The notes beneath the pieces are model-generated. The model saw nothing but the letters and a program-made list of their open reading frames with translations, was not told the origin of the DNA and searched no databases. The position numbers were made by a program, and so were the translations under genes. Shown in pieces: positions 1 through 64,000 of a stretch of DNA of 64,000 bases (within the stretch, counting starts at the first letter, position 1; every line of letters begins with the position of its first letter). This DNA is from Erwinia rhapontici (GTDB lineage: Bacteria > Pseudomonadota > Gammaproteobacteria > Enterobacterales > Enterobacteriaceae): the NCBI RefSeq assembly GCF_012271765.1, contig NZ_VRKO01000016.1, positions 434,001 to 498,000 of the forward strand, given 5' to 3'.

Positions 1-95
1 AAGCGTTTATGGCCTCGGGATATAGCGCCCTTTCTCAGCGTGATGCTGCCGATCTGGGCGTTGCCTTACATGCACTTAAGTCCCTTAAATTTTAA
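1..95 (+). CDS. C-terminal end of a phage head gene (probably prohead protease), partial
   Basis: An open frame enters from the window edge and ends at a TAA at 93-95, giving about 30 residues ending in LHALKSLKF. It lies 14 bases before the major capsid gene. In HK97-type and SfV-type head modules the gene just before the capsid is the prohead protease, often ClpP-like, so that is the likely identity. This is inferred from position only, because no catalytic residues are in view. Confidence 0.4.
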   Translation, partial: AFMASGYSALSQRDAADLGVALHALKSLKF

Positions 96-109
96 TCTGG
101 AGTACGAAA

Positions 110-1318
110 ATGGCTGTAGACATTAAAGATGTTGAAGACGTCGCGAAAAATTTGCAGAAAAGCTTTGATGAGTTCCGCGAAAAAAACGACAAACGCCTTG
201 AAGCTGTAGAGCAGGAAAAAGGCAAACTCGCCGGGGAAGTTGAAACCCTTAACGGCAAGCTAACTGAGCTGGACCAACTTAAGTCCGATCTTGAAGCTGA
301 ACTTAAATCCATTAAACGCCCAGGTGGTGGCACAGTCAGCAAAGAGGCAGGTGAGCATAAAGCTGCTTTCATGGATTTCATGCGCAAGGGCAAAGATGAC
401 GGCCTACGCGACCTGGAACGCAAAGCGTTGCAAGTGGGCGTGGATGAAGACGGTGGTTATGCAGTTCCGGAAGAATTGGATCGCGCCATTATTGAACTTC
501 TGAACGATGAAGTCGTGATGCGCCAAGAGGCTACCACCATTACCGTGGGCGGGGCGAATTATAAGAAATTGGTAAACCTCGGCGGCACTAATTCTGGGTG
601 GGTTGGTGAAACTGATGCCCGTCCTGCAACAGACGCCTCAAAGCTCGGTCAGATTGAACCTTTTATGGGGGAAATCTACGGCAATCCGCAGGCCACGCAG
701 ACCATGTTAGATGATGTATTCTTCAATGTTGAAGACTGGATCAATAGCGAACTGGCAATTGAGTTTGCTGAAAAGGAAGAAGTTGCCTTCACCAGCGGTA
801 ATGGCACCAAAAAGCCAAAAGGGTTTCTGGCTTATGCCTCCAGCCTGGCTGATGACAAAACCCGCGCATTTGGCACGTTGCAGCACCTCCTTTCAGGTGC
901 CGCTGGTGGCGTGACGGCTGATGCCATCATTAAGCTCGTTTACACGTTGCGTAAAGTTCACCGCAGTGGCGCTAAGTTCATGATGAACAACAACAGCCTG
1001 TTCCAGGTACGCATCCTTAAAGATGGGGAGGGTAATTACCTGTGGCGTCCTGGTCTTGAACTGGGTCAGCCTTCAACTCTGGCCGGTTATGGTGTAGCAG
1101 AGAATGAGCAGATGCCTGACATTGTGGCAGATGCAAAAGCTATTGCATTCGGTAACTTCAAACGCGGCTACACCATCGTTGATCGCATCGGTACTCGCAT
1201 TCTGCGTGACCCGTATACCAATAAGCCATACGTTGGCTTCTACACCACCAAACGCACTGGCGGAATGCTGGCTGATTCCCAGGCAATTAAATTGCTTCAA
1301 ATCGGCACGGCTGCTTAA
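110..1318 (+). CDS. Phage major capsid protein, HK97 fold
   Basis: A 402-residue protein that forms the icosahedral head shell. The first 95 or so residues are charged and predicted coiled coil (EFREKNDKRLEAVEQEKGKL), as expected for the delta/scaffolding domain that the prohead protease removes. A Gly/Lys-rich linker (KRPGGGTVSKEAGEH) follows, then the HK97-type body with 'GVDEDGGYAVPEEL', a signature of this family. The length fits HK97 gp5-like precursors. It has a ribosome site (ctggag) and an ATG at 110. The HK97-type capsid combined with a Mu-type tail downstream is the SfV/P27-like mosaic arrangement. Confidence 0.9.
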   Translation: MAVDIKDVEDVAKNLQKSFDEFREKNDKRLEAVEQEKGKLAGEVETLNGKLTELDQLKSDLEAELKSIKRPGGGTVSKEAGEHKAAFMDFMRKGKDDGLRDLERKALQVGVDEDGGYAVPEELDRAIIELLNDEVVMRQEATTITVGGANYKKLVNLGGTNSGWVGETDARPATDASKLGQIEPFMGEIYGNPQATQTMLDDVFFNVEDWINSELAIEFAEKEEVAFTSGNGTKKPKGFLAYASSLADDKTRAFGTLQHLLSGAAGGVTADAIIKLVYTLRKVHRSGAKFMMNNNSLFQVRILKDGEGNYLWRPGLELGQPSTLAGYGVAENEQMPDIVADAKAIAFGNFKRGYTIVDRIGTRILRDPYTNKPYVGFYTTKRTGGMLADSQAIKLLQIGTAA

Positions 1319-1354
1319 CATCCGGGGCTTCGGCCCCATCCTTTGAGGTCACTC

Positions 1355-1624
1355 ATGATCAAATTACTTAAAGAACTTAAGTGGTCACCAGATGGCTGCG
1401 CTGTAGAAACCATTTCGGCAGGTGAGTATCAGGTAGGAATCCTGCCGCCTCGTGCCGTAGCCATTGCCCTGGAGCTGGGTTTTTTGGAAGATTCAGAATC
1501 CAGCGACACTCAGCCACCACTGGGAACAATTGTAGTCACTGACTCTCCAGTCGTTACTGACCCTGTTGTAGTCACTGACCCTGTTGTTGTCACTGAAACG
1601 GAAGTTAAAAAAGTCAAAAAATAA
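1355..1624 (+). CDS. Small phage head protein with TDPVVVT repeat tail
   Basis: An 89-residue protein between capsid and connector genes. The ATG at 1355 is chosen because GAGG at 1345-1348 sits six bases upstream; a TTG at 1343 would add four residues but overlaps that ribosome site. The N-terminal half (MIKLLKELKWSPDGCAVETI) is folded-looking. The C-terminal third is a low-complexity run of about three V-V-T-D-P units ending in a basic KKVKK. The position suggests a minor head or head-completion protein; its biochemical role is unknown to me. Confidence 0.6.
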   Translation: MIKLLKELKWSPDGCAVETISAGEYQVGILPPRAVAIALELGFLEDSESSDTQPPLGTIVVTDSPVVTDPVVVTDPVVVTETEVKKVKK

Positions 1625-1643
1625 CGCGCCTCGGCGCGTTTTT
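1625..1643 (+). terminator. Rho-independent terminator-like hairpin
   Basis: CGCGCC TC GGCGCG followed by five T residues, directly after the stop of the small head gene. It may trim transcription between head and connector genes or act as a partial terminator, since the downstream genes clearly belong to the same late operon. Confidence 0.55.
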
Positions 1644-1656
1644 AATGGGTGGAATC

Positions 1657-1980
1657 ATGATTCTGACAATAGCCTCAATAAAGCAGCAACTCAGGCTGGA
1701 GGAAGATGACACCAATGAGGATTCATTGCTTGAGGCTATCGGCATGGCTGCGGAATCAAGAACCGCAACTTTGCTGAATAGGCCAATTTACGCCAGTGAG
1801 TCCGAAAGGCCAGATGGGGATGATGTGGGTATGGTTGCAACTGCTGATCTTCGTCTCGCCATGCTGATGCTGGTTTCTCACTTTTATGAGCACCGGTCAT
1901 CTGTTTCTGATTTTGAACAGACAGCAACGCCGATGGCATATGAGTGGATTGTCAGGCCTTACAGGTTTATCCCGCTATGA
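1657..1980 (+). CDS. Phage head-tail connector (gp6-like)
   Basis: About 107 residues (MILTIASIKQQLRLEEDDTNED...). Such short helical proteins starting with 'ltieelKaqLrid..DddtDe' are gp6-like head-tail connectors that form a ring under the portal. An ATG at 1645 would add MGGI, but a GGTGG ribosome site lies just before the ATG at 1657. The stop codon overlaps the next gene's start (ATGA at 1977-1980), so translation of the two is probably coupled. Confidence 0.75.
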   Translation: MILTIASIKQQLRLEEDDTNEDSLLEAIGMAAESRTATLLNRPIYASESERPDGDDVGMVATADLRLAMLMLVSHFYEHRSSVSDFEQTATPMAYEWIVRPYRFIPL

Positions 1981-2366
1981 GAGAACGACTATCCCAGACC
2001 AGCGCGACATTCAGTTTCCCCGATCCTGGTGAACTGGATAAGCGAGTGGAATTACGTCAACGCCTCGATGTGCCAACATCGGATTTTGGTGTTGAACCTG
2101 AATACCACAACGTCAGAAAAGTGTGGGCGAAAGTCCGGCAGGTTGGAGCGGGGACGTATCAGTCATCAGTACAGTCAGATGACATCATTACTCACTACAT
2201 CACGATCCGCTATCGCCCAGGTATAACGTCTGATTTTGAGATTGTTATAAGCGGGCAGGTTTACAGGATTAAGCGCTCCCGCGATCTCAACTCCGCACGG
2301 CGCTTTTTGTTGATGGAGTGCGAAGAGCTGGGGGCGGTGCAGCGGGGAGGTCCTTCATATGGCTAA
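1977..2366 (+). CDS. Phage head closure / head-tail adaptor protein
   Basis: 129 residues from the ATG at 1977, which overlaps the preceding stop by four bases. The pattern 'GELDKRVELRQR....VWAKVRQVGAGTYQSS...THYITIRYRPGI....YRIKRSRDLN' is typical of SPP1 gp16-like head-closure proteins, beta-rich adaptors that seal the connector after DNA packaging. It overlaps the next gene by eight bases. Confidence 0.8.
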   Translation: MRERLSQTSATFSFPDPGELDKRVELRQRLDVPTSDFGVEPEYHNVRKVWAKVRQVGAGTYQSSVQSDDIITHYITIRYRPGITSDFEIVISGQVYRIKRSRDLNSARRFLLMECEELGAVQRGGPSYG

Positions 2367-2868
2367 ACCACTGCTTCACGTCGAGTTCAAGCAACCTGAC
2401 GAGCTCGTTTTCAACCGCGCACGGATGCGTAAAGCGTTCATTAAAATCGGCCAGGTACACATGCGAGACGCCAGACGACTCGTGATGAACCGTGCGCGGT
2501 CAAATCCCGGTGAAAATCCGGGATACCGGACCGGTAAGCTGGCCCGATCGATTGGTTATTACGTTCCGCGTGCGTCCAGTCGCCGCCCTGGCTTGATGGT
2601 CAGAATAGCGCCAAACCAGAAGCGCGGGGAGGGTAACCGGCTCATTGAGGGGGACTTCTATCCGGCTTTCCTCTTCTACGGTGTTCGCCGGGGAGCGAAA
2701 AGGAAAAAAAGCCATCATAAAGGCAAGTCTGGCGGCTCTGGCTGGAAAGTTGCTCCGCGTAATAACTTCATGACGCAGGTGCTGGAAAACAGGAAGTCGT
2801 GGACGCGTTACATCCTTAGTCGTGAGTTGAGAAAGTCCCTTCGACCACAGAGGAAGAAAAGTAAATGA
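2359..2868 (+). CDS. Phage tail completion protein, HK97 gp10 type
   Basis: A 169-residue, very basic protein (long R/K-rich stretches such as KRKKSHHKGK). The 'RTGKLARSI' and C-terminal FMTQVLENRK regions match the HK97-gp10-like neck/tail-completion family, which joins head and tail. It overlaps both neighbours by a few bases, so it is part of one translationally coupled set. Confidence 0.7.
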   Translation: MAKPLLHVEFKQPDELVFNRARMRKAFIKIGQVHMRDARRLVMNRARSNPGENPGYRTGKLARSIGYYVPRASSRRPGLMVRIAPNQKRGEGNRLIEGDFYPAFLFYGVRRGAKRKKSHHKGKSGGSGWKVAPRNNFMTQVLENRKSWTRYILSRELRKSLRPQRKKSK

Positions 2869-3425
2869 AACTGTCACCGATTATCGGCGCAATTCGGGGG
2901 CGATGCCCTTTTTTTGCTAACAATGTCAGCGGAGCAGCAGAATTCAAAAACCTGCCTGAAACTGGGAAAATGTTGTTACCCGCTGCTTACGTTATTCCTG
3001 TTGAAGATATCGCAGGAGAGCAAAAAACCCAGACCGATTACTGGCAGGTGATAAAAGAGGGTTTCTCTGTTGTCGTCGTGCTGGATAACACCCGCGATGA
3101 ACGCGGCCAGGCCGCAAGTTATGACGTGGTTGATACAGTCCGCGCCGAATTATGGAAAGGCCTGCTCGGTATGCGACCAGACGAAGATAGCGACATCATC
3201 GTTTACGCTGGCGGGCAGTTGCTGGATATGGATCGCGGTCGCCTTTATTACCAGTTTGACTTCACCTGCGACAGGGAAATTAATGTCGAAGATACACGGC
3301 AACAGGAAGAGCTAGACAGTCTTGATGACTTCCGTGAGATAGGTCTCAACATCGACTATATCGACCCCGGCAACGGGCCAGACGGCATCATAGAACACCA
3401 AACAGAAATCAACCCCAGCGAGTAA
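2865..3425 (+). CDS. Phage tail terminator protein (Mu gp37-like)
   Basis: A 186-residue protein at the position where Mu-type tail modules encode the tail terminator that caps the sheath and tube at the head-proximal end. The 'AAYVIPVEDIAGEQ...VIKEGFSVVVVLDNTRDERGQAA' segment is the recurrent core of these proteins, and the acidic C-terminal tail is variable. Its ATG overlaps the stop of the tail-completion gene (ATGA). Confidence 0.65.
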   Translation: MKLSPIIGAIRGRCPFFANNVSGAAEFKNLPETGKMLLPAAYVIPVEDIAGEQKTQTDYWQVIKEGFSVVVVLDNTRDERGQAASYDVVDTVRAELWKGLLGMRPDEDSDIIVYAGGQLLDMDRGRLYYQFDFTCDREINVEDTRQQEELDSLDDFREIGLNIDYIDPGNGPDGIIEHQTEINPSE

Positions 3426-3428
3426 ATC

Positions 3429-3620
3429 ATGCAAATCAAACCCGTAGAAGGGCGGTCGGTTCCCGATCCCGCCCGTGGCGACCTTTTGCCTAAAGAAGGG
3501 CGAAATGTCGACAAAAATAGTTACTGGCTCCGTCGCCTGGCGGCAGGGGATGTTACCGAAGTAAGCGCATCTTCTGCTGAAAAGGCGGTTGTCGCTGCAA
3601 ATAAAAAAGGCGGTGAGTAA
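3429..3620 (+). CDS. DUF2635 protein, Mu gp38-like
   Basis: A 63-residue protein (MQIKPVEGRSVPDPARGDLL...YWLRRLAAGDV). The 'KPxEGRxVPDP' start and 'YWLRRLxxGDV' motif are characteristic of DUF2635, always found just before the tail sheath gene in Mu-like tails. Its role in tail assembly is not established. It abuts the sheath gene (stop and start overlap by one base). Confidence 0.75.
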   Translation: MQIKPVEGRSVPDPARGDLLPKEGRNVDKNSYWLRRLAAGDVTEVSASSAEKAVVAANKKGGE

Positions 3621-5110
3621 TGAATTTCCCCTCCATCCCTTCTGATATCCGTGTGCCGCTATTCTGGGCAGAGATGGATAACAGCGAGGCCAATACAACG
3701 CAGGATAGCGGTCCCGCTTTGCTGATTGGTTGCGCGAATACCGACAGTGAAATCGTAAAGAACAAACTCACTATCATGCCGTCAGCGTCACTGGCCGGAA
3801 AACTGGCAGGGCGCGGAAGCCAACTGGCGCGAATGGTTGCACAGTATCGTAAAGTTGATCCTTTCGGTGAGCTGTGGGTGATTGCAGTCAACGAAACTAC
3901 AGGCGCGGCCGCTACCGGAACGCTGACACTTAGCGGAACTGCGCAGGCAGCAGGCACACTCAGTCTTTATGTCGGCATTGTCCTGGTTCAGGCCCAGGTA
4001 TCGACAAGCGATAATGCCGCCGTTGTTGCGACAACCCTGGCTGCTGCCATCACCGCAAATCCTGACCTGCCAGTAACAGCTACGGTGGAAACGGGCGTTA
4101 TTACACTGAAAGCCCGGCACAAAGGCTTAACGGGCAACGATATCCCGCTGATGTTGAATTACCACGGCACTGTTGGTGGAGAGAACACGCCAGAGGGTAT
4201 CAACGTTGCGATCACGGCAATGGCTGGCGGTACGGGAGCACCGAATTTAGACCTGTCGATTGCAGCAATGGGCGACGAGCCTTTTGATTTCATCGGTTCC
4301 CCTTTCAGCGATGCGGCTTCACTCGAAGCGCTCAAGCTGGAAATGAATGACGGCTCCGGCCGCTGGAGCTATGCGCGTCAGCTTTACGGCCATGTCTATA
4401 CGGCGAAAAAAGGGTCGCTTTCTGACCTGGTGGCCTTCGGGGATACGCAGAATAACCAGCACATCACTGTGGCTGGTTATGAAGTGGATAACCAGACGGC
4501 GGGTGACGAACTGGCTGCGCTGCGAACCGCGCGTAATGCGGTGTTTATCCGTAACGATCCGGCGCGGCCAACACAGACCGGGGAGCTGACTGGCGCACTT
4601 CCGGCACTGGCAGGTTCCCGCTTCACGCTCACAGAGCAACAATCACTACTGTCCCACGGTATCGCTACAGCCTATGCAGAAAGTGGCGTGCTGCGCATTC
4701 AGCGCGATATCACCACGTATCAGAAGAATCAGTACGGGGTGGCAGATAACAGCTATCTGGATAGCGAGACGCTGCATACCAGCGCTTATGTCATCCGTCA
4801 GTTAAAAAGCGTCATTACCAGCAAATACCCACGTCACAAGCTGGCGAATGATGGTACTCGCTTCGGTGAAGGGCAAGCCATTGTTACCCCGGCTGTTATC
4901 AAAGGGGAGATGTGCGCAATTTACCGCCGCATGGAGCGTGCGGGTATCGTTGAAAACTTTGAGCTTTTCAAACAACACCTGATCGTAGAACGCAACGCCA
5001 GCAACCCGAATCGTCTGGATGTTCTGTTCCCGCCTGATTACGTCAATCAGTTGCGGGTGTTCGCGTTGATCAATCAGTTCCGTCTGCAATACAGCGAGGA
5101 GGCAGCATAA
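3620..5110 (+). CDS. Contractile tail sheath protein (Mu gp39 / L-like)
   Basis: A 496-residue sheath subunit that polymerises around the tail tube and contracts on infection. It begins 'FPSIPSDIRVPLFWAEMDNS', the standard opening of Mu-type sheath proteins, and ends with the conserved region 'DVLFPPDYVNQLRVFALINQ'. Its presence means the phage tail is of the contractile (myovirus) type. It ends one base inside the tube gene start. Confidence 0.9.
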   Translation: MNFPSIPSDIRVPLFWAEMDNSEANTTQDSGPALLIGCANTDSEIVKNKLTIMPSASLAGKLAGRGSQLARMVAQYRKVDPFGELWVIAVNETTGAAATGTLTLSGTAQAAGTLSLYVGIVLVQAQVSTSDNAAVVATTLAAAITANPDLPVTATVETGVITLKARHKGLTGNDIPLMLNYHGTVGGENTPEGINVAITAMAGGTGAPNLDLSIAAMGDEPFDFIGSPFSDAASLEALKLEMNDGSGRWSYARQLYGHVYTAKKGSLSDLVAFGDTQNNQHITVAGYEVDNQTAGDELAALRTARNAVFIRNDPARPTQTGELTGALPALAGSRFTLTEQQSLLSHGIATAYAESGVLRIQRDITTYQKNQYGVADNSYLDSETLHTSAYVIRQLKSVITSKYPRHKLANDGTRFGEGQAIVTPAVIKGEMCAIYRRMERAGIVENFELFKQHLIVERNASNPNRLDVLFPPDYVNQLRVFALINQFRLQYSEEAA

Positions 5111-5466
5111 TGGCCCGTATTGGTGGTACATGTTACGTCAAAGTGGACGGTCAGCAGCTGTCACTAACCGGTGGCATTGAAGTGCCGATGAACACCAACC
5201 TTAAGGATGACGTTATGGGGCTTGATGGCTCCGCAGACTACAAAGAGACTCACCGCGCACCGTATACCAAAGGTACGTTTAAAGTGCCAAAGGGTTTCCC
5301 GTACGACAAGCTGACATCTTCAGATACGATGACCATCACATCCGAGCTTGCGAACGGGCAGGTGTACGTACTCTCAGACGCCTGGGTACACGGTGAGCTT
5401 AATCATAACGCCGAAGAGGGCACTGTGGATGTTGAGTTCCACGGTCAAGAAGGATTCTACCAATGA
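5110..5466 (+). CDS. Tail tube protein (Mu gp40 / M-like)
   Basis: A 118-residue tube subunit: 'RIGGTCYVKVDGQQLSLTGG' is the family signature of Mu-type phage tubes, and the length is standard. Hexameric rings of it form the inner tail tube through which DNA is injected. It sits between sheath and chaperone genes as in Mu and SfV. Confidence 0.9.
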   Translation: MARIGGTCYVKVDGQQLSLTGGIEVPMNTNLKDDVMGLDGSADYKETHRAPYTKGTFKVPKGFPYDKLTSSDTMTITSELANGQVYVLSDAWVHGELNHNAEEGTVDVEFHGQEGFYQ

Positions 5467-5786
5467 CAGAATTAGTTCTCTCGAAACCGATCATGGCGCA
5501 CGGTGAGAAAGTTAACGTGCTTGAACTTCGTGAACCCACTTATGACGAAGTGGAGGCTATTGGCATCCCATTTTCATATAACGCCAGTGGTGAAATGAAA
5601 CTGGACACCGGGAGCTCACTGAAGTACCTGCCGATCCTCGCAGGCATTCCACGCTCATCAGCCAGCCAGTTATCGCTGAAGGACGTGTTTATGGCCTCAA
5701 TGGCTATCGTCGGTTTTTTTACGGGGTCGGAGCCTTTGAAAACCTCAGAAAGCGGCTCTACAACACCGCCCACTTCTGGCGAATAA
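5463..5786 (+). CDS. Tail assembly chaperone, zero-frame product (Mu gp41-like)
   Basis: A 107-residue protein (LSKPIMAHGEKVNVLELREP, typical of the Mu gp41-like tail assembly chaperone family). It is expected to coat the tape-measure protein during tail assembly. A run of seven T at 5714-5720 lies in the frame T TTT TTT, so a fraction of ribosomes should slip back by one and make a longer product (listed separately). Confidence 0.8.
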   Translation: MTELVLSKPIMAHGEKVNVLELREPTYDEVEAIGIPFSYNASGEMKLDTGSSLKYLPILAGIPRSSASQLSLKDVFMASMAIVGFFTGSEPLKTSESGSTTPPTSGE

Positions 5787-5881
5787 ACCCACTGGAATTA
5801 AAGACTATCGGCATCTCCCGCTTCCTTGAAATGGAAGCGGAAGCCGTACGCATCAATGAGGAGATGAACCGTGGCCGATAG
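5463..5881 (+). CDS. Tail assembly chaperone, predicted -1 frameshift product
   Basis: Slipping back one base on the T-run at 5714-5720 continues in the overlapping frame: after VGFF it reads YGVGAFENLRKRLYNTAHFW and ends ISRFLEMEAEAVRINEEMNR-GR before TAG at 5879-5881, about 139 residues in all. The extension has no start codon of its own, fills the otherwise empty 85 bases before the tape-measure gene, and overlaps its GTG start. This is the classical gpG/gpGT arrangement of long-tailed phages. Confidence 0.7.
5714..5720 (+). promoter_or_regulatory. Slippery heptamer for programmed -1 frameshift
   Basis: T TTT TTT, with the zero-frame codons GGT TTT TTT ACG. A -1 slip gives GGT TTT TTT TAC. 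Homopolymeric heptamers of this type are established slippery sites in tail chaperone genes of SfV/Mu-like and lambda-like phages. Confidence 0.7.
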
Positions 5882-7745
5882 TTTTCAGCTTAAAGCGATC
5901 ATCACCGCCGTGGACCAACTTTCCGGTCCATTGAAGGGGATGGGTAAGAGCCTGAAAGGCTTCCAGAAGGAAGCATCAGGCATCATGATGAACGCGGCTG
6001 CGATGGGGGCCGCAATTACCTCTGCCTTTGTTATTCCGATTAATCAGGCAATGCAGTTTGAATCAACGATGGCTGACGTGCGTAAAGTCGTGGATTTCGA
6101 CACGCCGCAGCAATTTAAGCAGATGGGTGAGGATATCCTGAAGCTTTCCACTCAGCTACCGATGACCGCTGATGGTATCGGTCAGATCGTCGCGGCTGGT
6201 GGGCAGGCTGGTATAGCGCGTAACGAGCTTAAGCAGTTCGCTACAGATGCAGTAAAAATGGGCGTGGCATTTGACCAGACGGCTGAAGAGTCCGGGCAGA
6301 TGATGGCGCAGTGGCGTACCGCGTTCAAAATGACCCAGGGCGATGTTGTCGGGCTCGCTGACAAGATCAACTATCTGGGCAATACCGGCCCGGCAAGTGC
6401 CGGGAAAATTTCAGATATCGTTACCCGAATAGGTCCGCTGGGTAGCGTTGCAGGACTGGCATCAGGCGAAATTGCAGCAATGGGCGCAACCATCGCTGGC
6501 ATGGGTGTTGAGTCCGAAATTGCAGCAACGGGTATCAAAAACTTCATGCTTTCCCTGACATCTGGGAAATCGGCAACCGCGTCACAGAAGAAAGCCTTCA
6601 GGGCTCTTCGCATCAGTCCTAAGCAGCTTGCCGCAGATATGCAGAAAGATTCAAAAGCGGCAATGTTGAAAGTACTGGACTCACTTGCGAAATTACCTGC
6701 CGCCGAGCAAGCGGCAACGCTCACATCAATATTTGGTAAAGAATCACTCGGAGCAATAGCACCTTTGCTTACGAATCTGGACCTGCTGCGTACCAACTTT
6801 AAAAAAGTCGCGGAGACCCAGCAGTACGCAGGTTCAATGCAAAAGGAATACGAGTCACGTGCGGCGACAACGGCCAACGCCGTACAACTGATGAAGAACC
6901 AGTTTACCGCCGCGAGTATCAGCATAGGCGATATGTTCCTGCCTGATATTGTGAAAATTACGCAGAAGATACAGCCATTGATTGAGCGCTTGCGGCAGTT
7001 CGCTAAAGCTAACCCTGAAATGATCCGTTCAACCTTCAAGTTTGGTACAACGCTTCTGGGAACCGGTGCAGCAATGGGTGTTGTTGGGAAAGCACTTAAA
7101 ACCTTCGATTCTATTATGAAGATGACCACGCTTGGGAAACTGGTTTCGTTACTGGTCATTGCTGGTGGGTTGATCGTCAGCAACTGGGATCAGGTTGGCC
7201 CGGTAGTGAAATCTGTCTGGAAAGATATTGACGGGATAGCTGAAGCGCTAGGCGGCTGGGAGAATGTGCTAAAAGTTGTTGCAGCGTTCACTGCTGGTGC
7301 ATGGCTGGTTTCAATGAGCAAGGGGCTTGGCGGCGCAAACAAGGAAGCCGGAAAGCTCTCTGGCAATCTTCGTGATATTGCAAAGATGGGGCTGATAAGC
7401 GTCACTATCGGCGTTGCGATAGATATGTTCAACAGGATCGGTGAGCTTCATGAAGAGGCGGCAAAACAAAACATCAGTACCGGGCAATTGATAGTGAATA
7501 ACATTAAACAAAAGGAATCAGACCGTGGCTATCATGGGTTTATCCCGCGCCTGAAAGAACTGCTGGGGATGGATCAGCCTGGTGATAAAGCTGCGGGACT
7601 GGTGCAATCGCAAAAACCGCAGCAGGGCGAGTTGAAAGTTTCTTTTGAAAACGCACCTCTCGGCATGCGCGTTGCTCCAGCTGGAAGCGCGTTACCGTGG
7701 TATCAATACGATGTTGGATACAATAGATTTTCACCCCAAAAATAA
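5871..7745 (+). CDS. Phage tail tape measure protein
   Basis: A 624-residue protein from a GTG at 5871. The N-terminal region has the TP901-type tape-measure core (residues ~85-330: FESTMADVRKVVDF, LPMTADGIGQIVAAGGQAGI, GMGVESEIAATGIKNFMLSL, SIFGKESLGAIAPLL). Hydrophobic segments follow around residues 385-440 and 465-520. It sets tail length and lies in the tube lumen. The order chaperone, tape measure, gp43 is that of Mu. The start overlaps the end of the frameshifted chaperone product. Confidence 0.9.
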   Translation: MADSFQLKAIITAVDQLSGPLKGMGKSLKGFQKEASGIMMNAAAMGAAITSAFVIPINQAMQFESTMADVRKVVDFDTPQQFKQMGEDILKLSTQLPMTADGIGQIVAAGGQAGIARNELKQFATDAVKMGVAFDQTAEESGQMMAQWRTAFKMTQGDVVGLADKINYLGNTGPASAGKISDIVTRIGPLGSVAGLASGEIAAMGATIAGMGVESEIAATGIKNFMLSLTSGKSATASQKKAFRALRISPKQLAADMQKDSKAAMLKVLDSLAKLPAAEQAATLTSIFGKESLGAIAPLLTNLDLLRTNFKKVAETQQYAGSMQKEYESRAATTANAVQLMKNQFTAASISIGDMFLPDIVKITQKIQPLIERLRQFAKANPEMIRSTFKFGTTLLGTGAAMGVVGKALKTFDSIMKMTTLGKLVSLLVIAGGLIVSNWDQVGPVVKSVWKDIDGIAEALGGWENVLKVVAAFTAGAWLVSMSKGLGGANKEAGKLSGNLRDIAKMGLISVTIGVAIDMFNRIGELHEEAAKQNISTGQLIVNNIKQKESDRGYHGFIPRLKELLGMDQPGDKAAGLVQSQKPQQGELKVSFENAPLGMRVAPAGSALPWYQYDVGYNRFSPQK

Positions 7746-7756
7746 TTCTATACAAT
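7728..7756 (+). promoter_or_regulatory. Putative moron promoter
   Basis: TTTTCA, 17 bases, then TACAAT, placed at the very end of the tape-measure gene and about 30 bases before the lipoprotein start. It is a plausible sigma-70 promoter for independent (lysogenic) expression of the lipoprotein gene. Read by eye only. Confidence 0.4.
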
Positions 7757-7786
7757 GAAGAAGGATTCATTAAATGGAGATTTATT

Positions 7787-8218
7787 TTGAAGAGGACTTT
7801 ATACACCGCAGTTTCATTAATCCTGCTATCAGGATGTGACGCACCCCCAGAGGGAAAAGACAACACCCCTGAGTATGTCATAAGTGCAAAAAGCGACATT
7901 GGGGCAGCGCTAGTCGCGAACGTTTATAAAAACCCTGACTTTAAATGTGAAAGTATTCCTGCAAATGATGGGGTGTGGTCTATGGGATGCTTCATTCATG
8001 AGGAAAAACCCGGGCCTTTCTTATTGTTTGCAGTTGTGCAGAACAACGAAAACCCACCATTCGATTACAAGCTTTACGCAGTAAACGGAAAAGCAAAACA
8101 ATTGGCAGAAACGCCATCCTTACAGATGTTTAAAATTGATGCCCAAAATAATATGAACACGGATTATGAAAAGGTAATGCAAACGTTCATAAATGAGTTT
8201 GTCACAAATAAAAAATAA
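7787..8218 (+). CDS. Prophage moron lipoprotein of unknown function
   Basis: A 143-residue protein from a TTG at 7787 with a GGAG ribosome site at 7776-7779. It has a signal peptide and lipobox (MKRTLYTAVSLILLSGCDAP, acylated Cys17), so it is exported and anchored in the membrane. The mature part has two further cysteines (KCES and MGCF) that could form a disulphide, and no motif I recognise. It interrupts the tail operon between tape measure and gp43, is AT-richer than its neighbours and has its own promoter and terminator, as morons do. A role in the lysogen's envelope, such as superinfection exclusion, is inference. Confidence 0.7.
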   Translation: MKRTLYTAVSLILLSGCDAPPEGKDNTPEYVISAKSDIGAALVANVYKNPDFKCESIPANDGVWSMGCFIHEEKPGPFLLFAVVQNNENPPFDYKLYAVNGKAKQLAETPSLQMFKIDAQNNMNTDYEKVMQTFINEFVTNKK

Positions 8219-8239
8219 ACCGCTTCGGCGGTTTTTTTT
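8218..8239 (+). terminator. Rho-independent terminator of the moron gene
   Basis: AACCGC TTCG GCGGTT followed by eight T residues, starting at the stop codon of the lipoprotein gene. A strong terminator in the middle of the tail operon is expected only if late transcription is antiterminated or the moron is separately transcribed. Confidence 0.85.
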
Positions 8240-8254
8240 CGCCCGGAGAAAAGC

Positions 8255-9592
8255 ATGGCCGCCAAGTGGAAAGACTACCTTCAGGACGCCTCCTTACGGG
8301 ATGTCCCGTTTAAAGTTAGTGAGGATGAGGCAACGTTTGGGCGTCGTGTACAGGTTCATGAATATCCTCAGCGAGATAAGCCGTTTGCGGAGGATATGGG
8401 CCGTGCTACCCGTAAGTTTAGCGTTCAGGCGTATGTGATAGGCGATGATTTTTTCATCCAGCGCAACAAACTCATTGAAGCCATTGAAAAACCCGGAGCC
8501 TGCACATTAGTTCATCCGTACTACGGTGAAATGGAAGTGATACTGGATGAGACAGTCCGGGTAAGTCACTCCGTCGATGAAGGTCGCATGTGCCGTATAA
8601 CCTTCAGTTTTGTCGAAGCGGGGGAATTATCATTCCCTACGTCCGGGATAGCCACGGGCTCTAAACTGAATTGGGCCGTCGCTGCGCTCGATGACTGCAT
8701 TTCATCTGCATTTGAGTCCTTTGGGCTGGATGGCATGAGCGACTTTATGCAAAGTGACGTAATTAAAGAAGCGACAGATATGGTTGATACCATTACAGCT
8801 GTTTATCAGTATGTTGATTCAGGTATCACAGCAGCTTCTCGTTTATTGCAAGGCGATCTGTCGGTATTGCTTTCGCCCCCGTCAAGTGGGATGACCTTCG
8901 TCAACAAGCTGCAAACGATGATGCGTGCTGGTTTGAAACTTAATGGTGATGCATCTGATCTCATGTCTGCTGCAAAGAGTTTTAGTGCGGTAGCGCTGCT
9001 CCAGGGGCTCTCACCACGATATGCCTGGAAGACCGACAGCAAGACCACACAGGCAACAACGGTGCAACGTAACCATATTGCGCAGGCGATCAGAACAGTA
9101 GCGCTCAGTGAGGCGGCTTATACAGTTATCAACCTGCCGCAACCCCCCGCCGTGACTGTCACGGAGCAAAATAGCACGCAGCCAGTCAAGGTTCCTCATC
9201 CGGCTGTAAACGACATCATCGAAGATTCCGCAGGGGGATCACCCGGCGTAACCACTTCGACTAATACCGCAAACGTTCCATCTTGGGATGAGCTTGCAGA
9301 CGTTCGTGAAAGTTTCAATGCCGCCATCGATCAGGAAATGGTACGTGTCACTGACGATGCACTATTTCTGGCACTCAGACAGGTGCGCACTGACCTCAAT
9401 AACGACATCAGCACCCGGCTTGAACAGGTGTCACGCGTAACGGTTCGCACACCTTTGGAGGTTGTACCTGCACTCGTTCTTGCGGCTGACTGGTATGACT
9501 CTGCTGCTCGGGAGTCTGATATCACAGCCAGGAATGGCATCAGGCATCCGGGCTTTGTCCCTGTCCAACCGCTAAGGGTTCCCGTCAGATGA
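8255..9592 (+). CDS. DNA circularisation / tail protein (Mu gp43, N-like)
   Basis: A 445-residue protein. The N-terminus 'WKDYLQDASLRDVPFKVSED...FGRRVQVHEYPQRDKPFAEDMG' is the signature of the DNA circulation protein N-terminal domain in Mu-like phages, a baseplate/tail component that can also act on incoming DNA. The gene overlaps the next by four bases (ATGA). Confidence 0.85.
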   Translation: MAAKWKDYLQDASLRDVPFKVSEDEATFGRRVQVHEYPQRDKPFAEDMGRATRKFSVQAYVIGDDFFIQRNKLIEAIEKPGACTLVHPYYGEMEVILDETVRVSHSVDEGRMCRITFSFVEAGELSFPTSGIATGSKLNWAVAALDDCISSAFESFGLDGMSDFMQSDVIKEATDMVDTITAVYQYVDSGITAASRLLQGDLSVLLSPPSSGMTFVNKLQTMMRAGLKLNGDASDLMSAAKSFSAVALLQGLSPRYAWKTDSKTTQATTVQRNHIAQAIRTVALSEAAYTVINLPQPPAVTVTEQNSTQPVKVPHPAVNDIIEDSAGGSPGVTTSTNTANVPSWDELADVRESFNAAIDQEMVRVTDDALFLALRQVRTDLNNDISTRLEQVSRVTVRTPLEVVPALVLAADWYDSAARESDITARNGIRHPGFVPVQPLRVPVR

Positions 9593-10665
9593 ACAACACC
9601 GTATTTCTTCGCGTTAATGGCCGTGAATGGGGCGGCTGGACTTCTGTTCGTATCTCTGCCGGGATTGAACGTATTGCTCGTGATTTTAACGTTGAAATTA
9701 CGCGTTCATGGCCCGGCGATAAAGACGATGCGAGCAGGAAAGCTCGAATAAAAAACGGCGACAAAGTGGAGGTGTTGATCGGTGATGACCTGGTGATCAC
9801 CGGCTGGGTGGAAGCGACCCCTGTTCGTTATGACTCTACAAGCCTAAGTATGGGAATTGTTGGGCGCAGTAAGACAGCAGACCTTATTGACTGCTCCGCT
9901 GCCCCGGCACAGTACAGCGGCAGATCATTGGCACAGGTGGCAGCAGAACTGACGAAGCCCTTCAGCATTACCGTTGTTGATGATGGTGGTGCTTCCGGCG
10001 CGTTGCAGGGCGTACAGGCCGATCAGGGAGAAACGGTTATGGATGTGCTGAATAAGATGCTGGGAATACAGCAGGCGCTGGCTTACGACGATGAAAAGGG
10101 GCAACTGGTTATCGGGGGGATCGGCGCGAAGAAGGCCACAACCGCCTTAGTTCTCGGTGAAAACATTCTGAGTTGTGACTCTGAAAAAAGCATCCGTGAT
10201 CGCTTCAGTTCTTACGAAGTCGCAGGGCAGCGGCAGGGGAATGATGATGACTTCGGTGAAGCGACGACGACAGCTATTCGCGGCCAGACAATCGACGGCG
10301 GCATAGCACGGTACAGGCCAATGCTGATCAGGCAGACAGGTAATGCCACGTCTGCAACATGCAGTGACCGCAGCAAGTTTGAGATGCGTCAGCGTGCAGC
10401 ACGTACTGACGAAGTGACTTACACAGTTCAGGGCTGGCGGCAGGGTGACGGAACGCTGTGGCGGCCAAATATGCAGGTTATCGTTTTTGACCCGATTCTC
10501 AATTTTAACAACAGAGAAATGGTAATCGCCGAAGTGACCTACCAGTTGGATGGTATCGGCACAATTACCGAACTCAAAGTTGGCCCGGCTGATGCCTATT
10601 TACCTGAGCCGGAGAAACCGGGCAGACGGAAGCGTAAAGCTATAAATGATGAGGACGATTTCTGA
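9589..10665 (+). CDS. Baseplate hub protein (Mu gp44, P-like)
   Basis: A 358-residue protein (FLRVNGREWGGWTSVRISAG) of the Mu P / T4 gp27-like hub family. It forms the trimeric hub onto which the spike docks. It sits between gp43 and gp45 homologues exactly as in Mu, with overlapping starts and stops on both sides. Confidence 0.85.
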   Translation: MNNTVFLRVNGREWGGWTSVRISAGIERIARDFNVEITRSWPGDKDDASRKARIKNGDKVEVLIGDDLVITGWVEATPVRYDSTSLSMGIVGRSKTADLIDCSAAPAQYSGRSLAQVAAELTKPFSITVVDDGGASGALQGVQADQGETVMDVLNKMLGIQQALAYDDEKGQLVIGGIGAKKATTALVLGENILSCDSEKSIRDRFSSYEVAGQRQGNDDDFGEATTTAIRGQTIDGGIARYRPMLIRQTGNATSATCSDRSKFEMRQRAARTDEVTYTVQGWRQGDGTLWRPNMQVIVFDPILNFNNREMVIAEVTYQLDGIGTITELKVGPADAYLPEPEKPGRRKRKAINDEDDF

Positions 10666-11219
10666 TGGCAAACCCGTTTCAGGCCGCTGCGCGAGGCATT
10701 TCAAACCTGCTATCACGGGCCGTGGTTCGCACTGCAAGCTCGGCAACTAAGTGCCAGTCGCTACAGATCAGCATGGCCGGTAATGAATCAAAGAGTGACA
10801 TAGAGCATTTAGAACCGTATGGATTCACGTCTTCCCCTCATCCAGGCGCTGAGGCGGTGGCCGCATATTTCGATGGTGACCGCTCTCATGGCGTTGTGCT
10901 GGTGGTCTCTGACCGCCGCTATCGTATTAAAGGACTGGACCAAGGGGAAGTAGCTTTCTATGACGACCTGGGCCAGTCCGTGACGTTAAAGCGAAGCGGT
11001 ATTGTTGTGGATGGTGGAGGCAAGCCAATCACATTTAAGAACGCCCCTAAAGCCCGCTTTGAAATGCCAATTGAGGCAACAGGGAATATCAAAGATAACT
11101 GCGATGGGCCAGGCGTCTCTATGGCGGATATGCGCGTTAAATACAACGGTCATACGCACAAAGAGAACGGTGACGGTGGTGGGACCACTGACGCCACGAC
11201 CCAGAAAATGGAGGCATGA
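10665..11219 (+). CDS. Baseplate spike protein (Mu gp45-like)
   Basis: A 184-residue baseplate assembly protein of the gpV/gp45 family. It has an N-terminal OB-like domain and a C-terminal beta-helix spike region rich in glycine and polar repeats (GIVVDGGGKPITFKNAP). The C-terminal 'KYNGHTHKENGDGGGTTDAT' includes an HxH pair (HTH), the kind that binds iron at the apex of phage spike tips. It makes the membrane-piercing needle. Confidence 0.85.
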   Translation: MANPFQAAARGISNLLSRAVVRTASSATKCQSLQISMAGNESKSDIEHLEPYGFTSSPHPGAEAVAAYFDGDRSHGVVLVVSDRRYRIKGLDQGEVAFYDDLGQSVTLKRSGIVVDGGGKPITFKNAPKARFEMPIEATGNIKDNCDGPGVSMADMRVKYNGHTHKENGDGGGTTDATTQKMEA

Positions 11220-11632
11220 TGATTATTACTGTGAACGGGAAGCAGTGCAGCGCCTCTTATCCCTTCGACCCCCTGACCCGCGCCGTGCTTATTTCAATTG
11301 GCACATGGCGACGAGCAGAACCTGATGATTCACCAGAAGAGCCGAACGGCTGGTGGGGAGACAGCTTTCCCACTGTGCAGAACGACAGGATCGGCACGCG
11401 GCTGTATTTGCTCAAACGGCAAAAGCTCACAAATAAAACTCAGCTTAAGGTACGCGAGTATCTTCAGCAGTGCCTCCAGTGGCTGGTGGATGACCGCGTG
11501 GCCTCACGCGTGGATGTAACAGCTGAACGTACAGGTATTGATACGCTCATCGCCTCCGTGACTATCAGTCGCATGGACGGCACTCAACAAACAATATCTT
11601 TTGATGACCTCTGGAGTGAACTTAATGGCTGA
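11216..11632 (+). CDS. Baseplate protein (Mu gp46-like)
   Basis: A 138-residue protein of the Mu gp46 / GPW family ('WWGDSFP....DRIGTRLYLLKRQKL' is the core signature). It is a wedge subunit that links hub and wedges. It could start at ATG 11216 or 11219. The C-terminus overlaps the baseplate J gene. Confidence 0.85.
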   Translation: MMIITVNGKQCSASYPFDPLTRAVLISIGTWRRAEPDDSPEEPNGWWGDSFPTVQNDRIGTRLYLLKRQKLTNKTQLKVREYLQQCLQWLVDDRVASRVDVTAERTGIDTLIASVTISRMDGTQQTISFDDLWSELNG

Positions 11633-12692
11633 AAGCGGTTATTCCCGTCCCACACTCCCGCAACTGATCACGACAATCCGCAGCGACATTTTCACAAGAA
11701 TTGCAGCAGACACGACACTGGCCGAACTGAGGCGTTCTGATGCGGAAGTTTACGCCCGTGTTCAGGCTGCTGCGGTTCATACCGTCTACGGATATATCGA
11801 TTATCTGGCGCGCAATCTGTTGCCTGACCTGGCTGATGAGGATTGGCTGACACGACACGGGAATATGAAGACAGCGCCACGCAAAGCCGCTGTAGCCGCT
11901 ACAGGTTATGTACGCTGGGAAGGGGTTAAAGATGGCATACATGTTGCTGCTGGCGTATTAATCCAACGTGATGACCTTGTTTCCTATACCTCAACCGCTG
12001 ATGTTTCGTCTGCTGGTGGTGTTCTGCGTGTACCTGTTACCTGCAATGCCACCGGGTCAGCAGGCAATGCTGATGACGGGACAACGATGAGACTTGTAAG
12101 CCCCATCGAAGGTATCTCCTCGACGGCCCAGGCGGACACGATTCAGGGGGGGGCGGATATTGAGGATATCGAACTATGGCGCTCCCGTATTATTGAGCGC
12201 TGGCAGTGGACGCCGCAGGGCGGGGCTGATGATGATTATAAGGTCTGGGCAAAAGAAGTAGCCGGAATTACACGTGCATGGGTATACCGGCACTGGTCAG
12301 GGCTGGGAACCGTGGGTGTCATGGTCGCCAACAGTGACCTTATTAATCCCATACCTGACGCCGCAACAGTCGAGGCGGCTCAGTCACATATCGAACCCCT
12401 TGCACCTGTTGCCGGTTCCGATGTTTACGTATTTGCGCCAGCATCTCGCGAGGTTGATTTCCGAATTCGGCTTTCGCCCGATACTGAAGCTGTTCGCTAT
12501 GCCGTCATCGCTGAATTACGGTCAATGCTTTTACGGGACGGAATTCCTGAAGGGGTTATCAAGCCATCCCGGGTGAGTGAAGCAATCAGCATTGCTACTG
12601 GAGAATACAGTCATACTCTCCTTAGCCCGATTGATGATGTGACTATTGCTAAGGGAGAGCTGGCAATCGCCGGGGAGTTCTTATGGATCTGA
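11625..12692 (+). CDS. Baseplate J-like wedge protein (Mu gp47-like)
   Basis: 355 residues from the ATG at 11625, which follows a GGAG ribosome site inside the end of the gp46 gene. It has the baseplate J family layout: 'YSRPTLPQLITTIRSDIFTR' at the start and 'WRSRIIERWQWTPQGGADDD...WAKEVAGITRAWVY' in the centre. It forms the wedge of the contractile tail baseplate. Confidence 0.9.
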   Translation: MAESGYSRPTLPQLITTIRSDIFTRIAADTTLAELRRSDAEVYARVQAAAVHTVYGYIDYLARNLLPDLADEDWLTRHGNMKTAPRKAAVAATGYVRWEGVKDGIHVAAGVLIQRDDLVSYTSTADVSSAGGVLRVPVTCNATGSAGNADDGTTMRLVSPIEGISSTAQADTIQGGADIEDIELWRSRIIERWQWTPQGGADDDYKVWAKEVAGITRAWVYRHWSGLGTVGVMVANSDLINPIPDAATVEAAQSHIEPLAPVAGSDVYVFAPASREVDFRIRLSPDTEAVRYAVIAELRSMLLRDGIPEGVIKPSRVSEAISIATGEYSHTLLSPIDDVTIAKGELAIAGEFLWI

Positions 12693-13264
12693 CAGAACAA
12701 TACGAGCAGATGCTCGGCGTTCTGCTACCCCGTGGGCCTGCATGGGATGAGATGGACCCCCTTTTAATGGGGCTGGCTCCTTCATTGTCCAGGGTGCATG
12801 AGCGTGGCGATGCGTTGATGCTGGAAATTGACCCCCGATCAGTGACCGAACTCATCGACAGATATGAAACCATTACCGGACTTCCCGATAGCTGCGCCCC
12901 TGCCGGGGTGCAAACGCTGCAACAGCGCCGCCAGCGCCTTGATGCGAAGCTAAATCTTATTGGAGGCTTGAGCGAAAAATTTTACTTATCTCTTCTCGCA
13001 TCGCTTGGCTATCCATCAGCAACGATCACCCGGTATCAAAAATCGCAGTTCACGTGTCTTTCTAACTGTACTGAATCACTCTATTCAAATGAATGGCGCT
13101 ACTACTGGCAAGTCAATATCAATGAGTCTGCACAGATTCTGCCAATGACGGCAATCAGCAGCTGCACTGCTTCGCTCAGGACGTGGGGCGACACTGTTGC
13201 TGAATGCGTCATAAGTAAAATGGCTCCCTCTCATACTGTTGTTATTTTCCGCTACACGGAGTAA
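12683..13264 (+). CDS. Baseplate/tail protein DUF2313 (Mu gp48-like)
   Basis: A 193-residue protein with the opening 'QYEQMLGVLLPRGPAWDEMD' typical of the Mu gp48 / YmfQ family (DUF2313). It lies between the wedge protein and the tail fibre and probably attaches the fibre to the baseplate. It overlaps the J-like gene by ten bases. Confidence 0.8.
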   Translation: MDLTEQYEQMLGVLLPRGPAWDEMDPLLMGLAPSLSRVHERGDALMLEIDPRSVTELIDRYETITGLPDSCAPAGVQTLQQRRQRLDAKLNLIGGLSEKFYLSLLASLGYPSATITRYQKSQFTCLSNCTESLYSNEWRYYWQVNINESAQILPMTAISSCTASLRTWGDTVAECVISKMAPSHTVVIFRYTE

Positions 13265-13266
13265 TT

Positions 13267-14124
13267 ATGCATCGTATTGACACATCAACTGCTCAGGTTG
13301 ATAAATTTGGCGTGGGTAAAAACGGTTTTACGGCTGGAAATCCACAGACCGGGGAATTACCTACAGCGCTGGATCAGGACTTTTTTGATTCTCTTCAGGA
13401 AGAACTTGCAGGGGTAATTGAAGGTGCATCTATCGCACTCAGCAAAACTTCCCGGAATCAATTATTAACCGCTTTGAAAAAGCTATTTTTACAGCCAGGA
13501 AATAACTTATCAGAAATAGTCAACACGGCAGCAGCGCTGACTAAGCTCGGAGGCGCGCCGCTTGACAGCCCTACATTCACAGGAACCCCGAAAGGACCAA
13601 CTGCGGCAGTAGGCACTAGCAATACGCAGCTTGCAACGACAGCGTTCGTACAGTCTCTGATTGCAGGATTGCTGAAAGCATCAAACAACCTCTCTGAAAT
13701 AGCAGTAGCAGGAATTGCGGCACAAGCACTGGCTCGCGGTAATATTGGCCTTGGTACGGCAGCAGTAGCTAACATCGGAACCGGTGCTAATCAGATCCCT
13801 GATATGAATAGTTTCGCGTCAACACTCTCAGTGGGTGGAATTCAACGCTTACCAGGTGGGTACGCCAGGCAATGGGGTAGCGCAGTTGCTACTTCAGGGG
13901 CCGACTGGACTATAAATTTCCCCGTCGCCTTTTTATCCGCACCATTCGCAATGACATTCGGATGTCGGCAGGCCGCTACCCCTGACGCAATGCAATCAAT
14001 CATAATTACCGATAGCACTCTCACAAATACTGGCGTACAGGGTCGTGCATACAGACTGGCTGGTAGCGGAGGGATTACACCTTCGCCGAGCGCATTTTTT
14101 TGGATGGCAGAGGGCAGAATATAA
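13267..14124 (+). CDS. Short tail fibre protein
   Basis: A 285-residue receptor-binding fibre. The N-terminal part (IDTSTAQVDKFGVGKNGFT) attaches to the baseplate. A central phage-fibre repeat 'LDSPTFTGTPKGPTA' is followed by a helical 'QLATTAFVQ' segment. The C-terminal ~90 residues ('QRLPGGYARQWGSA...INFPVAFLSAP...') match the gp53-like fibre tip domain. It is short compared with Mu S fibres, so it may be a minimal or trimmed fibre. Confidence 0.8.
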   Translation: MHRIDTSTAQVDKFGVGKNGFTAGNPQTGELPTALDQDFFDSLQEELAGVIEGASIALSKTSRNQLLTALKKLFLQPGNNLSEIVNTAAALTKLGGAPLDSPTFTGTPKGPTAAVGTSNTQLATTAFVQSLIAGLLKASNNLSEIAVAGIAAQALARGNIGLGTAAVANIGTGANQIPDMNSFASTLSVGGIQRLPGGYARQWGSAVATSGADWTINFPVAFLSAPFAMTFGCRQAATPDAMQSIIITDSTLTNTGVQGRAYRLAGSGGITPSPSAFFWMAEGRI

Positions 14125-14558
14125 TGTACGCATATAGCAAAACAACAAACGCATTCTATTTGCTGGAATCAAAGGCTTCATATCTATTGGCAGGAACTTG
14201 GCCACCTGATGCGGAAGAAGTGACGGACGATATTGCAAATGAATTTGTGTTCACAACGAGAGTTGGAAAAGTTCGCGTTGCTGGCAATGACGGGCTGCCC
14301 GCTTGGGTTGATATTCCACCACTCTCTGACATTGAGAAGTTGATAATTGCTGAAGGCAAAAAAGATAATTTGTTAGCTGAAGCCACACAGAAGATTACTG
14401 TCTGGCAAACAAAATTATTAATGGGTCGAAAGTTAACTAGCGCTGAATCAACTTCTCTTAACTTGTTGATGGATTACATTGACGACTTAGAAGCGGTTGA
14501 TACTTCGACTGCAAGTTCCACATCACAAATTTCATGGCCTGCACCGCCAGCAATCTAA
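14124..14558 (+). CDS. Tail fibre assembly chaperone
   Basis: 144 residues from ATG 14124 (TAATG overlap with the fibre stop). It matches the Caudovirales fibre assembly family: 'WVDIPPLSDIEKLIIAEGKK' and 'ITVWQTKLLMGRKL' followed by 'YIDDLEAVDTS' and a C-terminal 'ISWPAPPA'. It promotes folding and trimerisation of the adjacent fibre. Confidence 0.85.
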   Translation: MYAYSKTTNAFYLLESKASYLLAGTWPPDAEEVTDDIANEFVFTTRVGKVRVAGNDGLPAWVDIPPLSDIEKLIIAEGKKDNLLAEATQKITVWQTKLLMGRKLTSAESTSLNLLMDYIDDLEAVDTSTASSTSQISWPAPPAI

Positions 14559-14635
14559 ATTTCCCACCAGATCATCGCCATGACAATTTCCCCTGCCGCC
14601 GCGGTTGACCATTCTCGTTAGTTGATCAAATAATA

Positions 14636-14651
14636 CTGTATATCCAAACAG
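14636..14651 (+). promoter_or_regulatory. LexA (SOS) box upstream of the prophage SOS pair
   Basis: CTGTATATCCAAACAG: CTG, ten bases, CAG, matching the LexA operator consensus well. It lies about 30-45 bases before the first gene of the two-gene unit and is the only regulatory site visible there, so the unit is probably DNA-damage inducible. Confidence 0.8.
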
Positions 14652-14679
14652 TGTTAGAGGTGAGTTGTGGGCAGACGAG

Positions 14680-14910
14680 ATGACATACCGGCGGCGGTTC
14701 AGGGCGAGCATTAAAATTGAGTCCAGCGGGCGGCGAACAGTAGCCACCGCTGACTTTATCGTAGCGTTAGAAAGGGTTAACTACGAATGGACGCTGAAAG
14801 AGGCTAATCAGTGGATAGAGCACTATCAGAGCACGTTCCGCGACGTTTCAACGGAAGAGGGTGAGCGCCGGACGTTCCAGCTGTTCAATCCTAACAATGG
14901 GGGATACTGA
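14680..14910 (+). CDS. SOS-controlled prophage protein of unknown function
   Basis: 76 residues from ATG 14680 (a TTG at 14665 would add five). The ribosome site is unclear: AGAGGTGA at 14656-14663 fits neither start perfectly. The protein (MTYRRRFRASIKIESSGRRT...EANQWIEHYQSTF) is basic at the N-terminus and helical at the C-terminus. I do not recognise it. It lies directly after a LexA box and two bases before the UmuD'-like gene, so the two are likely cotranscribed and may work together in the SOS response or prophage induction. Confidence 0.6.
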   Translation: MTYRRRFRASIKIESSGRRTVATADFIVALERVNYEWTLKEANQWIEHYQSTFRDVSTEEGERRTFQLFNPNNGGY

Positions 14911-14912
14911 TT

Positions 14913-15236
14913 ATGGGCTTTCCTTCACCTGCTGCTGATTACGTTGAAGACCGGATAAACCTGAACACGCTGTTTATTCATCACCCTTCAGCAACTTCAC
15001 TGATCGATCATTGCGGGCTGACATATGTCGTTGATGCCGCCATAACACCCCGTGACGGCGACACGCTGTGTTATGAGATATTTGGAGAGCAGGGCATAGG
15101 CAAGCTGATGGGTGGCTGCATAGTGACGCCAGACGGTGAGAGTATCGAAGGTGAGGCTCTAAGTGAAGTGATCGTGAGGGGGAAGGTCATACTGACGATT
15201 ACACAGCACTATGATTTTGGCAGGCCGACGATTTAG
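14913..15236 (+). CDS. UmuD'-like protein without catalytic serine
   Basis: 107 residues. It begins MGFPSPAADYVEDRI, which aligns with UmuD exactly from its self-cleavage point (Cys24/Gly25), so it resembles UmuD' made without processing, as in phage P1 HumD. The next block HHPSAT also matches. The segment that in UmuD holds SGDSM with the catalytic Ser60 is shortened and replaced (DHCGLTYVVD), while a lysine in the place of Lys97 (GIGKLM, residue 64) may remain. It is therefore probably not a protease. It could modulate UmuC or compete in UmuD dimers; that is inference. Confidence 0.7.
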   Translation: MGFPSPAADYVEDRINLNTLFIHHPSATSLIDHCGLTYVVDAAITPRDGDTLCYEIFGEQGIGKLMGGCIVTPDGESIEGEALSEVIVRGKVILTITQHYDFGRPTI

Positions 15237-15420
15237 ACACGGCCTGCAAACCAATGTGTCATGGATAGTCTTATGTGGGTTTTTCTTTGAAATGTATTTC
15301 TGCAAAACTATTTTTAACTTGATGTTATATAAATTATTTTTCACCAGAAAAAAGAGTGATAAGAACCCGGTGGCAGTAATGTTTATGTGATAAATATCAA
15401 TTGGTTAATTAATCTTTATC
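15237..15420. other. Prophage right-end non-coding region
   Basis: AT-rich sequence without a convincing gene, between the last prophage gene and the icd remnant. It would be the phage arm of the right attachment site and may hold integrase or host-factor sites. No tRNA is visible here. Confidence 0.4.
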
Positions 15421-15440
15421 ATGCTACTGCTGCGTCATAT
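15421..15440 (+). other. Right prophage attachment junction (attR) in icd, approximate
   Basis: The sequence changes from AT-rich phage DNA to icd coding sequence at about 15421. For icd-integrating phages (e14, phage 21) the phage carries a copy of the icd 3' end that rebuilds the gene at the other junction and leaves the original 3' end as a remnant here. The exact core cannot be defined without the left junction, which is outside the window. Confidence 0.6.
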
Positions 15441-15591
15441 GGAATGGTTCGAAGCCGCTGACCTGATTGTTAAAGGCATGGAAGGCGCAATCGCTGCCAA
15501 AACCGTGACCTATGACTTCGAGCGTCAGATGGACGGCGCTAAACTGCTGAAAGCTTCAGAGTTTGGCGACGCGATGATCAAACACATGTAA
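15421..15591 (+). pseudogene. icd: Displaced 3' end of isocitrate dehydrogenase (icd remnant)
   Basis: The last 56 codons of icd: [20 protein letters not shown] ... [10 protein letters not shown], near identical to the E. coli Icd C-terminus. There is no promoter or functional start. It corresponds to icdC beside e14 in E. coli K-12 and marks the chromosome side of the prophage insertion. The functional icd should lie at the left prophage end with a phage-supplied 3' end. Confidence 0.9.
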
Positions 15592-15615
15592 TCAGCCCTG
15601 CTGATGCTGTGCTGA

Positions 15616-15642
15616 CGGGAACTTTAGGGTTCCCGTTTTTAT
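15616..15642 (+). terminator. icd terminator
   Basis: CGGGAAC, six-base loop, GTTCCCG, then T-rich sequence, 24 bases after the icd remnant stop. It is the original icd terminator left behind the displaced gene end. Confidence 0.85.
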
Positions 15643-15655
15643 TTTCAGTTTCGAA

Positions 15656-15982
15656 TTATTTAGCGTGATATTCTTCACGTTTTTGCTTCAGAGAGGCAGA
15701 TAGCCACGCCAGGAAATCAAGTAGCGTTGGGGTGTAATAATGGGTGTCACCAGCCAATCCGTTCGTCAACGTGTTTAAAGCCGATGCCGCAGACTCATTA
15801 TCGGTATAAGTTTCCCGAAACAGATCGATGCTATTAATCAAATCATCAATATGTTGCATGCCATGCCTGGAGATGGTTTTAAAGGCAGTATCAACAATTT
15901 CCGGATAAGTATCTCCGTATTCGTCAGAGTCCTGCCCGAAGAAAACCACGAAAAAATCGCTAATCCATTTATGATCATTCAT
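15656..15982 (-). CDS. CdiI-like immunity protein, copy 1
   Basis: 108 residues, one of three paralogues here. All share 'ISxFFxxFFGQDSDEYG', a DNESAA motif and 'YYTPTLLDFLAWLSASLKQK', which resemble contact-dependent-inhibition immunity proteins. It is the most diverged at the N-terminus (MNDHKWISDFFVVFFGQD). Its gene follows, with three bases between, a remnant that encodes only the toxin C-terminus, so its cognate toxin is lost. It may still neutralise a toxin from sibling cells. Confidence 0.7.
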   Translation of the reverse strand: MNDHKWISDFFVVFFGQDSDEYGDTYPEIVDTAFKTISRHGMQHIDDLINSIDLFRETYTDNESAASALNTLTNGLAGDTHYYTPTLLDFLAWLSASLKQKREEYHAK

Positions 15983-15985
15983 CAG

Positions 15986-16075
15986 TTACCCCGGCACAGG
16001 ATAAGCAGTAAGGATATAGTAGGGTTTACCATAGTAAGTCTCCTTGAATAACACGACGACAAGTTTATTTTTCAT
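15986..16075 (-). pseudogene. Toxin C-terminus remnant, cassette 1
   Basis: A 29-codon frame (ends GKPYYILTAYPVPG) that aligns with the last ~25 residues of the full toxin encoded at 17413-18234 (NKPYYITTAYPVL). The catalytic-type T-x-Y pair is kept but everything upstream is gone; the ATG at 16075 is fortuitous, next to the immunity copy 2 stop. The diverged codons show it derives from an older or different toxin allele, not from the recent duplication. Confidence 0.65.
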
Positions 16076-16076
16076 G

Positions 16077-16403
16077 TTATTTAGCGCGATCTTCTTGCCG
16101 CTTTTGCTTCAGAGAGGCAGATAACCACGCAAGAAAATCAAGCAGTGTCGGGGTATAATAATGGGTGTCACCGGCTAAATATCGCGTCAGCTTGTTCAGA
16201 GCGACAGCGGCAGATTCATTGTCCGGATAAGTCTGGCAGAAATCATCAATATTACGGATCAGATTATCCAGATAGTTTTCACCATCTTCAATATAGATTT
16301 TGAAAGCAGAATCGACAATGTCGGGATAATTTTCGCCATATTCATCACTGTCTTGCCCGAAGAAAACGATGAAAAAGTTACTAATGTTGGTGAAATTTTT
16401 CAT
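16077..16403 (-). CDS. CdiI-like immunity protein, copy 2
   Basis: 108 residues, very similar to copy 3 (17084-17410): both start MK-F-ISNFF and share QDSDEYGE and VDSAFKIY. It is preceded by the gutted toxin gene with two bases between, in the normal toxin-then-immunity order, and was duplicated together with that cassette. The acidic, helical composition fits an immunity protein binding a basic RNase. Confidence 0.7.
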   Translation of the reverse strand: MKNFTNISNFFIVFFGQDSDEYGENYPDIVDSAFKIYIEDGENYLDNLIRNIDDFCQTYPDNESAAVALNKLTRYLAGDTHYYTPTLLDFLAWLSASLKQKRQEDRAK

Positions 16404-16405
16404 AT

Positions 16406-16651
16406 TTAAATTACCGGGAAATCCGTAGTGATGTAATAAGGCTTGTTGTTGAATTGTTTTTTCTTCATAACAACCTCAATTTTGGTGGCTTTAACTGCTT
16501 TGCTTATTGCCTGTTCGGCAATCTCCAGAGAAATGAAAGAGCTGGCAGCGTTTACTTCTCTGCCCCAGATACGCTCAGTGAGCACTGACTCATCAGCCAT
16601 GACGGCTGCCAACTGGACCGGGGTCATGGCAATACTAAAACCGTTTTCCAT
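16406..16651 (-). pseudogene. Gutted RNase A-like toxin, cassette 2 (two internal deletions)
   Basis: An open 81-codon frame. It has residues 1-30 of the full toxin (MENGFSIAMT...ERIWG), then jumps to residue ~182 (NAASSFISLEIAEQAISKAV), then skips about 44 more residues to TKIEVVMKKK...YYITTDFPVI. Both deletions keep the reading frame. The GHTLRKHVGK catalytic segment is missing and the final T-x-Y has become T-D-F, so RNase activity is not expected. Whether the frame was kept by selection, for example as a decoy or antagonist, or by chance is open. Confidence 0.75.
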
Positions 16652-16825
16652 AACGTTTCCTTGTTATCACATCATCCAGAACTGAGGATAAAGGAGTAGG
16701 ATTAACGGGTAAATATTACCCAGGGCACCTGCGTCTTTTTCGTAAAAACACTCAATTTTGCATACCATCGGTAAGTTATGACTTAATAGTGGATATCTTA
16801 TGTGTGTGATCGCTTTACGAGGATG

Positions 16826-17041
16826 AATGATTGTCAGGACATGGCACGGCTACGTGCCTCTCAAACACGTGGAAGGATTTAGTGCTCATTTGCAGAGAAA
16901 GCTGGGGTAGAGCATGCAAAAGGGACGCCGGGTAACAAAGGCGCAGCTGTCCGCCGTGAAACGCAGGGGGACTGGGAGCATTTGACGTGGTGGGAGTGTC
17001 TGGATGCCGTGAAGGCATTTGCCGGAGACATTCAGGAAGGT
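16826..17041 (+). pseudogene. Broken copy of the ABM-domain monooxygenase-like gene
   Basis: Close match to the intact gene at 18414-18725, from MIVRTWHG to the 'VKAFAG' region. Bases around the CATTTGCAG codon are rearranged so the frame hits TAG after about 28 codons. A 'TTCTTCCTGGC' stretch before the ACGTGGTGGGA segment is deleted, and the 3' end is lost. It is the decayed partner of the duplication. Confidence 0.8.
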
Positions 17042-17083
17042 AACACGGTGACAGTGGCCCACATGGATGTGGGCCGTAGAGTA

Positions 17084-17410
17084 TTATCTGGCGTTATACT
17101 CATCACGCTTTTGTTTTAGAGTGGACGAAAGCCACTCCAGAAATTCAAGAAGTGTTGGTGTGTAACATCTCGTATTGCCCGCAGACCCTCCGGTAAGTTC
17201 ATTCAGGGCAACAGCAGCGGACTCATTGTCCGGGTAATTTTTACGAAAGTCATCAATGTTGGTGATTAGGTTATTGAGATAATTACCACCATCTTCCACA
17301 TAAATCTTAAAAGCAGAATCTACAATCTCTGGATAACTTTCACCATATTCATCACTGTCCTGTCCAAAAAAAATGATGAAAAAGTTACTAATGCTGGTGA
17401 ATTTTTTCAT
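17084..17410 (-). CDS. CdiI-like immunity protein, copy 3 (cognate to the full toxin)
   Basis: 108 residues (MKKFTSISNFFIIFFGQDSD). It follows the full RNase A-like toxin gene with two bases between, so it should be the cognate inhibitor. Differences from copy 2 (for example GSAGNTRCYTPTLLEFLEWL) may tune specificity. The family is known for blocking the active-site cleft of CdiA-type RNases; this particular pair is inferred. Confidence 0.75.
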   Translation of the reverse strand: MKKFTSISNFFIIFFGQDSDEYGESYPEIVDSAFKIYVEDGGNYLNNLITNIDDFRKNYPDNESAAVALNELTGGSAGNTRCYTPTLLEFLEWLSSTLKQKRDEYNAR

Positions 17411-17412
17411 AT

Positions 17413-18234
17413 TTAAAGTACCGGATAAGCTGTGGTGATGTAATAAGGTTTGTTGTTGAATCTTTTTTTCTTCATAACAACCTCAATTCTGGTGGCTTTA
17501 ACTGCCTCAGTTGAATCATATTTAACAATGATCCCTACATTTTTCTTAACGTTATACTTAAAAATAAGGTGAGATTCATTATCAGTGCTATTACTCTTTG
17601 CCCATTGCCGAATTTCAGCCCGATTGGCTTTAACGGCTTTGCTTATGGCCTGTTCGGCAATATGCAGAGAAATGAAAGAGCTGGCAGCGTTTCCTTCTTT
17701 GAATGAACCTGACTGAATACCCCTCTTAACCTTTTCCAGTAATTCACGCTCAGATTTGCCCACATGCTTTCTCAAAGTATGCCCACCGCCCGAAAAACCT
17801 TTCACGGCCTCATGCCTCATCAAATTAACCTGTCCCATTCTGACCGATGCCACACGAGCCGTACCCGCTACTGAGAACGGGAGTATCACATCCACGGCGA
17901 TACCGATCTGGTCAGCCGTAGACTTATCTGCGCCCAGCTCACTTGCGATACCCGCCGTAGCGCGAGCGGTCATTGAGGCCGTTGGTTTGCCGGAATACAC
18001 CTGCCAGGCTGAAGCACTCATCCCATCCAGACTGTGCGCCCCCACAATAATGCATCCCGCTTTCGTCACTCCGGTAGGTTCCGGGACCAGGCAAAGGGCA
18101 GTGGCACCGGCCAGCTCCAGCACACTACCGAGAAACCCGATACTGCCCCAGATACGCTCAGTGAGCACTGACTCATCAGCCATGACGGCTGCCAACTGGA
18201 CCGGAGTCATGGCAATACTAAAACCGTTTTCCAT
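17413..18234 (-). CDS. Full-length RNase A-like toxin with non-CdiA N-terminus
   Basis: 273 residues. Residues ~150-273 match the bacterial RNase A-like toxin domain seen in CdiA-CT of Yersinia kristensenii: GGHTLRKHVGKSERELLEKV (His152/His157), and the C-terminal YYITTAY (T268-x-Y270), positions corresponding to the known catalytic His and Thr-x-Tyr. Residues 1-145 have no CdiA pretoxin motif. They contain two hydrophobic, glycine-rich stretches (~32-66, 108-128) and an 'AHSLDGMSASAWQVYSGKPT' segment, as in small stand-alone toxins delivered by other routes such as type VI secretion. The delivery route is not visible here, with no cdiB, vgrG or PAAR nearby. Confidence 0.75.
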   Translation of the reverse strand: MENGFSIAMTPVQLAAVMADESVLTERIWGSIGFLGSVLELAGATALCLVPEPTGVTKAGCIIVGAHSLDGMSASAWQVYSGKPTASMTARATAGIASELGADKSTADQIGIAVDVILPFSVAGTARVASVRMGQVNLMRHEAVKGFSGGGHTLRKHVGKSERELLEKVKRGIQSGSFKEGNAASSFISLHIAEQAISKAVKANRAEIRQWAKSNSTDNESHLIFKYNVKKNVGIIVKYDSTEAVKATRIEVVMKKKRFNNKPYYITTAYPVL

Positions 18235-18413
18235 AACGTTTCCTTGTTATCACATCATCCAGAACTGAGGGTAAAGGAGTGGGTGCAACGGGTAAATATT
18301 ATCCAGTGCACTCGCGTCTTTTTCGTAAAAACACTCAATTTTGCATAGCATCGGCAAGGTATGACTTAATAGTGGATATCTTATGTGTGTGATCGCTTTA
18401 GGAGAATGGATCA
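18235..18413. promoter_or_regulatory. Divergent spacer between toxin and ABM-like gene
   Basis: 179 bases with AT-rich blocks that must carry both promoters. It is repeated with few changes at 16652-16825. No operator palindrome stands out. Confidence 0.4.
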
Positions 18414-18725
18414 ATGATTGTCAGGACATGGCACGGCTGCGTGCCTCTCAAACACGCTGAAGGGTTTAGCGCTCATTTGCAGAAGACTGGGGTGGAGCAT
18501 GCAACAGGGACGCCGGGTAACAAAGGCGCAGCTGTCCGACGCGAAACGCAGGGGGACTGGGAGCATTTCTTCCTGGCGACGTGGTGGGAGGATCTGAATG
18601 CCGTGAAGGCATTTGCCGGAGAGCATTATCAGATTGCCGTCACTTACCCGGATGATGAGGTGTTTGAACTGTTGTCTGACCCTTACGTTTTTCAGCATGA
18701 GGTTCAATCGATCTCCACCTTGTGA
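18414..18725 (+). CDS. Antibiotic biosynthesis monooxygenase (ABM)-like protein
   Basis: 103 residues: MIVRTWHGCVPLKHAEGFSA...WWEDLNAVKAFAGEHYQIAV, the pattern of the dimeric ABM ferredoxin-like fold. The substrate is unknown. It is transcribed divergently from the toxin gene across a 180-base spacer that was duplicated along with both genes, so it seems to be a passenger or partner of the toxin cassette. The start has an AGGAG-type ribosome site. Confidence 0.7.
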   Translation: MIVRTWHGCVPLKHAEGFSAHLQKTGVEHATGTPGNKGAAVRRETQGDWEHFFLATWWEDLNAVKAFAGEHYQIAVTYPDDEVFELLSDPYVFQHEVQSISTL

Positions 18726-18793
18726 TGCCAGGCGAAGCGCTCAGAGCAAAACGGCATCCTGAGTGATTTGCCCCTGAACACCCCATACAGCGA

Positions 18794-19003
18794 TCAATCA
18801 GGACGAATACTGTCACCGCGGCCCACGGATTTTTCACAGTCAGCTTTTAGTCTGCCGTATGCATCGGGTGCCAGCGGGGCGGTCATCATGGTGCGCCAGG
18901 TACGGCATTCAGGCGTTTCACTGCGCTGTTGCTTCGGCTGATGTGGTGAACAGGCGGTTGTAAGAGCCGCGATGGCTATCAGTAAGGTGGTTTTGTTGAT
19001 CAT
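18794..19003 (-). CDS. Small lipoprotein
   Basis: 69 residues with signal peptide and lipobox ending at Cys18 (LIAIAALTTACSPH). The short mature part is polar, with a second and third cysteine (PECRTW and ADCEKS) that may pair. Function unknown. It is preceded by a good ribosome site (AGGAGAG) and stands alone. Confidence 0.65.
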   Translation of the reverse strand: MINKTTLLIAIAALTTACSPHQPKQQRSETPECRTWRTMMTAPLAPDAYGRLKADCEKSVGRGDSIRPD

Positions 19004-19169
19004 GCTCTCTCCTTTTGTACGGCAGAATCTATCGCGGGGCGAAAAGGCAATGGCATCACTTCCCGCTCCGGTTCTGTAAGAATAGGTAAAAAATTAACAT
19101 AAGCTCTGGTTAACCATTAGCGCGCTATGTTAGTTTTATCTTTCACGCGGATACAAGAGGAAAATGGTC

Positions 19170-19331
19170 ATGACCTACTTCCAGTATGCAATGGAGCGGA
19201 TTAAGCTGATTACCACCGAAGTGGAATGCCCTGATTGTCACCGACCTGGCCGACAGTCGATCACCATGCAATCAAAAGCCTCACCGATGAAATGCCCGCA
19301 TTGCGAAACGAGATTCACCCTGCAGCAGTAA
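19170..19331 (+). CDS. Small zinc-ribbon protein (YnfU-like)
   Basis: 53 residues from ATG 19170, nine bases after AAGAGG (an ATG at 19164 is too close to it). Two CPxC knuckles, CPDC and CPHC, about 25 residues apart, form a C4 zinc ribbon. The layout resembles the YnfU family of E. coli, whose function is unknown. A terminator follows. Confidence 0.65.
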   Translation: MTYFQYAMERIKLITTEVECPDCHRPGRQSITMQSKASPMKCPHCETRFTLQQ

Positions 19332-19350
19332 CCGTTACCGATTTTGTCAC

Positions 19351-19380
19351 AAACCGCCGGATGGGCGGTTTTTGCTTTTT
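19351..19380 (+). terminator. Rho-independent terminator after the zinc-ribbon gene
   Basis: AAACCGCC, GGAT, GGGCGGTTT then T-rich, 20 bases after the stop. The following ~240 bases up to 19623 hold no gene that I can support. Confidence 0.8.
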
Positions 19381-19623
19381 CGCCGTCCCGTTTTGCCACA
19401 TACACTATTGTCGGATCAGGTTCAGCGCCGCGCTCCGGGGTAACGTTCTTTCCTCGATAAAAATAGCGGCCTGTTACCCGGTTTAAAGGACAGCCACTGG
19501 GTTTGTGCCAGTGACGGTTTTCTTCAACGGCAAATGCTATGCTAATCGTGCTTATCTGCTGTTAAACGCCGACAGGCCCGGTTTAACGCATTCTTACATA
19601 TCATTTTCGCAGGTCGCAATGTC

Positions 19624-21162
19624 ATGAATAAGCTGCACCGGTTGTGCCTGGTTCTGGGCGATCAGCTATCGTTTGATCTGGCTTCATTACAGGGGCTGGA
19701 TGCGGAGCGCGATACGGTTTTACTGGTTGAGGTCATGGAGGAGGCCAGCTATGTTCCTCATCATCCGCAAAAAATCATATTGATCTTCAGCGCCATGCGC
19801 CATTTTGCCCAGGCGTTACAGCAACGTGGCATCCGGGTTGAGTATGTCACTCTCGATGACCCGAAAAACAGCGGATCAATACCCGGGGAACTCAAGCGCT
19901 GGCAGTCGCTGGTGGCGCCGGACGAAGTGCATCTGACCGAGTGCGGGGACTGGCGACTGGAGGCGTCGATAAAGGCGTGTAGCTTCCCGATTCACTGGCA
20001 TAGCGATACCCGATTTCTGTGCACGCGCAGTGAGTTCTCTTCCTGGGCTGCAGGTAAAAAACAGCTGCGCATGGAGTTTTTTTATCGTGAGATGCGTCGT
20101 AAGAGTGGGCTGTTGCTGAACGGCGACGGCAGTCCTGTCGGTGGGGCATGGAATTTTGATGCTGAAAACCGTAAAGCGCTGCCCAAAAACGTCACCGCAC
20201 CGTACCCGGCACGTTTCAGTGCAGACGCCATTACCCGTGACGTCATGGCACTGGTGGGTGAACATTTTAGCCATCATTACGGTTCAGCCGCCTCTTTCGA
20301 TTATCCGGTTACTCATGAAGATGCCTGCACTCTGTGGGATTATTTTCTCGATTACGGTCTTGCAGCCTTTGGCGACTATCAGGATGCGATGGCCAGCGAT
20401 GAGCCTTTTTTGTTCCATGCTCGCATCAGTGCGGCACTCAATATCGGTCTGCTTGATATGCGCCAGTTATGTGCTGATGTGGCATCTGCCTATCAGGCAG
20501 GCCATGTTGCACTCAATGCTGCCGAAGGATTTATCCGTCAGTTGATTGGATGGCGTGAGTATGTACGCGGCGTCTATTGGCTGAAAATGCCCGAATACGC
20601 CAGCGGTAATCGGTTTGCTAATCAACGGGTGTTGCCTGAGTTCTACTGGACGGGTGAAACACAGATGAACTGCATGCGGCAAACTATCGGTCAAAGCCTG
20701 GAGCATGCCTATGCCCATCATATTCAGCGCCTGATGGTGACCGGCAATTTTGCGCTGCTCGCGGGTATTGCACCAGAGGAGGTATGTCAGTGGTATCTGG
20801 CGATCTATATGGATGCATTTGACTGGGTTGAACTCCCCAATACGCTGGGTATGGTGATGCATGCCGACGGGGGGTATCTGGGATCTAAACCTTACTGCGC
20901 CAGCGGACAGTATATTAATCGTATGTCTGATTACTGCCGTAGCTGTGCATATAAAGTCAGTGAAAGCACGACCGACAATGCCTGCCCGTTCAACGCCCTC
21001 TACTGGCATTTTTTGATGCGCCATAGCGATATTCTGCGGGATAATCCGCGTATGAACCTGACGTATAAAAACCTTGAGCGTATGACCGATGTCCGGCAGC
21101 AGGCGCTCTGGCAACACGGTGAAGAGCTTCTGGCCCGCCTGGATGCCGGAGAGGCGTTGTGA
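19624..21162 (+). CDS. Fe-S cryptochrome / (6-4) photolyase family protein (PhrB-like)
   Basis: 512 residues. It opens '[20 protein letters not shown]', and the C-terminal half has the FeS-BCP cryptochrome signature: [38 protein letters not shown] and [12 protein letters not shown]. The four cysteines (one in VCQW, two in YCRSC, one in ACPF) ligate a 4Fe-4S cluster; the fold binds FAD and a ribolumazine antenna. Known members repair (6-4) photoproducts or sense light. It is translationally coupled to a DUF2256 gene. Confidence 0.88.
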
Positions 21163-21299
21163 ACAAAAAGAGTGAGCTCCCGGTTAAAATCTGTGCCGTC
21201 TGCGGGCGGCCTTTCAGCTGGCGCAAAAAATGGGCGAACTGCTGGGAAGAGGTGCGCTACTGCTCAGAACGTTGCAGGCAACAACGTGTGTCGCGGTGA
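21159..21299 (+). CDS. DUF2256 zinc-finger-like protein
   Basis: 46 residues from a GTG at 21159 that overlaps the photolyase stop (GTGA). It has four cysteines in CAVCGRPF...WANCW...YCSERC order plus the 'FSWRKKW' motif, which define DUF2256. Genes of this family are often found next to FeS-type cryptochromes. The overlap suggests coupled translation and a shared process, possibly cofactor or cluster related (inference). Confidence 0.8.
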
Positions 21300-21395
21300 T
21301 GGTGAAGACGCATCGACAACTAAATTTCCCGCCACTTCAGGTGCTTTCCAGAATCTCATCGCAAGGCGCTTGATCGCAGCACAGATTCAGCGATA

Positions 21396-21411
21396 CTGTA
21401 TATAAATACAG
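21396..21411 (+). promoter_or_regulatory. LexA box of umuDC
   Basis: CTGTATATAAATACAG, a near-consensus LexA operator located 20 bases before the umuD start. Confidence 0.92.
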
Positions 21412-21430
21412 TATTATTGAGATTCCCCTT

Positions 21431-21850
21431 ATGCAGTTCATCCGCCCGACCGACAGTTATCACGCCCTGCACCTGCCTTTATTCCTTGAGCGCGTTCCGT
21501 GTGGCTTTCCCAGCCCGGCACAGGACTATGTTGAAGATCGCCTCGATCTCAACAAGTTTGCCATTAAGCACCCCAGCGCCACCTACTTTATCAAAGTCAG
21601 CGGGGACTCGATGCGTGGGGCAGGGATCGGTGACGGTGATCTGTTGATCGTCGATCGTTCACTGACCGCCGTGCATGGCGATATTGTGGTGGCGGCTGTG
21701 GCCGGAGAATTTACGGTCAAAGAGCTGCGTACCCGGCCCACACTGCAACTGGTTCCCCATAACAGCGAGTATTCCGCGATCGTCTTTTTGAGTGAGGAAG
21801 AGCTGGAGATTTTCGGCGTGGTGACCTTTACCCTTAAAGCACACAAATAA
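21431..21850 (+). CDS. umuD: UmuD, DNA polymerase V accessory / self-cleaving subunit
   Basis: 139 residues, the standard length. The RecA-stimulated cleavage site is VPC24-G25FPSP; the catalytic pair is Ser60 in SGDSM and Lys97 in EFTVKEL. After cleavage UmuD'2 binds UmuC to form Pol V for translesion synthesis. It is preceded by a LexA box and followed by umuC after two bases. It is intact, unlike the prophage-borne UmuD'-like gene 6 kb upstream. Confidence 0.95.
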
Positions 21851-21852
21851 CT

Positions 21853-23115
21853 ATGTATGCGCTGGTGGATGTGAACAGTTTCTACACTTCCTGCGAAACG
21901 GTTTTCCGCCCGGACCTGCGCGGGCAACCCGTGGTCGTGGTATCCAATAACGACGGGTGCGTGATCTCCCGCTCGGCGGAAGCCAAAGCGCTGGGGATCA
22001 AAATGGGTGCGCCTTATTTTAAGCTGAAACAAGAGCTGCAGCGCCAGCATGTGCATGTGTTCAGCTCTAACTACGCGCTTTATGCCGACCTCAGTGAGCG
22101 GGTGATGATGTTACTGACGGAGATGTCCCCGGGCATTGAGATTTACTCGATTGACGAAGCCTTTATTGATGTTGCCGGGGTGGAAAATTGCATGCCGCTG
22201 GAAACCTTTGGGCACCAGATGCGCAGCCGCGTATTGAAAGAAACGGGGCTGACGGTGGGCGTGGGAATTGGGCCGACGAAAACGCTGGCAAAACTCGCCA
22301 ATTATGCGGCGAAAAAGTGGCGCAGGGCTGGCGGCGTGGTTGATCTGTCGAATGTTGACCGCCAGCGTAAGTTACTGGCGCTGGTGCCGGTAGAAGAGGT
22401 GTGGGGCGTTGGTCGGCGGATCAGTAAAAAACTCAATGGGATGGGCATAGAGAATGCGCTGCAACTGGCGGAATCGTCCCTGTGGGTGATCCGCAAACAT
22501 TTCAATGTGGTGCTGGAAAGAACCGCCCGTGAACTGCGCGGCGAGCCATGCCTCGGGGTGGAAGAGTTTGCCCCCACCAAGCAACAGATTATGTGCAGCC
22601 GCTCGTTCGGGCACCGCATCACTGATTATGAAGAGATGCACCAGGCCATCTGTGCCTATGCCGAACGCGCCGCCGAAAAGTTGCGGCAGGAAAAACAGTT
22701 CTGCCGTTTTATCAGCGTTTTTCTGCGCACCAGCCCGCATGCGGAAGGGGAAGTTTTCTATGGCAACCAGGCTTCCGGCACGTTATTGATCCCTTCTAAC
22801 GATACGCGTGACATTCTCCGTGTGGCAACGGAGGCCCTCGATCGTATCTGGATTGAAGGGCATCGCTATATGAAAGCCGGGGTGATGTTGGGGGATTTCT
22901 TCAGCCGGGGCGAGGCCCAGCTCAACTTGTTTGATGAGTATCAGCCGAAGCCCAATAGTGAAGCACTGATGCAGGTGCTGGATGAGTTGAACCAGTCGGG
23001 CAAGGGAAAGGTATGGTTTGCCGGGCAGGGCATCGAAAAATCCTGGGCGATGAAGCGGGAAATGTTATCTCCCGCGTATACCACCCGCTATGCCGATTTC
23101 CCGGTGGCGAAATAG
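21853..23115 (+). CDS. umuC: UmuC, DNA polymerase V catalytic subunit
   Basis: 420 residues of Y-family polymerase. It has MYALVDVNSFYTSCETVFRP at the start, the catalytic 'YSIDEAFID' motif, the 'GVGIGPTKTLAKLANYAAKK' block and a C-terminal UmuC-specific region with 'AQLNLFDEYQPKPNS', which contains a beta-clamp-like QLNLF peptide. It is cotranscribed with umuD. Confidence 0.95.
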   Translation: MYALVDVNSFYTSCETVFRPDLRGQPVVVVSNNDGCVISRSAEAKALGIKMGAPYFKLKQELQRQHVHVFSSNYALYADLSERVMMLLTEMSPGIEIYSIDEAFIDVAGVENCMPLETFGHQMRSRVLKETGLTVGVGIGPTKTLAKLANYAAKKWRRAGGVVDLSNVDRQRKLLALVPVEEVWGVGRRISKKLNGMGIENALQLAESSLWVIRKHFNVVLERTARELRGEPCLGVEEFAPTKQQIMCSRSFGHRITDYEEMHQAICAYAERAAEKLRQEKQFCRFISVFLRTSPHAEGEVFYGNQASGTLLIPSNDTRDILRVATEALDRIWIEGHRYMKAGVMLGDFFSRGEAQLNLFDEYQPKPNSEALMQVLDELNQSGKGKVWFAGQGIEKSWAMKREMLSPAYTTRYADFPVAK

Positions 23116-23239
23116 CCTGATCGTATCTATCTCATTTATATCAACCATAACAAACTACATCTATCACGACATCACAGCCCTCGCTCTGCCAGGTCGCCGC
23201 TGTTTCCACGCGCTGTCGAAAGGTGATGCCTTTTGACTG

Positions 23240-23274
23240 TTGCACGAGGTGGAACACCTGCTATGATGTTCCAC
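23240..23274 (+). promoter_or_regulatory. higBA promoter with overlapping operator palindrome
   Basis: TTGCAC (23240-23245), 16 bases, TATGAT (23262-23267) is a likely sigma-70 promoter. A perfect seven-base inverted repeat GTGGAAC...GTTCCAC (23249-23274) covers the -10 region and is the natural candidate for HigA autorepression. Confidence 0.6.
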
Positions 23275-23296
23275 ATCACGGAACAAGGACTGCGCC

Positions 23297-23575
23297 ATGA
23301 TTAAAAGCTTTAAGCATAAGGGACTAAAAAAATTCTTTCTAAAAGATGATAGTAGCGGTATCGAACAAAAGCTGGTGGGTCGAATAAGGAACCGCCTGAC
23401 CGTGATTGATGCGGCAGAAAAAATCGGAGCGATCGATATGCCTGGTTACGACCTGCATCCGCTCAAAGGTGATCGGCAGGAAATGTGGTCAGTTAGCGTA
23501 TCGGGTAACTGGCGTATCACGTTTACGTTTATTGATGGCGATGCTGAGATTCTTAACCTGGAGGATTACCACTGA
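23297..23575 (+). CDS. higB: HigB-type toxin (RelE superfamily)
   Basis: 92 residues: MIKSFKHKGLKKFFLKDDSS and 'PGYDLHPLKGDRQEMWSVSVSG-NWRITFTF' are hallmarks of the HigB/proteic-killer mRNA interferases that cut mRNA on the ribosome. The toxin comes before the antitoxin, as is usual for hig loci, and its stop overlaps the antitoxin start. Confidence 0.9.
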   Translation: MIKSFKHKGLKKFFLKDDSSGIEQKLVGRIRNRLTVIDAAEKIGAIDMPGYDLHPLKGDRQEMWSVSVSGNWRITFTFIDGDAEILNLEDYH

Positions 23576-23859
23576 TGAAAATGGCTAACCCTGCTCACCC
23601 TGGCGAGATCATTGCAGAAGCACTGGATGATATGCGCGTTAGCGTCCGCCAGTTCGCCCGGGCAATGGAAATTGCACCCTCAACGGCCAGCCGGTTGTTG
23701 TCAGGATATACGGCGGTAACACCTGAGATGGCGTTGCGTCTCGCTATCGTTGTCGGGAGTACGGCGGAAACCTGGATGAAAATACAGACAAATTACAGCC
23801 TGCATCAGGCACGGCAAACGCTGGACACCCGTCATCTGCATCGACTATCGGCAGCCTGA
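23575..23859 (+). CDS. higA: HigA-type antitoxin (XRE family)
   Basis: 94 residues: 'NPAHPGEIIAEALDDMRVSV' and 'MEIAPSTASRLLSGYTAVTPEMALRL' form the HigA helix-turn-helix. It neutralises HigB and should repress the operon at the upstream palindrome. The ATG at 23575 overlaps the toxin stop; the ATG at 23581 is an alternative. Confidence 0.9.
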   Translation: MKMANPAHPGEIIAEALDDMRVSVRQFARAMEIAPSTASRLLSGYTAVTPEMALRLAIVVGSTAETWMKIQTNYSLHQARQTLDTRHLHRLSAA

Positions 23860-23893
23860 AAAACACAGAACAGCCCGCCTGCAAAGGGCCGGG

Positions 23894-24040
23894 CTAATGT
23901 CTGCTTCTGAGATGCATTCGCTCTTCAAACTGATGCCATAACGCCAGCAGAACGCCCGGCAGGCAAATACCGATAATCACTAAAAAACCAATTAATGGCC
24001 CACCGATCAGCAGCAGAGAAAAGAGTAGTGCAGCGTTCAT
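23894..24040 (-). CDS. Small single-span membrane protein
   Basis: 48 residues (start ATG at 24040, ribosome site AAGGA). A hydrophobic stretch covers most of residues 4-33 (LLFSLLLIGGPLIGFLVIIG), with a basic C-terminal tail. I do not recognise the family. It is the only frame in this interval with a good ribosome site. Confidence 0.45.
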   Translation of the reverse strand: MNAALLFSLLLIGGPLIGFLVIIGICLPGVLLALWHQFEERMHLRSRH

Positions 24041-24250
24041 GTTGTTCCTTCGTTATCAGGCTATCGCTGAGATTTTATGCTGTCCCAGCCATGCACAGCA
24101 TGTTTTGATTACGATCATGATTGATGATTTTGGTTATCGGCGGCACTAAAAAAAACATAAAAAATAACATCCCCGACTCACGCGTACGCAAAAATCGATG
24201 TAACTTTATAAAAACACAGTTACCGACATGACAGCGCTAACTGTTTATCA

Positions 24251-24276
24251 ACCCGGCATTTGCCGGGTTTTTTTTA
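24251..24276 (+). terminator. Strong Rho-independent terminator with no obvious upstream gene
   Basis: ACCCGGCA TT TGCCGGGT followed by nine T residues. The 210 bases upstream (24041-24250) contain no convincing open frame on the plus strand, so this may end a small RNA or isolate the holin cassette from upstream transcription. Confidence 0.75.
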
Positions 24277-24314
24277 TCCCTTAATCGGTAAGAGGGCACA
24301 GCAAAGGGGGCAAC

Positions 24315-24695
24315 ATGGCAGCAATGATATTCGCAGTGAGCCTGGGGGCTGCAGTCACCAAAGGTGCTGGTGTGGCCGGATTTATCGGCGCCACCGACTA
24401 CGGTGTTCTGTTTGGCGCTTTTGCCGGTGCCGTTTTCTATGTTGTGACGGCAGCAGAACTCCAGGTTATCCGTCGGGCAGCCTATTTTATGGTGTCGTGG
24501 ATCGTAGGTATTTATGGCGCAGGACTGGTCGGGGCGAAGATGGCGCTACTACTGGGGTACAGCGATAAACCGCTGGATGGCCTGGGGGCGGTGTTGCTGT
24601 CTGCGCTGGCGATTAAAACGTTAACGTTTTTCAGCCAGCAGGACCCGTCAAAGTGGCTGGCGCGCTGGAGAGGAGGACCTCATGGTAACAAATGA
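24315..24695 (+). CDS. Putative phage-type holin, first of two
   Basis: 126 residues with about three hydrophobic segments (roughly 4-25, 30-66, 86-102) and a polar, basic C-terminus. 'TDYGVLFGAFAGAVFYVVTA' resembles putative 3-TM phage holins found in prophages and cell-wall-related cassettes. Its end overlaps the start of the second small membrane protein gene by 14 bases. No endolysin is adjacent. Confidence 0.6.
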   Translation: MAAMIFAVSLGAAVTKGAGVAGFIGATDYGVLFGAFAGAVFYVVTAAELQVIRRAAYFMVSWIVGIYGAGLVGAKMALLLGYSDKPLDGLGAVLLSALAIKTLTFFSQQDPSKWLARWRGGPHGNK

Positions 24696-24969
24696 TCCTA
24701 TGGTCATCACCAACGTGGTGGTGTGCTCAGCAATCGTGCTGCGCCTGATGTTCTTCTATAAAGCCGGGGCCCGGCATCAGCGGTGGGCATCGTGGCTGGC
24801 CTATATGATCATTCTGGCTTACGCCTCTGTGCCTTTTCGTTTTCTCTTCGACGTCTATGCCCATACGCACTGGGCAGCGATTGTCATCAATGTCATTTTT
24901 TGCGCGGCGGTTTGGCGGGCTAAAGGCAACGTCGCACTGATTTTTCAGGTGCTGCGCCCACGGCAATGA
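24682..24969 (+). CDS. Putative phage-type holin, second of two
   Basis: 95 residues with three predicted membrane helices (VITNVVVCSAIVLRLMFFY, WASWLAYMIILAYASVPFRF, WAAIVINVIFCAAVW), matching the 3-TM 'Phage_holin_3' layout. AGGAGG ribosome site inside the first holin gene. The pair probably acts together. The next gene starts 180 bases downstream and encodes a secreted-type beta-helix protein. Confidence 0.65.
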   Translation: MVTNDPMVITNVVVCSAIVLRLMFFYKAGARHQRWASWLAYMIILAYASVPFRFLFDVYAHTHWAAIVINVIFCAAVWRAKGNVALIFQVLRPRQ

Positions 24970-25148
24970 AAACCACGCCAACGGACTGAAGATCACCAAC
25001 ATCAACCCGACAATCTACTGAGGAGGTATCCCCAACATCCCGACGTCAGTCACCTTTCCGTGCCGCTTCCCGGCATCGATGACCACTCCTTTCTTCTTGC
25101 CCACAGGGCATTCCTGACAGGTTTTCCTGTCTTTATCCGGAGGTTTTT

Positions 25149-26900
25149 ATGATTGAAGTTAACTGCTTTGCCGATCTGCGTACCACCGCACCCGCGAAGG
25201 CTGGTGATATTGCCATGCTGAAACGTTATTACGATAAAGACTCGACCTTTCACGGTGGCGGCGATTTTGTCGGCTTCCTCGGCACATCGCCATTGAGTGA
25301 TGACGGGGGCAGTGTGGCCAAAGGTAACGGCTTTTTCTGGAAGCGTATTATTAATGATACCGAACAGGTGAACCTGTACCACTTTGGTGCCCGCGGGGAT
25401 GGAGTTACCGACGACAGCGATGCTTTCCTGCGTATGTTCAAGTGGTCGCAGGGATACGATACCAATGCGAAAAACATTGGTGTTCGCTTTCCGGCCGGTA
25501 AGTTTTTGATCAACCCGATTGATCTGACGGCCAGTGAGATTGCCTGCTTCGCCCTGTACGGTGATGACAGTCCATACGGTGTGACACCGCGTACGGTGAT
25601 CGTGTCGGATAAGTCGATTAACCCGGTGCTCAAAGTGAATGCCCGTCGTACGGTGATCCGTGGCATTAGCTGGAATGGTCAGGCCAGCGCCGATACCACC
25701 GTCAATACCGGGGCGATCACGCCTGATATGTTGTCGAACGTACAGCCCTTCTTTGAAAACATCACCATTGAAGGGCAGTTCGTTAACATCCGCTGTTTCC
25801 GCGTGCAGAATAACGGCGGCACGGCGGTGAAACTGCTGGATACGCTCGACAGTCGTTTTGACCAGATCTATTCGCAGACGACCTATGCCCGCGTCTTCGA
25901 TATCGGCTGGTCGAACTCACCCCGGGGCGTCTGGGACCATTCCACGGCGGTCGAGTTGACCAACGCCAACTTCCAGAGTGGTTATGGTGATGCCACGCTG
26001 ATGATGCCGAGAATGACCCAGGGGATTATTCGTAACGTATGGATAGAACATACCCGTTTCCCTGGTGATCTGACCAACGGACAGTGGATTGTTGATGCCC
26101 TCAGCGTCGAGAACTGCGACAACCCGCTGTATATGAGTAACAGCCGGGCGCTGGTCCGCCAGCTTAACCTTCAGGCGGGGGCGAAAGTGAACCTCGATAA
26201 CGCCCCGGGCCGCTGGCTTTCCGGCTATGAGAACGGCTGGCGTCGGGATGAAAACTACGGCACGGTAATGACCGGTTCGATGAAGGCGGGCTGGTACAGC
26301 GGCTATAAACTGACGAACACCACCACCAGTGATAAATGGTTCAAGGTGGGCAAATTTATCTTTCCGAAGGTCAATCAGCAGTGGACGATCGAACTGCTGG
26401 GCAAAATGTCGACGGCCAATCCTTCCGGCGTCGCGGGTAATCCCACGCAGGCGGTGTCCAGCGGGATGACCTGGTTGAACTTTCAGCGCTGCGCCACTGC
26501 CGTATGGGGCGATATGTTCCATCGCGGGCAGCCGGCAGTGCTGGATGTGAAGTACAAACGTAGTTATGAAAATATCGTTGAAGTGTGGGTCAAACTGAAG
26601 GCGGGGAGTGGTGACACGATGTTTAATTTACGCTCAACCGGCCCGACGCGTTTTGAGGCGGGCGAGTGTTCCTTGTTTACACCGGACCTGACGGAAACGC
26701 TGGATGAAACGGAGATCGGTACGGTCACGCCGAATGCCCGTCTCAGTTTACATAACGGGCTGGCGGGCTTTGGTGCAAATGAAAACGGGGTCGCCACGAT
26801 GGCCACCAGCGTCGCCTCCGCCCCTGCCAGCAGCGTGCCGACAGGGTATGTGACACTTAATATCAATGGTGTTGACCGCAAACTGCCGTACTACAGCTGA
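25149..26900 (+). CDS. Right-handed beta-helix / pectate-lyase-superfamily protein (tailspike-like)
   Basis: 583 residues with no signal peptide. After an ~75-residue N-terminal head (IEVNCFADLRTTAPAKAGDI) comes 'VNLYHFGARGDGVTDDSDAF', the classic entry to the pectate-lyase-3 beta-helix found in tailspikes and polysaccharide depolymerases. A beta-helix to about residue 350 is followed by a beta-sandwich-like C-terminal region. It follows two holin-like genes and ends in a strong terminator. Likely a polysaccharide-binding or cleaving enzyme; the substrate is unknown. Confidence 0.7.
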   Translation: MIEVNCFADLRTTAPAKAGDIAMLKRYYDKDSTFHGGGDFVGFLGTSPLSDDGGSVAKGNGFFWKRIINDTEQVNLYHFGARGDGVTDDSDAFLRMFKWSQGYDTNAKNIGVRFPAGKFLINPIDLTASEIACFALYGDDSPYGVTPRTVIVSDKSINPVLKVNARRTVIRGISWNGQASADTTVNTGAITPDMLSNVQPFFENITIEGQFVNIRCFRVQNNGGTAVKLLDTLDSRFDQIYSQTTYARVFDIGWSNSPRGVWDHSTAVELTNANFQSGYGDATLMMPRMTQGIIRNVWIEHTRFPGDLTNGQWIVDALSVENCDNPLYMSNSRALVRQLNLQAGAKVNLDNAPGRWLSGYENGWRRDENYGTVMTGSMKAGWYSGYKLTNTTTSDKWFKVGKFIFPKVNQQWTIELLGKMSTANPSGVAGNPTQAVSSGMTWLNFQRCATAVWGDMFHRGQPAVLDVKYKRSYENIVEVWVKLKAGSGDTMFNLRSTGPTRFEAGECSLFTPDLTETLDETEIGTVTPNARLSLHNGLAGFGANENGVATMATSVASAPASSVPTGYVTLNINGVDRKLPYYS

Positions 26901-26918
26901 TAAAAAAGTAAATACATT

Positions 26919-26946
26919 AACCGCCCTTAGTTGGGCGGTTTTTTAT
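26919..26946 (+). terminator. Rho-independent terminator of the beta-helix gene
   Basis: AACCGCCC, six-base loop, GGGCGGTT, then T-run, 18 bases after the stop. The rest of the gap to 27200 shows no gene. Confidence 0.85.
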
Positions 26947-27200
26947 TTATCATGATCAATTGTCCGAATCAGACTCTTTTCCTGATAAACCTTAGTGAAA
27001 CAAGTGATAAATTTCCCTCTGCGAGTCAGTTTTTCCGCGCTTTCAGGCTGGCATTAATCTGAATTAAGGCAAGGAAACGCCTTTTTTAAGCGATAAACGC
27101 TTGAAAAGCAGGCAATGGCTGATTTAAATCCAGCGGCGGGGTTGTGATGACGTCACCAGGCTACGTAAAATAGGTCCAAAAGGTAAATCAGGAGAAGATC

Positions 27201-27401
27201 GTGTCTGAAACTGCATCTGGCGAACATCAATTTGAACGGCTTGAAGAAGCTAAAAATATCGCCCTCGGCTGGCGTATTGTGGGGCAGATGCCACCACAGA
27301 CCCTTGAAGAAGCCATTCAGATGCTGCGCGACAGCTCAGATTTTGCCGCGAAAGTGTGCGATTTGCTGACAGAAGAGCTGGCTGCGAATAAGCGACGCTA
27401 A
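27201..27401 (+). CDS. Small acidic protein of unknown function
   Basis: 66 residues from GTG 27201 with a good AGGAG ribosome site. It is helical and charged (EHQFERLEEAKNIALGWRIV) with no recognised domain. Confidence 0.5.
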   Translation: MSETASGEHQFERLEEAKNIALGWRIVGQMPPQTLEEAIQMLRDSSDFAAKVCDLLTEELAANKRR

Positions 27402-27412
27402 GGCGCATCGTT

Positions 27413-27673
27413 TTAATCAGATGACAGCCGCGCTGTTTCACCGCGATGTCGAAAGCGGGACCACTCGTCCCAGCAGTTTTCCGGGTTTATATCACTGAAG
27501 TTCTGTGACGGATCGAGCGCAAAGGCGATACGATCGGGAATAGACACACACATGGCGGTATCGCGCAGTGCTTCTACCTCTTCGCGCGTCAGGCTCGCCC
27601 CTTTCTGTCGTTCCGCATCGCTCAGTAATCCCATCAGTGAGGGAATATAAATTGTGGCCATAGCATGCCCCAT
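27413..27673 (-). CDS. Small protein of unknown function
   Basis: 86 residues (an internal ATG at 27661 is an alternative start). It contains 'LSDAERQKGASLTREEVEAL' and a tryptophan-rich end (CWDEWSRFRHRG). The 'LTREEVEALRD' helix followed by an acidic loop is reminiscent of small hypothetical proteins of enterobacteria, but no function is known to me. Convergent with the preceding small gene. Confidence 0.5.
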   Translation of the reverse strand: MGHAMATIYIPSLMGLLSDAERQKGASLTREEVEALRDTAMCVSIPDRIAFALDPSQNFSDINPENCWDEWSRFRHRGETARLSSD

Positions 27674-27775
27674 TGGTCTCTTATTGTGATGGTTAATTTT
27701 TCGGCATCGCAGAGGGGAACTTTAGTGGCAGGGCTTGCATAGGAGGCTAACTGGTTACAAAAGCTGATATTTTAG

Positions 27776-27810
27776 ACAAAAAAAAGCCCGCTAAGAGCTT
27801 TAATGCGGGC
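27776..27810 (-). terminator. Rho-independent terminator on the minus strand
   Basis: GCCCGC...GCGGGC stem with an unbroken A-run on the plus side (T-run on the minus strand). It lies about 120 bases after the dinI stop and most likely ends dinI transcription. Confidence 0.7.
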
Positions 27811-27927
27811 CAACACCAGGGAAATCTATTAAAATAAATAATAAGACGAATCTGAATAAATGCAAATGAAAAGCATCTTTTTTACGCATTAAATTCAAAA
27901 AATTTGGCATGTCACCGCACATATACA

Positions 27928-28173
27928 TCAAAATTCTTCTGATACCATCCACTGATCGGCTTCATCGAACATCTCTTCAACGATGCGTAACAGCGTGGAT
28001 TTATCGCTTTTACTGGCGTCGCTCTTCACACCGTTAGCCTGCATGGGTTTTACCTTGACCTGTGCGTCAGGAAACACTCTCTTGACCCGCTTTTCCAGCT
28101 CATTAAGAATAAGTTGTTCGGCATTGGCCAGACCGGCTACGTTGCGCTTGTCATAAATCAATTCAACAAACAT
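27928..28173 (-). CDS. dinI: DinI-family DNA-damage-inducible protein
   Basis: 81 residues: MFVELIYDKRNVAGLANAEQ ... LRIVEEMFDEADQWM, as in DinI. DinI modulates RecA filaments and thereby LexA and UmuD cleavage. A LexA box sits 23 bases before the start, confirming SOS control. Together with umuDC and the prophage UmuD'-like gene it forms the third SOS element in the window. Confidence 0.9.
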   Translation of the reverse strand: MFVELIYDKRNVAGLANAEQLILNELEKRVKRVFPDAQVKVKPMQANGVKSDASKSDKSTLLRIVEEMFDEADQWMVSEEF

Positions 28174-28195
28174 TTTTGCTCCTTGTGCATTTTTG

Positions 28196-28211
28196 CTGGA
28201 TAAAAATACAG
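28196..28211 (-). promoter_or_regulatory. LexA box of dinI
   Basis: On the minus strand it reads CTGTATTTTTATCCAG (CTG-N10-CAG), the normal dinI arrangement. Confidence 0.9.
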
Positions 28212-28327
28212 GTATCTTATGCCGGGTTCAAACACTATTTCCGCTCTGGCAGGAAGAAAGGCAGCAAACCGCAAAACAGGGCTCCCAGCGGGACTAGAAT
28301 AGGGCACCGGTTAAAAAGGAGAGCAGC

Positions 28328-28552
28328 ATGAACAAGATGATGGCAAGTGCGATGGTGTTAATGATGATGGGAGTGTTGGCAGGGTGTACCAGCGACCACA
28401 TCTTGCATATGCGGGATGGCAGTACGGTCGTGGTGGAGGGTAAACCTCACCTGGATAACGCCACTAAAATGCTGGTCTATACCGACGCAACCGGGCGCAC
28501 CCAGGCCGTGAACCTGGACGAAGTGCAGGGGATGTCCCGGCTGAAAAACTGA
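28328..28552 (+). CDS. YgdI/YgdR-family lipoprotein
   Basis: 74 residues. Signal peptide and lipobox end at Cys20 (MMMGVLAGCTSDH). The mature part has the family pattern 'LHMRDGSTVVVEGKPHLDNA' and a C-terminal 'DEVQGMSRL'. Function unknown. Two more members lie at 53712-54218. Confidence 0.85.
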   Translation: MNKMMASAMVLMMMGVLAGCTSDHILHMRDGSTVVVEGKPHLDNATKMLVYTDATGRTQAVNLDEVQGMSRLKN

Positions 28553-28607
28553 TCGTCATCCTTATCTGCCAACCGATGCTGAGCGGAAAGAAGAGCAGAA
28601 TACCCCG

Positions 28608-29282
28608 CTAATGTCCGCCAATCGGCAGTACCGAGTGGCGCAGATCCAGCACATTATTTTCCGCTTCATCCAGCAGCGCCAGCCACTGGCGCACATCGAC
28701 TTCCTTCCATGCCAGATGCCCGGCAGTGGTGCCCATCAGGACCACATCCGGGCGTAACGCGCGATAAAACTCCAGCGTCTGCCGCAGTTCACTCTCATTA
28801 CTTTCATCGACCAGCACGGTGACCCAACGATCATGGGATAGCGTGACAGTGTCACCGACGAATAAATACGTTTTACCATGAGGAGAAGCATACAGATAGC
28901 TGGTGCTGCCCGGCGTATGCCCCGGGGTGGGCACCACATGAAAACTACCGCAGTGGACCTCCGCTGCATTGAACGTGGCATCGGCTTCGGCAAAGTGGCT
29001 GACCTGGCCTAATGCACGCGCATGACAGTAGAGTGCGGAGTTGAAACGTTGCTGTAAGCGCCGCGTACCCGGACTGGCTTCGTGCCAGTGCGTCAGATAG
29101 TGGCGAATAATGCCCCCCTGATCCGCAATCATCTGGTGGTCCTCCGGGTGTTCAACCCGTGATATCAGCAGGTTGCCACGCACATGTTGCAGTAAGAAAC
29201 CATGCATCATCAATACGGGTTCATCGTCACTGGTAGGAAATTCCGGGGTGGATACCCAGAGATCTTCATATAACTGTTTCAT
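28608..29282 (-). CDS. Metallo-beta-lactamase-fold protein with altered metal site
   Basis: 224 residues of MBL fold: 'THWHEAS', 'PTPGHTPGSTSYL', 'FVGDT' and 'TTAGHLAW' occupy the usual motif positions. The first motif is degenerate (H-x-H-E-A instead of H-x-H-x-D-H), so one metal site may be lost. Substrate unknown. It lies 20 bases downstream of ldcA on the same strand and may be cotranscribed with it. Confidence 0.75.
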   Translation of the reverse strand: MKQLYEDLWVSTPEFPTSDDEPVLMMHGFLLQHVRGNLLISRVEHPEDHQMIADQGGIIRHYLTHWHEASPGTRRLQQRFNSALYCHARALGQVSHFAEADATFNAAEVHCGSFHVVPTPGHTPGSTSYLYASPHGKTYLFVGDTVTLSHDRWVTVLVDESNESELRQTLEFYRALRPDVVLMGTTAGHLAWKEVDVRQWLALLDEAENNVLDLRHSVLPIGGH

Positions 29283-29302
29283 CTTTTTTGCGCTCCCAAC
29301 GA

Positions 29303-30235
29303 TCAGCGCAGCACAGGATGTCCTGATACCTGTAACGAAGCGGCGGTATTCTCCACCGTCAGCATTCCCTGGGCGCCAAGGGGCAAGGTGACGGTGTCCG
29401 CGCTGTGGCCGAACGCTAACCCGGTAATTACCGGAATACCCGTCAGATCGCGTATCAGGTTCCAGACACTGGTGAAATCGTAGCCATTGTCGTAATCCGT
29501 AGAAGTGGTTCCGCTAAAACTGCCGATAATAATGGCATTCTGGCGGGAAAGAATACCGCTCTGATGCAGTTGCAACAGCATGCGTTCGATACGGAAAGGA
29601 TGTTCATTCACATCCTCGATCACCAGAATGCCGTCCTGAATATCCGGCATCCACGGTGTGCCGATCAGTGAAGCGATCATCGCCAGGTTGCCGCCCCAAA
29701 CTGTACCGGTTGCCTGAACGCGTTGTGAGACTGTCGTCCACTCCAGAGTTAATTTAGGCGAAGTTAGCGCGCGCCAGAAGTGTTCAATGGTAAAATCAGA
29801 CAAAACCTCAGCGCCGAAATTACCCGCCAGCATCGGCGCGCTGAAGCTTTGCATCCCACTTTGCGCCAATAACGCCAGCTGAATGGCAGTAAAATCGCTG
29901 TGGCCGCAGAGGGCGAGCGGGGCACCGGCCAGCCGCTCACGCAGTGCCGCGTAGTGAATATGTGGTAAAAGTCGGCTGGCACCATAACCTCCGCGTACTG
30001 CCAGAATGATATCCGGCAAGGGATTAAGCTGTACCAGGCCGTTGATATCGGCCAGACGCTGGCTGTCATTACCGGCAAAACGTTGCTCGCGGCGGGCAAT
30101 AATGCCGCTGTTATCAACCCGGTGGCCATCAGCCTGCAAACGTGTCACACCGCGCGCTGCGGCCGCAGGATTGTGGCAGTAGCCTGAAGGGGCAACCAAA
30201 TGGATCGTACGTGGAATTGTCGACATAACGCTCAC
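29303..30235 (-). CDS. ldcA: LD-carboxypeptidase A (muramoyltetrapeptide carboxypeptidase)
   Basis: 310 residues of peptidase family S66. The motifs are 'VRGGYGASRLLPHI', the nucleophile Ser in GHSDFTA, Glu in VIEDVNEHPFR and His in LAFGHS. The enzyme removes the terminal D-Ala from cytoplasmic tetrapeptides during murein recycling. It is divergent from emtA, as in E. coli. Confidence 0.93.
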   Translation of the reverse strand: MSVMSTIPRTIHLVAPSGYCHNPAAAARGVTRLQADGHRVDNSGIIARREQRFAGNDSQRLADINGLVQLNPLPDIILAVRGGYGASRLLPHIHYAALRERLAGAPLALCGHSDFTAIQLALLAQSGMQSFSAPMLAGNFGAEVLSDFTIEHFWRALTSPKLTLEWTTVSQRVQATGTVWGGNLAMIASLIGTPWMPDIQDGILVIEDVNEHPFRIERMLLQLHQSGILSRQNAIIIGSFSGTTSTDYDNGYDFTSVWNLIRDLTGIPVITGLAFGHSADTVTLPLGAQGMLTVENTAASLQVSGHPVLR

Positions 30236-30422
30236 TTTGATGATTTTTTATGCGCCAGCAGTGAATTATTTCGAACCGGGCGCTGTCCAATTGATTCGAT
30301 GATGACGAATAGCCGCTATGAAGTCACCAGCATGCCGCACAATTTAAGAGTTACGGTAATTTCCTAATGGCCGGCAACCCGTATGATAGTCGCGAAGCTC
30401 GGGCTCAGAGGATAATAAAAAC

Positions 30423-31058
30423 GTGAGAAAAAGCGTGAAAATGGCGGCGATGATCGCTGCATTATTGCTGGCAGGTTGTGCCAGTGAACCCCAGAGAAAA
30501 ATTGTTCGTCAGCCGGATACTCCCTTAACTCAGGCCCCTCCTTCGCAGGTGGCCAGTGCCTGGTCGATGATGACCGAGCAGGCAGCACAGCGGAATGGTG
30601 TGGATCAAAAGCTGGTGGAAGCGATTATTAGCGTAGAATCGGGCGGCAACCCCACGGTCGTCAGCAAGTCGAATGCCGTTGGATTGATGCAGATAAAAGC
30701 CTCTACGGCAGGGCGGGAAGTGTATCGTTCACAGGGCCGACGTGGGCAACCAACGAAGTCGGAACTGCGTGACCCGGTGAAAAATATCGATATTGGTACT
30801 GCGTACCTGCGTATTCTGCAAGAGCAGCAGCTGGCGGGGATTCGTGATCCGAAAACCCTGCGCTATGCCACTATCGTCTCCTACGCTAACGGTGCAGGTG
30901 CTTTACTGCGAACCTTCTCTCGTGACCGCGATCGTGCTATTGCGATGATTAACGCCATGACCCCGGAAGCGTTTTACCAGCATGTGCAGGATAAACATCC
31001 GGCGGCCCAGGCGCCACGTTATCTGTGGAAAGTCACCACCGCCTATCGCACAATCTGA
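30423..31058 (+). CDS. emtA: Membrane-bound endo-type lytic transglycosylase
   Basis: 211 residues, SLT family (also called mltE). Lipobox at LLLAGCAS. The catalytic Glu is in 'AIISVESGGNP', followed by 'SNAVGLMQIKAST' and 'SYANGAGALLRTF'. It cleaves murein strands in the outer-membrane-facing periplasm. The order ldcA-emtA-ycgR matches E. coli. Confidence 0.93.
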   Translation: MRKSVKMAAMIAALLLAGCASEPQRKIVRQPDTPLTQAPPSQVASAWSMMTEQAAQRNGVDQKLVEAIISVESGGNPTVVSKSNAVGLMQIKASTAGREVYRSQGRRGQPTKSELRDPVKNIDIGTAYLRILQEQQLAGIRDPKTLRYATIVSYANGAGALLRTFSRDRDRAIAMINAMTPEAFYQHVQDKHPAAQAPRYLWKVTTAYRTI

Positions 31059-31059
31059 A

Positions 31060-31800
31060 TCACTCCTGGAAACGGTTGGCTTTATCACGCGCCAGCCGTT
31101 CCAGCGAGAAAATCACCTGTTGCAGCTCACGTTCCTGCCCGGCATTCAGCGACAGGAAGCGGAAGCTGAGGCGTGGTGTTACGATTGTCTCGCTTTTACT
31201 GCCCACCACGCTGCGTTTACCAATGGTAATCAGCTGTGCATCCACTTCAAAACGGCCATATTCCCCCATCTCCACGCGCAGCTTTTTAATGCTGTCGCCG
31301 ATTTGTAGCGTCTCCGGCAGGGCATTATCGGACAACACGCCAACGCCGCCCAGTGAGAGGTCTTGCAAACGCAGGCGACCTTCACCTGATCCATCAGGCC
31401 AGGGGATATAGCAGTAAAACACCGGATTGAGCGGTGCCGTTACGCGGAAAAATTCGCGGCGCTGGATCATCCAGAGCAATTCAGGCAGCTCTGCAGAAAA
31501 TGCCGGTAATCCTTCGTGCTCGTCCTCGCCAAGGGCCACCAGGGCAAACTCAACTTTGGCACCGCGTGTTTCTGCGGTGATATGCAGATTCCGGGCCTCT
31601 TTCGCCAGCTGATTGTCGTAATCATTACTGCCGAAATCGAGCAACATGTTCTCTTTATCCGCGTACAGTAGTCGTGTGATGAACTGACCGCGAGCGTGCG
31701 ACACCATCACGGGTGTTTGACTGTCCAGCAGATCGCGCAGGACGGCCAGAACTGCCAGCGGCCCACGTTTCAGGTATTGTTCTTTGTCGTCCTCTTTCAC
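31060..31800 (-). CDS. ycgR: Flagellar brake protein YcgR (PilZ, c-di-GMP receptor)
   Basis: 246 residues. A YcgR N-terminal domain (1-110) is followed by a PilZ domain with both c-di-GMP motifs: 'RREFFRV' and 'DLSLGGVGV'. On binding c-di-GMP it slows the flagellar motor. It converges on emtA with one base between stop codons. Confidence 0.93.
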   Translation of the reverse strand: MKEDDKEQYLKRGPLAVLAVLRDLLDSQTPVMVSHARGQFITRLLYADKENMLLDFGSNDYDNQLAKEARNLHITAETRGAKVEFALVALGEDEHEGLPAFSAELPELLWMIQRREFFRVTAPLNPVFYCYIPWPDGSGEGRLRLQDLSLGGVGVLSDNALPETLQIGDSIKKLRVEMGEYGRFEVDAQLITIGKRSVVGSKSETIVTPRLSFRFLSLNAGQERELQQVIFSLERLARDKANRFQE

Positions 31801-32000
31801 ATCCGGCTCCAGTCGAATAGCAAATCATGCGCGTTAGCGACCCTGTAACGGTTATCGGCAACCCCTTCAAGGGCTTTACAATTATTTTACGCGATAGACA
31901 AAGAAAGTTTAGATTTAAATCACAGGCTTAGAAACCTCGCCTATACTTAGTGCGTTTTATTAGGCGAAGCGTTAAATCATAAGATTATAAGGAGTGACTA

Positions 32001-32249
32001 ATGGGTATTATTTCATGGATCATCTTTGGTCTGATCGCCGGTATTATCGCCAAATGGATTATGCCGGGTAAAGATGGCGGTGGTTTCATCATTACCGTGG
32101 TTCTTGGGGTGGTGGGTGCCGTTGTGGGTGGCTGGATCAGCACCTTCTTTGGTTTCGGCAGGGTAGATGGTTTTAACTTCGGCAGCTTTATTGTCGCGGT
32201 GATTGGTGCGATCGTGGTGCTGTGGATTTACCGTAAGGTACGCAGTTAA
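32001..32249 (+). CDS. ymgE: YmgE, GlsB/YeaQ/YmgE-family small membrane protein
   Basis: 82 residues of almost pure hydrophobic helices with glycine repeats (IIFGLIAGIIAKWIMPGKDG, VVLGVVGAVVGGWIS). This is the transglycosylase-associated protein family, often stress induced. AAGGAG ribosome site. The E. coli neighbourhood (ycgR-ymgE-treA) is conserved. Confidence 0.93.
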   Translation: MGIISWIIFGLIAGIIAKWIMPGKDGGGFIITVVLGVVGAVVGGWISTFFGFGRVDGFNFGSFIVAVIGAIVVLWIYRKVRS

Positions 32250-32268
32250 CACAACGGTTTAGAAACAA

Positions 32269-32292
32269 GGGAGGCTGAGGCCTCCCTTTTTA
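32269..32292 (+). terminator. Rho-independent terminator of ymgE
   Basis: GGGAGG CTGAGG CCTCCC followed by TTTTT. Confidence 0.85.
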
Positions 32293-32303
32293 CTGTCTGG
32301 CTT

Positions 32304-34433
32304 TTAGAAATCGTAACCCACGGTGGCGATCACGCTGCGTTCAGCCCCCACGTAACAGTTGGTGGTGCTGTAACAGGCGGCGATATAGTCACGACCAAAC
32401 AGGTTATTGGCATTGACCTGCACATAAGCCCCTTTCATGCTGCTGTTCCAGTCGCCCAGATTGGCACGTACAGAGGCGTCGACCAGCGTGACGGAGGGGA
32501 CCCGTGCGGTATTGTCGTCATTGGCCCACTGTTTACCGATGTAACGTACCCCGGCACCGGCACTGATGCCGTAGTCAAACTGATAGTGTGCCCAGGCAGA
32601 GGCCATCTGATTGGGTGTCAGCAGTGGCGTGTGGCCATCATTGCCGTCCTGCAACTCTTTATAACGTACGTGGTTCAGCGTATACCCGGCGATGGTGCTC
32701 AGACGCGGGGTCAGCTGATTACGTGCTTCCAGCTCAAGTCCCTGAGAGTGCACTTTCCCGGCGGGAATGTAGGTGGCGCTGGCAATATCGTTAGAATCAC
32801 GTGCCGCGACATCTTTCTGCGTCAGGTCATACACGGCAGCGGTGTACAGATCGCTGGTGCCCGGGGGCTGGTATTTCAAACCGGCTTCATACTGCTCAGA
32901 CGTAGACGGTTTCAGCAGGTTGCCGTCTTTGCCAGGAAGAATGGATGGCGTGACCGCCTGGCTGTAGCTGACGTAAGGCGACAGGCCGTTTTCAAAGGCA
33001 TACAACAGCGATGCGCGTCCGCTGATGTGATCATCCTGCAGACGATGTTTAACATCGGTGGTGTGATTATCCTGCTCTGACACCATGCGATCATAGCGGC
33101 CGGACAGCGTGGCATGCCAGCGATTCCATTCCAGCTCATCCTGCAAATAGACGCCGGACTGATAGTAGCGGCGAGTGGTGTTGTCCTGAGACGTGACCGT
33201 TACGCCGTGAGAGGCGGTGGCGCCGGTGAACGGATTAAGTGGGCTGGCACTCCCGTATCCGCTCCAGACATCGTTTTTATACTGATGGTATTCCGCACCT
33301 ACCACCAGCTTATGCGTCACGTCGCCAGTGGCGAAATCCGCTTCCAGCTGATTATCCGTTGACCAGGCATCCAGTGAACCGCGTGAGCCACTGTAGCCAC
33401 GTGCTAACTGGTCACTATCATCGATCCAGCCGTTCTGATACACCTGATCCAGTGCAACGCTGCTGTGCGTGTAGCTGGCATCAGAGCGCACTGCCCATGT
33501 CTCATTGAAGCGGTGCGAGAAGGCGTAGCTGTAAACCTGTTCACGCCGTTTGTACTGGTCAACGCTGCTTTCGCCTTCGTTGAAGCCATCCTTTAACCAT
33601 TTGCCATTATGCTGGGTCAGGTTACCGGAAAGCGGTGTGGAGCCGTGATAACCACCAGAGGGATCTTTTTGCAGGTAGGCACGCAGCAACAGGGAGGTGT
33701 CTTCTGACGGCTGCCACAGCAATGACGGCGAGATCGTGTAACGTTCTTCACGTGTATTGTCATACTGCGTATCGCTGGTGCGCGTCATGCCGATCAGGCG
33801 GAAGGCCCACTGGTCATTAATCGCATTGGTATAATCAAAGGCGGCCCCTTTGGTATTTTGTGTTCCACCGGTCAGACGGAAATGCCCTTCAGAGACAAAC
33901 TGCGGACGTTTCGAGGTCATATTCACCAGCCCGCCGGGAACGGTCTGACCATACAGCGCAGAGGAGGGACCTTTGATGATATCAAGGCGCTCAAGGAACC
34001 AGGGATCGACCTGCATAATATTATGGCTGCCGCCGTCGCTCATCAGGCGCATACCATCGAGGAACAGATTATCGACATCGCCGCCGTGGAAGCCACGCAG
34101 GGCAACGGTGTCAAAACGGGTGGCACCCCCACTGAAGTTAGAAAACACCCCTGGCGTATAATTCAGCGCCTGGCCAACGGTATTGGCGGCCTGATCGTCA
34201 ATCTGCTGGCGGGTGACGACAGACACCGACTGACCGGTGGTGATCAGCGGCTGATCGGTTTTGCTGGCGCCGGTAGACGTGGTCGCGTTGTAGCCACGCG
34301 TTGGTGAATCGGCGGTCTCCGCGGGCGCTGCCGTCACCACCATCTGGCTGTCAGCAGCGAAAGTCATGCCAGGGGCGGTCATCGCAATGGCGCAGCACAG
34401 CACCGATCGCTTCAGGTTAAAAACCAGAGTCAT
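32304..34433 (-). CDS. TonB-dependent siderophore receptor (FoxA/FhuA type)
   Basis: 709 residues with signal peptide (cleaved near AMTAPGMTFA-A), plug domain 'QPLITTGQSVSVVTRQQIDD ... LDGMRLMSDGGSHNIMQVDP', and a 22-strand barrel ending in aromatic Phe. The C-terminal 'ACYSTTNCYVGAERSV' with two cysteines is typical of FhuA/FoxA-like hydroxamate receptors, and the length fits ferrioxamine receptor FoxA. It sits between ymgE and treA, where E. coli has no such gene, and has a clear Fur box. Confidence 0.85.
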   Translation of the reverse strand: MTLVFNLKRSVLCCAIAMTAPGMTFAADSQMVVTAAPAETADSPTRGYNATTSTGASKTDQPLITTGQSVSVVTRQQIDDQAANTVGQALNYTPGVFSNFSGGATRFDTVALRGFHGGDVDNLFLDGMRLMSDGGSHNIMQVDPWFLERLDIIKGPSSALYGQTVPGGLVNMTSKRPQFVSEGHFRLTGGTQNTKGAAFDYTNAINDQWAFRLIGMTRTSDTQYDNTREERYTISPSLLWQPSEDTSLLLRAYLQKDPSGGYHGSTPLSGNLTQHNGKWLKDGFNEGESSVDQYKRREQVYSYAFSHRFNETWAVRSDASYTHSSVALDQVYQNGWIDDSDQLARGYSGSRGSLDAWSTDNQLEADFATGDVTHKLVVGAEYHQYKNDVWSGYGSASPLNPFTGATASHGVTVTSQDNTTRRYYQSGVYLQDELEWNRWHATLSGRYDRMVSEQDNHTTDVKHRLQDDHISGRASLLYAFENGLSPYVSYSQAVTPSILPGKDGNLLKPSTSEQYEAGLKYQPPGTSDLYTAAVYDLTQKDVAARDSNDIASATYIPAGKVHSQGLELEARNQLTPRLSTIAGYTLNHVRYKELQDGNDGHTPLLTPNQMASAWAHYQFDYGISAGAGVRYIGKQWANDDNTARVPSVTLVDASVRANLGDWNSSMKGAYVQVNANNLFGRDYIAACYSTTNCYVGAERSVIATVGYDF

Positions 34434-34524
34434 CTTCTTTCCTTGTAGGGTGGATCGAGGGAACTGAAAGCCGATCAGATCCCTCGGGAAAAGGCATTCT
34501 TACATAAAAGTAACAAAATATGAG

Positions 34525-34546
34525 AATAACAATGAGAATTGTTATT
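34525..34546 (-). promoter_or_regulatory. Fur box of the siderophore receptor
   Basis: Perfect inverted repeat AATAACAAT GAGA ATTGTTATT, about 90 bases upstream of the receptor start, close to the Fur consensus. Iron limitation should derepress the receptor. Confidence 0.8.
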
Positions 34547-34648
34547 GTTATCGTTGATTTTTTCAAGCGTAAATTTTATTTCAGTATCGGAAGGTGTCTG
34601 GTGGGCTGCGGAGTCTGGCAGCGTGAGGTGAGGGGGGCCGGGAACGAT

Positions 34649-34673
34649 AAAAAAAGGCGGCACAAAGGCCGCC
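34649..34673 (-). terminator. Rho-independent terminator of treA
   Basis: GGCGGC...GCCGCC stem with a T-run on the minus strand, about 20 bases after the treA stop. Confidence 0.8.
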
Positions 34674-34692
34674 CGGTCAGGGTTAATGCAGG

Positions 34693-36375
34693 TTAAGGTG
34701 CTGGTTTAGCCGTGCTGATATCCCCCACATTATTACAGGTCACGCCTTTAGGGCAGTAAAGATCCATTAATTTCAGCGTTACGCCATTGGTCCAGCCAAA
34801 GCCATCCTGCAACGGATATTCGCCGCCACCGCCGCCGCCCAGCCCTTTACCTTCGACAACGTATTTCTCGACCAGCTTGTGTTCTTTATCGTAGGTGGCC
34901 TGCACGTTTTGCAGGAAGCGCATACCGATCTCTTTCGCCAGGTCCTGCTTACCATAGTGATTCAGCCCCTCAACGGCGGCCCACTGCAACGGTGCCCAGC
35001 CGTTAGGCGCATCCCACTGCTGGCCGTTGTTGACGGTGGTGGTCACCAGGCCACCTTCTTTCAGCAACTGCGCTTTCACGGCGCTGGCCGTACGGTTAGC
35101 GTGATCGTCCGTCGCGGCCTGCACATAGAGCGGGAACAGCGTGGCGGCGGTTAACTGCGGACGGACCTGCGCTTTCTGCCAGTCATAGTCGGCATACCAG
35201 CCCTGTTTCTCATCCCACAGATAGCGGTTGATCGCGTCACGACGCTGTGTGGCACGCTCGGCCAGACGCTTGCTGGCACCTTCATTTTTCGCCACCTGGT
35301 AAGCGTGGGCGAGGGTATTCTCCAGGTGGAACATCAGGGCATTCAGGTCCACCGGGACAATGCGGGTGGTATGAATGGTAGCCAGATCACCCGGTTTATC
35401 GAACCAGCGAGAACTGAAGTCCCAGCCCGATGCGGCCCCGGCTCGCAGGTCGCGATACAGCCCGGCTTTATCGCGCGACGGGGCTTTCCCGGCGGTGGCG
35501 ATATCGTCCATCCAGGATTCGGTACGCGGCACATCGCGGGCATCCCAGTAGCGGTTGAGCACGGTGCCATCTTTAAGCTTCACGACACGTTTGCTGGCCG
35601 ATCCGGCGGCTAACGTGCTGCTGTCGGCATCGGCCATCCAGTAGTTGTACTCTTTCTCCAGCTGCGGCAGATATTTGCTGTAGACCGCTTCACCCTCATG
35701 TTTTGCCAGCAGATCGACCATCATACTGAAGAACGGCGGCTGCGAGCGGCTGAGATAGTAGCTGCGGTTACCGTTGGGGATATGGCCGTATTTATCCAGC
35801 TCAGAGGCAAAGTTATCGACCATATCCTGCACCCGATCCCAGTGACCGCTTTCCGCCAGCCCCAGCATGGTGAAGTAGCTGTCCCAGTAATACACTTCGC
35901 GGAAGCGCCCACCCGGCACCACATAAGGCTTCGGCAGCGGCAGCAGTGAATCCCACTGATTGGCCTGACTGGCGGAACGCGTCAGCACGGGCCACAGGCC
36001 GTTGATATGTTCACGCAGGCTCTGACCAGCGGGTGGAACATATTTCTCCCCCTCTGCGGGCAGGATAAAATTCGTGGCAACAAACCGCTTTAAATCGAAA
36101 TTGCGCTGCATTTTCTGCATTTGCCAGTCGGTAAGAATGGCGGTCGGGTCCTGTTTCGGCACGGCATCAGCAAAGGTTTTCTGGTCGGGGAAAATTTTTG
36201 CCGCCTGCACCGCGTGGAACAACGGCCCGAGCCGGATGTCCGGTGGCTGCGGGTTACTGCTCAGCATACGTTGATTATCTTCCGCCTGCAGCGTGAAGCT
36301 GGCGGTCAGCGCGGCGGTGAGCAGCAGGGGGGTAAACAGGCGTGTATTCCATTGACGTTGTTCGACTCTTCTCAT
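34693..36375 (-). CDS. treA: Periplasmic alpha,alpha-trehalase
   Basis: 560 residues of GH37. Signal peptide ([16 protein letters not shown]). The trehalase signatures '[20 protein letters not shown]' and '[14 protein letters not shown]' are both present, and the GH37 '[20 protein letters not shown]' loop is near the end. It splits trehalose into two glucose units in the periplasm under osmotic stress. Length matches E. coli TreA. Confidence 0.96.
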
Positions 36376-36550
36376 TAGCCATTCTCCATGTCCAGACCAT
36401 GCATGATCTGTAAGTAGTTGAGCAGATTAAAACTTTAGTCGAATTTAACGAAAGGGTAAGGGATCGAAGGGGCAAAGTGTGAGTCAGGTAGGGGTTTTAA
36501 CACCACAATGCGCTGAATGTGGTCGAAAAAAATACAGCGGGAATGGCAGG

Positions 36551-36578
36551 AAAACACGGGGACTGGCAGGCCCCCGTG
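36551..36578 (-). terminator. Rho-independent terminator of argC
   Basis: On the minus strand CACGGGG, ten-base loop, CCCCGTG, then TTTT, about nine bases after the argC stop. Confidence 0.65.
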
Positions 36579-36586
36579 AGGCGATA

Positions 36587-37516
36587 TTACAGATTCACGC
36601 AGGTCTCTTCCGGCAGGCCAAGCATCAGATTCAGGTTCTGTACCGCAGCACCCGAGGCGCCTTTGCCGAGGTTATCCAGGCGAGCAACCAGAATGCTCTG
36701 GCGCTGCTGCGCATGGCTGAAGACAAACAGTTCCATATTATTGGTATTATTCAGCGCTTCCGGCAGCAGGTAAGGGGCAGTATCGGCGTCCAGGCTGTTC
36801 AGTGCGTTCACGTGAATAAACCGCTGGCCGTGATAGAAGTCAGCCAGCGCCTGCTGTAACGCTTCGCCATCCACATCATTCAGCGGAATAAACACCAGCA
36901 TACCCTGCGCATAATCACCGACGGATGGCTGGAAGATCGGCTTGCTGCTCAGCCCACTCCATGCCTGAATCTCTTTCAGGTGTTTATGATCAAAGCCCAG
37001 GCCGTAGGCGGCAAACCCGGTGCCTGCCTGCTGGTATTTTTCGATCATCGCTTTGCCGCCGCCGCTATAGCCGGATACGGCGTTAATCGCCAGCGGTTGA
37101 TCGGCTTTCAGCAGGCCGCTTTGGGTCAGCGGTGCGAGCAGGGCGATAGCGCCGGTAGCGTAGCAGCCCGGATTGGACACATGGCTGGCAGCACGAATTT
37201 TCTCGCGCTGGTCGGCCGCCAGTTCCGGCAGGCCATACACCCAACCTGCTTCTACGCGGTGCGCAGAACTGGCATCGAGTACGCGTGCACCCACGTCATC
37301 GGCCAGCGCGACGGCTTCACGTGCAGCAGCATCTGGCAGGCAAAGGATGCTGACATCCGCCTGTTTCATCAGCGCCTGGCGGGCAGCGGCATCTTTACGC
37401 TGCGCCTCATCAATGCTGAGCATTTCAATCTGAGGATGACGGGCCAACCGCTGCTGGATCTGTAACCCGGTGGTGCCTGCCTGACCATCGATAAACACGC
37501 GATATTTCTGACTCAT
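36587..37516 (-). CDS. argC: N-acetyl-gamma-glutamyl-phosphate reductase, type 2
   Basis: 309 residues. It has NAD(P)-binding 'FIDGQAGTTGLQIQQRL' and catalytic Cys in 'HVSNPGCYATGAIALLAPL', with 'AVSGYSGGGKAMIEKY' following. The short length and 'DGQAGTTGLQI' start mark AGPR type 2, unlike the ~334-residue type 1 ArgC of the standard enterobacterial argCBH operon. It catalyses the NADPH-dependent step to N-acetylglutamate semialdehyde in arginine synthesis. It is monocistronic here, so it is probably a second, separately acquired argC. Confidence 0.88.
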   Translation of the reverse strand: MSQKYRVFIDGQAGTTGLQIQQRLARHPQIEMLSIDEAQRKDAAARQALMKQADVSILCLPDAAAREAVALADDVGARVLDASSAHRVEAGWVYGLPELAADQREKIRAASHVSNPGCYATGAIALLAPLTQSGLLKADQPLAINAVSGYSGGGKAMIEKYQQAGTGFAAYGLGFDHKHLKEIQAWSGLSSKPIFQPSVGDYAQGMLVFIPLNDVDGEALQQALADFYHGQRFIHVNALNSLDADTAPYLLPEALNNTNNMELFVFSHAQQRQSILVARLDNLGKGASGAAVQNLNLMLGLPEETCVNL

Positions 37517-37644
37517 TACCGTCTCTGCCCTGACTTCGTAAAAAAAAGAGTGGTGAGAGTATGCGAGATTTAGGGCGAAGGGACAATAAAAAATGACTGA
37601 ATATCTGTTTTATTTGCATAATAAGTCATTATTGTTCGAGTGGA

Positions 37645-38322
37645 CAGGTCAACATCCTAAGGTCAACGTCTTAAGGTCAAGGGCGTTTCGCTTTCCCGCT
37701 GTCGCGGGCTGAGCGACAAGGGGCGGCCAGTCGCCGCCGCCCCTTGACCCCGGGCTTGCGGCAGGCGCTGCGCCCGTTTCACGGGTGCCTTCGTCAGTTC
37801 CGTTCACCGACGGACCACTCGTGACGGCACTTCCCTGTGCCGGCCCGAGCTTTCACCGCCGTCCTGGCGGTTCATCCTGGTTCACATCACTTCCTCAGCG
37901 CCGCTTAATTGCCGCCTCAACATCAAAACCAAAAACCTACAAGATTAAATAAAACCAACAAATACCAAAAATGGCTCTTTGGTATTTGGTTTATTTTTAG
38001 TCCGTCTTTGATTGTTCTTTTGACCTGGCCGTTGACCTTTTGAGCGGCAATTAAGCCTCGCCGAAGGAGGGCGGATTTCCAGGACGAGCCGACAGGACGT
38101 CGGCGAGAGGGTGAGCCGGGACAGGGATGTCCCGTCACGCCCGTTCCGGCAGGAAAACCGACCGACTGAGGGAACCCGCTTTAGCGGGCGATGCGCCTGC
38201 CGCAAGCCCGGGTTCCCAGGGCGGCGGCGACTGGCCGCCCTGGGTCGCTCAGCCCGCGCAGCGGGAAAGCGAAACGCCTTTGACCTTCAGACCTTGACCT
38301 TAAAAGCTTGACCAGACCTTTA
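37645..38322. repeat. Giant imperfect palindrome (about 660 bp)
   Basis: The left arm from 37645 (GGTCAA repeats, then GGGCGTTTCGCTTTCCCGCT) is mirrored by the right arm ending at 38322 (AGCGGGAAAGCGAAACGCC, then repeated TTGACC). Inner landmarks mirror too: GCTTAATTGCCGC near 37905 against GCGGCAATTAAGC near 38042, and a central hairpin AAATACCAAA/TTTGGTATTT at 37960-37987. All pairs centre close to 37975-37980. The outer arms are GC-rich, the centre AT-rich. No coding capacity is credible. It fills the argC-DUF3142 gap and looks like a large REP/ERIC-like intergenic element. Confidence 0.85.
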
Positions 38323-38328
38323 AGCCGA

Positions 38329-39048
38329 TCACCGATTCAACATAAACACCACGCTGCCGCGATACCACGGCGAAGCCAGCAGGTGCTGCTCATCCTGCTT
38401 ATCCCAGCGGCCGTTCTGCACCAGCCCCAGCCGGAAGGGAATGCGCAGCTCCGTCAGCGCCGGGAAGTAGTCGGCGTAGCGGTTCACCGTCTGGCGACCC
38501 TGATAGCTCTGGATCACCAGCTCATCCACCGGCAGCGCATTCAGCGTCGCCACGTTACCGGTTTTGGCCCAGTCCAGCAGCCCGGTGACGCCAAGGGCAT
38601 ACTCCGCAGGCAGCACCGTTCTCAAGCGTTGCAAAAACGCGCTGTACTGATCGAGGCGGTGGGTCGCGGCATCAAAATCAATCTGTATGCCGATCACCTG
38701 ATTGCCCGCCTGCGACCAGCGCTGTGCCAGCCGCACCATCCGTTCCAGCATCTCATCCGGCACCGCCAGTGTTTCCATTCGCACGGTGACCCAGATATGC
38801 GGAAACGTTAAGCGGCTCACCGGCAGGCCCATACGAATAAACACCGCCTGACCCTGCTGCGTCACCACTTCACCCTGATGCAGATACACGGTGTGAGCGG
38901 CTTTCAGCTCGGGTCCGGGGCGTACCCCCGACCAGAGCCAGAACGCCTGGTAATCGCTGGCATTAACCTGCTGTGCAGCACGAACCGGAAGGCCGCACAG
39001 GGCGGCCAGCAGGAGGCTTACCAGTAATACTTGAGCTTGTTTGCCCAC
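38329..39048 (-). CDS. DUF3142 protein, periplasmic
   Basis: 239 residues with a signal peptide (LLVSLLLAALCGLPVRAA). 'YQAFWLWSGVRPGPEL', 'VIGIQIDFDAATHRLDQYSA' and 'LGVTGLLDWAKTGN' are the TIM-barrel-like landmarks of DUF3142. Catalysis is unproven. It overlaps the end of the upstream 717-residue gene by 31 bases, so the two are translated in a coupled way and probably act together. Confidence 0.75.
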   Translation of the reverse strand: MGKQAQVLLVSLLLAALCGLPVRAAQQVNASDYQAFWLWSGVRPGPELKAAHTVYLHQGEVVTQQGQAVFIRMGLPVSRLTFPHIWVTVRMETLAVPDEMLERMVRLAQRWSQAGNQVIGIQIDFDAATHRLDQYSAFLQRLRTVLPAEYALGVTGLLDWAKTGNVATLNALPVDELVIQSYQGRQTVNRYADYFPALTELRIPFRLGLVQNGRWDKQDEQHLLASPWYRGSVVFMLNR

Positions 39049-41171
39049 GTGCTTCCCGGATACTGTTTTTTCAACTGAGTGAACCAGCGCTGGCGCTGTG
39101 TTTTATCGACCTCTTTGCCGCCGCAGTCGTTATAGCCTGACGGTGCGTAACACATGACGGCGCGGTACAACGCGTAGCTTTTATCTTCCGGTTCGGTTTT
39201 GCTGTTGCCGATCACCTGCTGATAATAGTGCTGGCGATCCGGCTGACCCGTGCGTTTCTCGGTCGTCACCGCGTTATCCAGCGTACCGTTACCGCCGCTG
39301 TCGGGCCAGGTGGTGACCGAAACGTTCGTGGTGCGGAAGAACTCGCTGAGGCAGTTCAGCGCATGGCTGTTGTCGGCGTGCTGGTTCAGTTGGGTGACCA
39401 CCGTTTCCAGCGTCGGGCAGGCGTAGCCTTTTTCAGTCTTTTCGCCCGTCCAGTCAAAGGCACTGAGCTGCACATCGGCAAATGCGTCAGTCACCACGGG
39501 CTGCGTAATATGCTGGCTCAGTTTGCGGTCCTGCAACCATTCGCCGTAGCGCGCCTCGGTCAAATCGCTGACCAGCAGGGTGTGCAAAGCAATGGTGCGT
39601 TCTTCATCGTTTGGCCCTTTGCTGGCCTGCTGACGTAGCAACTCTGGCGTCGCGCGAGTCTTCAGCACCAGCGAACGGTAGCGCAGGTTCGTCACCCGGC
39701 TGTCTGCGGCAAAAATCTGTGCCACTTCATTGCCGGAAACCAGCGCGGCCGCCAGTCGGGCCTGAACAAACTGCTGCTGTTCCGTGTCCTTACTCAGCGT
39801 TAACAGATGCGCCCAGTGGTCGCGAGCGGCGGGCCATTGTTGCTGCGCCATCAGCGCATCGCCATACAGCACCTGCTCGCTGAACGCGACAATGTTGCGG
39901 GCGGGCAGTTCGGTGATGGGTTTGATGTTAGCGATCACCGCAGGATAATCCCCGGTGCGGAACGACTGCATGACCGTCAGATAGTGCCAAAGCGGCAGCT
40001 TGCGTGCCTGGTCAAATGACGGCATCAGCGCATCAAGATACGCCTGGTCCACACAGGGCAGGCGCGGATTACACTCTTTGCTGCGCATCAGACGTAATGT
40101 CTGGGTAAAGGTCAGCAGCGGGGCGTTAGTGGCGCTGATAAACATCGCATCGCCGCTTTGATCTTTGCTTTGCAGCTTCAGATCGTTTTCTGCGATCAGC
40201 GCAACAATGTCATCATTATTCGTGGCCGCTTCCAGCGCCTCCTCATAGTGATCTGCCAGCAGGTCCCAATCCTCCCGATACCAGTCGATACGGCGTAGCA
40301 TGCTGTAGGCGGAGTGCGCATATTGCCCTTTGGGCCAGGCGGTCAGATAGGCCAGTGCTGCGGTACGCGCCTCAGTGGCGGCGTTTTTGTCGATCTTTTT
40401 GACATCGAAATCACCGTATTCACCGTTGGCATTCTCGCTGCTCTGGTTGAGTGCCGTGCGCATCAGCATATAACTGGCAGTTTCTGCCACCCACGGCTGT
40501 TTTGCCGTTTGCAGCGCCGTGAAGGTCTGCGCGGCAGCCGGATAGTCGCCCTGATAGAAGTCGCTGGCGGCCAGCAGATAATCACGGAAGGCGCGTGCCG
40601 ATGATCCTTCAGCATAATCCAATGCCCCCGTCTGCTGGCGGTATTCAGCGCTATCAGACAGTGACATACGGGCAGTGGCCAGTGCCTGGCGCTGTTCTGC
40701 GCTTAGCGAGGTATCCGCCAGCAGTGCCCCGAAGAAAAGCGAAACGGTGGTCAGCGTATAAGAGACAAAACGATTTTCCTCTTCGCCGGGCGCCATCGGG
40801 GTAACTTTAAGAATGCTGTCGTTCAGACCCAGCGCGGCAATCTGATTTTGCAGTGTTGCAGACAGGGTATCTTCGGTAGCAGCAGGGCTGGCAGCGGCAG
40901 GAGCGGCATCATCATGGTAGCCGAAATAGAACGAGCGGCTGCGCGTCATATCTTGCGGTATGGGCTGCGACGTCAGGGTGACAGCTTTGGTTTCGCTGAC
41001 CAGGCGTAGCAGGTTGTCACGGGTGTCGTTGGTCACGTCCAGCACAGGAGGGCTGACAATAAAACAGTCTTTACTGCCCCACATACAGGCCTCGATATCT
41101 GAAGAGGCAAACGTCTGGAAACTGGCGGTTAATGACGCCAGCACGGTCAGGGCAATCCTTGATTTACGCAT
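39018..41171 (-). CDS. Large periplasmic protein of unknown function, helical-repeat type
   Basis: 717 residues with a signal peptide (ALTVLASLTASFQTFAS). The mature protein is mainly alpha-helical with TPR-like pairs (for example AASDFYQGDYPAAAQTFTAL and TGDYPAVIANIKPI), with paired cysteines (CMWGSKDC, CNPRLPC, CYAPSGYNDC). I do not recognise a family. The coupled DUF3142 partner suggests a two-protein periplasmic complex. Confidence 0.7.
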   Translation of the reverse strand: MRKSRIALTVLASLTASFQTFASSDIEACMWGSKDCFIVSPPVLDVTNDTRDNLLRLVSETKAVTLTSQPIPQDMTRSRSFYFGYHDDAAPAAASPAATEDTLSATLQNQIAALGLNDSILKVTPMAPGEEENRFVSYTLTTVSLFFGALLADTSLSAEQRQALATARMSLSDSAEYRQQTGALDYAEGSSARAFRDYLLAASDFYQGDYPAAAQTFTALQTAKQPWVAETASYMLMRTALNQSSENANGEYGDFDVKKIDKNAATEARTAALAYLTAWPKGQYAHSAYSMLRRIDWYREDWDLLADHYEEALEAATNNDDIVALIAENDLKLQSKDQSGDAMFISATNAPLLTFTQTLRLMRSKECNPRLPCVDQAYLDALMPSFDQARKLPLWHYLTVMQSFRTGDYPAVIANIKPITELPARNIVAFSEQVLYGDALMAQQQWPAARDHWAHLLTLSKDTEQQQFVQARLAAALVSGNEVAQIFAADSRVTNLRYRSLVLKTRATPELLRQQASKGPNDEERTIALHTLLVSDLTEARYGEWLQDRKLSQHITQPVVTDAFADVQLSAFDWTGEKTEKGYACPTLETVVTQLNQHADNSHALNCLSEFFRTTNVSVTTWPDSGGNGTLDNAVTTEKRTGQPDRQHYYQQVIGNSKTEPEDKSYALYRAVMCYAPSGYNDCGGKEVDKTQRQRWFTQLKKQYPGSTWANKLKYYW

Positions 41172-41357
41172 AATCCTTTTCCGGCAGATGATGAAGCGTT
41201 GATAAGCCGGCGAATTCTAAGCTGAAAACGGGCTTTTCATCAATGGCATTGCTGCTATCTCACCTCATCGCCACTGAGTGGGATGAGGTGATGCGCGTTA
41301 TCCGACTATTTTCGGCCCATTATGCAGTCTCAGCACGCCGGGCCGCTCACTCCGTTG

Positions 41358-42935
41358 TTACTCTTCCCGCAGTTTAAACACTCGCACCATCTCTAACAGC
41401 TGCTCAGCCTGCTGCTGCATTGCCTGTGCGGCGGCGGCGGATGCCTGAGAGAGCGTGGCGTTCTGCTGGGTGGCGGCATCCATATGCACCACGGCGATAT
41501 TCACCTGATCGATGCCGCTGCTCTGCTCGCCGCTGGCCATCGAAATGGTTTCCACCAACTGGCTGACGCGCTGCACGCTGCTGACGATCTCTTCCATCGC
41601 GCTGCCCGCTACTTTCACCAGCGAGTTACCCTCATTGATGCGGGTGACAGAGCTGTCGATCAGTGTGCCGATCTCTTTCGCGGCGGTGGCAGAACGCTGT
41701 GCCAGGGCGCGCACTTCGGCGGCGACCACGGCGAAACCGCGTCCTTCGCTGCCTGCACGCGCCGCTTCAACGGCGGCATTCAGTGCCAGAATATTGGTCT
41801 GGAAGGCGATGCCGTCAATCACGCTGATAATGTTGCTGATCTGAGTGGAGAACTGGTGGATATCGCTCATAGTGCGTACCACCTGTTCCACTACTTCACC
41901 GCCCTGGCTGGCGACGGCACAGGCTTCAATGGAGATATCGCTGGCGATACGCGAGTTCTCGGCATTGTTTTTGACCACTGACGTCAGCTCCTCCATTGAG
42001 GCCGCGGTCTGCACAATGGCGCTGGCCTGTGCTTCATTGCGCGTGGACAGTTCGCGGCTGCCAACGGCAATTTCGCTGGAGGCCGACGCAATGGTTTCGG
42101 TGCCGGAACGTACCCCGGACACAATACGCGTCAGGTTGCCGTTCATCTCCTGCAGGGCATGCATCAGTTCGGCGGTTTCATCGCGGCCGCTGACGATAAT
42201 CGGCGTCTGCAAATCACCGGACGCCACCGCTCGTGCAATCGAGACAGCCTGCGCCAGCGGGCGGGTGATGCTGCGGATCAGCCAAAAGGTGATCATAAAG
42301 CCAGCCAGTAGCGTCAGACCCATTGCCAGCAGCAGCATCATGCGCGTTTGCTGATACAGATGCTGGTTACGCGCATTACTCTGCTCGCGGATCAGCACCG
42401 CCTGTTGCAGCGTGGCGGCAACCATTTCATCGATCATCCGCGTGGGCTCACGGTCAATTCCGGTGACCAGACCATCGACTTTGTGCGCGCTGTCGCTGTC
42501 CTGAATGCTGTACTGTTGCAGGGCTTTTAGATAGTGCTGCTCCAGCTCGGCGTGCAGCGTGCGGGTTTTCAGTACCTCGCTGTTGCTCATGCCAATCTCA
42601 GGGAGCAGTGTGCTCAGCTGGCCCAGCAGCACCTGGGTTTTCTGGCTTTGTTTAACAAAGGCATCACGGTACTGATTGAATTTCGCTTCGCCCTGCGTAC
42701 CGCGCAGCAGGGTGTTCTTCCACTCCTGCACCTGAATTTTGAACTGCACCTGCGCATTGCGTGCGGTATCAATGCTCTCTGCGATGGTCTGCTCCGTAGC
42801 CATAATATGCTGATTCTGCGTTAACCCGTCGGCGTTAACCGTCAGACCGCGTATACCGATAAACAGGGTGGCCAGCAGCAAAATGGCCGCCAGCATGCCG
42901 AGGCGTTGCCCGATAGAGAGATGATTAAGTTTCAT
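41358..42935 (-). CDS. Methyl-accepting chemotaxis protein
   Basis: 525 residues. TM1 at about 14-30, a four-helix periplasmic ligand domain (~35-195), TM2 at about 198-220, HAMP, then the cytoplasmic signalling hairpin with the invariant tip 'GIAFQTNILALNAAVEAARA' and flanking methylation helices. The C-terminus (VFKLREE) lacks the NWETF CheR/CheB docking pentapeptide, so it is a low-abundance-type receptor. The ligand is unknown; the neighbouring fumarate genes hint at a dicarboxylate (inference). Confidence 0.92.
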   Translation of the reverse strand: MKLNHLSIGQRLGMLAAILLLATLFIGIRGLTVNADGLTQNQHIMATEQTIAESIDTARNAQVQFKIQVQEWKNTLLRGTQGEAKFNQYRDAFVKQSQKTQVLLGQLSTLLPEIGMSNSEVLKTRTLHAELEQHYLKALQQYSIQDSDSAHKVDGLVTGIDREPTRMIDEMVAATLQQAVLIREQSNARNQHLYQQTRMMLLLAMGLTLLAGFMITFWLIRSITRPLAQAVSIARAVASGDLQTPIIVSGRDETAELMHALQEMNGNLTRIVSGVRSGTETIASASSEIAVGSRELSTRNEAQASAIVQTAASMEELTSVVKNNAENSRIASDISIEACAVASQGGEVVEQVVRTMSDIHQFSTQISNIISVIDGIAFQTNILALNAAVEAARAGSEGRGFAVVAAEVRALAQRSATAAKEIGTLIDSSVTRINEGNSLVKVAGSAMEEIVSSVQRVSQLVETISMASGEQSSGIDQVNIAVVHMDAATQQNATLSQASAAAAQAMQQQAEQLLEMVRVFKLREE

Positions 42936-43106
42936 AGCGTCAGGATTTCCCGGTGAATAAAAAATGCAAAAAAGCTCACAGTCGCCAGAGATATCGACCT
43001 GGCGGGCAGCGACTTTAATCGGGAGAAGGGGGGATAACAGAGGATGTGAAGGCTAACTGACTCATCTGTAGAGAGGAGTCTGGTTTATGACGTTTTCGTG
43101 ACAATT

Positions 43107-43136
43107 GCATTCCCCTCCTGAAGCGGAGGGGAATGC
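43107..43136 (-). terminator. Strong hairpin after the fumarase gene
   Basis: Perfect 12-base stem GCATTCCCCTCC/GGAGGGGAATGC with a six-base loop, between the fumarase stop and the chemoreceptor start. A second short hairpin (GCCGCCTCAGGCGGT) adjoins it. No T-run follows, so it may protect mRNA ends or act as a Rho-dependent stop. Confidence 0.55.
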
Positions 43137-43148
43137 CGCCTCAGGCGG

Positions 43149-44795
43149 TTACTTCACGCATTTATCGCACTGATTCTGTTGGATCTGAGCGAAGAAGTCG
43201 TTGCCCTTATCATCGACCAAAATAAAGGCCGGGAAGTTTTCGACTTCGATTTTCCAGATGGCTTCCATACCCAGCTCAGGGTACTCAATGCACTCCAGAC
43301 TTTTGATACTTTGCTGTGCCAGCACCGCCGCCGGGCCACCGATGCTGCCGAGGTAGAAACCGCCGTGTTTATGGCAGGCATCCGTCACCTGTTTGCTGCG
43401 GTTGCCTTTCGCCAGCATGATCATACTGCCGCCGTTGGCCTGAAGCAGGTCAACGTAGGAGTCCATGCGGCCTGCGGTGGTCGGGCCGAGGGAACCGGAC
43501 GCATAACCTTCCGGGGTTTTCGCCGGCCCTGCGTAGTAGATCGGGTGATCCTTGATGTACTGTTGCAGATCTTCGCCATTATCAAGGCGCTCTTTCAGCT
43601 TGGCATGAGCAATATCACGGCCCACGATAATGGTGCCGCTCAGAGAGAGGCGTGTTGAAACCGGATACTCAGAAAGATGGGCCAGAATCTCTTTCATCGG
43701 ACGGTTCAGGTCAACATGCACTACATCGCCTTCGCCCTGCTGGCGCAGTTCGACAGGGATATACTGGCCTGGGTTATCTTCCAGTTTTTCAATCCAGATG
43801 CCTTCGCGGTTGATCTTCGCTTTGATGTTACGGTCAGCGGAGCAGGAAACCGCCATCGCCAGCGGGCAGGATGCGCCGTGGCGCGGCAGACGGATGACGC
43901 GGATATCATGTGCGAAGTATTTACCGCCGAACTGTGCGCCCAGGCCCAGCTCTTGTGCGGCCAGCAGCAGTTCCTGCTCAAGTTGCACATCACGGAAGGC
44001 CTGGCCGTGTTCATTACCTTCGGTTGGCAGCTCGTCGTAGTAGTGTGTTGAGGCCAGTTTCACGGTTTTCAGCGTGCTGTCGGCGGACGTACCACCGACC
44101 ACAAAGGCGATATGGTACGGCGGGCAGGCGGCCGTGCCGAGGCTGCGCATTTTCTCAGTCAGGTACTCTTTCAATTTACCCGGGGTGAGCAGCGCTTTGG
44201 TTTCCTGGTACAGGTAGGTTTTGTTGGCTGAACCGCCGCCTTTCGCCATACACAGGAATTTATACTCGTCACCGTCAACGCTATAGAGGTCGATTTGCGC
44301 AGGCAGGTTAGTACCGGTGTTGACCTCTTTGTACATATCCAGCGCGGCGTTCTGCGAATAGCGCAGGTTGTCTTCGGTGTAGGTGTTGTACACCCCCAAC
44401 GCCAGGGCGGCTTCGTCACCGCCGCCCGTCCAGACGCGCTGGCCTTTTTTACCCATGATGATCGCGGTGCCGGTGTCCTGACAGGTTGGCAGAATCCCTT
44501 TGGCAGCGATTTCGGAGTTTCTCAGAAACTGCAAGGCAACGTACTTATCGTTCTCACTCGCTTCCGGGTCGGCCAGAATGGCGGCCACCTGGCGCTGGTG
44601 GGCCGGGCGTAGCATAAATGAGGCATCATGAAACGCCTGTTGCGCCAGTAACGTCAGAGCCTGAGGCTCTACTTTCAGGATTTCCTGCCCGTCGAATTCG
44701 GCCACGGAGACGTGATCGCGGGTTAACAGGTAGTATTCGGTATCCTCTTTTGCAAGAGGGAACGGGGTCTGATAATGGAAAGGTTTTTTCGACAT
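43149..44795 (-). CDS. fumA: Class I fumarate hydratase (4Fe-4S)
   Basis: 548 residues, same length as E. coli FumA/FumB. The first cluster cysteine is Cys105 in [11 protein letters not shown]; others are in 'AACPPYH' and 'GASCPLA'. The C-terminal beta half has '[20 protein letters not shown]'. It interconverts fumarate and malate. Downstream of a dicarboxylate transporter and next to a fumarate reductase, it may be the anaerobic FumB-like isoenzyme; the fumA/fumB choice cannot be made here. Confidence 0.92.
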
Positions 44796-44878
44796 TGTGC
44801 TCTCACTTAATGATGTGCTGCCCTCCTTCTCGGATGCGGAGGCTCGGCAACATTAATGGCGATATCTGTTTTATTGTT

Positions 44879-44910
44879 TTCCTGCCGACCCTGAGTCAGG
44901 TCGGCAGGTC
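44879..44910 (-). terminator. Hairpin between transporter and fumarase genes
   Basis: CCTGCCGACC...GGTCGGCAGG, a ten-base stem in the 180-base gap. It may attenuate read-through from the transporter into the fumarase gene or separate their half-lives. Confidence 0.5.
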
Positions 44911-44975
44911 AGGAATGGTATAACATTGTTGCAACAACTGCATGTCTGAGTGCGTGATTAACCGTTAAGCGCGCA

Positions 44976-46487
44976 TCAGAACATCATCACCATCCACGGA
45001 TAGCCAATCAGCATCAGGGCGCAGAGGAAGAAGGCCCCGAAGATGGTACCCAGACGCCAGTAGTCTTTGGTTGGCAGGTAACCACTGCCGTAGTAAATCG
45101 GGCTTGGACCTGTACCGTAAGGTGTGATGATGCCCATCAGACCAAGTGAGGTACACATCATCAGGCAGAATACCGGCATATTGATGCCCGGAATCGAGGC
45201 GGCAATGGTCAGCATGGCCGGTAACAGCGCGGTGGTATGCGCAGTGGTACTGGCGAACAGGTAGTGCAGCAGGAAGAAGGCGATCATCAGTACCACGGCG
45301 GAGACCTGCGGGTCGTAGCCTTGCAGCAGCGTCCCACCTTCTTTACCCAACCAGGCGATAAAGCCAACGCGTGCCAGGCCATCTGCCAGTGCCACCAGGG
45401 TGGCGAACCAGGCAAAGGTGTTCCAGGCCGGTTTGTTACTGGTAATGTCATTCCAGTTGAGTACGCCAGTCCACAGCATCAGCACGACGACCAGCAGGGC
45501 AGCCATAGCCGGTTCAATCCAGGCGGTGGCGAAGATCCACATCAGCAGGGCAGAGACCACAAACACCAGCAGCAGGATTTCGTTACGGGTCAGTTTGCCC
45601 AGTTTTTCCAGCTCACTGATGGCCCAGCGCGGCACTTCATCGTTGAACTTCACTTCCGGCGGATAGAGCCAGTAAGCCAGCAGCGGCATGGTCAACAGCA
45701 GTAACAGACCTAACGGCAGGAAGGCCAGGAACCACATTCCCCAGGAGATATCAAAGCCCACCACACTTTTCACCAGCGCCAGGGCCAGCAGGTTAGGGGC
45801 CAGCGCCGACAGGAACATCGAACTGGTGATACAGGCGGCGGTGATCGCTACCCACATCAGGTACGAACCAATCTTACGGGCGCTGGGGTCGTTAGGTTTT
45901 GAACCATACAGCGGCGGCAGGTTGGCAATAATCGGGTAGATTGTGCCCCCGCTGCGTGCGGTATTGGACGGCGTGAACGGGGCCAGCAGCAGGTCAGCGA
46001 AGGTAATGGCATAACCGAGGGTCAGACTGCGACGCCCCAGATATTTCACCAGAATCAGCGCCAGGCGGCGGCCGAACTGTGTTTTGTCATAACCCGCGGC
46101 GAACATAAAGGCGCCAAAGATCAGCCACACCGTAGAGTTACCGAATCCGCTGACGGCCCATTTAAATGCCTGAGCGGCCGTTTTGAATTTCGGGTCGGCC
46201 AGTTCTGCCGGGCTGAACAGCACCCACTGACTGAACAGCGCGATGACCACCACGCCGGTAAGGCCGATCACCGCACCAGGCAGGGGTTCAAAAATCAACC
46301 CAACAATCACCCCCACAAAGATAGCGAAGAAGTACCATGCATGAGGTTCCAGCCCCTGAGGTACCGGCACCAGTAGCAGTAACACCGCAACCAGTACAGG
46401 CAGGAACAACATAAGCAGGCGTTTTTTTTGCCCCGCAGCGGCAGGAGGTGCCTTTGCGGTTTCACTGACCATAGATGTCTGTTTCAT
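44976..46487 (-). CDS. DASS-family dicarboxylate antiporter/transporter (CitT/TtdT type)
   Basis: About 503 residues from ATG 46487 (TTG 46502 or ATG 46472 are alternatives; no strong ribosome site decides). Some 12 membrane segments and the two DASS Na+/substrate loops: 'SNTARSGGTIYPIIANLPP' and 'PYGTGPSPIYYGSGYLP', as in CitT, TtdT and YbhI. It probably exchanges fumarate, malate or tartrate for succinate. It is transcribed towards fumarase and divergently from the fumarate reductase. Confidence 0.88.
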   Translation of the reverse strand: MKQTSMVSETAKAPPAAAGQKKRLLMLFLPVLVAVLLLLVPVPQGLEPHAWYFFAIFVGVIVGLIFEPLPGAVIGLTGVVVIALFSQWVLFSPAELADPKFKTAAQAFKWAVSGFGNSTVWLIFGAFMFAAGYDKTQFGRRLALILVKYLGRRSLTLGYAITFADLLLAPFTPSNTARSGGTIYPIIANLPPLYGSKPNDPSARKIGSYLMWVAITAACITSSMFLSALAPNLLALALVKSVVGFDISWGMWFLAFLPLGLLLLLTMPLLAYWLYPPEVKFNDEVPRWAISELEKLGKLTRNEILLLVFVVSALLMWIFATAWIEPAMAALLVVVLMLWTGVLNWNDITSNKPAWNTFAWFATLVALADGLARVGFIAWLGKEGGTLLQGYDPQVSAVVLMIAFFLLHYLFASTTAHTTALLPAMLTIAASIPGINMPVFCLMMCTSLGLMGIITPYGTGPSPIYYGSGYLPTKDYWRLGTIFGAFFLCALMLIGYPWMVMMF

Positions 46488-46502
46488 AGTTTTAGTCTGC
46501 AA

Positions 46503-47080
46503 GTTAATAAGAATTCGTTAAGTGTCCCGGTAGGTTATAACTGATTTTTTTACTTTCTTTTCTATTTATTTAGTTTTTCTACCGTGAATCTTGAAGTCGT
46601 TTTCGTCTTTTCCCAATGAAAAAGCATCTATTTATTGGGTTGATATAAATATAATGCGACATCCTTAAATATAGACTTTGATCTGGATCAATAAAAATTG
46701 CAGCACCCTTTTATTTTTAACAACTGGCTATCATTTATTAAGCGTTGTTTTCATTTAAGAGGCTTAATCTTCATCTTAGTGTACATTTTATTTCCAGTAA
46801 AGTCAGATTTGTTTTGGTAAGAATATGATTTTATTTATTATAATTTTTCTGTAAACGATAGGTTGATTTTTTGTGTTCATTAGTTAACAATTAATAAAAC
46901 TATTTGTAGCATTTCGGGTAAATAAAAAGTATTCGTTTATTTAAAAGTTAAATAATTAAAGTTATCGATTATATAGCTAAAGAAATTGTTATATTAGCAT
47001 CATGACGTCGGGCTATTAATATAAATAATAAAATAGCTGCCCGCTAAAGAATTCAAAACTTTTAATTTGGAGTACACCTA
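46503..47080. promoter_or_regulatory. Divergent control region of the fumarate cluster
   Basis: 578 bases, strongly AT-rich, with no open frame of interest. It separates the transporter from the fumarate reductase gene and must hold both promoters and the sites for the DcuR-like regulator. Confidence 0.6.
46678..46691. promoter_or_regulatory. FNR-type site
   Basis: TTGATCTGGATCAA, an exact match to the FNR consensus TTGAT-N4-ATCAA. It is 187 bases from the transporter start and about 390 from the reductase start. It indicates anaerobic activation of at least the transporter side. Confidence 0.8.
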
Positions 47081-49858
47081 ATGAATACGCTAACCCCTAT
47101 TCTGAACCCGTTGACCCTGCCAAACGGGGCGGTTCTGAAGAACCGCCTGCTGATGGCGCCGATGACCACCTGTACCGGTTTCTACGACGGCACCGTCACC
47201 AGTGAACTGGTTGAGTATTACCGCGATCGTGCCGGCAGCATAGGTACGGTGATTGTTGAGTGCTGCTTCATCGACCCGAAAGGCCCGGCCTTCCCGGGGG
47301 CCATTGCTATCGACAGCGATAACAAGATTTCGGGTCTGGCGAAAATTGCCAGCGCTATCAAGACCAAAGGGTCTAAAGCTATTCTGCAAATCTATCACGG
47401 CGGCCGTATGGTTGAGCCGGAACTGATTGGCGGACGTACGCCGGTCGCGCCAAGTGCCATAGCTGCACCGCGTGACGGTGCGACCACCCCGCAGGCGCTG
47501 ACTGCCGAAGAAGTTGATGTGATGATCACCAAATTTGGTGATGCGGTTAACCGCGCGATTAAAGCCGGATTTGACGGCGTGGAAATCCACGGTGCCAACA
47601 CCTACCTGATCCAGCAGTTCTACTCACCGAACTCCAACCAGCGTGATGACAAATGGGGCGGTAGCCGCGACAACCGTGCGCGCTTCCCTCTGGAAGTGCT
47701 TGAAATTACCCATAAAATGGCAGAGCGCTTTGCAGATTCTTCCTTCATCATTGGTTACCGCTTCTCACCGGAAGAAATTGAAGTCCCGGGCATTCGTTTT
47801 GATGACACGCTGTATCTGCTGGAAAAACTGGCTGCACGCGGCCTGGACTACGTGCACTTCTCAGTGGGGCAGCTGTTGCGCTCCTCGATTGTTGACCGCG
47901 AAGATCCGACGCCACTGATCACCAAATACCTGGCTGCACGTTCAGAAACCCTGGCAAAAGTGCCGGTGATTGGCGTGGGCGGCGTGATCAACAAAGCGGA
48001 CGCTGAACAGGCGCTGGAATACGGTTTTGACCTGGTCGCGGTAGGTAAAGCCTGTATTGCTTACCCGGACTGGGCCGATCGCATTATTAAAAACGATCAT
48101 CTTGAACTGTTTATCGACAGCACCCAGCGTGAAGCGCTGAACATTCCTGAACCGCTGTGGCGCTTCTCACTGGTTGACGCCATGATCCGCGACGTCAGCA
48201 CCGGTGGCCGTAAATATAAAGCAGGGGTGTACCAGGAGAAAGTGGAAGCCGAAGCGCTGAAACTGAAAATCAGTGTCACCCTGGATACCGACCGTATTAC
48301 CGATATTTCACTGGTGCCGGATGACACCCTTGACGTGGACTTCACCACCACCTTTGAGAGCCTGCGTACCCGTATGCTGGTGGCGAACAGCCCGCACGTG
48401 GATGCCGTTACGGGTGCCACTACACAGAGTGAGGCGCTGAAAAAAGCCGTCTCCCGCGCCATGGCCACCTCAAGCAAAGAGCATGTGATTGAAGAGGGGG
48501 GTAACCCGCAAGCCCCGCAGAACTACGATGTCGTCGTGGTCGGCAGCGGCGGTGGCGGCCTGGCAGCGGCCATTCAGGCCAGCGATGCGGGCGCGCATGT
48601 GGTGATCATCGAGAAAATGCCAACCATTGGCGGGAACACCATTAAAGCCTCGGTTGGGATGAACGCCGCGGAAACCCGCTTCCAGAAGCTGAAAGGCATC
48701 GAGGACAACAAAGAACTGTTCTATGAAGAAACGCTCAAAGGCGGCAAGTTTAAGAACAACCCGGAACTGCTGCGCGAGTTTGTTAACCTGGCACCCGAAG
48801 CTATTGAGTGGCTGGCGACTAACGGTATTGAGCTGAACGATATCACCATTACCGGCGGCATGAGCATTGACCGCACGCACCGTCCGGCTGACCGTTCTGC
48901 GGTCGGTGGCTTCCTGATTAGCGGCCTGGTGAAAAACATTAATCAGCGTGATATCGAAGTGCTGCTGGAAACCTCCGTGGCGGAAATTCTGCTGGAAAAT
49001 GGCGCGGTGAGCGGCGTGAAAGTGGTCGATGAATATAACGACACCCGCATCCTGAATGCCAAAAGCGTGATTGTGGCGACCGGTGGCTTCAGCGCCAACC
49101 GTGAGATGGTGGTGAAATACCGTCCTGAGCTGGATGGCTTTGTCACCACTAACCACAAAGGGGCCACCGGTAGCGGCATCGCCATGCTGCAAAATATTGG
49201 TGCGGATACCGTCGATATGGGCGAAATCCAGATTCACCCGACCGTGGAACAAACCACTTCTTATCTGATTTCGGAAGCGATTCGCGGCGGCGGTGCCATT
49301 CTGGTCAGCCAGGCCGGCCAGCGCTTCTACAACGAAATGGAAACCCGCGACAAAGTCTCCGCCGAGATTATTGCGCTGCCAGAGAAGAGTGCGTGGATTA
49401 TCTTTGATGACCAGGTGCGTGCGAATAACAAAGCCGCCGATGAGTACATCGCCAAAGGCTTCGTGATCAGTGCACCCACGCCGCACGAGCTGGCAGTGAA
49501 ACTCAATATGGACCAGGAAACCCTGCAAACCACGCTGGGTCGCTACAACCAGTTCGTTGAACAGCAGAAGGATGAAGACTTCGGCCGTACCACCGCGCTG
49601 CGTCATCCGCTCAACCAGGGGCCGTACTATGCTATCCGTATCGCTCCGGGCGTGCATCATACGATGGGCGGCGTGACCATTAATACCGACACCGCGGTGC
49701 TGGATGCGCAGAAACAGGTGATTAACGGCGCCTGGGCTGCGGGCGAAGTGGTCGGCGGTATTCACGGTGCTAACCGTATCGGCGGTAATGCTGTAGCCGA
49801 TATTATCATCTTCGGGATTCTGGCAGGGCGTAACGCGGCGGCGTACGCGAAACGTTAA
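47081..49858 (+). CDS. NADH:fumarate reductase-type flavoprotein (OYE + FMN-bind + FAD domains)
   Basis: 925 residues in three parts. Residues 1-~370 form an old-yellow-enzyme barrel (LKNRLLMAPMTT, GVEIHGANTYLIQQFYSPNS, VIGVGGV). Residues ~385-475 form an FMN-binding domain with flavinylation motif DAVTGATT (441-448; Thr447 the likely FMN site). Residues ~490-925 form a fumarate reductase/succinate dehydrogenase flavoprotein (VVVVGSGGGGLAAAI, GGNTIKASVGMNA, GVHHTMGGVTIN, GANRIGGNAVADI). There is no signal peptide. It matches the soluble NADH:fumarate reductase described in Klebsiella. It reduces fumarate in the cytoplasm, reoxidising NADH. Confidence 0.9.
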   Translation: MNTLTPILNPLTLPNGAVLKNRLLMAPMTTCTGFYDGTVTSELVEYYRDRAGSIGTVIVECCFIDPKGPAFPGAIAIDSDNKISGLAKIASAIKTKGSKAILQIYHGGRMVEPELIGGRTPVAPSAIAAPRDGATTPQALTAEEVDVMITKFGDAVNRAIKAGFDGVEIHGANTYLIQQFYSPNSNQRDDKWGGSRDNRARFPLEVLEITHKMAERFADSSFIIGYRFSPEEIEVPGIRFDDTLYLLEKLAARGLDYVHFSVGQLLRSSIVDREDPTPLITKYLAARSETLAKVPVIGVGGVINKADAEQALEYGFDLVAVGKACIAYPDWADRIIKNDHLELFIDSTQREALNIPEPLWRFSLVDAMIRDVSTGGRKYKAGVYQEKVEAEALKLKISVTLDTDRITDISLVPDDTLDVDFTTTFESLRTRMLVANSPHVDAVTGATTQSEALKKAVSRAMATSSKEHVIEEGGNPQAPQNYDVVVVGSGGGGLAAAIQASDAGAHVVIIEKMPTIGGNTIKASVGMNAAETRFQKLKGIEDNKELFYEETLKGGKFKNNPELLREFVNLAPEAIEWLATNGIELNDITITGGMSIDRTHRPADRSAVGGFLISGLVKNINQRDIEVLLETSVAEILLENGAVSGVKVVDEYNDTRILNAKSVIVATGGFSANREMVVKYRPELDGFVTTNHKGATGSGIAMLQNIGADTVDMGEIQIHPTVEQTTSYLISEAIRGGGAILVSQAGQRFYNEMETRDKVSAEIIALPEKSAWIIFDDQVRANNKAADEYIAKGFVISAPTPHELAVKLNMDQETLQTTLGRYNQFVEQQKDEDFGRTTALRHPLNQGPYYAIRIAPGVHHTMGGVTINTDTAVLDAQKQVINGAWAAGEVVGGIHGANRIGGNAVADIIIFGILAGRNAAAYAKR

Positions 49859-49864
49859 ACCCCC

Positions 49865-49888
49865 GGGCCGGGCATGCCCGGCCCCTAC
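49865..49888 (+). terminator. GC-rich hairpin after the fumarate reductase gene
   Basis: GGGCCGGGCATGCCCGGCCC, a perfect 20-base palindrome just after the stop. Without a T-run it is more likely an mRNA-stabilising or REP-like element than a complete terminator. Confidence 0.5.
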
Positions 49889-49902
49889 CGGACGTCGTTG
49901 GG

Positions 49903-50184
49903 GCCGGATAATATACGGCCCGACAGAAAGCATCACATCGTAGGGGTAGGATAATATCCGGCCCGACAGAAAGCATCACATCGTAGGGGGAGGATAATAT
50001 CCGGCCCCGACAGAAAGCATCACATCGTAGGGGTAGGATAATATCCGGCCCCGACAGAAAGCATCACATCGTGGGGGTAGGATAATCCCCGGCCCCGACA
50101 GAAAGCATCACATCGTAGGGGAGGATCATACCCGGCCCCGACAGAAAGCATCACATCGTAGGGGAGGGGCATGCCCCTCCCATT
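49903..50184. repeat. Tandem repeat, six units of 43-44 bp
   Basis: The motif GACAGAAAGCATCACATCGT recurs at 49922, 49965, 50009, 50053, 50097 and 50140, each followed by a G-run and a ggataata...ccggcccc segment. Units differ by a few bases and by one base in length. They lie between the reductase and apbE genes. They have no spacers, so this is not a CRISPR array. Confidence 0.95.
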
Positions 50185-50228
50185 GACTCCGGGCCGGGCA
50201 TGCCCCCCGTTGACCAGAAGGAGACCCA

Positions 50229-51191
50229 ATGTCCGCAGGTTCCTACGCTTACTCCGCTGTTCTGATGGGATCGCCCATCCTCCTCAAACTGTTTGAACAT
50301 GACGAGGCACTCGCAGGGCGGGTGTTTCGTCTGATCAAGCATCAGGAAAATCTGTTTACCGTTAACCGTGCACCCTCGGAAGTGATGGCGATCAATCACG
50401 CGGCGGGTCTGCATCCGGTCGTAGTCAGCGCGCCAGTCTACCAACTGATTAAACGCGCCAGCGAGGTCAGCACGCGTGCGGAAAGCTGTTTCAACTTCGC
50501 CATTGGCCCGCTGGTTAAACGCTGGAAGATTGGCTTTCAGGGGAATACGGTGCCGCCTGAGAGCGAGTTACAGGCGCTGCTGGCCCTGACCAATCCCCAC
50601 CAGGTGATTCTCGACGATGCGGCACAGTCCGTGTTCCTGCAACAGGCAGGCATGGAGATCGACCTCGGTGCGATTGCGAAAGGTTACATTGCCGATGTGG
50701 TGCGTGATTATCTGCATCAACAGCAGGTCACGAACGCGTTGATCAATCTGGGGGGCAATGTGCAGACGCTCGGGCATCCGGCGCAGCAGGCATGGGGGAT
50801 TGGCCTGAAAAAGCCTTTTGCCGGGCCTGATGCCCTGATTGGCGTCATCCACGTCACTCACCAGTCCGTGGTCACTTCCGGGGTGTATGAGCGGTATTTT
50901 GAGCTGGCAGGGCGTTGCTATCATCACATTCTTGACCCGCGTACCGGTTACCCGCTGGATAACGAGTTGCTGAGTGTGACGATTATTTCCGATGATTCCA
51001 TCGACGGGGATATCTGGACCACATTGCTGTATGGACTTGGGGTAGAAAAAAGCCTCGTCTGCTTGCGAGAGATGCCGCAGATCGAGGCTATTTTTGTCAC
51101 CCGGGACGGTCAGGTAATCTGTTCTTCACAGCATAAGTACCGCTTCACGCTACTGGACGACAGCTACCGGGTTACTGACAATACTGTTTAA
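50229..51191 (+). CDS. apbE: ApbE-family FMN transferase
   Basis: 320 residues without a signal peptide. It shows ApbE landmarks: 'ESCFNFAIGPLVKRWKIGF', 'EIDLGAIAKGYIADVV', 'ALINLGGNVQTLG' and the C-terminal 'VTSGVYERYFE...HHILDPRTGYPLDN...TIISDDSIDGD'. ApbE links FMN from FAD to a threonine in the D-x-x-T-G-A-T motif; the target here is clearly the adjacent reductase. The cytoplasmic form fits a cytoplasmic target. It converges on the regulator gene, overlapping it by 20 bases. Confidence 0.92.
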   Translation: MSAGSYAYSAVLMGSPILLKLFEHDEALAGRVFRLIKHQENLFTVNRAPSEVMAINHAAGLHPVVVSAPVYQLIKRASEVSTRAESCFNFAIGPLVKRWKIGFQGNTVPPESELQALLALTNPHQVILDDAAQSVFLQQAGMEIDLGAIAKGYIADVVRDYLHQQQVTNALINLGGNVQTLGHPAQQAWGIGLKKPFAGPDALIGVIHVTHQSVVTSGVYERYFELAGRCYHHILDPRTGYPLDNELLSVTIISDDSIDGDIWTTLLYGLGVEKSLVCLREMPQIEAIFVTRDGQVICSSQHKYRFTLLDDSYRVTDNTV

Positions 51192-51891
51192 GCAGGGCGG
51201 TATGCTCTGGCTGGAGGCGGTAACGATAAACCGGACGACCGGTGGCACCATAGTGGATGCTGGTGAACAGAATATTGCTGTGCGCCAGCCAGATGAGGTA
51301 TTTACGGCAGGATACGCGCGAGATATTGACTGCCGCAGCGAGATCGTCCGTGGAAAATTCCTCATTCGGATGGGCGTCAATCCACAGGCACAGAGTGCGT
51401 AACGTCTGTGGCGTTAACCCCTTTGGCAGGCGTTTATTATCCTCAACTGCCGGATGATTACCGTGAATCAACTGATCGACATCCGCCTGTTCATAGAACT
51501 GATGGTTATCCATCATGGTTTTTTTCTGTTTCCAGCCGGTCAGCGCTTCTTCAAAACGCGAGAACTGGAACGGCTTAATCAGATAGTCGACCACGCCATA
51601 ATGCAGAGACTGTTTGATCGTAGCGGCATCGGCGGCGGAAGAGATCACAATCACATCCACCGGACGCTTTGCTTCGCGTAGCGCAGGCAGAAGATCCAGC
51701 CCGTTATCCTGCTGCATATACACATCCAGCAGGATCAGGTCGACCGCCAGTTCGCTGTTCAGCACCAGATCTTTCGCCTGCTGTAAGGTTGAGGCAACGG
51801 CGCAGCAGGCAAATCCTGGCAGTTGGGCGACATAGCAGCGGTTCAGTTCTGCGACCATCGCATCATCATCGACGACTAAAACATTGATCAT
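51172..51891 (-). CDS. DcuR/CitB-type response regulator
   Basis: 239 residues. Receiver domain with phospho-acceptor Asp56 (DLILLDVYMQ) and acidic VVDDD at residues 6-10. A C-terminal helix-turn-helix of CitB/DcuR type (FSTDDLAAAVNISRVSCRKY) follows. It should activate the fumarate/dicarboxylate genes on signal from the adjacent kinase. Its start overlaps the kinase stop (ATGA at 51888-51891). Confidence 0.92.
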   Translation of the reverse strand: MINVLVVDDDAMVAELNRCYVAQLPGFACCAVASTLQQAKDLVLNSELAVDLILLDVYMQQDNGLDLLPALREAKRPVDVIVISSAADAATIKQSLHYGVVDYLIKPFQFSRFEEALTGWKQKKTMMDNHQFYEQADVDQLIHGNHPAVEDNKRLPKGLTPQTLRTLCLWIDAHPNEEFSTDDLAAAVNISRVSCRKYLIWLAHSNILFTSIHYGATGRPVYRYRLQPEHTALLKQYCQ

Positions 51892-53528
51892 GCGTTTTTA
51901 CTCTCTCCATCCCAGGGCAGTTGTACAAAAAATTGCGTATAAACGCCAGGTTCGGACTCTACAATAATTTTCCCGCCAAGGCTTTCAGTTTGTTGTTTTA
52001 CCAGAAACAGCCCGACGCCGCGTTCATCGCCTTTGGAAGAAAATCCCTTCTCAAAAATCGCCTCTAACTGGCTGGCCGCAATGCCGGGGCCGTCATCGCT
52101 GACTTCGCAGGCCAGGAAACCCTTCTGGTAGTGCAGCAATACACTCACCTCGCCCTCAGCGCTGGGGCCAAGGGCATCCAGTGCATTATCAATCAGGTTA
52201 CCCAGCACGGTGATCAGCGCGGCAACCTGCTGTTCGCTGCCGCTGTCCGGCAGCATACAGTCATCGCTGATCAGCAGGTGGTTGCCTGTGTCCGAGGCGC
52301 GATTCATTTTACTTAACAGGAACCCGGCAATAACCGGTGACTTGATTTTTCCTAACAGAGAACCGATCTCTGTCTGATAATTATTAGCCGTTTTAAGAAT
52401 ATAATCCTCTACTTTGCCGTAACTTTTCATATGCAACAGACCGAGGATCACATGCAGTTTGTTCATAAATTCGTGGGAGCGTTCGCGCAGGGCATCTACA
52501 TAGCTCACCATGCCATCCAGCCGCTGCATTAGCTGGCTGATTTCTGTTTTATCCCTGAAGGTACAAATGGCACCGATGATCACGCCGTTGCTGCGCACCG
52601 GCATGGTATTGCAGAGTAAGATGCGGCCTTTAAAATTGATCTCCTCATCGCGCAGTGGCACGCCGTTGTTCAGCACATCGCGCAGGTTGGAGATCAGCGG
52701 GCCTGAGGCGGCCACCATTTCGCCGACGTCGATGTTCACCGCCTGCTGACGGTCGGTTTCACGCAGCAACTGCCGTGCGGCACGGTTAATCAGCGTCACC
52801 TGCATATGATCATCAACGGCGATCACCCCTTCTTTCATGGATTGCAGCATCGCCTGACGCTGTTCAAACAGTGTTGAAATCTCATACGGCTCCAGCCCGA
52901 ACAGGATACGCTTCGCGGCCCTTACCAGCAGAAACGTGCCGATGGCACCGACCAGCATGCCGCACAGCGCGGCCCAGATGATATTCCAGCGGCTCTGGCT
53001 GATCTGTAAGGCCACTTCGCTTAACGAAATGCCGATAGCGACCACGCCAATCTGCTTATGCTGACTGTCGTAAACGGGGGTGAACAGCCGCAGTGCTTCC
53101 GCCAGCTTACCGTGGTTGATCGCCATGTTTTCGCGCCCTTGCAGGGCCGGAATAATGTCCTCACCGATGAAATGCTGGTTAATCAGTTCTGCTTTTGGGT
53201 GGGAATAACGAATGCCGTCCATATTGGTCACCACCACAAACAGCAGGTCGTTGCTTTCCTGCACAGCGCTGGCAATCGGCTGAATCAAGCCGCTGTCAGG
53301 AGGAAGCAGCAGTGCGCGCTGGATCTCGGGAGAGTCCGCCAGGGTGCGTGCCACTGCCAGCGCCTTATCTTTGACGCTCTCCTGGGTCACATGGCTTATC
53401 TGGAAAAAATAGAACAGATGAACAATCAACAACACCGTTGCAATCACGGCGCTGACCATCAGGCTGACGGACGTACTCAGTTTCATCGGACGCTTGCGCA
53501 CAACAGGCGGCTGCAGCGGGTCGCTCAT
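51888..53528 (-). CDS. DcuS/CitA-type sensor histidine kinase
   Basis: 546 residues. TM1 at about 20-43, a periplasmic PAS domain (~44-180) with 'TNMDGIRYSHP' (Arg107, His110; the dicarboxylate-binding arginine/histidine pattern of DcuS and CitA), TM2 at about 182-203, a cytoplasmic PAS, then phospho-His342 in 'RSHEFMNKLHVILGLLHMKS' and an ATP-binding domain (DNALDAL, GPGIAASQ, GVGLFLVK). It probably senses a C4-dicarboxylate or citrate-like compound. Confidence 0.92.
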   Translation of the reverse strand: MSDPLQPPVVRKRPMKLSTSVSLMVSAVIATVLLIVHLFYFFQISHVTQESVKDKALAVARTLADSPEIQRALLLPPDSGLIQPIASAVQESNDLLFVVVTNMDGIRYSHPKAELINQHFIGEDIIPALQGRENMAINHGKLAEALRLFTPVYDSQHKQIGVVAIGISLSEVALQISQSRWNIIWAALCGMLVGAIGTFLLVRAAKRILFGLEPYEISTLFEQRQAMLQSMKEGVIAVDDHMQVTLINRAARQLLRETDRQQAVNIDVGEMVAASGPLISNLRDVLNNGVPLRDEEINFKGRILLCNTMPVRSNGVIIGAICTFRDKTEISQLMQRLDGMVSYVDALRERSHEFMNKLHVILGLLHMKSYGKVEDYILKTANNYQTEIGSLLGKIKSPVIAGFLLSKMNRASDTGNHLLISDDCMLPDSGSEQQVAALITVLGNLIDNALDALGPSAEGEVSVLLHYQKGFLACEVSDDGPGIAASQLEAIFEKGFSSKGDERGVGLFLVKQQTESLGGKIIVESEPGVYTQFFVQLPWDGESKNA

Positions 53529-53684
53529 GGAGACTCCTGAAAGAAGGGAACCAGCGTTATCTCTGGCTAATATAGCGCGGGACGCTATGAGGCATGATGA
53601 TTTTACATCAGAAAATCAGCGGTCCGGGCGAGTTTTTCAGGTAGAGGAGGAGGGAGCAATGGCAGCAGGTAAAAAGCAGGCAGT

Positions 53685-53704
53685 AAAAAGCCCCGTGAGG
53701 GGCT
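53685..53704 (-). terminator. Rho-independent terminator of the lipoprotein genes
   Basis: On the minus strand AGCCCCTCACGGGGCT followed by TTTTT, eight bases after the stop of the 53712 gene. Confidence 0.85.
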
Positions 53705-53711
53705 GTAACGA

Positions 53712-53942
53712 TTATTTCGGCAGCTCACTGAGCTCTTTAACGTCACCTTTATTAATCTGTTGTTCAGTGCCGTTAGCATCGGTGTAAGCAATCAGACCCG
53801 TTTTGGCGTCTTCTTTCGGTTTGCCGTCACTGATAATCGTTCTGCCATCGTTAGTATGAATGGCATAACTGCTGCGGGTGCAGCCAGACAGCGCGGTCAC
53901 ACAAAACAAAGCTGCGAGAGAAAGTGCCATGATCTTTTTCAT
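53712..53942 (-). CDS. YgdI/YgdR-family lipoprotein
   Basis: 76 residues. Lipobox at FCVTALSGCTRSS; mature part 'AIHTNDGRTIISDGKPKEDAKTGLIAYTD' in the family pattern. It is 15 bases downstream of a paralogue on the same strand, presumably a duplicated operon. Function unknown. Confidence 0.88.
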   Translation of the reverse strand: MKKIMALSLAALFCVTALSGCTRSSYAIHTNDGRTIISDGKPKEDAKTGLIAYTDANGTEQQINKGDVKELSELPK

Positions 53943-53957
53943 CTGAACTCCTGTTAT

Positions 53958-54218
53958 TTAGTTATCTAGTTCACTCATGTTTTTAATCTGCTCACGATTA
54001 ATCTGTTCAGTCTTACCCGTTTCGGCATTCTTATAGGAGACCAGTCCGGTTTCATCATCGACCTGCGGTTTACCATCGGTGACGATCGTTTTACCGTCGG
54101 TGGTTTGAATGGACTGATTTGAAGCACAGCCAGCAAGCATGAACAGAGACGCTGCGATAAAGGTCGCTTTAAACAGTGTGACTTTCATTTGGGATTTCCT
54201 TATAGATGTCTTTCTCAT
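53958..54218 (-). CDS. YgdI/YgdR-family lipoprotein, upstream paralogue
   Basis: 86 residues as an open frame. The likely start is the ATG at 54188 (MKVTLFKATFIAAS, 76 residues), preceded by an AGGAAATCCC ribosome site. Lipobox at LFMLAGCASN; mature part 'IQTTDGKTIVTDGKPQVDDETGLVSY'. Paired with the gene at 53712. Confidence 0.85.
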   Translation of the reverse strand: MRKTSIRKSQMKVTLFKATFIAASLFMLAGCASNQSIQTTDGKTIVTDGKPQVDDETGLVSYKNAETGKTEQINREQIKNMSELDN

Positions 54219-54531
54219 TCGAACGCTTTAATTATAGAAGGGTTTGGCGATTTTGCGCGTTTATATTTAAAAACATGAGAAAAAACGGAATATTCTGAAA
54301 AGATTAAGTCAGGCTTGATTTTTATTGTCGTTATTGCCATTCAGTGGTTAGCGAAAGGGGTTGTGAATTTATCCTTCGTGAAAGTTAATAATAATTCGTT
54401 GAAAATCAATTTGTTTATCTTTTTCTTGTTGTGGCGGTGAGCATATTGTAGCAGTGTGTTTAGTGCAGCATGTGCATTATTTAAGGTGAAATGATAATAT
54501 GTAAGTACATACAGCCAGACAAGGGGTGCAT

Positions 54532-54735
54532 GTGCACGGTAATAATAAGGAATATCCAAAAGAAATTTATGCAGTTATTGGCAGGGCAGTCTCAGAACTG
54601 ATTGCGGCCAACCAGCCTCTGGATAAGAAGAGCGTATTAATTATGCTCCAGGCTCACAGCACCAGAGCAAATGATGCCCACACTCAGGGCATCTATCGAC
54701 AGGCATTTCGTTATCTGCTGGAAAGCTTCCATTGA
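54532..54735 (+). CDS. YmgB/AriR-family small regulator, fourth member
   Basis: About 67 residues from GTG 54532 with AAGGGG five bases upstream. 'EIYAVIGRAVSELIAANQPLDKKSVLIML' parallels the helical core of AriR. It is convergent to the ycgZ-ymgA-ariR block and so separately controlled. Members in E. coli act on acid resistance, biofilm and Rcs signalling. Confidence 0.65.
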   Translation: MHGNNKEYPKEIYAVIGRAVSELIAANQPLDKKSVLIMLQAHSTRANDAHTQGIYRQAFRYLLESFH

Positions 54736-54759
54736 TAACCCTCATTAATAACAACGCAG

Positions 54760-55017
54760 TTACGCATCGTCAGGCGTCATGCCTACCACCACTTCCAGCA
54801 CCTGACGATAGACATCCAGCTGGATTACATCGGTGGTGGTCTCCAGCTTCTCAATCAGTTTCAGGATCATGGCTTTATTGCTGACGTGCGTGCCCTCAGC
54901 GGAGAGCTCCTTAATCACAGCACCCAGAACCTGCACTTCGTGTGAATACTTTTCACCGCCCCCCTGAAAGTAAGACAGGATTTCGGATTCAGGGGATATC
55001 TGCTGCATGTGCTCCAT
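54760..55017 (-). CDS. ariR: AriR (YmgB) biofilm/acid-resistance regulator
   Basis: 85 residues from ATG 55017 (AAGG ribosome site). It aligns along its length with E. coli AriR: 'ILSYFQGGG', 'EVQVLGAVIKELSAEGTHVSNKAMILKLIEKLETTTDVIQ' and the final 'TPDDA'. Last gene of ycgZ-ymgA-ariR, downstream of ymgA by 37 bases. Confidence 0.85.
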   Translation of the reverse strand: MEHMQQISPESEILSYFQGGGEKYSHEVQVLGAVIKELSAEGTHVSNKAMILKLIEKLETTTDVIQLDVYRQVLEVVVGMTPDDA

Positions 55018-55054
55018 GCTGTTCGCCTTATCAATAAAGTTAAAGTGGAAACGC

Positions 55055-55354
55055 TCAGTGTTTTTTGGTGCCGTCAGCCGGGCCTTCACTGGTAAACAGG
55101 TGTGTGACATTGTCGCGATCGCGAATCTCTTGCGTATCGCTGTCACGAACCGGAGCCTGGTGATCCCGGACCTCCGCAATCGCCCGCCGGCAGGCGCGTT
55201 GCCGCGATGTATCTTGCTCTGCGGCAGCCATCATTTGTAACTGGCGAACCAGGGCTGCACTGCTGATGGCGGCATCGGCTTTCAACAGAACCATCACCGC
55301 TTCACCCAAAATAATATCGGAGAGTAACTCTTCTTCGTCTTCGTTTCTGTACAT
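55055..55354 (-). CDS. ymgA: YmgA-like small regulator
   Basis: 99 residues. 'ILGEAVMVLLKADAAISSAALVRQLQMMAAAEQD' matches the YmgA helical pattern, and the C-terminal tail is longer and polar. By position (between ycgZ and ariR) it is the ymgA orthologue. In E. coli this operon is repressed by BluR and released by BluF; no bluR or bluF gene is visible here. Confidence 0.7.
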   Translation of the reverse strand: MYRNEDEEELLSDIILGEAVMVLLKADAAISSAALVRQLQMMAAAEQDTSRQRACRRAIAEVRDHQAPVRDSDTQEIRDRDNVTHLFTSEGPADGTKKH

Positions 55355-55528
55355 ACCAACTTCTCTGAATCAGTGATACGGGCATAGCGTACATACCCGC
55401 AGAAACCTGCATCCCGTTAATGCCATGCCTGCTTAACGCTGGCGACCGGGACGGTCAGATGGTCGGACTGAGTTGTAACCTAACGCGTACGTCAATGTCG
55501 TTAATCCGCAAACATACTGCTTTGAAAC

Positions 55529-55774
55529 TCAGTCCCCGCGGCCAAACAACAGGCCGATCAGTTCTTGATAGTGCCGTTCCTGCTCCGGTCCTGATGCCAG
55601 CTCAAGGCGCGTCAGCAGCTTTGAACAAATAGCCTTCCGGTTAAGTTGACGCCCTGAACGCAGGATCTCAACCACAATCTGGCCAAGCGTTTCCTGCTGA
55701 GAAGGCATCTTTACTTCACTAAAATAACGGCTGATGTCATTTTCAATCTTCGGGTTGGAACCGTCCTGACGCAT
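55529..55774 (-). CDS. ycgZ: YcgZ small regulator
   Basis: 81 residues, strongly similar to E. coli YcgZ: 'ISRYFSEVKMPSQQETLGQIVVEILRSGR', 'LTRLELASGPEQERHYQELIGLLF'. First gene of the block. It feeds the Rcs/biofilm pathway in E. coli. The 174-base gap before ymgA has no gene. Confidence 0.9.
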   Translation of the reverse strand: MRQDGSNPKIENDISRYFSEVKMPSQQETLGQIVVEILRSGRQLNRKAICSKLLTRLELASGPEQERHYQELIGLLFGRGD

Positions 55775-56056
55775 AACAATGCCCCTCAGTCGTAAATCAA
55801 TATAGTCAAAATTTCCGCAATAAAGTTATACATCTATGATTAGTTTGTACAGAAATAGTGAATTTTCATTCGCTATTTGCTTGAGCAAAAAATGCTATAT
55901 GTTATTTATCATAGGGTTATAAATGTATTTATGCATAAATGATACATTTCTGCGGTGTGCGGAAAAGTGGGAATAGTCTGAATTGTAGGGTGGAACACGA
56001 GGGGAACCGTCATTCCTGACGGTCACTATCGGGGGTGTATGACTTAAGACGTCTTG

Positions 56057-56758
56057 TTATTCGCTTAAAGGATAGCCGTGCGCTTCCATAAAATCAGATA
56101 CGGCTTTTTCGGCAACAATAAGGACCTCTTCCAGTGATTGGTTTGCATCAATATCAACAATGTGGGCACCTTCGAAGGTCAGCAAAGGGGTAATGGCAAT
56201 CTTTTTTGCCAGTGATTCAGCAAGATGGTCCGGTTTGCGAGCGCAGGCGACATCCAAATCAACATTCAGCTTTATCACTAAGTCTGGTTTCTGTGTTGTC
56301 ATCCAGTAAAACGCTTTACGTTCGAGAGTCGCCAGCCAGGAAACAAAGCGACTGCCGGGCGCATTAACCGGGAATACCGGGCCATCATAAGTTCCGGGGA
56401 TTTGTACCTGGGGAAAACGGTCGGTTAATACCATCATTCCACGGCGACGAGAAGCCAGCATATGCCGGAAACGCAACAAACGGCGCAGGACGAAACATAT
56501 AATGACCAGGGACGGCAGCAAACCGGGAAGCGTTGTGGGGTTGACAGTATTATGGCGCTTAATCGACTTGCCCAGTGAATTCCCTAACAGAGGCAACTGG
56601 GTGAGGGCGCGGCCTACGTTTCCAGATTGTTTCCCAAGATGAATGTGTATTGCCGGGCCGTATTTTTTTACATAATGAATAAGATATTTACAGACAGTCG
56701 ATTTTCCTGAACCATCACTGCCAATAACCGCAATCAGTGGGGGTGATTTGATTTTCAT
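56057..56758 (-). CDS. Thymidylate-kinase-like P-loop protein, copy 1
   Basis: 233 residues. Walker A '[14 protein letters not shown]', then a DR-x-P motif '[20 protein letters not shown]' and lid-like '[15 protein letters not shown]', the layout of dTMP kinase relatives. It is not the housekeeping tmk, being diverged and paired with two paralogues. It is transcribed away from copies 2 and 3 across a 183-base divergent gap. The substrate is unknown. Confidence 0.7.
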
Positions 56759-56941
56759 TCGATGACTTTTCTCCTTTATTTCTTCGTGGAAAATACGCTT
56801 TTATTTCCAGTTCATCAAGGTTTCTTCATTTGAGAAAACACATGAATTCACAAATGATATTTCTTATGGCACGCAGAGCAAATATTTTCGCAGATGAGAT
56901 GACTTAATATTAATGCAACATTTATTAATATTGGGCTATTT

Positions 56942-57679
56942 GTGCGAAAACAGACAAATCGTTTAACTTATTCTACGCCATTGCGAGTTATTGCTATTAT
57001 TGGGTGCGATGGTTCAGGTAAATCAACGTTGGCATCTCGTCTGGTCACTTATCTCTCCCTATCAGAACCGACAGAGTTACTTTATCTCGGGCAGTCATCG
57101 GGGCGTATCGGGGAATGGATCAGCGGCCTTCCTCTGATTGGCGCGCCTTTAAGTCGCTACTTACGGGCAAAGGCCATCCAGGTGCATCAGCGTTCTTCCG
57201 CGCCACCGGGTGCGTTCACTGCGCTGGTGATCTATCTGCTTTCCTGTTGGCGGGCGTATAAATTCAAGCGAATGCTGGCCAGAAGTGAGCAAGGACGCGT
57301 GCTGGTGACGGATCGCTATCCTCAGGCAGAAGTCGCGGGTTTTCGTTTTGATGGTCCTCAGTTGGCTAAAACTGCGGGGGGAAACTGGTGGGTAAGCACA
57401 CTCAGAAAACGTGAAAAAAAAATGTATCAATGGATGGCCTCCTATCCGCCCATGTTGTTAATCAGACTGAATATTGATGCAGATACGGCGCACTTACGTA
57501 AGCCCGATCACACATTGCAAGCGCTGCGCGAAAAGATTGAGGTCATCCCTCATCTTAATTTTAATGGTGCGGCTATCTGTGATTTAAATGCACGTCATCC
57601 GAAAGATGACGTGTTTAGAGCATCGTTACGTGTGATTAATGCTTATATTCCACTATCGCACGATCAGGCCTGTGATTGA
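56942..57679 (+). CDS. Thymidylate-kinase-like P-loop protein, copy 2
   Basis: 245 residues from a GTG at 56942 (weak ribosome site, start uncertain). Walker A 'GCDGSGKSTLASRL', 'VTDRYPQAEVAGFRFDGPQL' and 'LRKPDHTLQALREKI'. First gene of an apparent operon running to lptG. Same domain plan as copy 1 and 3 but only moderately similar. Confidence 0.7.
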   Translation: MRKQTNRLTYSTPLRVIAIIGCDGSGKSTLASRLVTYLSLSEPTELLYLGQSSGRIGEWISGLPLIGAPLSRYLRAKAIQVHQRSSAPPGAFTALVIYLLSCWRAYKFKRMLARSEQGRVLVTDRYPQAEVAGFRFDGPQLAKTAGGNWWVSTLRKREKKMYQWMASYPPMLLIRLNIDADTAHLRKPDHTLQALREKIEVIPHLNFNGAAICDLNARHPKDDVFRASLRVINAYIPLSHDQACD

Positions 57680-57690
57680 GATTATCATTG

Positions 57691-58449
57691 ATGATAAGGC
57701 GGGAAAATAAAGTGAATGAACATAATCCCTCCCGTTCGCGTGTTATTCCTGGTCTTATCGCCGTGGTGGGATGTGACGGAACGGGAAAGTCGACACTGAC
57801 TCTCGATTTGGTAAAGATGTTGAATCAATACCGCGTGACGGAACGCCGTTATTTGGGGCTGGTATCCGGGGAAGATGGCGATAAAATTAAACGCGTGCCC
57901 TTTATTGGCATATGGCTTGAACGCTATCTGGCGACGCGCTCTTCAAAGAATCAAAACATGAGTACCCATTCCCCTGCTTTATGGGTTGCATTCATTATGT
58001 ATTTATTCTCGTTACGTCGCAGGGCTAAATTGCGTCACGTGCTGCATCTGTCACAGCGCGGCGTATGGGTGATTAGCGACCGTTATCCGCAGGCCGAAAT
58101 TTCAGGTTTTCACTATGATGGACCCGGCATTGGCGTGGAGCGCGTGACTGGCTGGTTTTTGACGCATTTAGCAAAACGCGAAAAACGGTTATATCAGCAA
58201 ATGGCGTTATATCGTCCTGCGTTAGTTATCCGTCTCGGCATTGATATCGATACCGCTTTTTCGCGCAAGCCGGATCATGATTACGATGAGCTAAGGGATA
58301 AGATCGCCGTCATGGAAAGGATTCATTACAACGATGCGACCATCGTTGAGCTGGACGCAAGAGCACCCTATGGCGACGTTCTGGATAAGGCATTGAATGC
58401 CGTATTGTCTGTCGCTGAGATCTCTTCGGCTAGAAAACCGATGCTGTGA
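57691..58449 (+). CDS. Thymidylate-kinase-like P-loop protein, copy 3
   Basis: About 252 residues from ATG 57691; a TTG at 57676 overlapping the previous stop or a GTG at 57712 are alternatives. Walker A 'GCDGTGKSTLTLDL', 'VISDRYPQAEISGFHYDGPG' and 'SRKPDHDYDELRDKI'. It follows copy 2 directly. Three such kinases side by side suggest phosphorylation of a sugar or lipid intermediate rather than dTMP (inference). Confidence 0.7.
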   Translation: MIRRENKVNEHNPSRSRVIPGLIAVVGCDGTGKSTLTLDLVKMLNQYRVTERRYLGLVSGEDGDKIKRVPFIGIWLERYLATRSSKNQNMSTHSPALWVAFIMYLFSLRRRAKLRHVLHLSQRGVWVISDRYPQAEISGFHYDGPGIGVERVTGWFLTHLAKREKRLYQQMALYRPALVIRLGIDIDTAFSRKPDHDYDELRDKIAVMERIHYNDATIVELDARAPYGDVLDKALNAVLSVAEISSARKPML

Positions 58450-58496
58450 ATGTCGCGTTTTCTCTGGTTGAAATGGAATTTGGCAGGTGTTAACCG

Positions 58497-59840
58497 ATGA
58501 AGCATGGGTTCTCAGATGGTGTTTTTCGTACGATTATTCGTAACGCCGCGTATTTAGGTTCCAGTCAGGTTGTCAGTGCCTTACTGGGACTACTGGCACT
58601 GTCTTGCGCGGGAAAAGGCCTGTCACCAGAGATGTTTGGGGTGCTTGTTGTCATTGAATCCTATGCAAAAGCGATAAGTGATTTTGTAAAATTCCAGACG
58701 TGGCAATTGGTGGTGCAATATGGTACGCCGGCATTAGCCAGTAAGAACCTGGAAAAATTTCGTGATGTTATTTCCTTTTCTTTTGGATTAGATATCGCCA
58801 GCGGTGCCGTGGCCGTCATTGTGGGGATGTTACTGCTGCCATTACTTTCTCACTCATTGGGGCTTGATTCCGATAGTTTCTGGCTTGCCATGTTTTACTG
58901 CACGCTGATCCCCTCGCTGGTGGCAGCGACCCCGACGGGGATCTTGCGGGCCGTAAACCGTTTCGATCTGATCGCAATTCAGCAAGCCACACGACCCTTT
59001 CTTCGTGCCGCGGGGAGTGTGCTCTGTTACTTCAGTGAGTTTGGTTTCGCGGGGTTTATCATCACCTGGTATGCCTCAAACATGATCGGTGGTTCACTCT
59101 ATTGGTGGTTTGCCTGGCGGGAGTTACGCCGCAGGGATATTCATCATGCATTACGGCCAGGGCTATTTGGCACGGCACGTAAAATCAAAGGTGCATGGAA
59201 TTTTGTGTGGATAACCAACATTGCTCACTCTGTTTGGGCTGCGCGGAATTCAGGTAGTGCGGTGTTAGTGGGGATTATGTTAGGACCTTCAGCGGCCGGG
59301 TTATTCAAGATTGCGATGACGTTTTTTGATGCTGCTGGATCGCCGGCTAAATTGCTGGAAAAAAGTTTTTATCCTGAAATTATGCGCCTGGACCCACGAA
59401 CGAAAAGACCGTGGTTATTGGGCCTTAAGTCGGCTTGTTTAGCGGGGGGAGTTGGCATACTCGTTGCGCTGGTGGTGGTGGTGGTGGTGGTCGGTAAGCC
59501 GGTAATTTCTCTTTTTTTCGGACAAAGCTACCTGATGGCATATGACTTAATCCGGGTGATGCTCTGCGCGATTATCGTTTCTATGATAGGTTTTCCCCAG
59601 GAGTCATTGTTATTTATGGCGGGAAAACAACGCGCGTTTTTAGTGGCTCAAACGGTAGCATCCGCTGCGTATATCATTCTCTTAATCGTATTTTCTCATT
59701 TATTCGGCGTGTCGGGTGCCGCGTTTGCCTATCTGGGCGGACAATGTCTGGACGTTATGTTGTCATTTATCCCTGTTTTATATACCTGGCGGCACCGCCA
59801 TGTATTGATTTTTAGGGAACCAAAGGAGAGTCATCAATGA
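58497..59840 (+). CDS. MOP-superfamily flippase (polysaccharide/lipid-linked oligosaccharide export)
   Basis: 447 residues with about 12 membrane helices. 'IIRNAAYLGSSQVVSALLGLLALS' at the start and paired helices throughout fit Wzx/RfbX-type flippases that turn undecaprenyl-linked sugars across the inner membrane. A poly-valine stretch (GTGGTG repeats at ~59470) lies in one helix. It overlaps the next gene by four bases (ATGA). Confidence 0.8.
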   Translation: MKHGFSDGVFRTIIRNAAYLGSSQVVSALLGLLALSCAGKGLSPEMFGVLVVIESYAKAISDFVKFQTWQLVVQYGTPALASKNLEKFRDVISFSFGLDIASGAVAVIVGMLLLPLLSHSLGLDSDSFWLAMFYCTLIPSLVAATPTGILRAVNRFDLIAIQQATRPFLRAAGSVLCYFSEFGFAGFIITWYASNMIGGSLYWWFAWRELRRRDIHHALRPGLFGTARKIKGAWNFVWITNIAHSVWAARNSGSAVLVGIMLGPSAAGLFKIAMTFFDAAGSPAKLLEKSFYPEIMRLDPRTKRPWLLGLKSACLAGGVGILVALVVVVVVVGKPVISLFFGQSYLMAYDLIRVMLCAIIVSMIGFPQESLLFMAGKQRAFLVAQTVASAAYIILLIVFSHLFGVSGAAFAYLGGQCLDVMLSFIPVLYTWRHRHVLIFREPKESHQ

Positions 59841-60673
59841 CGAATGGATACGTAGTGAAGACATTTTCACCTGAAACCCTACAGCTGCTCTTTTCTGCAA
59901 TCAATGAAGATGATCTTGTGGATGAAAATGTCAGTCTTCCCCCGCGGATCGATGTGCAATGCACACAGGATAGCCTGCGTGAAAACTATGCTTTGTGCCT
60001 GCAGTATTGGGAAGAGGGAGTTGATCGTCATGAACTATTGAATTTAGTTCGTGAATTATTGAGGGGGGACACATTGTCTGATAGTGCCAGGATGCAGTTT
60101 AAATACATTCGATCCCGCTATAAACATTTACGCTTCGCGCAGAGACTCTATAGTAAAAAACATCTATCCAGACTCTGGTTCAGTAAGACAACGGTCCTGC
60201 TCGGGAAACTTCAGGATGCATTTCGTAACAGTAATATAAGAGCGGTAAAATTTTATGCCGGAATACTGTGTTTTTATCTGAGTAAACCGATCTGGAACTG
60301 GGTTTACTTTTCCCTGCGTGATATGCCATTAGATTCGGCCAGTCATTTTATTGCCTACCGGAAAAAACAGATAAGAAAACTACAGGTTTTAATCGCTAAA
60401 ACCGCGCTGACAGGGCGAGAGTTTCACGCTGTGCGTAAAATTGTCAGCCAGCAGGTATCTTATTATGACACGTTAAGATCTATCGACCCGGGCAACCAGG
60501 ATTTCCATCAGATCTCACGCTTCTTAGCCGCTATTAATGGGGTGATGGGCGATAAGCATGATGAAATGGTCGCTGATAATTTGTCAGGGAGAAGACGCTA
60601 CGACGAACTCGCTCAGCTGGATATTCATCTGCGCCAGCGTCTGGAGCTACTGCTCGCACGGTATCCATTATAA
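59837..60673 (+). CDS. Unknown 278-residue protein coupled to the flippase
   Basis: The ATG overlaps the flippase stop. The protein is mostly helical and basic (YIRSRYKHLRFAQRLYSKKH), with one hydrophobic stretch (VKFYAGILCFYLSKPIWNWV) that may associate with the membrane. No motif recognised. The tight coupling suggests an accessory factor for the flippase or for a synthase. Confidence 0.6.
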   Translation: MTNGYVVKTFSPETLQLLFSAINEDDLVDENVSLPPRIDVQCTQDSLRENYALCLQYWEEGVDRHELLNLVRELLRGDTLSDSARMQFKYIRSRYKHLRFAQRLYSKKHLSRLWFSKTTVLLGKLQDAFRNSNIRAVKFYAGILCFYLSKPIWNWVYFSLRDMPLDSASHFIAYRKKQIRKLQVLIAKTALTGREFHAVRKIVSQQVSYYDTLRSIDPGNQDFHQISRFLAAINGVMGDKHDEMVADNLSGRRRYDELAQLDIHLRQRLELLLARYPL

Positions 60674-60727
60674 GAAGACAGTGCTCAGAGAGCGCTGAAC
60701 AGGAACAGGCGCAAAAAAGGAAGCGCG

Positions 60728-61312
60728 ATGAGATTATGCAGACTGATGTCTATGGCACTGCTGTTGTGGCCGTTGGCAGGATCGGCACATAACTTTATTA
60801 TCGGTGAGCGGGTTGCTCCGATAGTTATCAGGGATCGGGGAGAGCTGTTATTGAATGACAATCGCTTACGTTATCAACCCTGGCGGAGTTCAGCGCTGGC
60901 AGGGAAAGTCCGTGTCGTTCAGTATATTGCCGGGCGTACTTCGGCGAAGAAGAAGAATTCATTGCTGATTAGTGCGATCAAGAATGCGAATTTCCCTGCC
61001 GATCGTTTTCAGCCGACAACCCTTGTTAACACCGACGACGAGATCCCGGGCACCCAATTTTTCGTGCGGAAAAAAATCGAGAAAAATAAAAAACGCTACC
61101 CCTGGGCGCAATTTATTATCGACAGCCACGGTATTGGCCGCAAATCCTGGCAACTTGAGGAAGAGAGTTCAACCATTTTAGTGCTGGATAATGCCGGACG
61201 TATTCAGTGGGCGAAAGAGGGGGCTTTGACGCCGGAGGAAGTCTGTCAGGTGCTCAAAAACGTGCTGAATCTGCTGGATGAGAAACCTCGTAACGCGGAC
61301 TCACCAAAATAA
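60728..61312 (+). CDS. YtfJ-family periplasmic protein
   Basis: 194 residues with signal peptide (LLLWPLAGSAH). Strong YtfJ signature: 'RGELLLNDNRLRYQPW', 'GKVRVVQYIAGRTSAKKKN', 'TTLVNTDDEIPGTQFFVRKK' and 'ALTPEEVCQVLK'. It has a thioredoxin-like fold of unknown activity. Because the cluster setting differs from chromosomal ytfJ, it may be a paralogue. Confidence 0.88.
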   Translation: MRLCRLMSMALLLWPLAGSAHNFIIGERVAPIVIRDRGELLLNDNRLRYQPWRSSALAGKVRVVQYIAGRTSAKKKNSLLISAIKNANFPADRFQPTTLVNTDDEIPGTQFFVRKKIEKNKKRYPWAQFIIDSHGIGRKSWQLEEESSTILVLDNAGRIQWAKEGALTPEEVCQVLKNVLNLLDEKPRNADSPK

Positions 61313-61380
61313 AGTGTCTGTCCTGGTTAAGATTGTCCGTCAGGCTATCTGAGCCAGTGAATGTGGGATTTTCATCATCT

Positions 61381-62451
61381 ATGGACGTAATCGAGCGTTA
61401 TATTGTGACTCAGACCCAACGGTTAGTGCTGACCCTTGTCGGTTTTCTGATAGTTATCTTTGCCAGTTATTCAGCTCAGCGCTATCTGACCGAAGCCGCT
61501 AATGGCACATTATCGCTGGGGGTCGTGCTCGATATTGTCTTTTATAAAGTGCTTATTTCACTCGAAATGCTGATCCCGGTGGGGCTCTATGTTGCCGTTG
61601 GGGTCGCTCTGGGCCAACTCTACAATGACTCAGAGATCACCGCGATGCACGCTGCGGGGGCCAGCCCGATACGGATTTATAAAGCCGTGCTATGGCTTGC
61701 CATTCCTTTCGGAATAGGGGTCATGCTTCTCTCGTTGTACGCCAGACCCTGGGCTTACGGAGAGATTTATCAGTTAGAACAGCGCTCGCAGTCTGAAATG
61801 AACGTGAATCATCTGATAGCCAATAAATTTAATGTGAATGACGATGGGCGGATGGTGGTCGCTTCAACGGTTGACGCGGCGAACAACGTATTAACCGATG
61901 CGCTGATTTATACCTCATCCGATAACAAGAGCCATATATACCGGGCAAGGAAGGTCACAGTGCTGGGTACGCTGTCTTCATCGCCCTCTGTCCTGCTGCA
62001 CACAGGAACGTCTTATGTGCTGGATCATCGGGGATGGGGGGACCAGGAAATGCGTTATCAGGATCAGCATCTGCACCTTAAAGCGATCCAGCCAACGGCA
62101 TTGATGAAGCGTAAGTCGGCATCAATCACGACATTATCGCGCTCGACCGCTCCGGCTGATATCGCCGAACGACAATGGCGAGAAAGCCGTGGGCTCAATA
62201 CGATATTGATGACGTTATTGGCGATTTCGTTAAGCCGTATCAAGCCACGGCAGGGGCGTTTTACCACATTACTGCCCTTAACCCTCGTATTTACCCTTAT
62301 TTTTTATGGCGGCAATCTGTGCCGCACACTGGTAGCCAATAGCGCCTTTCCTGTTATTCCGGGCGTCTGGTTTTTGTCCTTACTGATGCTGGCTGGCGTC
62401 GTGATACTGATGGCGCGTGACTTTTCGTTATGGCAAAAATTTTTGCGATGA
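61381..62451 (+). CDS. LptF-family permease (YjgP/YjgQ), accessory copy
   Basis: About 356 residues from ATG 61381 (upstream in-frame TTG/GTG starts lack ribosome sites). Begins 'DVIERYIVTQTQRLVLTLVG'; six membrane helices with a large periplasmic beta-jellyroll domain (~110-260) between helices 3 and 4, as in LptF. With its partner LptG it normally joins LptB to extract lipopolysaccharide. The usual lptFG genes lie next to pepA, so this is probably a second copy. Confidence 0.85.
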   Translation: MDVIERYIVTQTQRLVLTLVGFLIVIFASYSAQRYLTEAANGTLSLGVVLDIVFYKVLISLEMLIPVGLYVAVGVALGQLYNDSEITAMHAAGASPIRIYKAVLWLAIPFGIGVMLLSLYARPWAYGEIYQLEQRSQSEMNVNHLIANKFNVNDDGRMVVASTVDAANNVLTDALIYTSSDNKSHIYRARKVTVLGTLSSSPSVLLHTGTSYVLDHRGWGDQEMRYQDQHLHLKAIQPTALMKRKSASITTLSRSTAPADIAERQWRESRGLNTILMTLLAISLSRIKPRQGRFTTLLPLTLVFTLIFYGGNLCRTLVANSAFPVIPGVWFLSLLMLAGVVILMARDFSLWQKFLR

Positions 62452-63527
62452 CACTCTTCAGCCGTTATTTACTGCGTCATGTCTTTACCGGATTTGCGGC
62501 TGCAGCAGGATTGCTCATTCCGCTTTTTACTACGTTTAACCTGATTAGTGAGCTGGATGATGTCACACCGGGTGGATACCACTGGACTCAGGCCATTCTG
62601 GTGGTGTTGATGACTCTGCCCAGAAGCCTGATTGATATGGGGCCATTTATTGCGCTGCTCGGTGGGATCGTAGGATTAGGACTGCTTTCTAAAAACCTGG
62701 AGTTAACGGCGATGCGAACGGTGGGTTTTTCCATCTTTAACATCGCCATGGCAATGGTGTGTGCCGGATTGATTTTGACCCTGGCTCTCAGCACAGTTGA
62801 TGAATGGGGGGCCTCGCCCTTACAGCAACGCGCAATTCAACTGAAAAGCAGCGCTATTTCCCCGGAGGCGAATAGCGATAATACCCAAAACAGGCTGTGG
62901 GCCAGGCGCAATGATGAGTTTGCTACGGTAAAAAACCTGGATAAACATCATCAACCGCTGGGTGTTGAAATATTTTCCTACCAGAAAGATCTCTCGCTGC
63001 AATCCTACATTTATGCCGAACACGCCACCATTCTGGATAATGGAATATGGATTCTGCATGATGTTTATCAAAAGAAATGGCGGCACGGAAAAGAAGAGGT
63101 TAGCAGGCTGGATACGCTGCCCTGGGCCTCTCTTTTTTCTCATATCAGCCTGACTGAACTGACTATGCCCGCTAACAGCTTCTCCATCAGACAGCTCTGT
63201 CGTTATATTCGCTACCTGCAAGATACGCATCAGCCCAGTCAGGAATTTGCTATTGCCCTGTGGCAGAAACTGGGAAGACCTATTTTAACGCTTGCCATGA
63301 TATTACTGGCGATCCCCTTCACCTTTAGCCTCCCTCGCTCGCCAGGCTTGGGAAGCCGTTTAGCCACCGGTGTTATTGTGGGGCTACTGGCCTGGATCAC
63401 CGATCAAATCATCATCAACTTAGGGATATTACTCTCACTGAATGCACCGCTAATGACAGTGGCACCGCCTGTATTACTGTTGATCCTCGCCCTGTTGCTG
63501 GTATATCGCTTTGATCAACGGCATTAG
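62448..63527 (+). CDS. LptG-family permease, accessory copy
   Basis: 359 residues from ATG 62448, which overlaps the lptF-like stop (ATGA). 'LFSRYLLRHVFTGFAAAAGL' and 'LPRSLIDMGPFIALLGGIVGLG' are typical of LptG, with the jellyroll domain and three C-terminal helices (LGRPILTLAMILLAIPFTFS, GVIVGLLAWITDQIIINLGI). It forms a heterodimer with the upstream LptF-like protein. Confidence 0.85.
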   Translation: MTLFSRYLLRHVFTGFAAAAGLLIPLFTTFNLISELDDVTPGGYHWTQAILVVLMTLPRSLIDMGPFIALLGGIVGLGLLSKNLELTAMRTVGFSIFNIAMAMVCAGLILTLALSTVDEWGASPLQQRAIQLKSSAISPEANSDNTQNRLWARRNDEFATVKNLDKHHQPLGVEIFSYQKDLSLQSYIYAEHATILDNGIWILHDVYQKKWRHGKEEVSRLDTLPWASLFSHISLTELTMPANSFSIRQLCRYIRYLQDTHQPSQEFAIALWQKLGRPILTLAMILLAIPFTFSLPRSPGLGSRLATGVIVGLLAWITDQIIINLGILLSLNAPLMTVAPPVLLLILALLLVYRFDQRH

Positions 63528-63545
63528 CCGCAGGGCAAGGGCGTA

Positions 63546-64000
63546 CTAGCGCTTTAGTTCGGCGAATGCCTGAATGATAGTATCGATTTGTGCTTTACTG
63601 TGGGCCGCGCTGACACTGCAGCGCAGTAGCGTTTGACCCGCAGGAGTGGCGGGGGGTAACACCAGGTTGACATAGACATGCTTTTCTATCAGATCGCGCC
63701 AGAAACGCAGACCTTCTTCTTTCGACTCCATCACCACCGGGACCACCGGGCTGATGTTGGGGCCAAGCGTGTAACCCCATTTTTTCAGCCCCTGATAGAG
63801 CCGACGCGCATTATCCCAGAGTGTTTCACGCAGCTCCGGATGCTGTGAAATGGTCCTTAAAGAGGAGCGAACAGAGGCTATCGTGGAGGGCGAGGGGGAG
63901 GCGGTGAAGATGTAAGGGCGACTGCTGTAGCGCAGTGCCTCCATGGCCAGCGGACCGGCGGCAAAGCCACCAACGGAAGCCAGACTTTTGCTGAATGTGC
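63546..64000 (-). CDS. Alpha-oxoamine synthase family protein (BioF/Spt-like), C-terminal part
   Basis: The frame runs off the window edge, with about 151 residues in view. 'TFSKSLASVGGFAAGPL' carries the PLP lysine of the alpha-oxoamine synthases (8-amino-7-oxononanoate synthase, serine palmitoyltransferase, KBL); 'SSRPYIFTASPSPS' and 'LPPATPAGQTLLRCSVSAAH' complete the signature. Convergent with lptG. Next to a second LptFG pair, a role in lipid (sphingoid-like) synthesis is more likely than biotin synthesis, but that is inference. Confidence 0.8.
   Translation of the reverse strand, partial: TFSKSLASVGGFAAGPLAMEALRYSSRPYIFTASPSPSTIASVRSSLRTISQHPELRETLWDNARRLYQGLKKWGYTLGPNISPVVPVVMESKEEGLRFWRDLIEKHVYVNLVLPPATPAGQTLLRCSVSAAHSKAQIDTIIQAFAELKR

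What the first reader, a model, noticed from the sequence alone, without database searches (positions are those of the whole stretch)
56057..64000. Possible lipid/glycolipid synthesis-export system: triple kinase-like, flippase, LptFG2, alpha-oxoamine synthase
Three diverged dTMP-kinase-like proteins, a MOP flippase and an unknown coupled protein are followed by a YtfJ paralogue and an extra LptF/LptG pair, then an alpha-oxoamine synthase. An LptFG copy beside a serine-palmitoyltransferase-like enzyme suggests a dedicated outer-membrane lipid, with the kinase-like proteins modifying an intermediate. I know of no described system with this set.
Basis: inference. Interest (0 to 1): 0.65.

Follow-up and report, generated by a model that had tools for sequence, protein, structure and literature searches.

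The report
Sphingolipid synthesis-and-export locus with kinase trio
This gut- and plant-bacterium locus looks like a complete kit for making, phosphorylating and exporting a sphingolipid, a fat usually linked with animals; about three quarters of the complete E. coli genomes searched carry the same kit, but the standard laboratory strain K-12 has lost its core, which may be why its left-over genes never got a function.

Summary
The alpha-oxoamine synthase is a serine palmitoyltransferase (Spt), followed by AcpR, CerR, AasR and CerS genes: the known five-gene proteobacterial ceramide pathway. A second lptFG lies beside pepA. The left genes belong to it: all 13 genes occur together in 12 of 15 fetched Spt-positive relatives, in four gene orders; 21 of 23 further KinC genomes checked hold a clear Spt. 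The 'unknown coupled protein' is a divergent CHAD (polyphosphate-binding) fold. The kinases are old paralogues with conserved catalytic motifs. The same locus (yghT-S-R-Q, CHAD, ytfJ, lptFG, spt-acpR-cerR-aasR, yghO) is at least 80% covered in 4006 of 5426 complete E. coli genomes; BL21(DE3) has all 13 genes, K-12 lost 8.4 kb at an IS5. Published already: the ceramide half (E. coli B) and, as a proposal, a second LptFG for sphingolipids (Caulobacter). The kinase-CHAD-flippase module takes the place of Caulobacter's head-group genes; ten searches found no account of it. Best reading: ceramide is phosphorylated by the kinases, flipped by the MOP protein, exported by LptF2G2. Product, kinase substrates and transport are inferred.

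The parts
56057..56758 (-). kinA (E. coli yghT orthologue): thymidylate-kinase-like P-loop protein 1
   Evidence: Below Pfam Thymidylate_kin cut-off (24 vs 27 bits); Walker [14 protein letters not shown] and RKPDH present; 70% identical to O157 YghT
56942..57679 (+). kinB (yghS orthologue): thymidylate-kinase-like P-loop protein 2
   Evidence: Weak Thymidylate_kin match, 16 bits; motifs present; 66% identical to YghS
57676..58449 (+). kinC (yghR orthologue): thymidylate-kinase-like P-loop protein 3; start codon uncertain
   Evidence: Predicted model (pLDDT 67.9) matches human thymidylate kinase, VIA Z 15.0, rmsd 3.9, 176 aligned; 66% identical to YghR
58497..59840 (+). MOP-superfamily flippase (yghQ orthologue)
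   Evidence: Pfam Polysacc_synt 49.2 bits, cut-off 28.2; 71% identical to the E. coli O157 protein
59837..60673 (+). Divergent CHAD-fold protein (the 'unknown coupled protein'); its start overlaps the flippase gene by 4 nt
   Evidence: No Pfam hit; AF2 model pLDDT 91.8; best VIA matches are five CHAD-family entries, Z 12.7-11.6 over 204-223 residues, next row (vinculin) 8.7
60728..61312 (+). ytfJ2: second YtfJ-family protein; N-terminus reads like a signal peptide by eye
   Evidence: Pfam YtfJ_HI0045 203.5 bits; another copy elsewhere in the genome
61333..62451 (+). lptF2: second LptF
   Evidence: PF03739 158 bits; 22% identical to the genome's own housekeeping LptF; coupling-helix glutamate kept
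62430..63527 (+). lptG2: second LptG
   Evidence: PF03739 205 bits; 25% identical to housekeeping LptG; coupling-helix glutamate kept
63546..64000 (-). spt: serine palmitoyltransferase, C-terminal part; the gene continues to about 64718 (or 64775, start uncertain) outside the window, followed by acpR, cerR, aasR (all -) and cerS (+) up to about 69249
   Evidence: Whole protein: NF047599 599 bits, cut-off 500; flank genes; the five ceramide proteins are 66-80% identical to the E. coli O157 locus

Best explanation
A 13-gene sphingolipid locus. AasR loads a fatty acid on AcpR; Spt condenses it with serine to 3-oxo-sphinganine; CerS N-acylates and CerR reduces it to dihydroceramide (steps shown by others for homologues, including the E. 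coli Spt/AcpR/AasR trio). KinA, KinB and KinC, three thymidylate-kinase-type phosphotransferases with distinct, conserved roles, then phosphorylate the ceramide head group (inferred). The CHAD-fold protein, whose gene overlaps the flippase gene, binds the phosphorylated head group in the cytoplasm and passes it to the MOP flippase, which turns the lipid over in the inner membrane (inferred). LptF2-LptG2, driven by the shared LptB ATPase and with YtfJ2 in the periplasm, delivers it over an Lpt-type bridge to the outer membrane (inferred).
For: Spt, AcpR-, CerR-, AasR- and CerS-type genes directly to the right, 66-80% identical to the E. coli locus whose Spt, AcpR and AasR gave 3-oxo-sphinganine on co-expression (PMC9386255, passages). 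Unit of inheritance: all 13 genes together in 12 of 15 fetched relatives, in four orders; the ychF flank of the window is seen in only 2 of the 15. KinC in 15 of 98 near genomes, all 15 with Spt, and in none of the 82 without Spt. Among 64 named KinC loci, 44 of 44 in the enteric-like group have kinA, kinB and kinC and 42 of 44 have spt in the held DNA. Of 23 genomes checked because spt was remote, cut or non-enteric, 21 hold an Spt over 440 bits. Kinase paralogues with conserved motifs across proteobacterial classes, and a KinB-KinC fusion in two Nitrotoga genomes. CHAD fold. The LptB-facing glutamate is kept in 49 of 49 aligned LptF/LptG rows, window copies included. An LptA-like gene beside lptF2 in two KinC loci. 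lptFG homologues beside spt also in 16 of 20 spt loci that lack the kinases.
Against: No chemistry for the kinases: none reaches the dTMP-kinase cut-off or any other NCBIfam cut-off, and nothing here shows their substrate. The CHAD protein fails Pfam's cut-off, so ligand binding may be lost. Some KinC loci lack parts in the held DNA: L034 lacks flippase, CHAD, ytfJ2 and lptFG2; L046 lacks flippase, CHAD and ytfJ2 but has a DAGK-type lipid kinase. Of 20 KinC loci outside the enteric-like group only 13 show all three kinases and 3 show spt within the held DNA, and no ytfJ2 match. No LptC, LptA or LptB domain among the 13 proteins. Three of 15 E. coli loci viewed carry a pseudogene, so the pathway is dispensable there.
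Confidence: 0.72

Rival explanations
1. The kinases do not touch the ceramide but make an activated soluble donor (sugar phosphate or unusual nucleotide); the final lipid is a glyco- or nucleotide-derived sphingolipid flipped by the Wzx-like MOP protein.
For: Thymidylate-kinase fold is a nucleotide-kinase fold; MOP proteins usually flip sugar-linked lipids (established knowledge); one KinC locus (L069) has a glycosyltransferase gene between kinA and kinB.
Against: No glycosyltransferase or nucleotidyltransferase domain among the 13 proteins by Pfam (CerS and the CHAD protein have no hit at all); L046 pairs the kinases with a DAGK-type lipid kinase and L066 with PAP2- and PEMT-type genes, which are lipid- or phosphate-lipid-modifying families.
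Confidence: 0.2
2. LptF2G2 is a spare LPS exporter, or serves another glycolipid, and merely sits beside spt.
For: LptF/LptG family membership; no dedicated LptB or LptC domain among the 13 proteins.
Against: Only 22-25% identity to the genome's own LptF/LptG; lptFG homologues stand beside spt in 16 of 20 kinase-free spt loci fetched and in Caulobacter (PMC11324152, sections 8-9 and passages).
Confidence: 0.1
3. The left half (kinases, flippase, CHAD) is an unrelated surface-polysaccharide module that happens to adjoin the ceramide genes.
For: MOP flippases are typical of polysaccharide loci (established knowledge); in the sphingomonad and acetobacter loci no spt lies within the held DNA.
Against: Shuffled gene order but constant gene set; genome-level link, 21 of 23; KinC absent from all 82 near genomes without Spt.
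Confidence: 0.04

Closest known systems
Rhodobacterial ceramide genes of E. coli B (yghO = ECD_02850 'aca', ECD_02851 aasR, ECD_02852 epi, ECD_02853 acpR, ECD_02854 spt), PMC9386255
   Same: Same five genes, 66-80% identical to the E. coli O157 copies, with the same neighbours; E. coli Spt/AcpR/AasR shown there to make 3-oxo-sphinganine
   Different: In the passages and section seen the neighbouring kinases, CHAD protein, flippase, YtfJ and LptFG are not treated ('lptF' has 0 occurrences), nor the share of E. coli genomes that carry the locus
Caulobacter CC_1168-CC_1152 phosphosphingolipid region, PMC11324152
   Same: Five ceramide genes with a second LptF/LptG and a proposed flippase; transport to the outer membrane proposed
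   Different: Head group there needs a DAGK-type ceramide kinase (CC_1160), CC_1161, CC_1159, CC_1153, CC_1152 and CC_1158; no such domains among the 13 proteins here. Here: three TMK-like kinases, MOP flippase and CHAD protein. Caulobacter also has LptC2
Thymidylate kinase family (TIGR00041, PF02223)
   Same: Fold (KinC), P-loop and DR motif
   Different: 33 bits at best against a cut-off of 83; RKPDH motif; occurs as a trio linked to spt
CHAD domains (PF05235), polyphosphate-binding, PMC6537752
   Same: Predicted fold, Z 12.7 to the polyphosphate-bound CHAD 6qva
   Different: Below the Pfam cut-off or no hit in every member scanned
Housekeeping LptB2FG LPS exporter
   Same: LptF/LptG family and LptB-facing glutamate
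   Different: 22-25% identity; linked to spt instead of pepA

Membership tests
AcpR-dependent (rhodobacterial) serine palmitoyltransferase | Passes curated NF047599 score | tested here: met
   599.1 vs 500 bits
AcpR-dependent (rhodobacterial) serine palmitoyltransferase | Dedicated ACP and fatty acyl-AMP ligase genes beside spt | tested here: met
   PF00550 47.5 bits; NF006624 832 vs 600 bits
AcpR-dependent (rhodobacterial) serine palmitoyltransferase | Makes 3-oxo-sphinganine | not testable with these tools
   Shown for the E. coli B enzyme in PMC9386255; the O157 orthologue is 78% identical to the window's
Caulobacter-type ceramide phosphoglycerate pathway | Five ceramide genes | tested here: met
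   CerS assigned by 80% identity to YghO, the 'aca' of PMC9386255
Caulobacter-type ceramide phosphoglycerate pathway | Head-group genes (DAGK-type ceramide kinase, CDP-alcohol transferase, nucleotidyltransferases) in the cluster | tested here: not met
   No such Pfam domain in the cluster proteins; two DAGK_cat genes lie elsewhere in the genome and were not identified further
dTMP kinase | Curated equivalog score TIGR00041 | tested here: not met
   26.4, 17.3 and 33.2 vs 83.25 bits
dTMP kinase | Thymidylate-kinase fold (KinC only) | tested here: met
   Z 15.0, rmsd 3.9, 176 aligned to 1e9d, but model pLDDT only 67.9
CHAD domain | Pfam PF05235 cut-off | tested here: not met
   0 hits for the window protein; 1 of 14 members at E 0.0024; 4 of 4 distant relatives hit it but below the cut-off, E 0.06 to 0.00035
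CHAD domain | Double four-helix-bundle fold | tested here: met
   Top five VIA rows all CHAD-family proteins, Z 12.7-11.6, 204-223 residues; Foldseek best hit is a CHAD (6qv5) but only at E 0.045
CHAD domain | Binds polyphosphate | not testable with these tools
   needs a binding assay
LptF/LptG | PF03739 cut-off | tested here: met
   158 and 205 vs 27.9 bits
LptF/LptG | Coupling-helix glutamate facing LptB (its role is recalled) | tested here: met
   SEITAM and LELTAM align with housekeeping SEITVM and SELVVM; E in 49 of 49 rows at that column. A narrow motif pattern had matched only 27 of the 49 rows
MOP flippase | PF01943 cut-off | tested here: met
   49.2 vs 28.2 bits

The most novel reading that the evidence does not exclude
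The product is a new lipid class, ceramide carrying a phosphoanhydride (di- or triphosphate) head group, built by three successive thymidylate-kinase-type enzymes that phosphorylate phosphate acceptors, chaperoned by a polyphosphate-binding CHAD protein and exported by a dedicated Lpt permease; most wild E. coli would be able to make it, and K-12 lost it by an IS5-linked deletion.
Probability: 0.2. Interest if true: 0.93.

Novelty: new variant of a known kind. Interest (0 to 1): 0.72.

Why it matters
It gives the orphan E. coli genes yghO, yghQ, yghR, yghS and yghT a concrete pathway and suggests why K-12 work could not find it: the core of the locus is gone there. It suggests that about three quarters of the complete E. 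coli genomes searched, and the laboratory strain BL21(DE3), could make an outer-membrane sphingolipid, which would matter for envelope biology, host sphingolipid signalling and strain differences. It defines a second head-group and flipping module, alternative to Caulobacter's, for LptFG-linked sphingolipids, and makes the open question of how bacteria move sphingolipids to the outer membrane testable in E. coli.

Tried and rejected
Unrelated polysaccharide module next to spt: rejected on a conserved gene set in shuffled order and genome-level linkage. Biotin synthesis (8-amino-7-oxononanoate synthase): the protein scores 316.6 against a bioF cut-off of 426 and passes the Spt cut-off instead. 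dTMP kinase proper: rejected on score. In searches with Spt alignment A5 hits near 270 bits also pass E 1e-80; 31 of the 55 positive class genomes have only hits of 270-370 bits, probably other alpha-oxoamine synthases, so I count only hits above 440 bits. By that rule G473 (349 bits) and G484 (275 bits) are not clear Spt; G484's 'KinC' (L088) is only 27% identical and is probably no family member. Foldseek alone did not settle the CHAD fold (best E 0.045). Whether LptF2 and LptG2 are each one clade apart from housekeeping LptF and LptG is not settled (support 62/86 and 56/90). The kinase tree used the quick method; KinA is one side of a branch (support 80), KinC (less L088) is recovered (99), but KinB is left unresolved beside KinC. 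The P-loop count is partly by construction, because domains were cut at the P-loop pattern; one ORF of 150 aa or more lacked it. One search scored only some first-look candidates per genome (7 of 34 in the own genome), so absence of KinC in 369 genomes is not proof. The group 'enteric-like' was set by locus number and includes L046 (Pseudomonas MAG) and L056 (labelled Martelella alba). Structure prediction was done for two proteins only (CHAD protein and KinC); KinA, KinB, the flippase and YtfJ2 were not modelled.

Paper searches: 10 of 10 used. In their listings I saw no paper on yghQRST with sphingolipids, none on a CHAD protein with sphingolipids, and none with ceramide pyro- or polyphosphate (0 papers); yghO is named in PMC9386255. 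Only open-licence PMC papers are held and listings were capped, so this is not proof of absence.
Full report
OBSERVATION. The three kinase-like proteins score below the Pfam and NCBIfam thymidylate kinase cut-offs. The 278-aa protein has no Pfam hit. The alpha-oxoamine synthase is on the minus strand, convergent with lptG. kinB/kinC and flippase/CHAD overlap by 4 nt, lptF2/lptG2 by 22 nt.

RIGHT FLANK. The window is G000:C4:434001-498000. Beyond it (L005): the rest of a serine palmitoyltransferase (NF047599, 599 bits, cut-off 500), an 86-aa acyl carrier protein, a 306-aa NAD-dependent reductase (CerR type), a 582-aa fatty acyl-AMP ligase (AasR type, 832 bits) and, on the other strand, a 395-aa protein without a Pfam hit that is 80% identical to E. 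coli YghO, which PMC9386255 lists as the N-acyltransferase gene 'aca' (section 13). Then follow a 485-aa protein and two genes that I name ychF and dauA from recall. The housekeeping lptF and lptG lie on C8; tblastn with the K-12 proteins (annotated) places valS (87% identity), holC (78%), pepA (90%), lptF (78%) and lptG (80%) there in the K-12 order.

THE LEFT HALF BELONGS. Spt (E at most 1e-100) was found in 16 of 98 near genomes, own included; KinC (E at most 1e-70) in 15 of 98, all of them Spt-positive, so in none of the 82 Spt-negative ones. The one Spt genome without KinC, G001, has its locus on a contig of 12.5 kb. I fetched the 15 other Spt neighbourhoods: 12 of 15 contain all 13 genes within 20 kb. 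L013 has eight of the 13 in the fetched DNA; L020 and L024 are cut by contig ends. Gene order differs in four ways (L010 type as in the window; L014/L017/L018; L019/L022; L023). The ychF flank of the window is found in the fetched DNA of only 2 of 15 (L010, L013) and an AriR-like flank gene in 2 (L011, L012). So the set is kept together by selection or travels together, and is not merely undisturbed synteny. A scan of the named genome collection with KinC gave 64 loci: Erwinia, Pantoea, Tatumella, Rosenbergiella, Serratia, Rahnella, Escherichia, Citrobacter, Klebsiella, Pluralibacter, Mangrovibacter and others, plus sphingomonads, Acetobacter, Methylotenera, Nitrotoga, Halioglobus, a Comamonadaceae MAG, a Myxococcales MAG and others. 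In the 44 enteric-like loci kinA, kinB and kinC are all present in 44, spt in 42, and all 13 in 27 within the held flanks of up to 10 kb; much of the shortfall lies where flank or contig ends, but L034 and L046 lack the flippase, CHAD and ytfJ2 genes in the held DNA. In the other 20 loci all three kinases are matched in 13, CHAD in 6, spt in 3, and ytfJ2 in none. Of 23 genomes whose spt was remote, cut or non-enteric (23 of the 64), 21 have an Spt above 440 bits. The converse fails: in a class-wide sample 23 of 369 other genomes have Spt above 440 bits but none of the 369 showed KinC. So the kinase module goes with sphingolipid synthesis, not the reverse.

WHAT THE UNKNOWN PROTEIN IS. AlphaFold2 with 14 sequences gave pLDDT 91.8. 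VIA-align ranks five CHAD-family structures first (Z 12.7, rmsd 4.1, 217 residues to 6qva, a CHAD with bound polyphosphate; down to 11.6), then vinculin at 8.7. The tool warns that helical bundles can reach about 13 by a common arrangement; in favour of homology, all five top hits are CHAD-family proteins aligned over 204-223 of 278 residues, and distant relatives give sub-threshold Pfam CHAD hits in 4 of 4 scanned and in 1 of 14 close ones. CHAD domains bind inorganic polyphosphate (PMC6537752, abstract and passages).

WHAT THE KINASES ARE. KinC's model (pLDDT 67.9) matches thymidylate kinases at the top of both lists (Foldseek best E 7.5e-07; VIA Z 15.0). A quick tree of 185 domains groups them by label with three changes where two is the minimum and a shuffled mean of 87.5; the second domains of two Nitrotoga KinB-KinC fusion proteins, which my script had labelled KinB, fall in KinC. 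KinA is one side of a branch (support 80), KinC is recovered apart from L088 (99), and KinB is left unresolved beside KinC. Each type has gamma-, beta- and alphaproteobacterial members. DR[YFW]PQ is matched in 56 of 60, 63 of 63 and 58 of 62 KinA, KinB and KinC domains, R[KR]xDH in all. Conserved separate copies suggest distinct steps. Thymidylate kinase puts phosphate on a phosphate (established knowledge), which with a polyphosphate-binding partner points to a multiply phosphorylated head group; this is inference. In L046 the kinases adjoin a DAGK_cat lipid kinase and an Asp/Asn-hydroxylase-type gene, in L066 PAP2-, PEMT- and Asp/Asn-hydroxylase-type genes.

TRANSPORT. LptF2 and LptG2 are 22% and 25% identical to the genome's own LptF and LptG. 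The coupling-helix glutamate (its role in LptB contact is recalled) is E in 49 of 49 aligned LptF/LptG rows (the narrower pattern matched 27 of 49). The rows fall on an LptF and an LptG side (100/100). Of the 23 kinase-free spt genomes I fetched 20: lptF and lptG homologues lie near spt in 16 of 20 (in L143 lptG is cut), KinA-C or CHAD matches in 0 of 20, a weak flippase match in 1. Ten neighbouring proteins from six of these loci were scanned: ABC exporter-type proteins (MsbA-like, my label) in L133 and L139 and MobA-like nucleotidyltransferases in L133 and L138, the latter recalling CC_1153 of the Caulobacter set as described in PMC11324152. An LptA/LptD_N protein stands beside lptF2 in L073 and L081. 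PMC11324152 (sections 8 and 9 and passages) proposes LptC2F2G2 and a flippase for sphingolipid transport in Caulobacter and says that transport was not investigated further; PMC11087976 (passages) states that no sphingolipid flippase or transporter had yet been identified.

E. COLI. In O157:H7 LSU61 the order is pitB | yghT yghS yghR yghQ CHAD ytfJ lptF lptG | spt acpR cerR aasR | yghO | glcC (names of yghR and yghQ from the K-12 order), 59-80% identical protein by protein to the window locus. Of 5426 complete E. coli genomes, at least 80% of the query is covered in 4006 for the whole 13-kb locus, 4023 for spt-aasR, 4058 for CHAD-lptG and 4559 for the kinases. K-12 MG1655 keeps yghT, yghS, yghR, a shortened yghQ, an IS5 and yghO; 8.4 kb of the O157 locus is missing exactly between the IS5 ends. 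BL21(DE3) has all 13, none flagged as broken. Of 15 E. coli loci viewed (mostly taken at steps down a ranking, not at random), 12 have no locus gene flagged as pseudogene and 3 do (lptG and aasR; yghT; spt). dN/dS between O157 and two diverged Escherichia (L036, L038) is at or below 0.14 for all 13 genes (yghO only half covered). K-12 yghQ mutations turned up in chlorhexidine adaptation (PMC8170033, passages), but K-12 yghQ is shortened, so this says little.

KNOWN OR NEW. The five ceramide genes of E. coli B and the activity of E. coli Spt, AcpR and AasR are published (PMC9386255, passages and section 13). The second LptFG link is published as a proposal for Caulobacter. Not seen in ten searches of the held library (listed under Tried and rejected): an account of the kinase trio, CHAD protein and flippase as part of the sphingolipid locus, or of its prevalence in E. 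coli and loss in K-12. Hence: new variant of a known kind.

Noticed in passing
L113:8147-9341 (K-12 MG1655): IS5 sits exactly where 8.4 kb of the sphingolipid locus is missing, leaving yghQ shortened and the break inside the start of yghO.
   Followed up: yes
L075:9062-10669 and L077:9125-10669 (Candidatus Nitrotoga): KinB and KinC fused in one protein of about 500 aa.
   Followed up: partly
L046 (Pseudomonas-labelled MAG): KinABC plus spt and lptF2G2 but with a DAGK_cat lipid kinase and an Asp/Asn-hydroxylase-type gene and no flippase, CHAD or ytfJ2 in the held DNA.
   Followed up: partly
L056: Contig named Martelella alba (an alphaproteobacterium) carries an enteric-type locus; possibly a mislabelled genome.
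   Followed up: no
L073:7836-8450, L081:10712-11242: LptA/LptD_N-type gene beside lptF2 in gammaproteobacteria, a possible dedicated LptA2.
   Followed up: partly
window 54760-55774 (-): Small proteins that by eye resemble the E. coli AriR/YmgB family upstream of kinA; a relative lies beside kinA in L011 and L012.
   Followed up: no
L005:14676-16133 (-): 485-aa protein with a weak hydrolase match between cerS and ychF.
   Followed up: no
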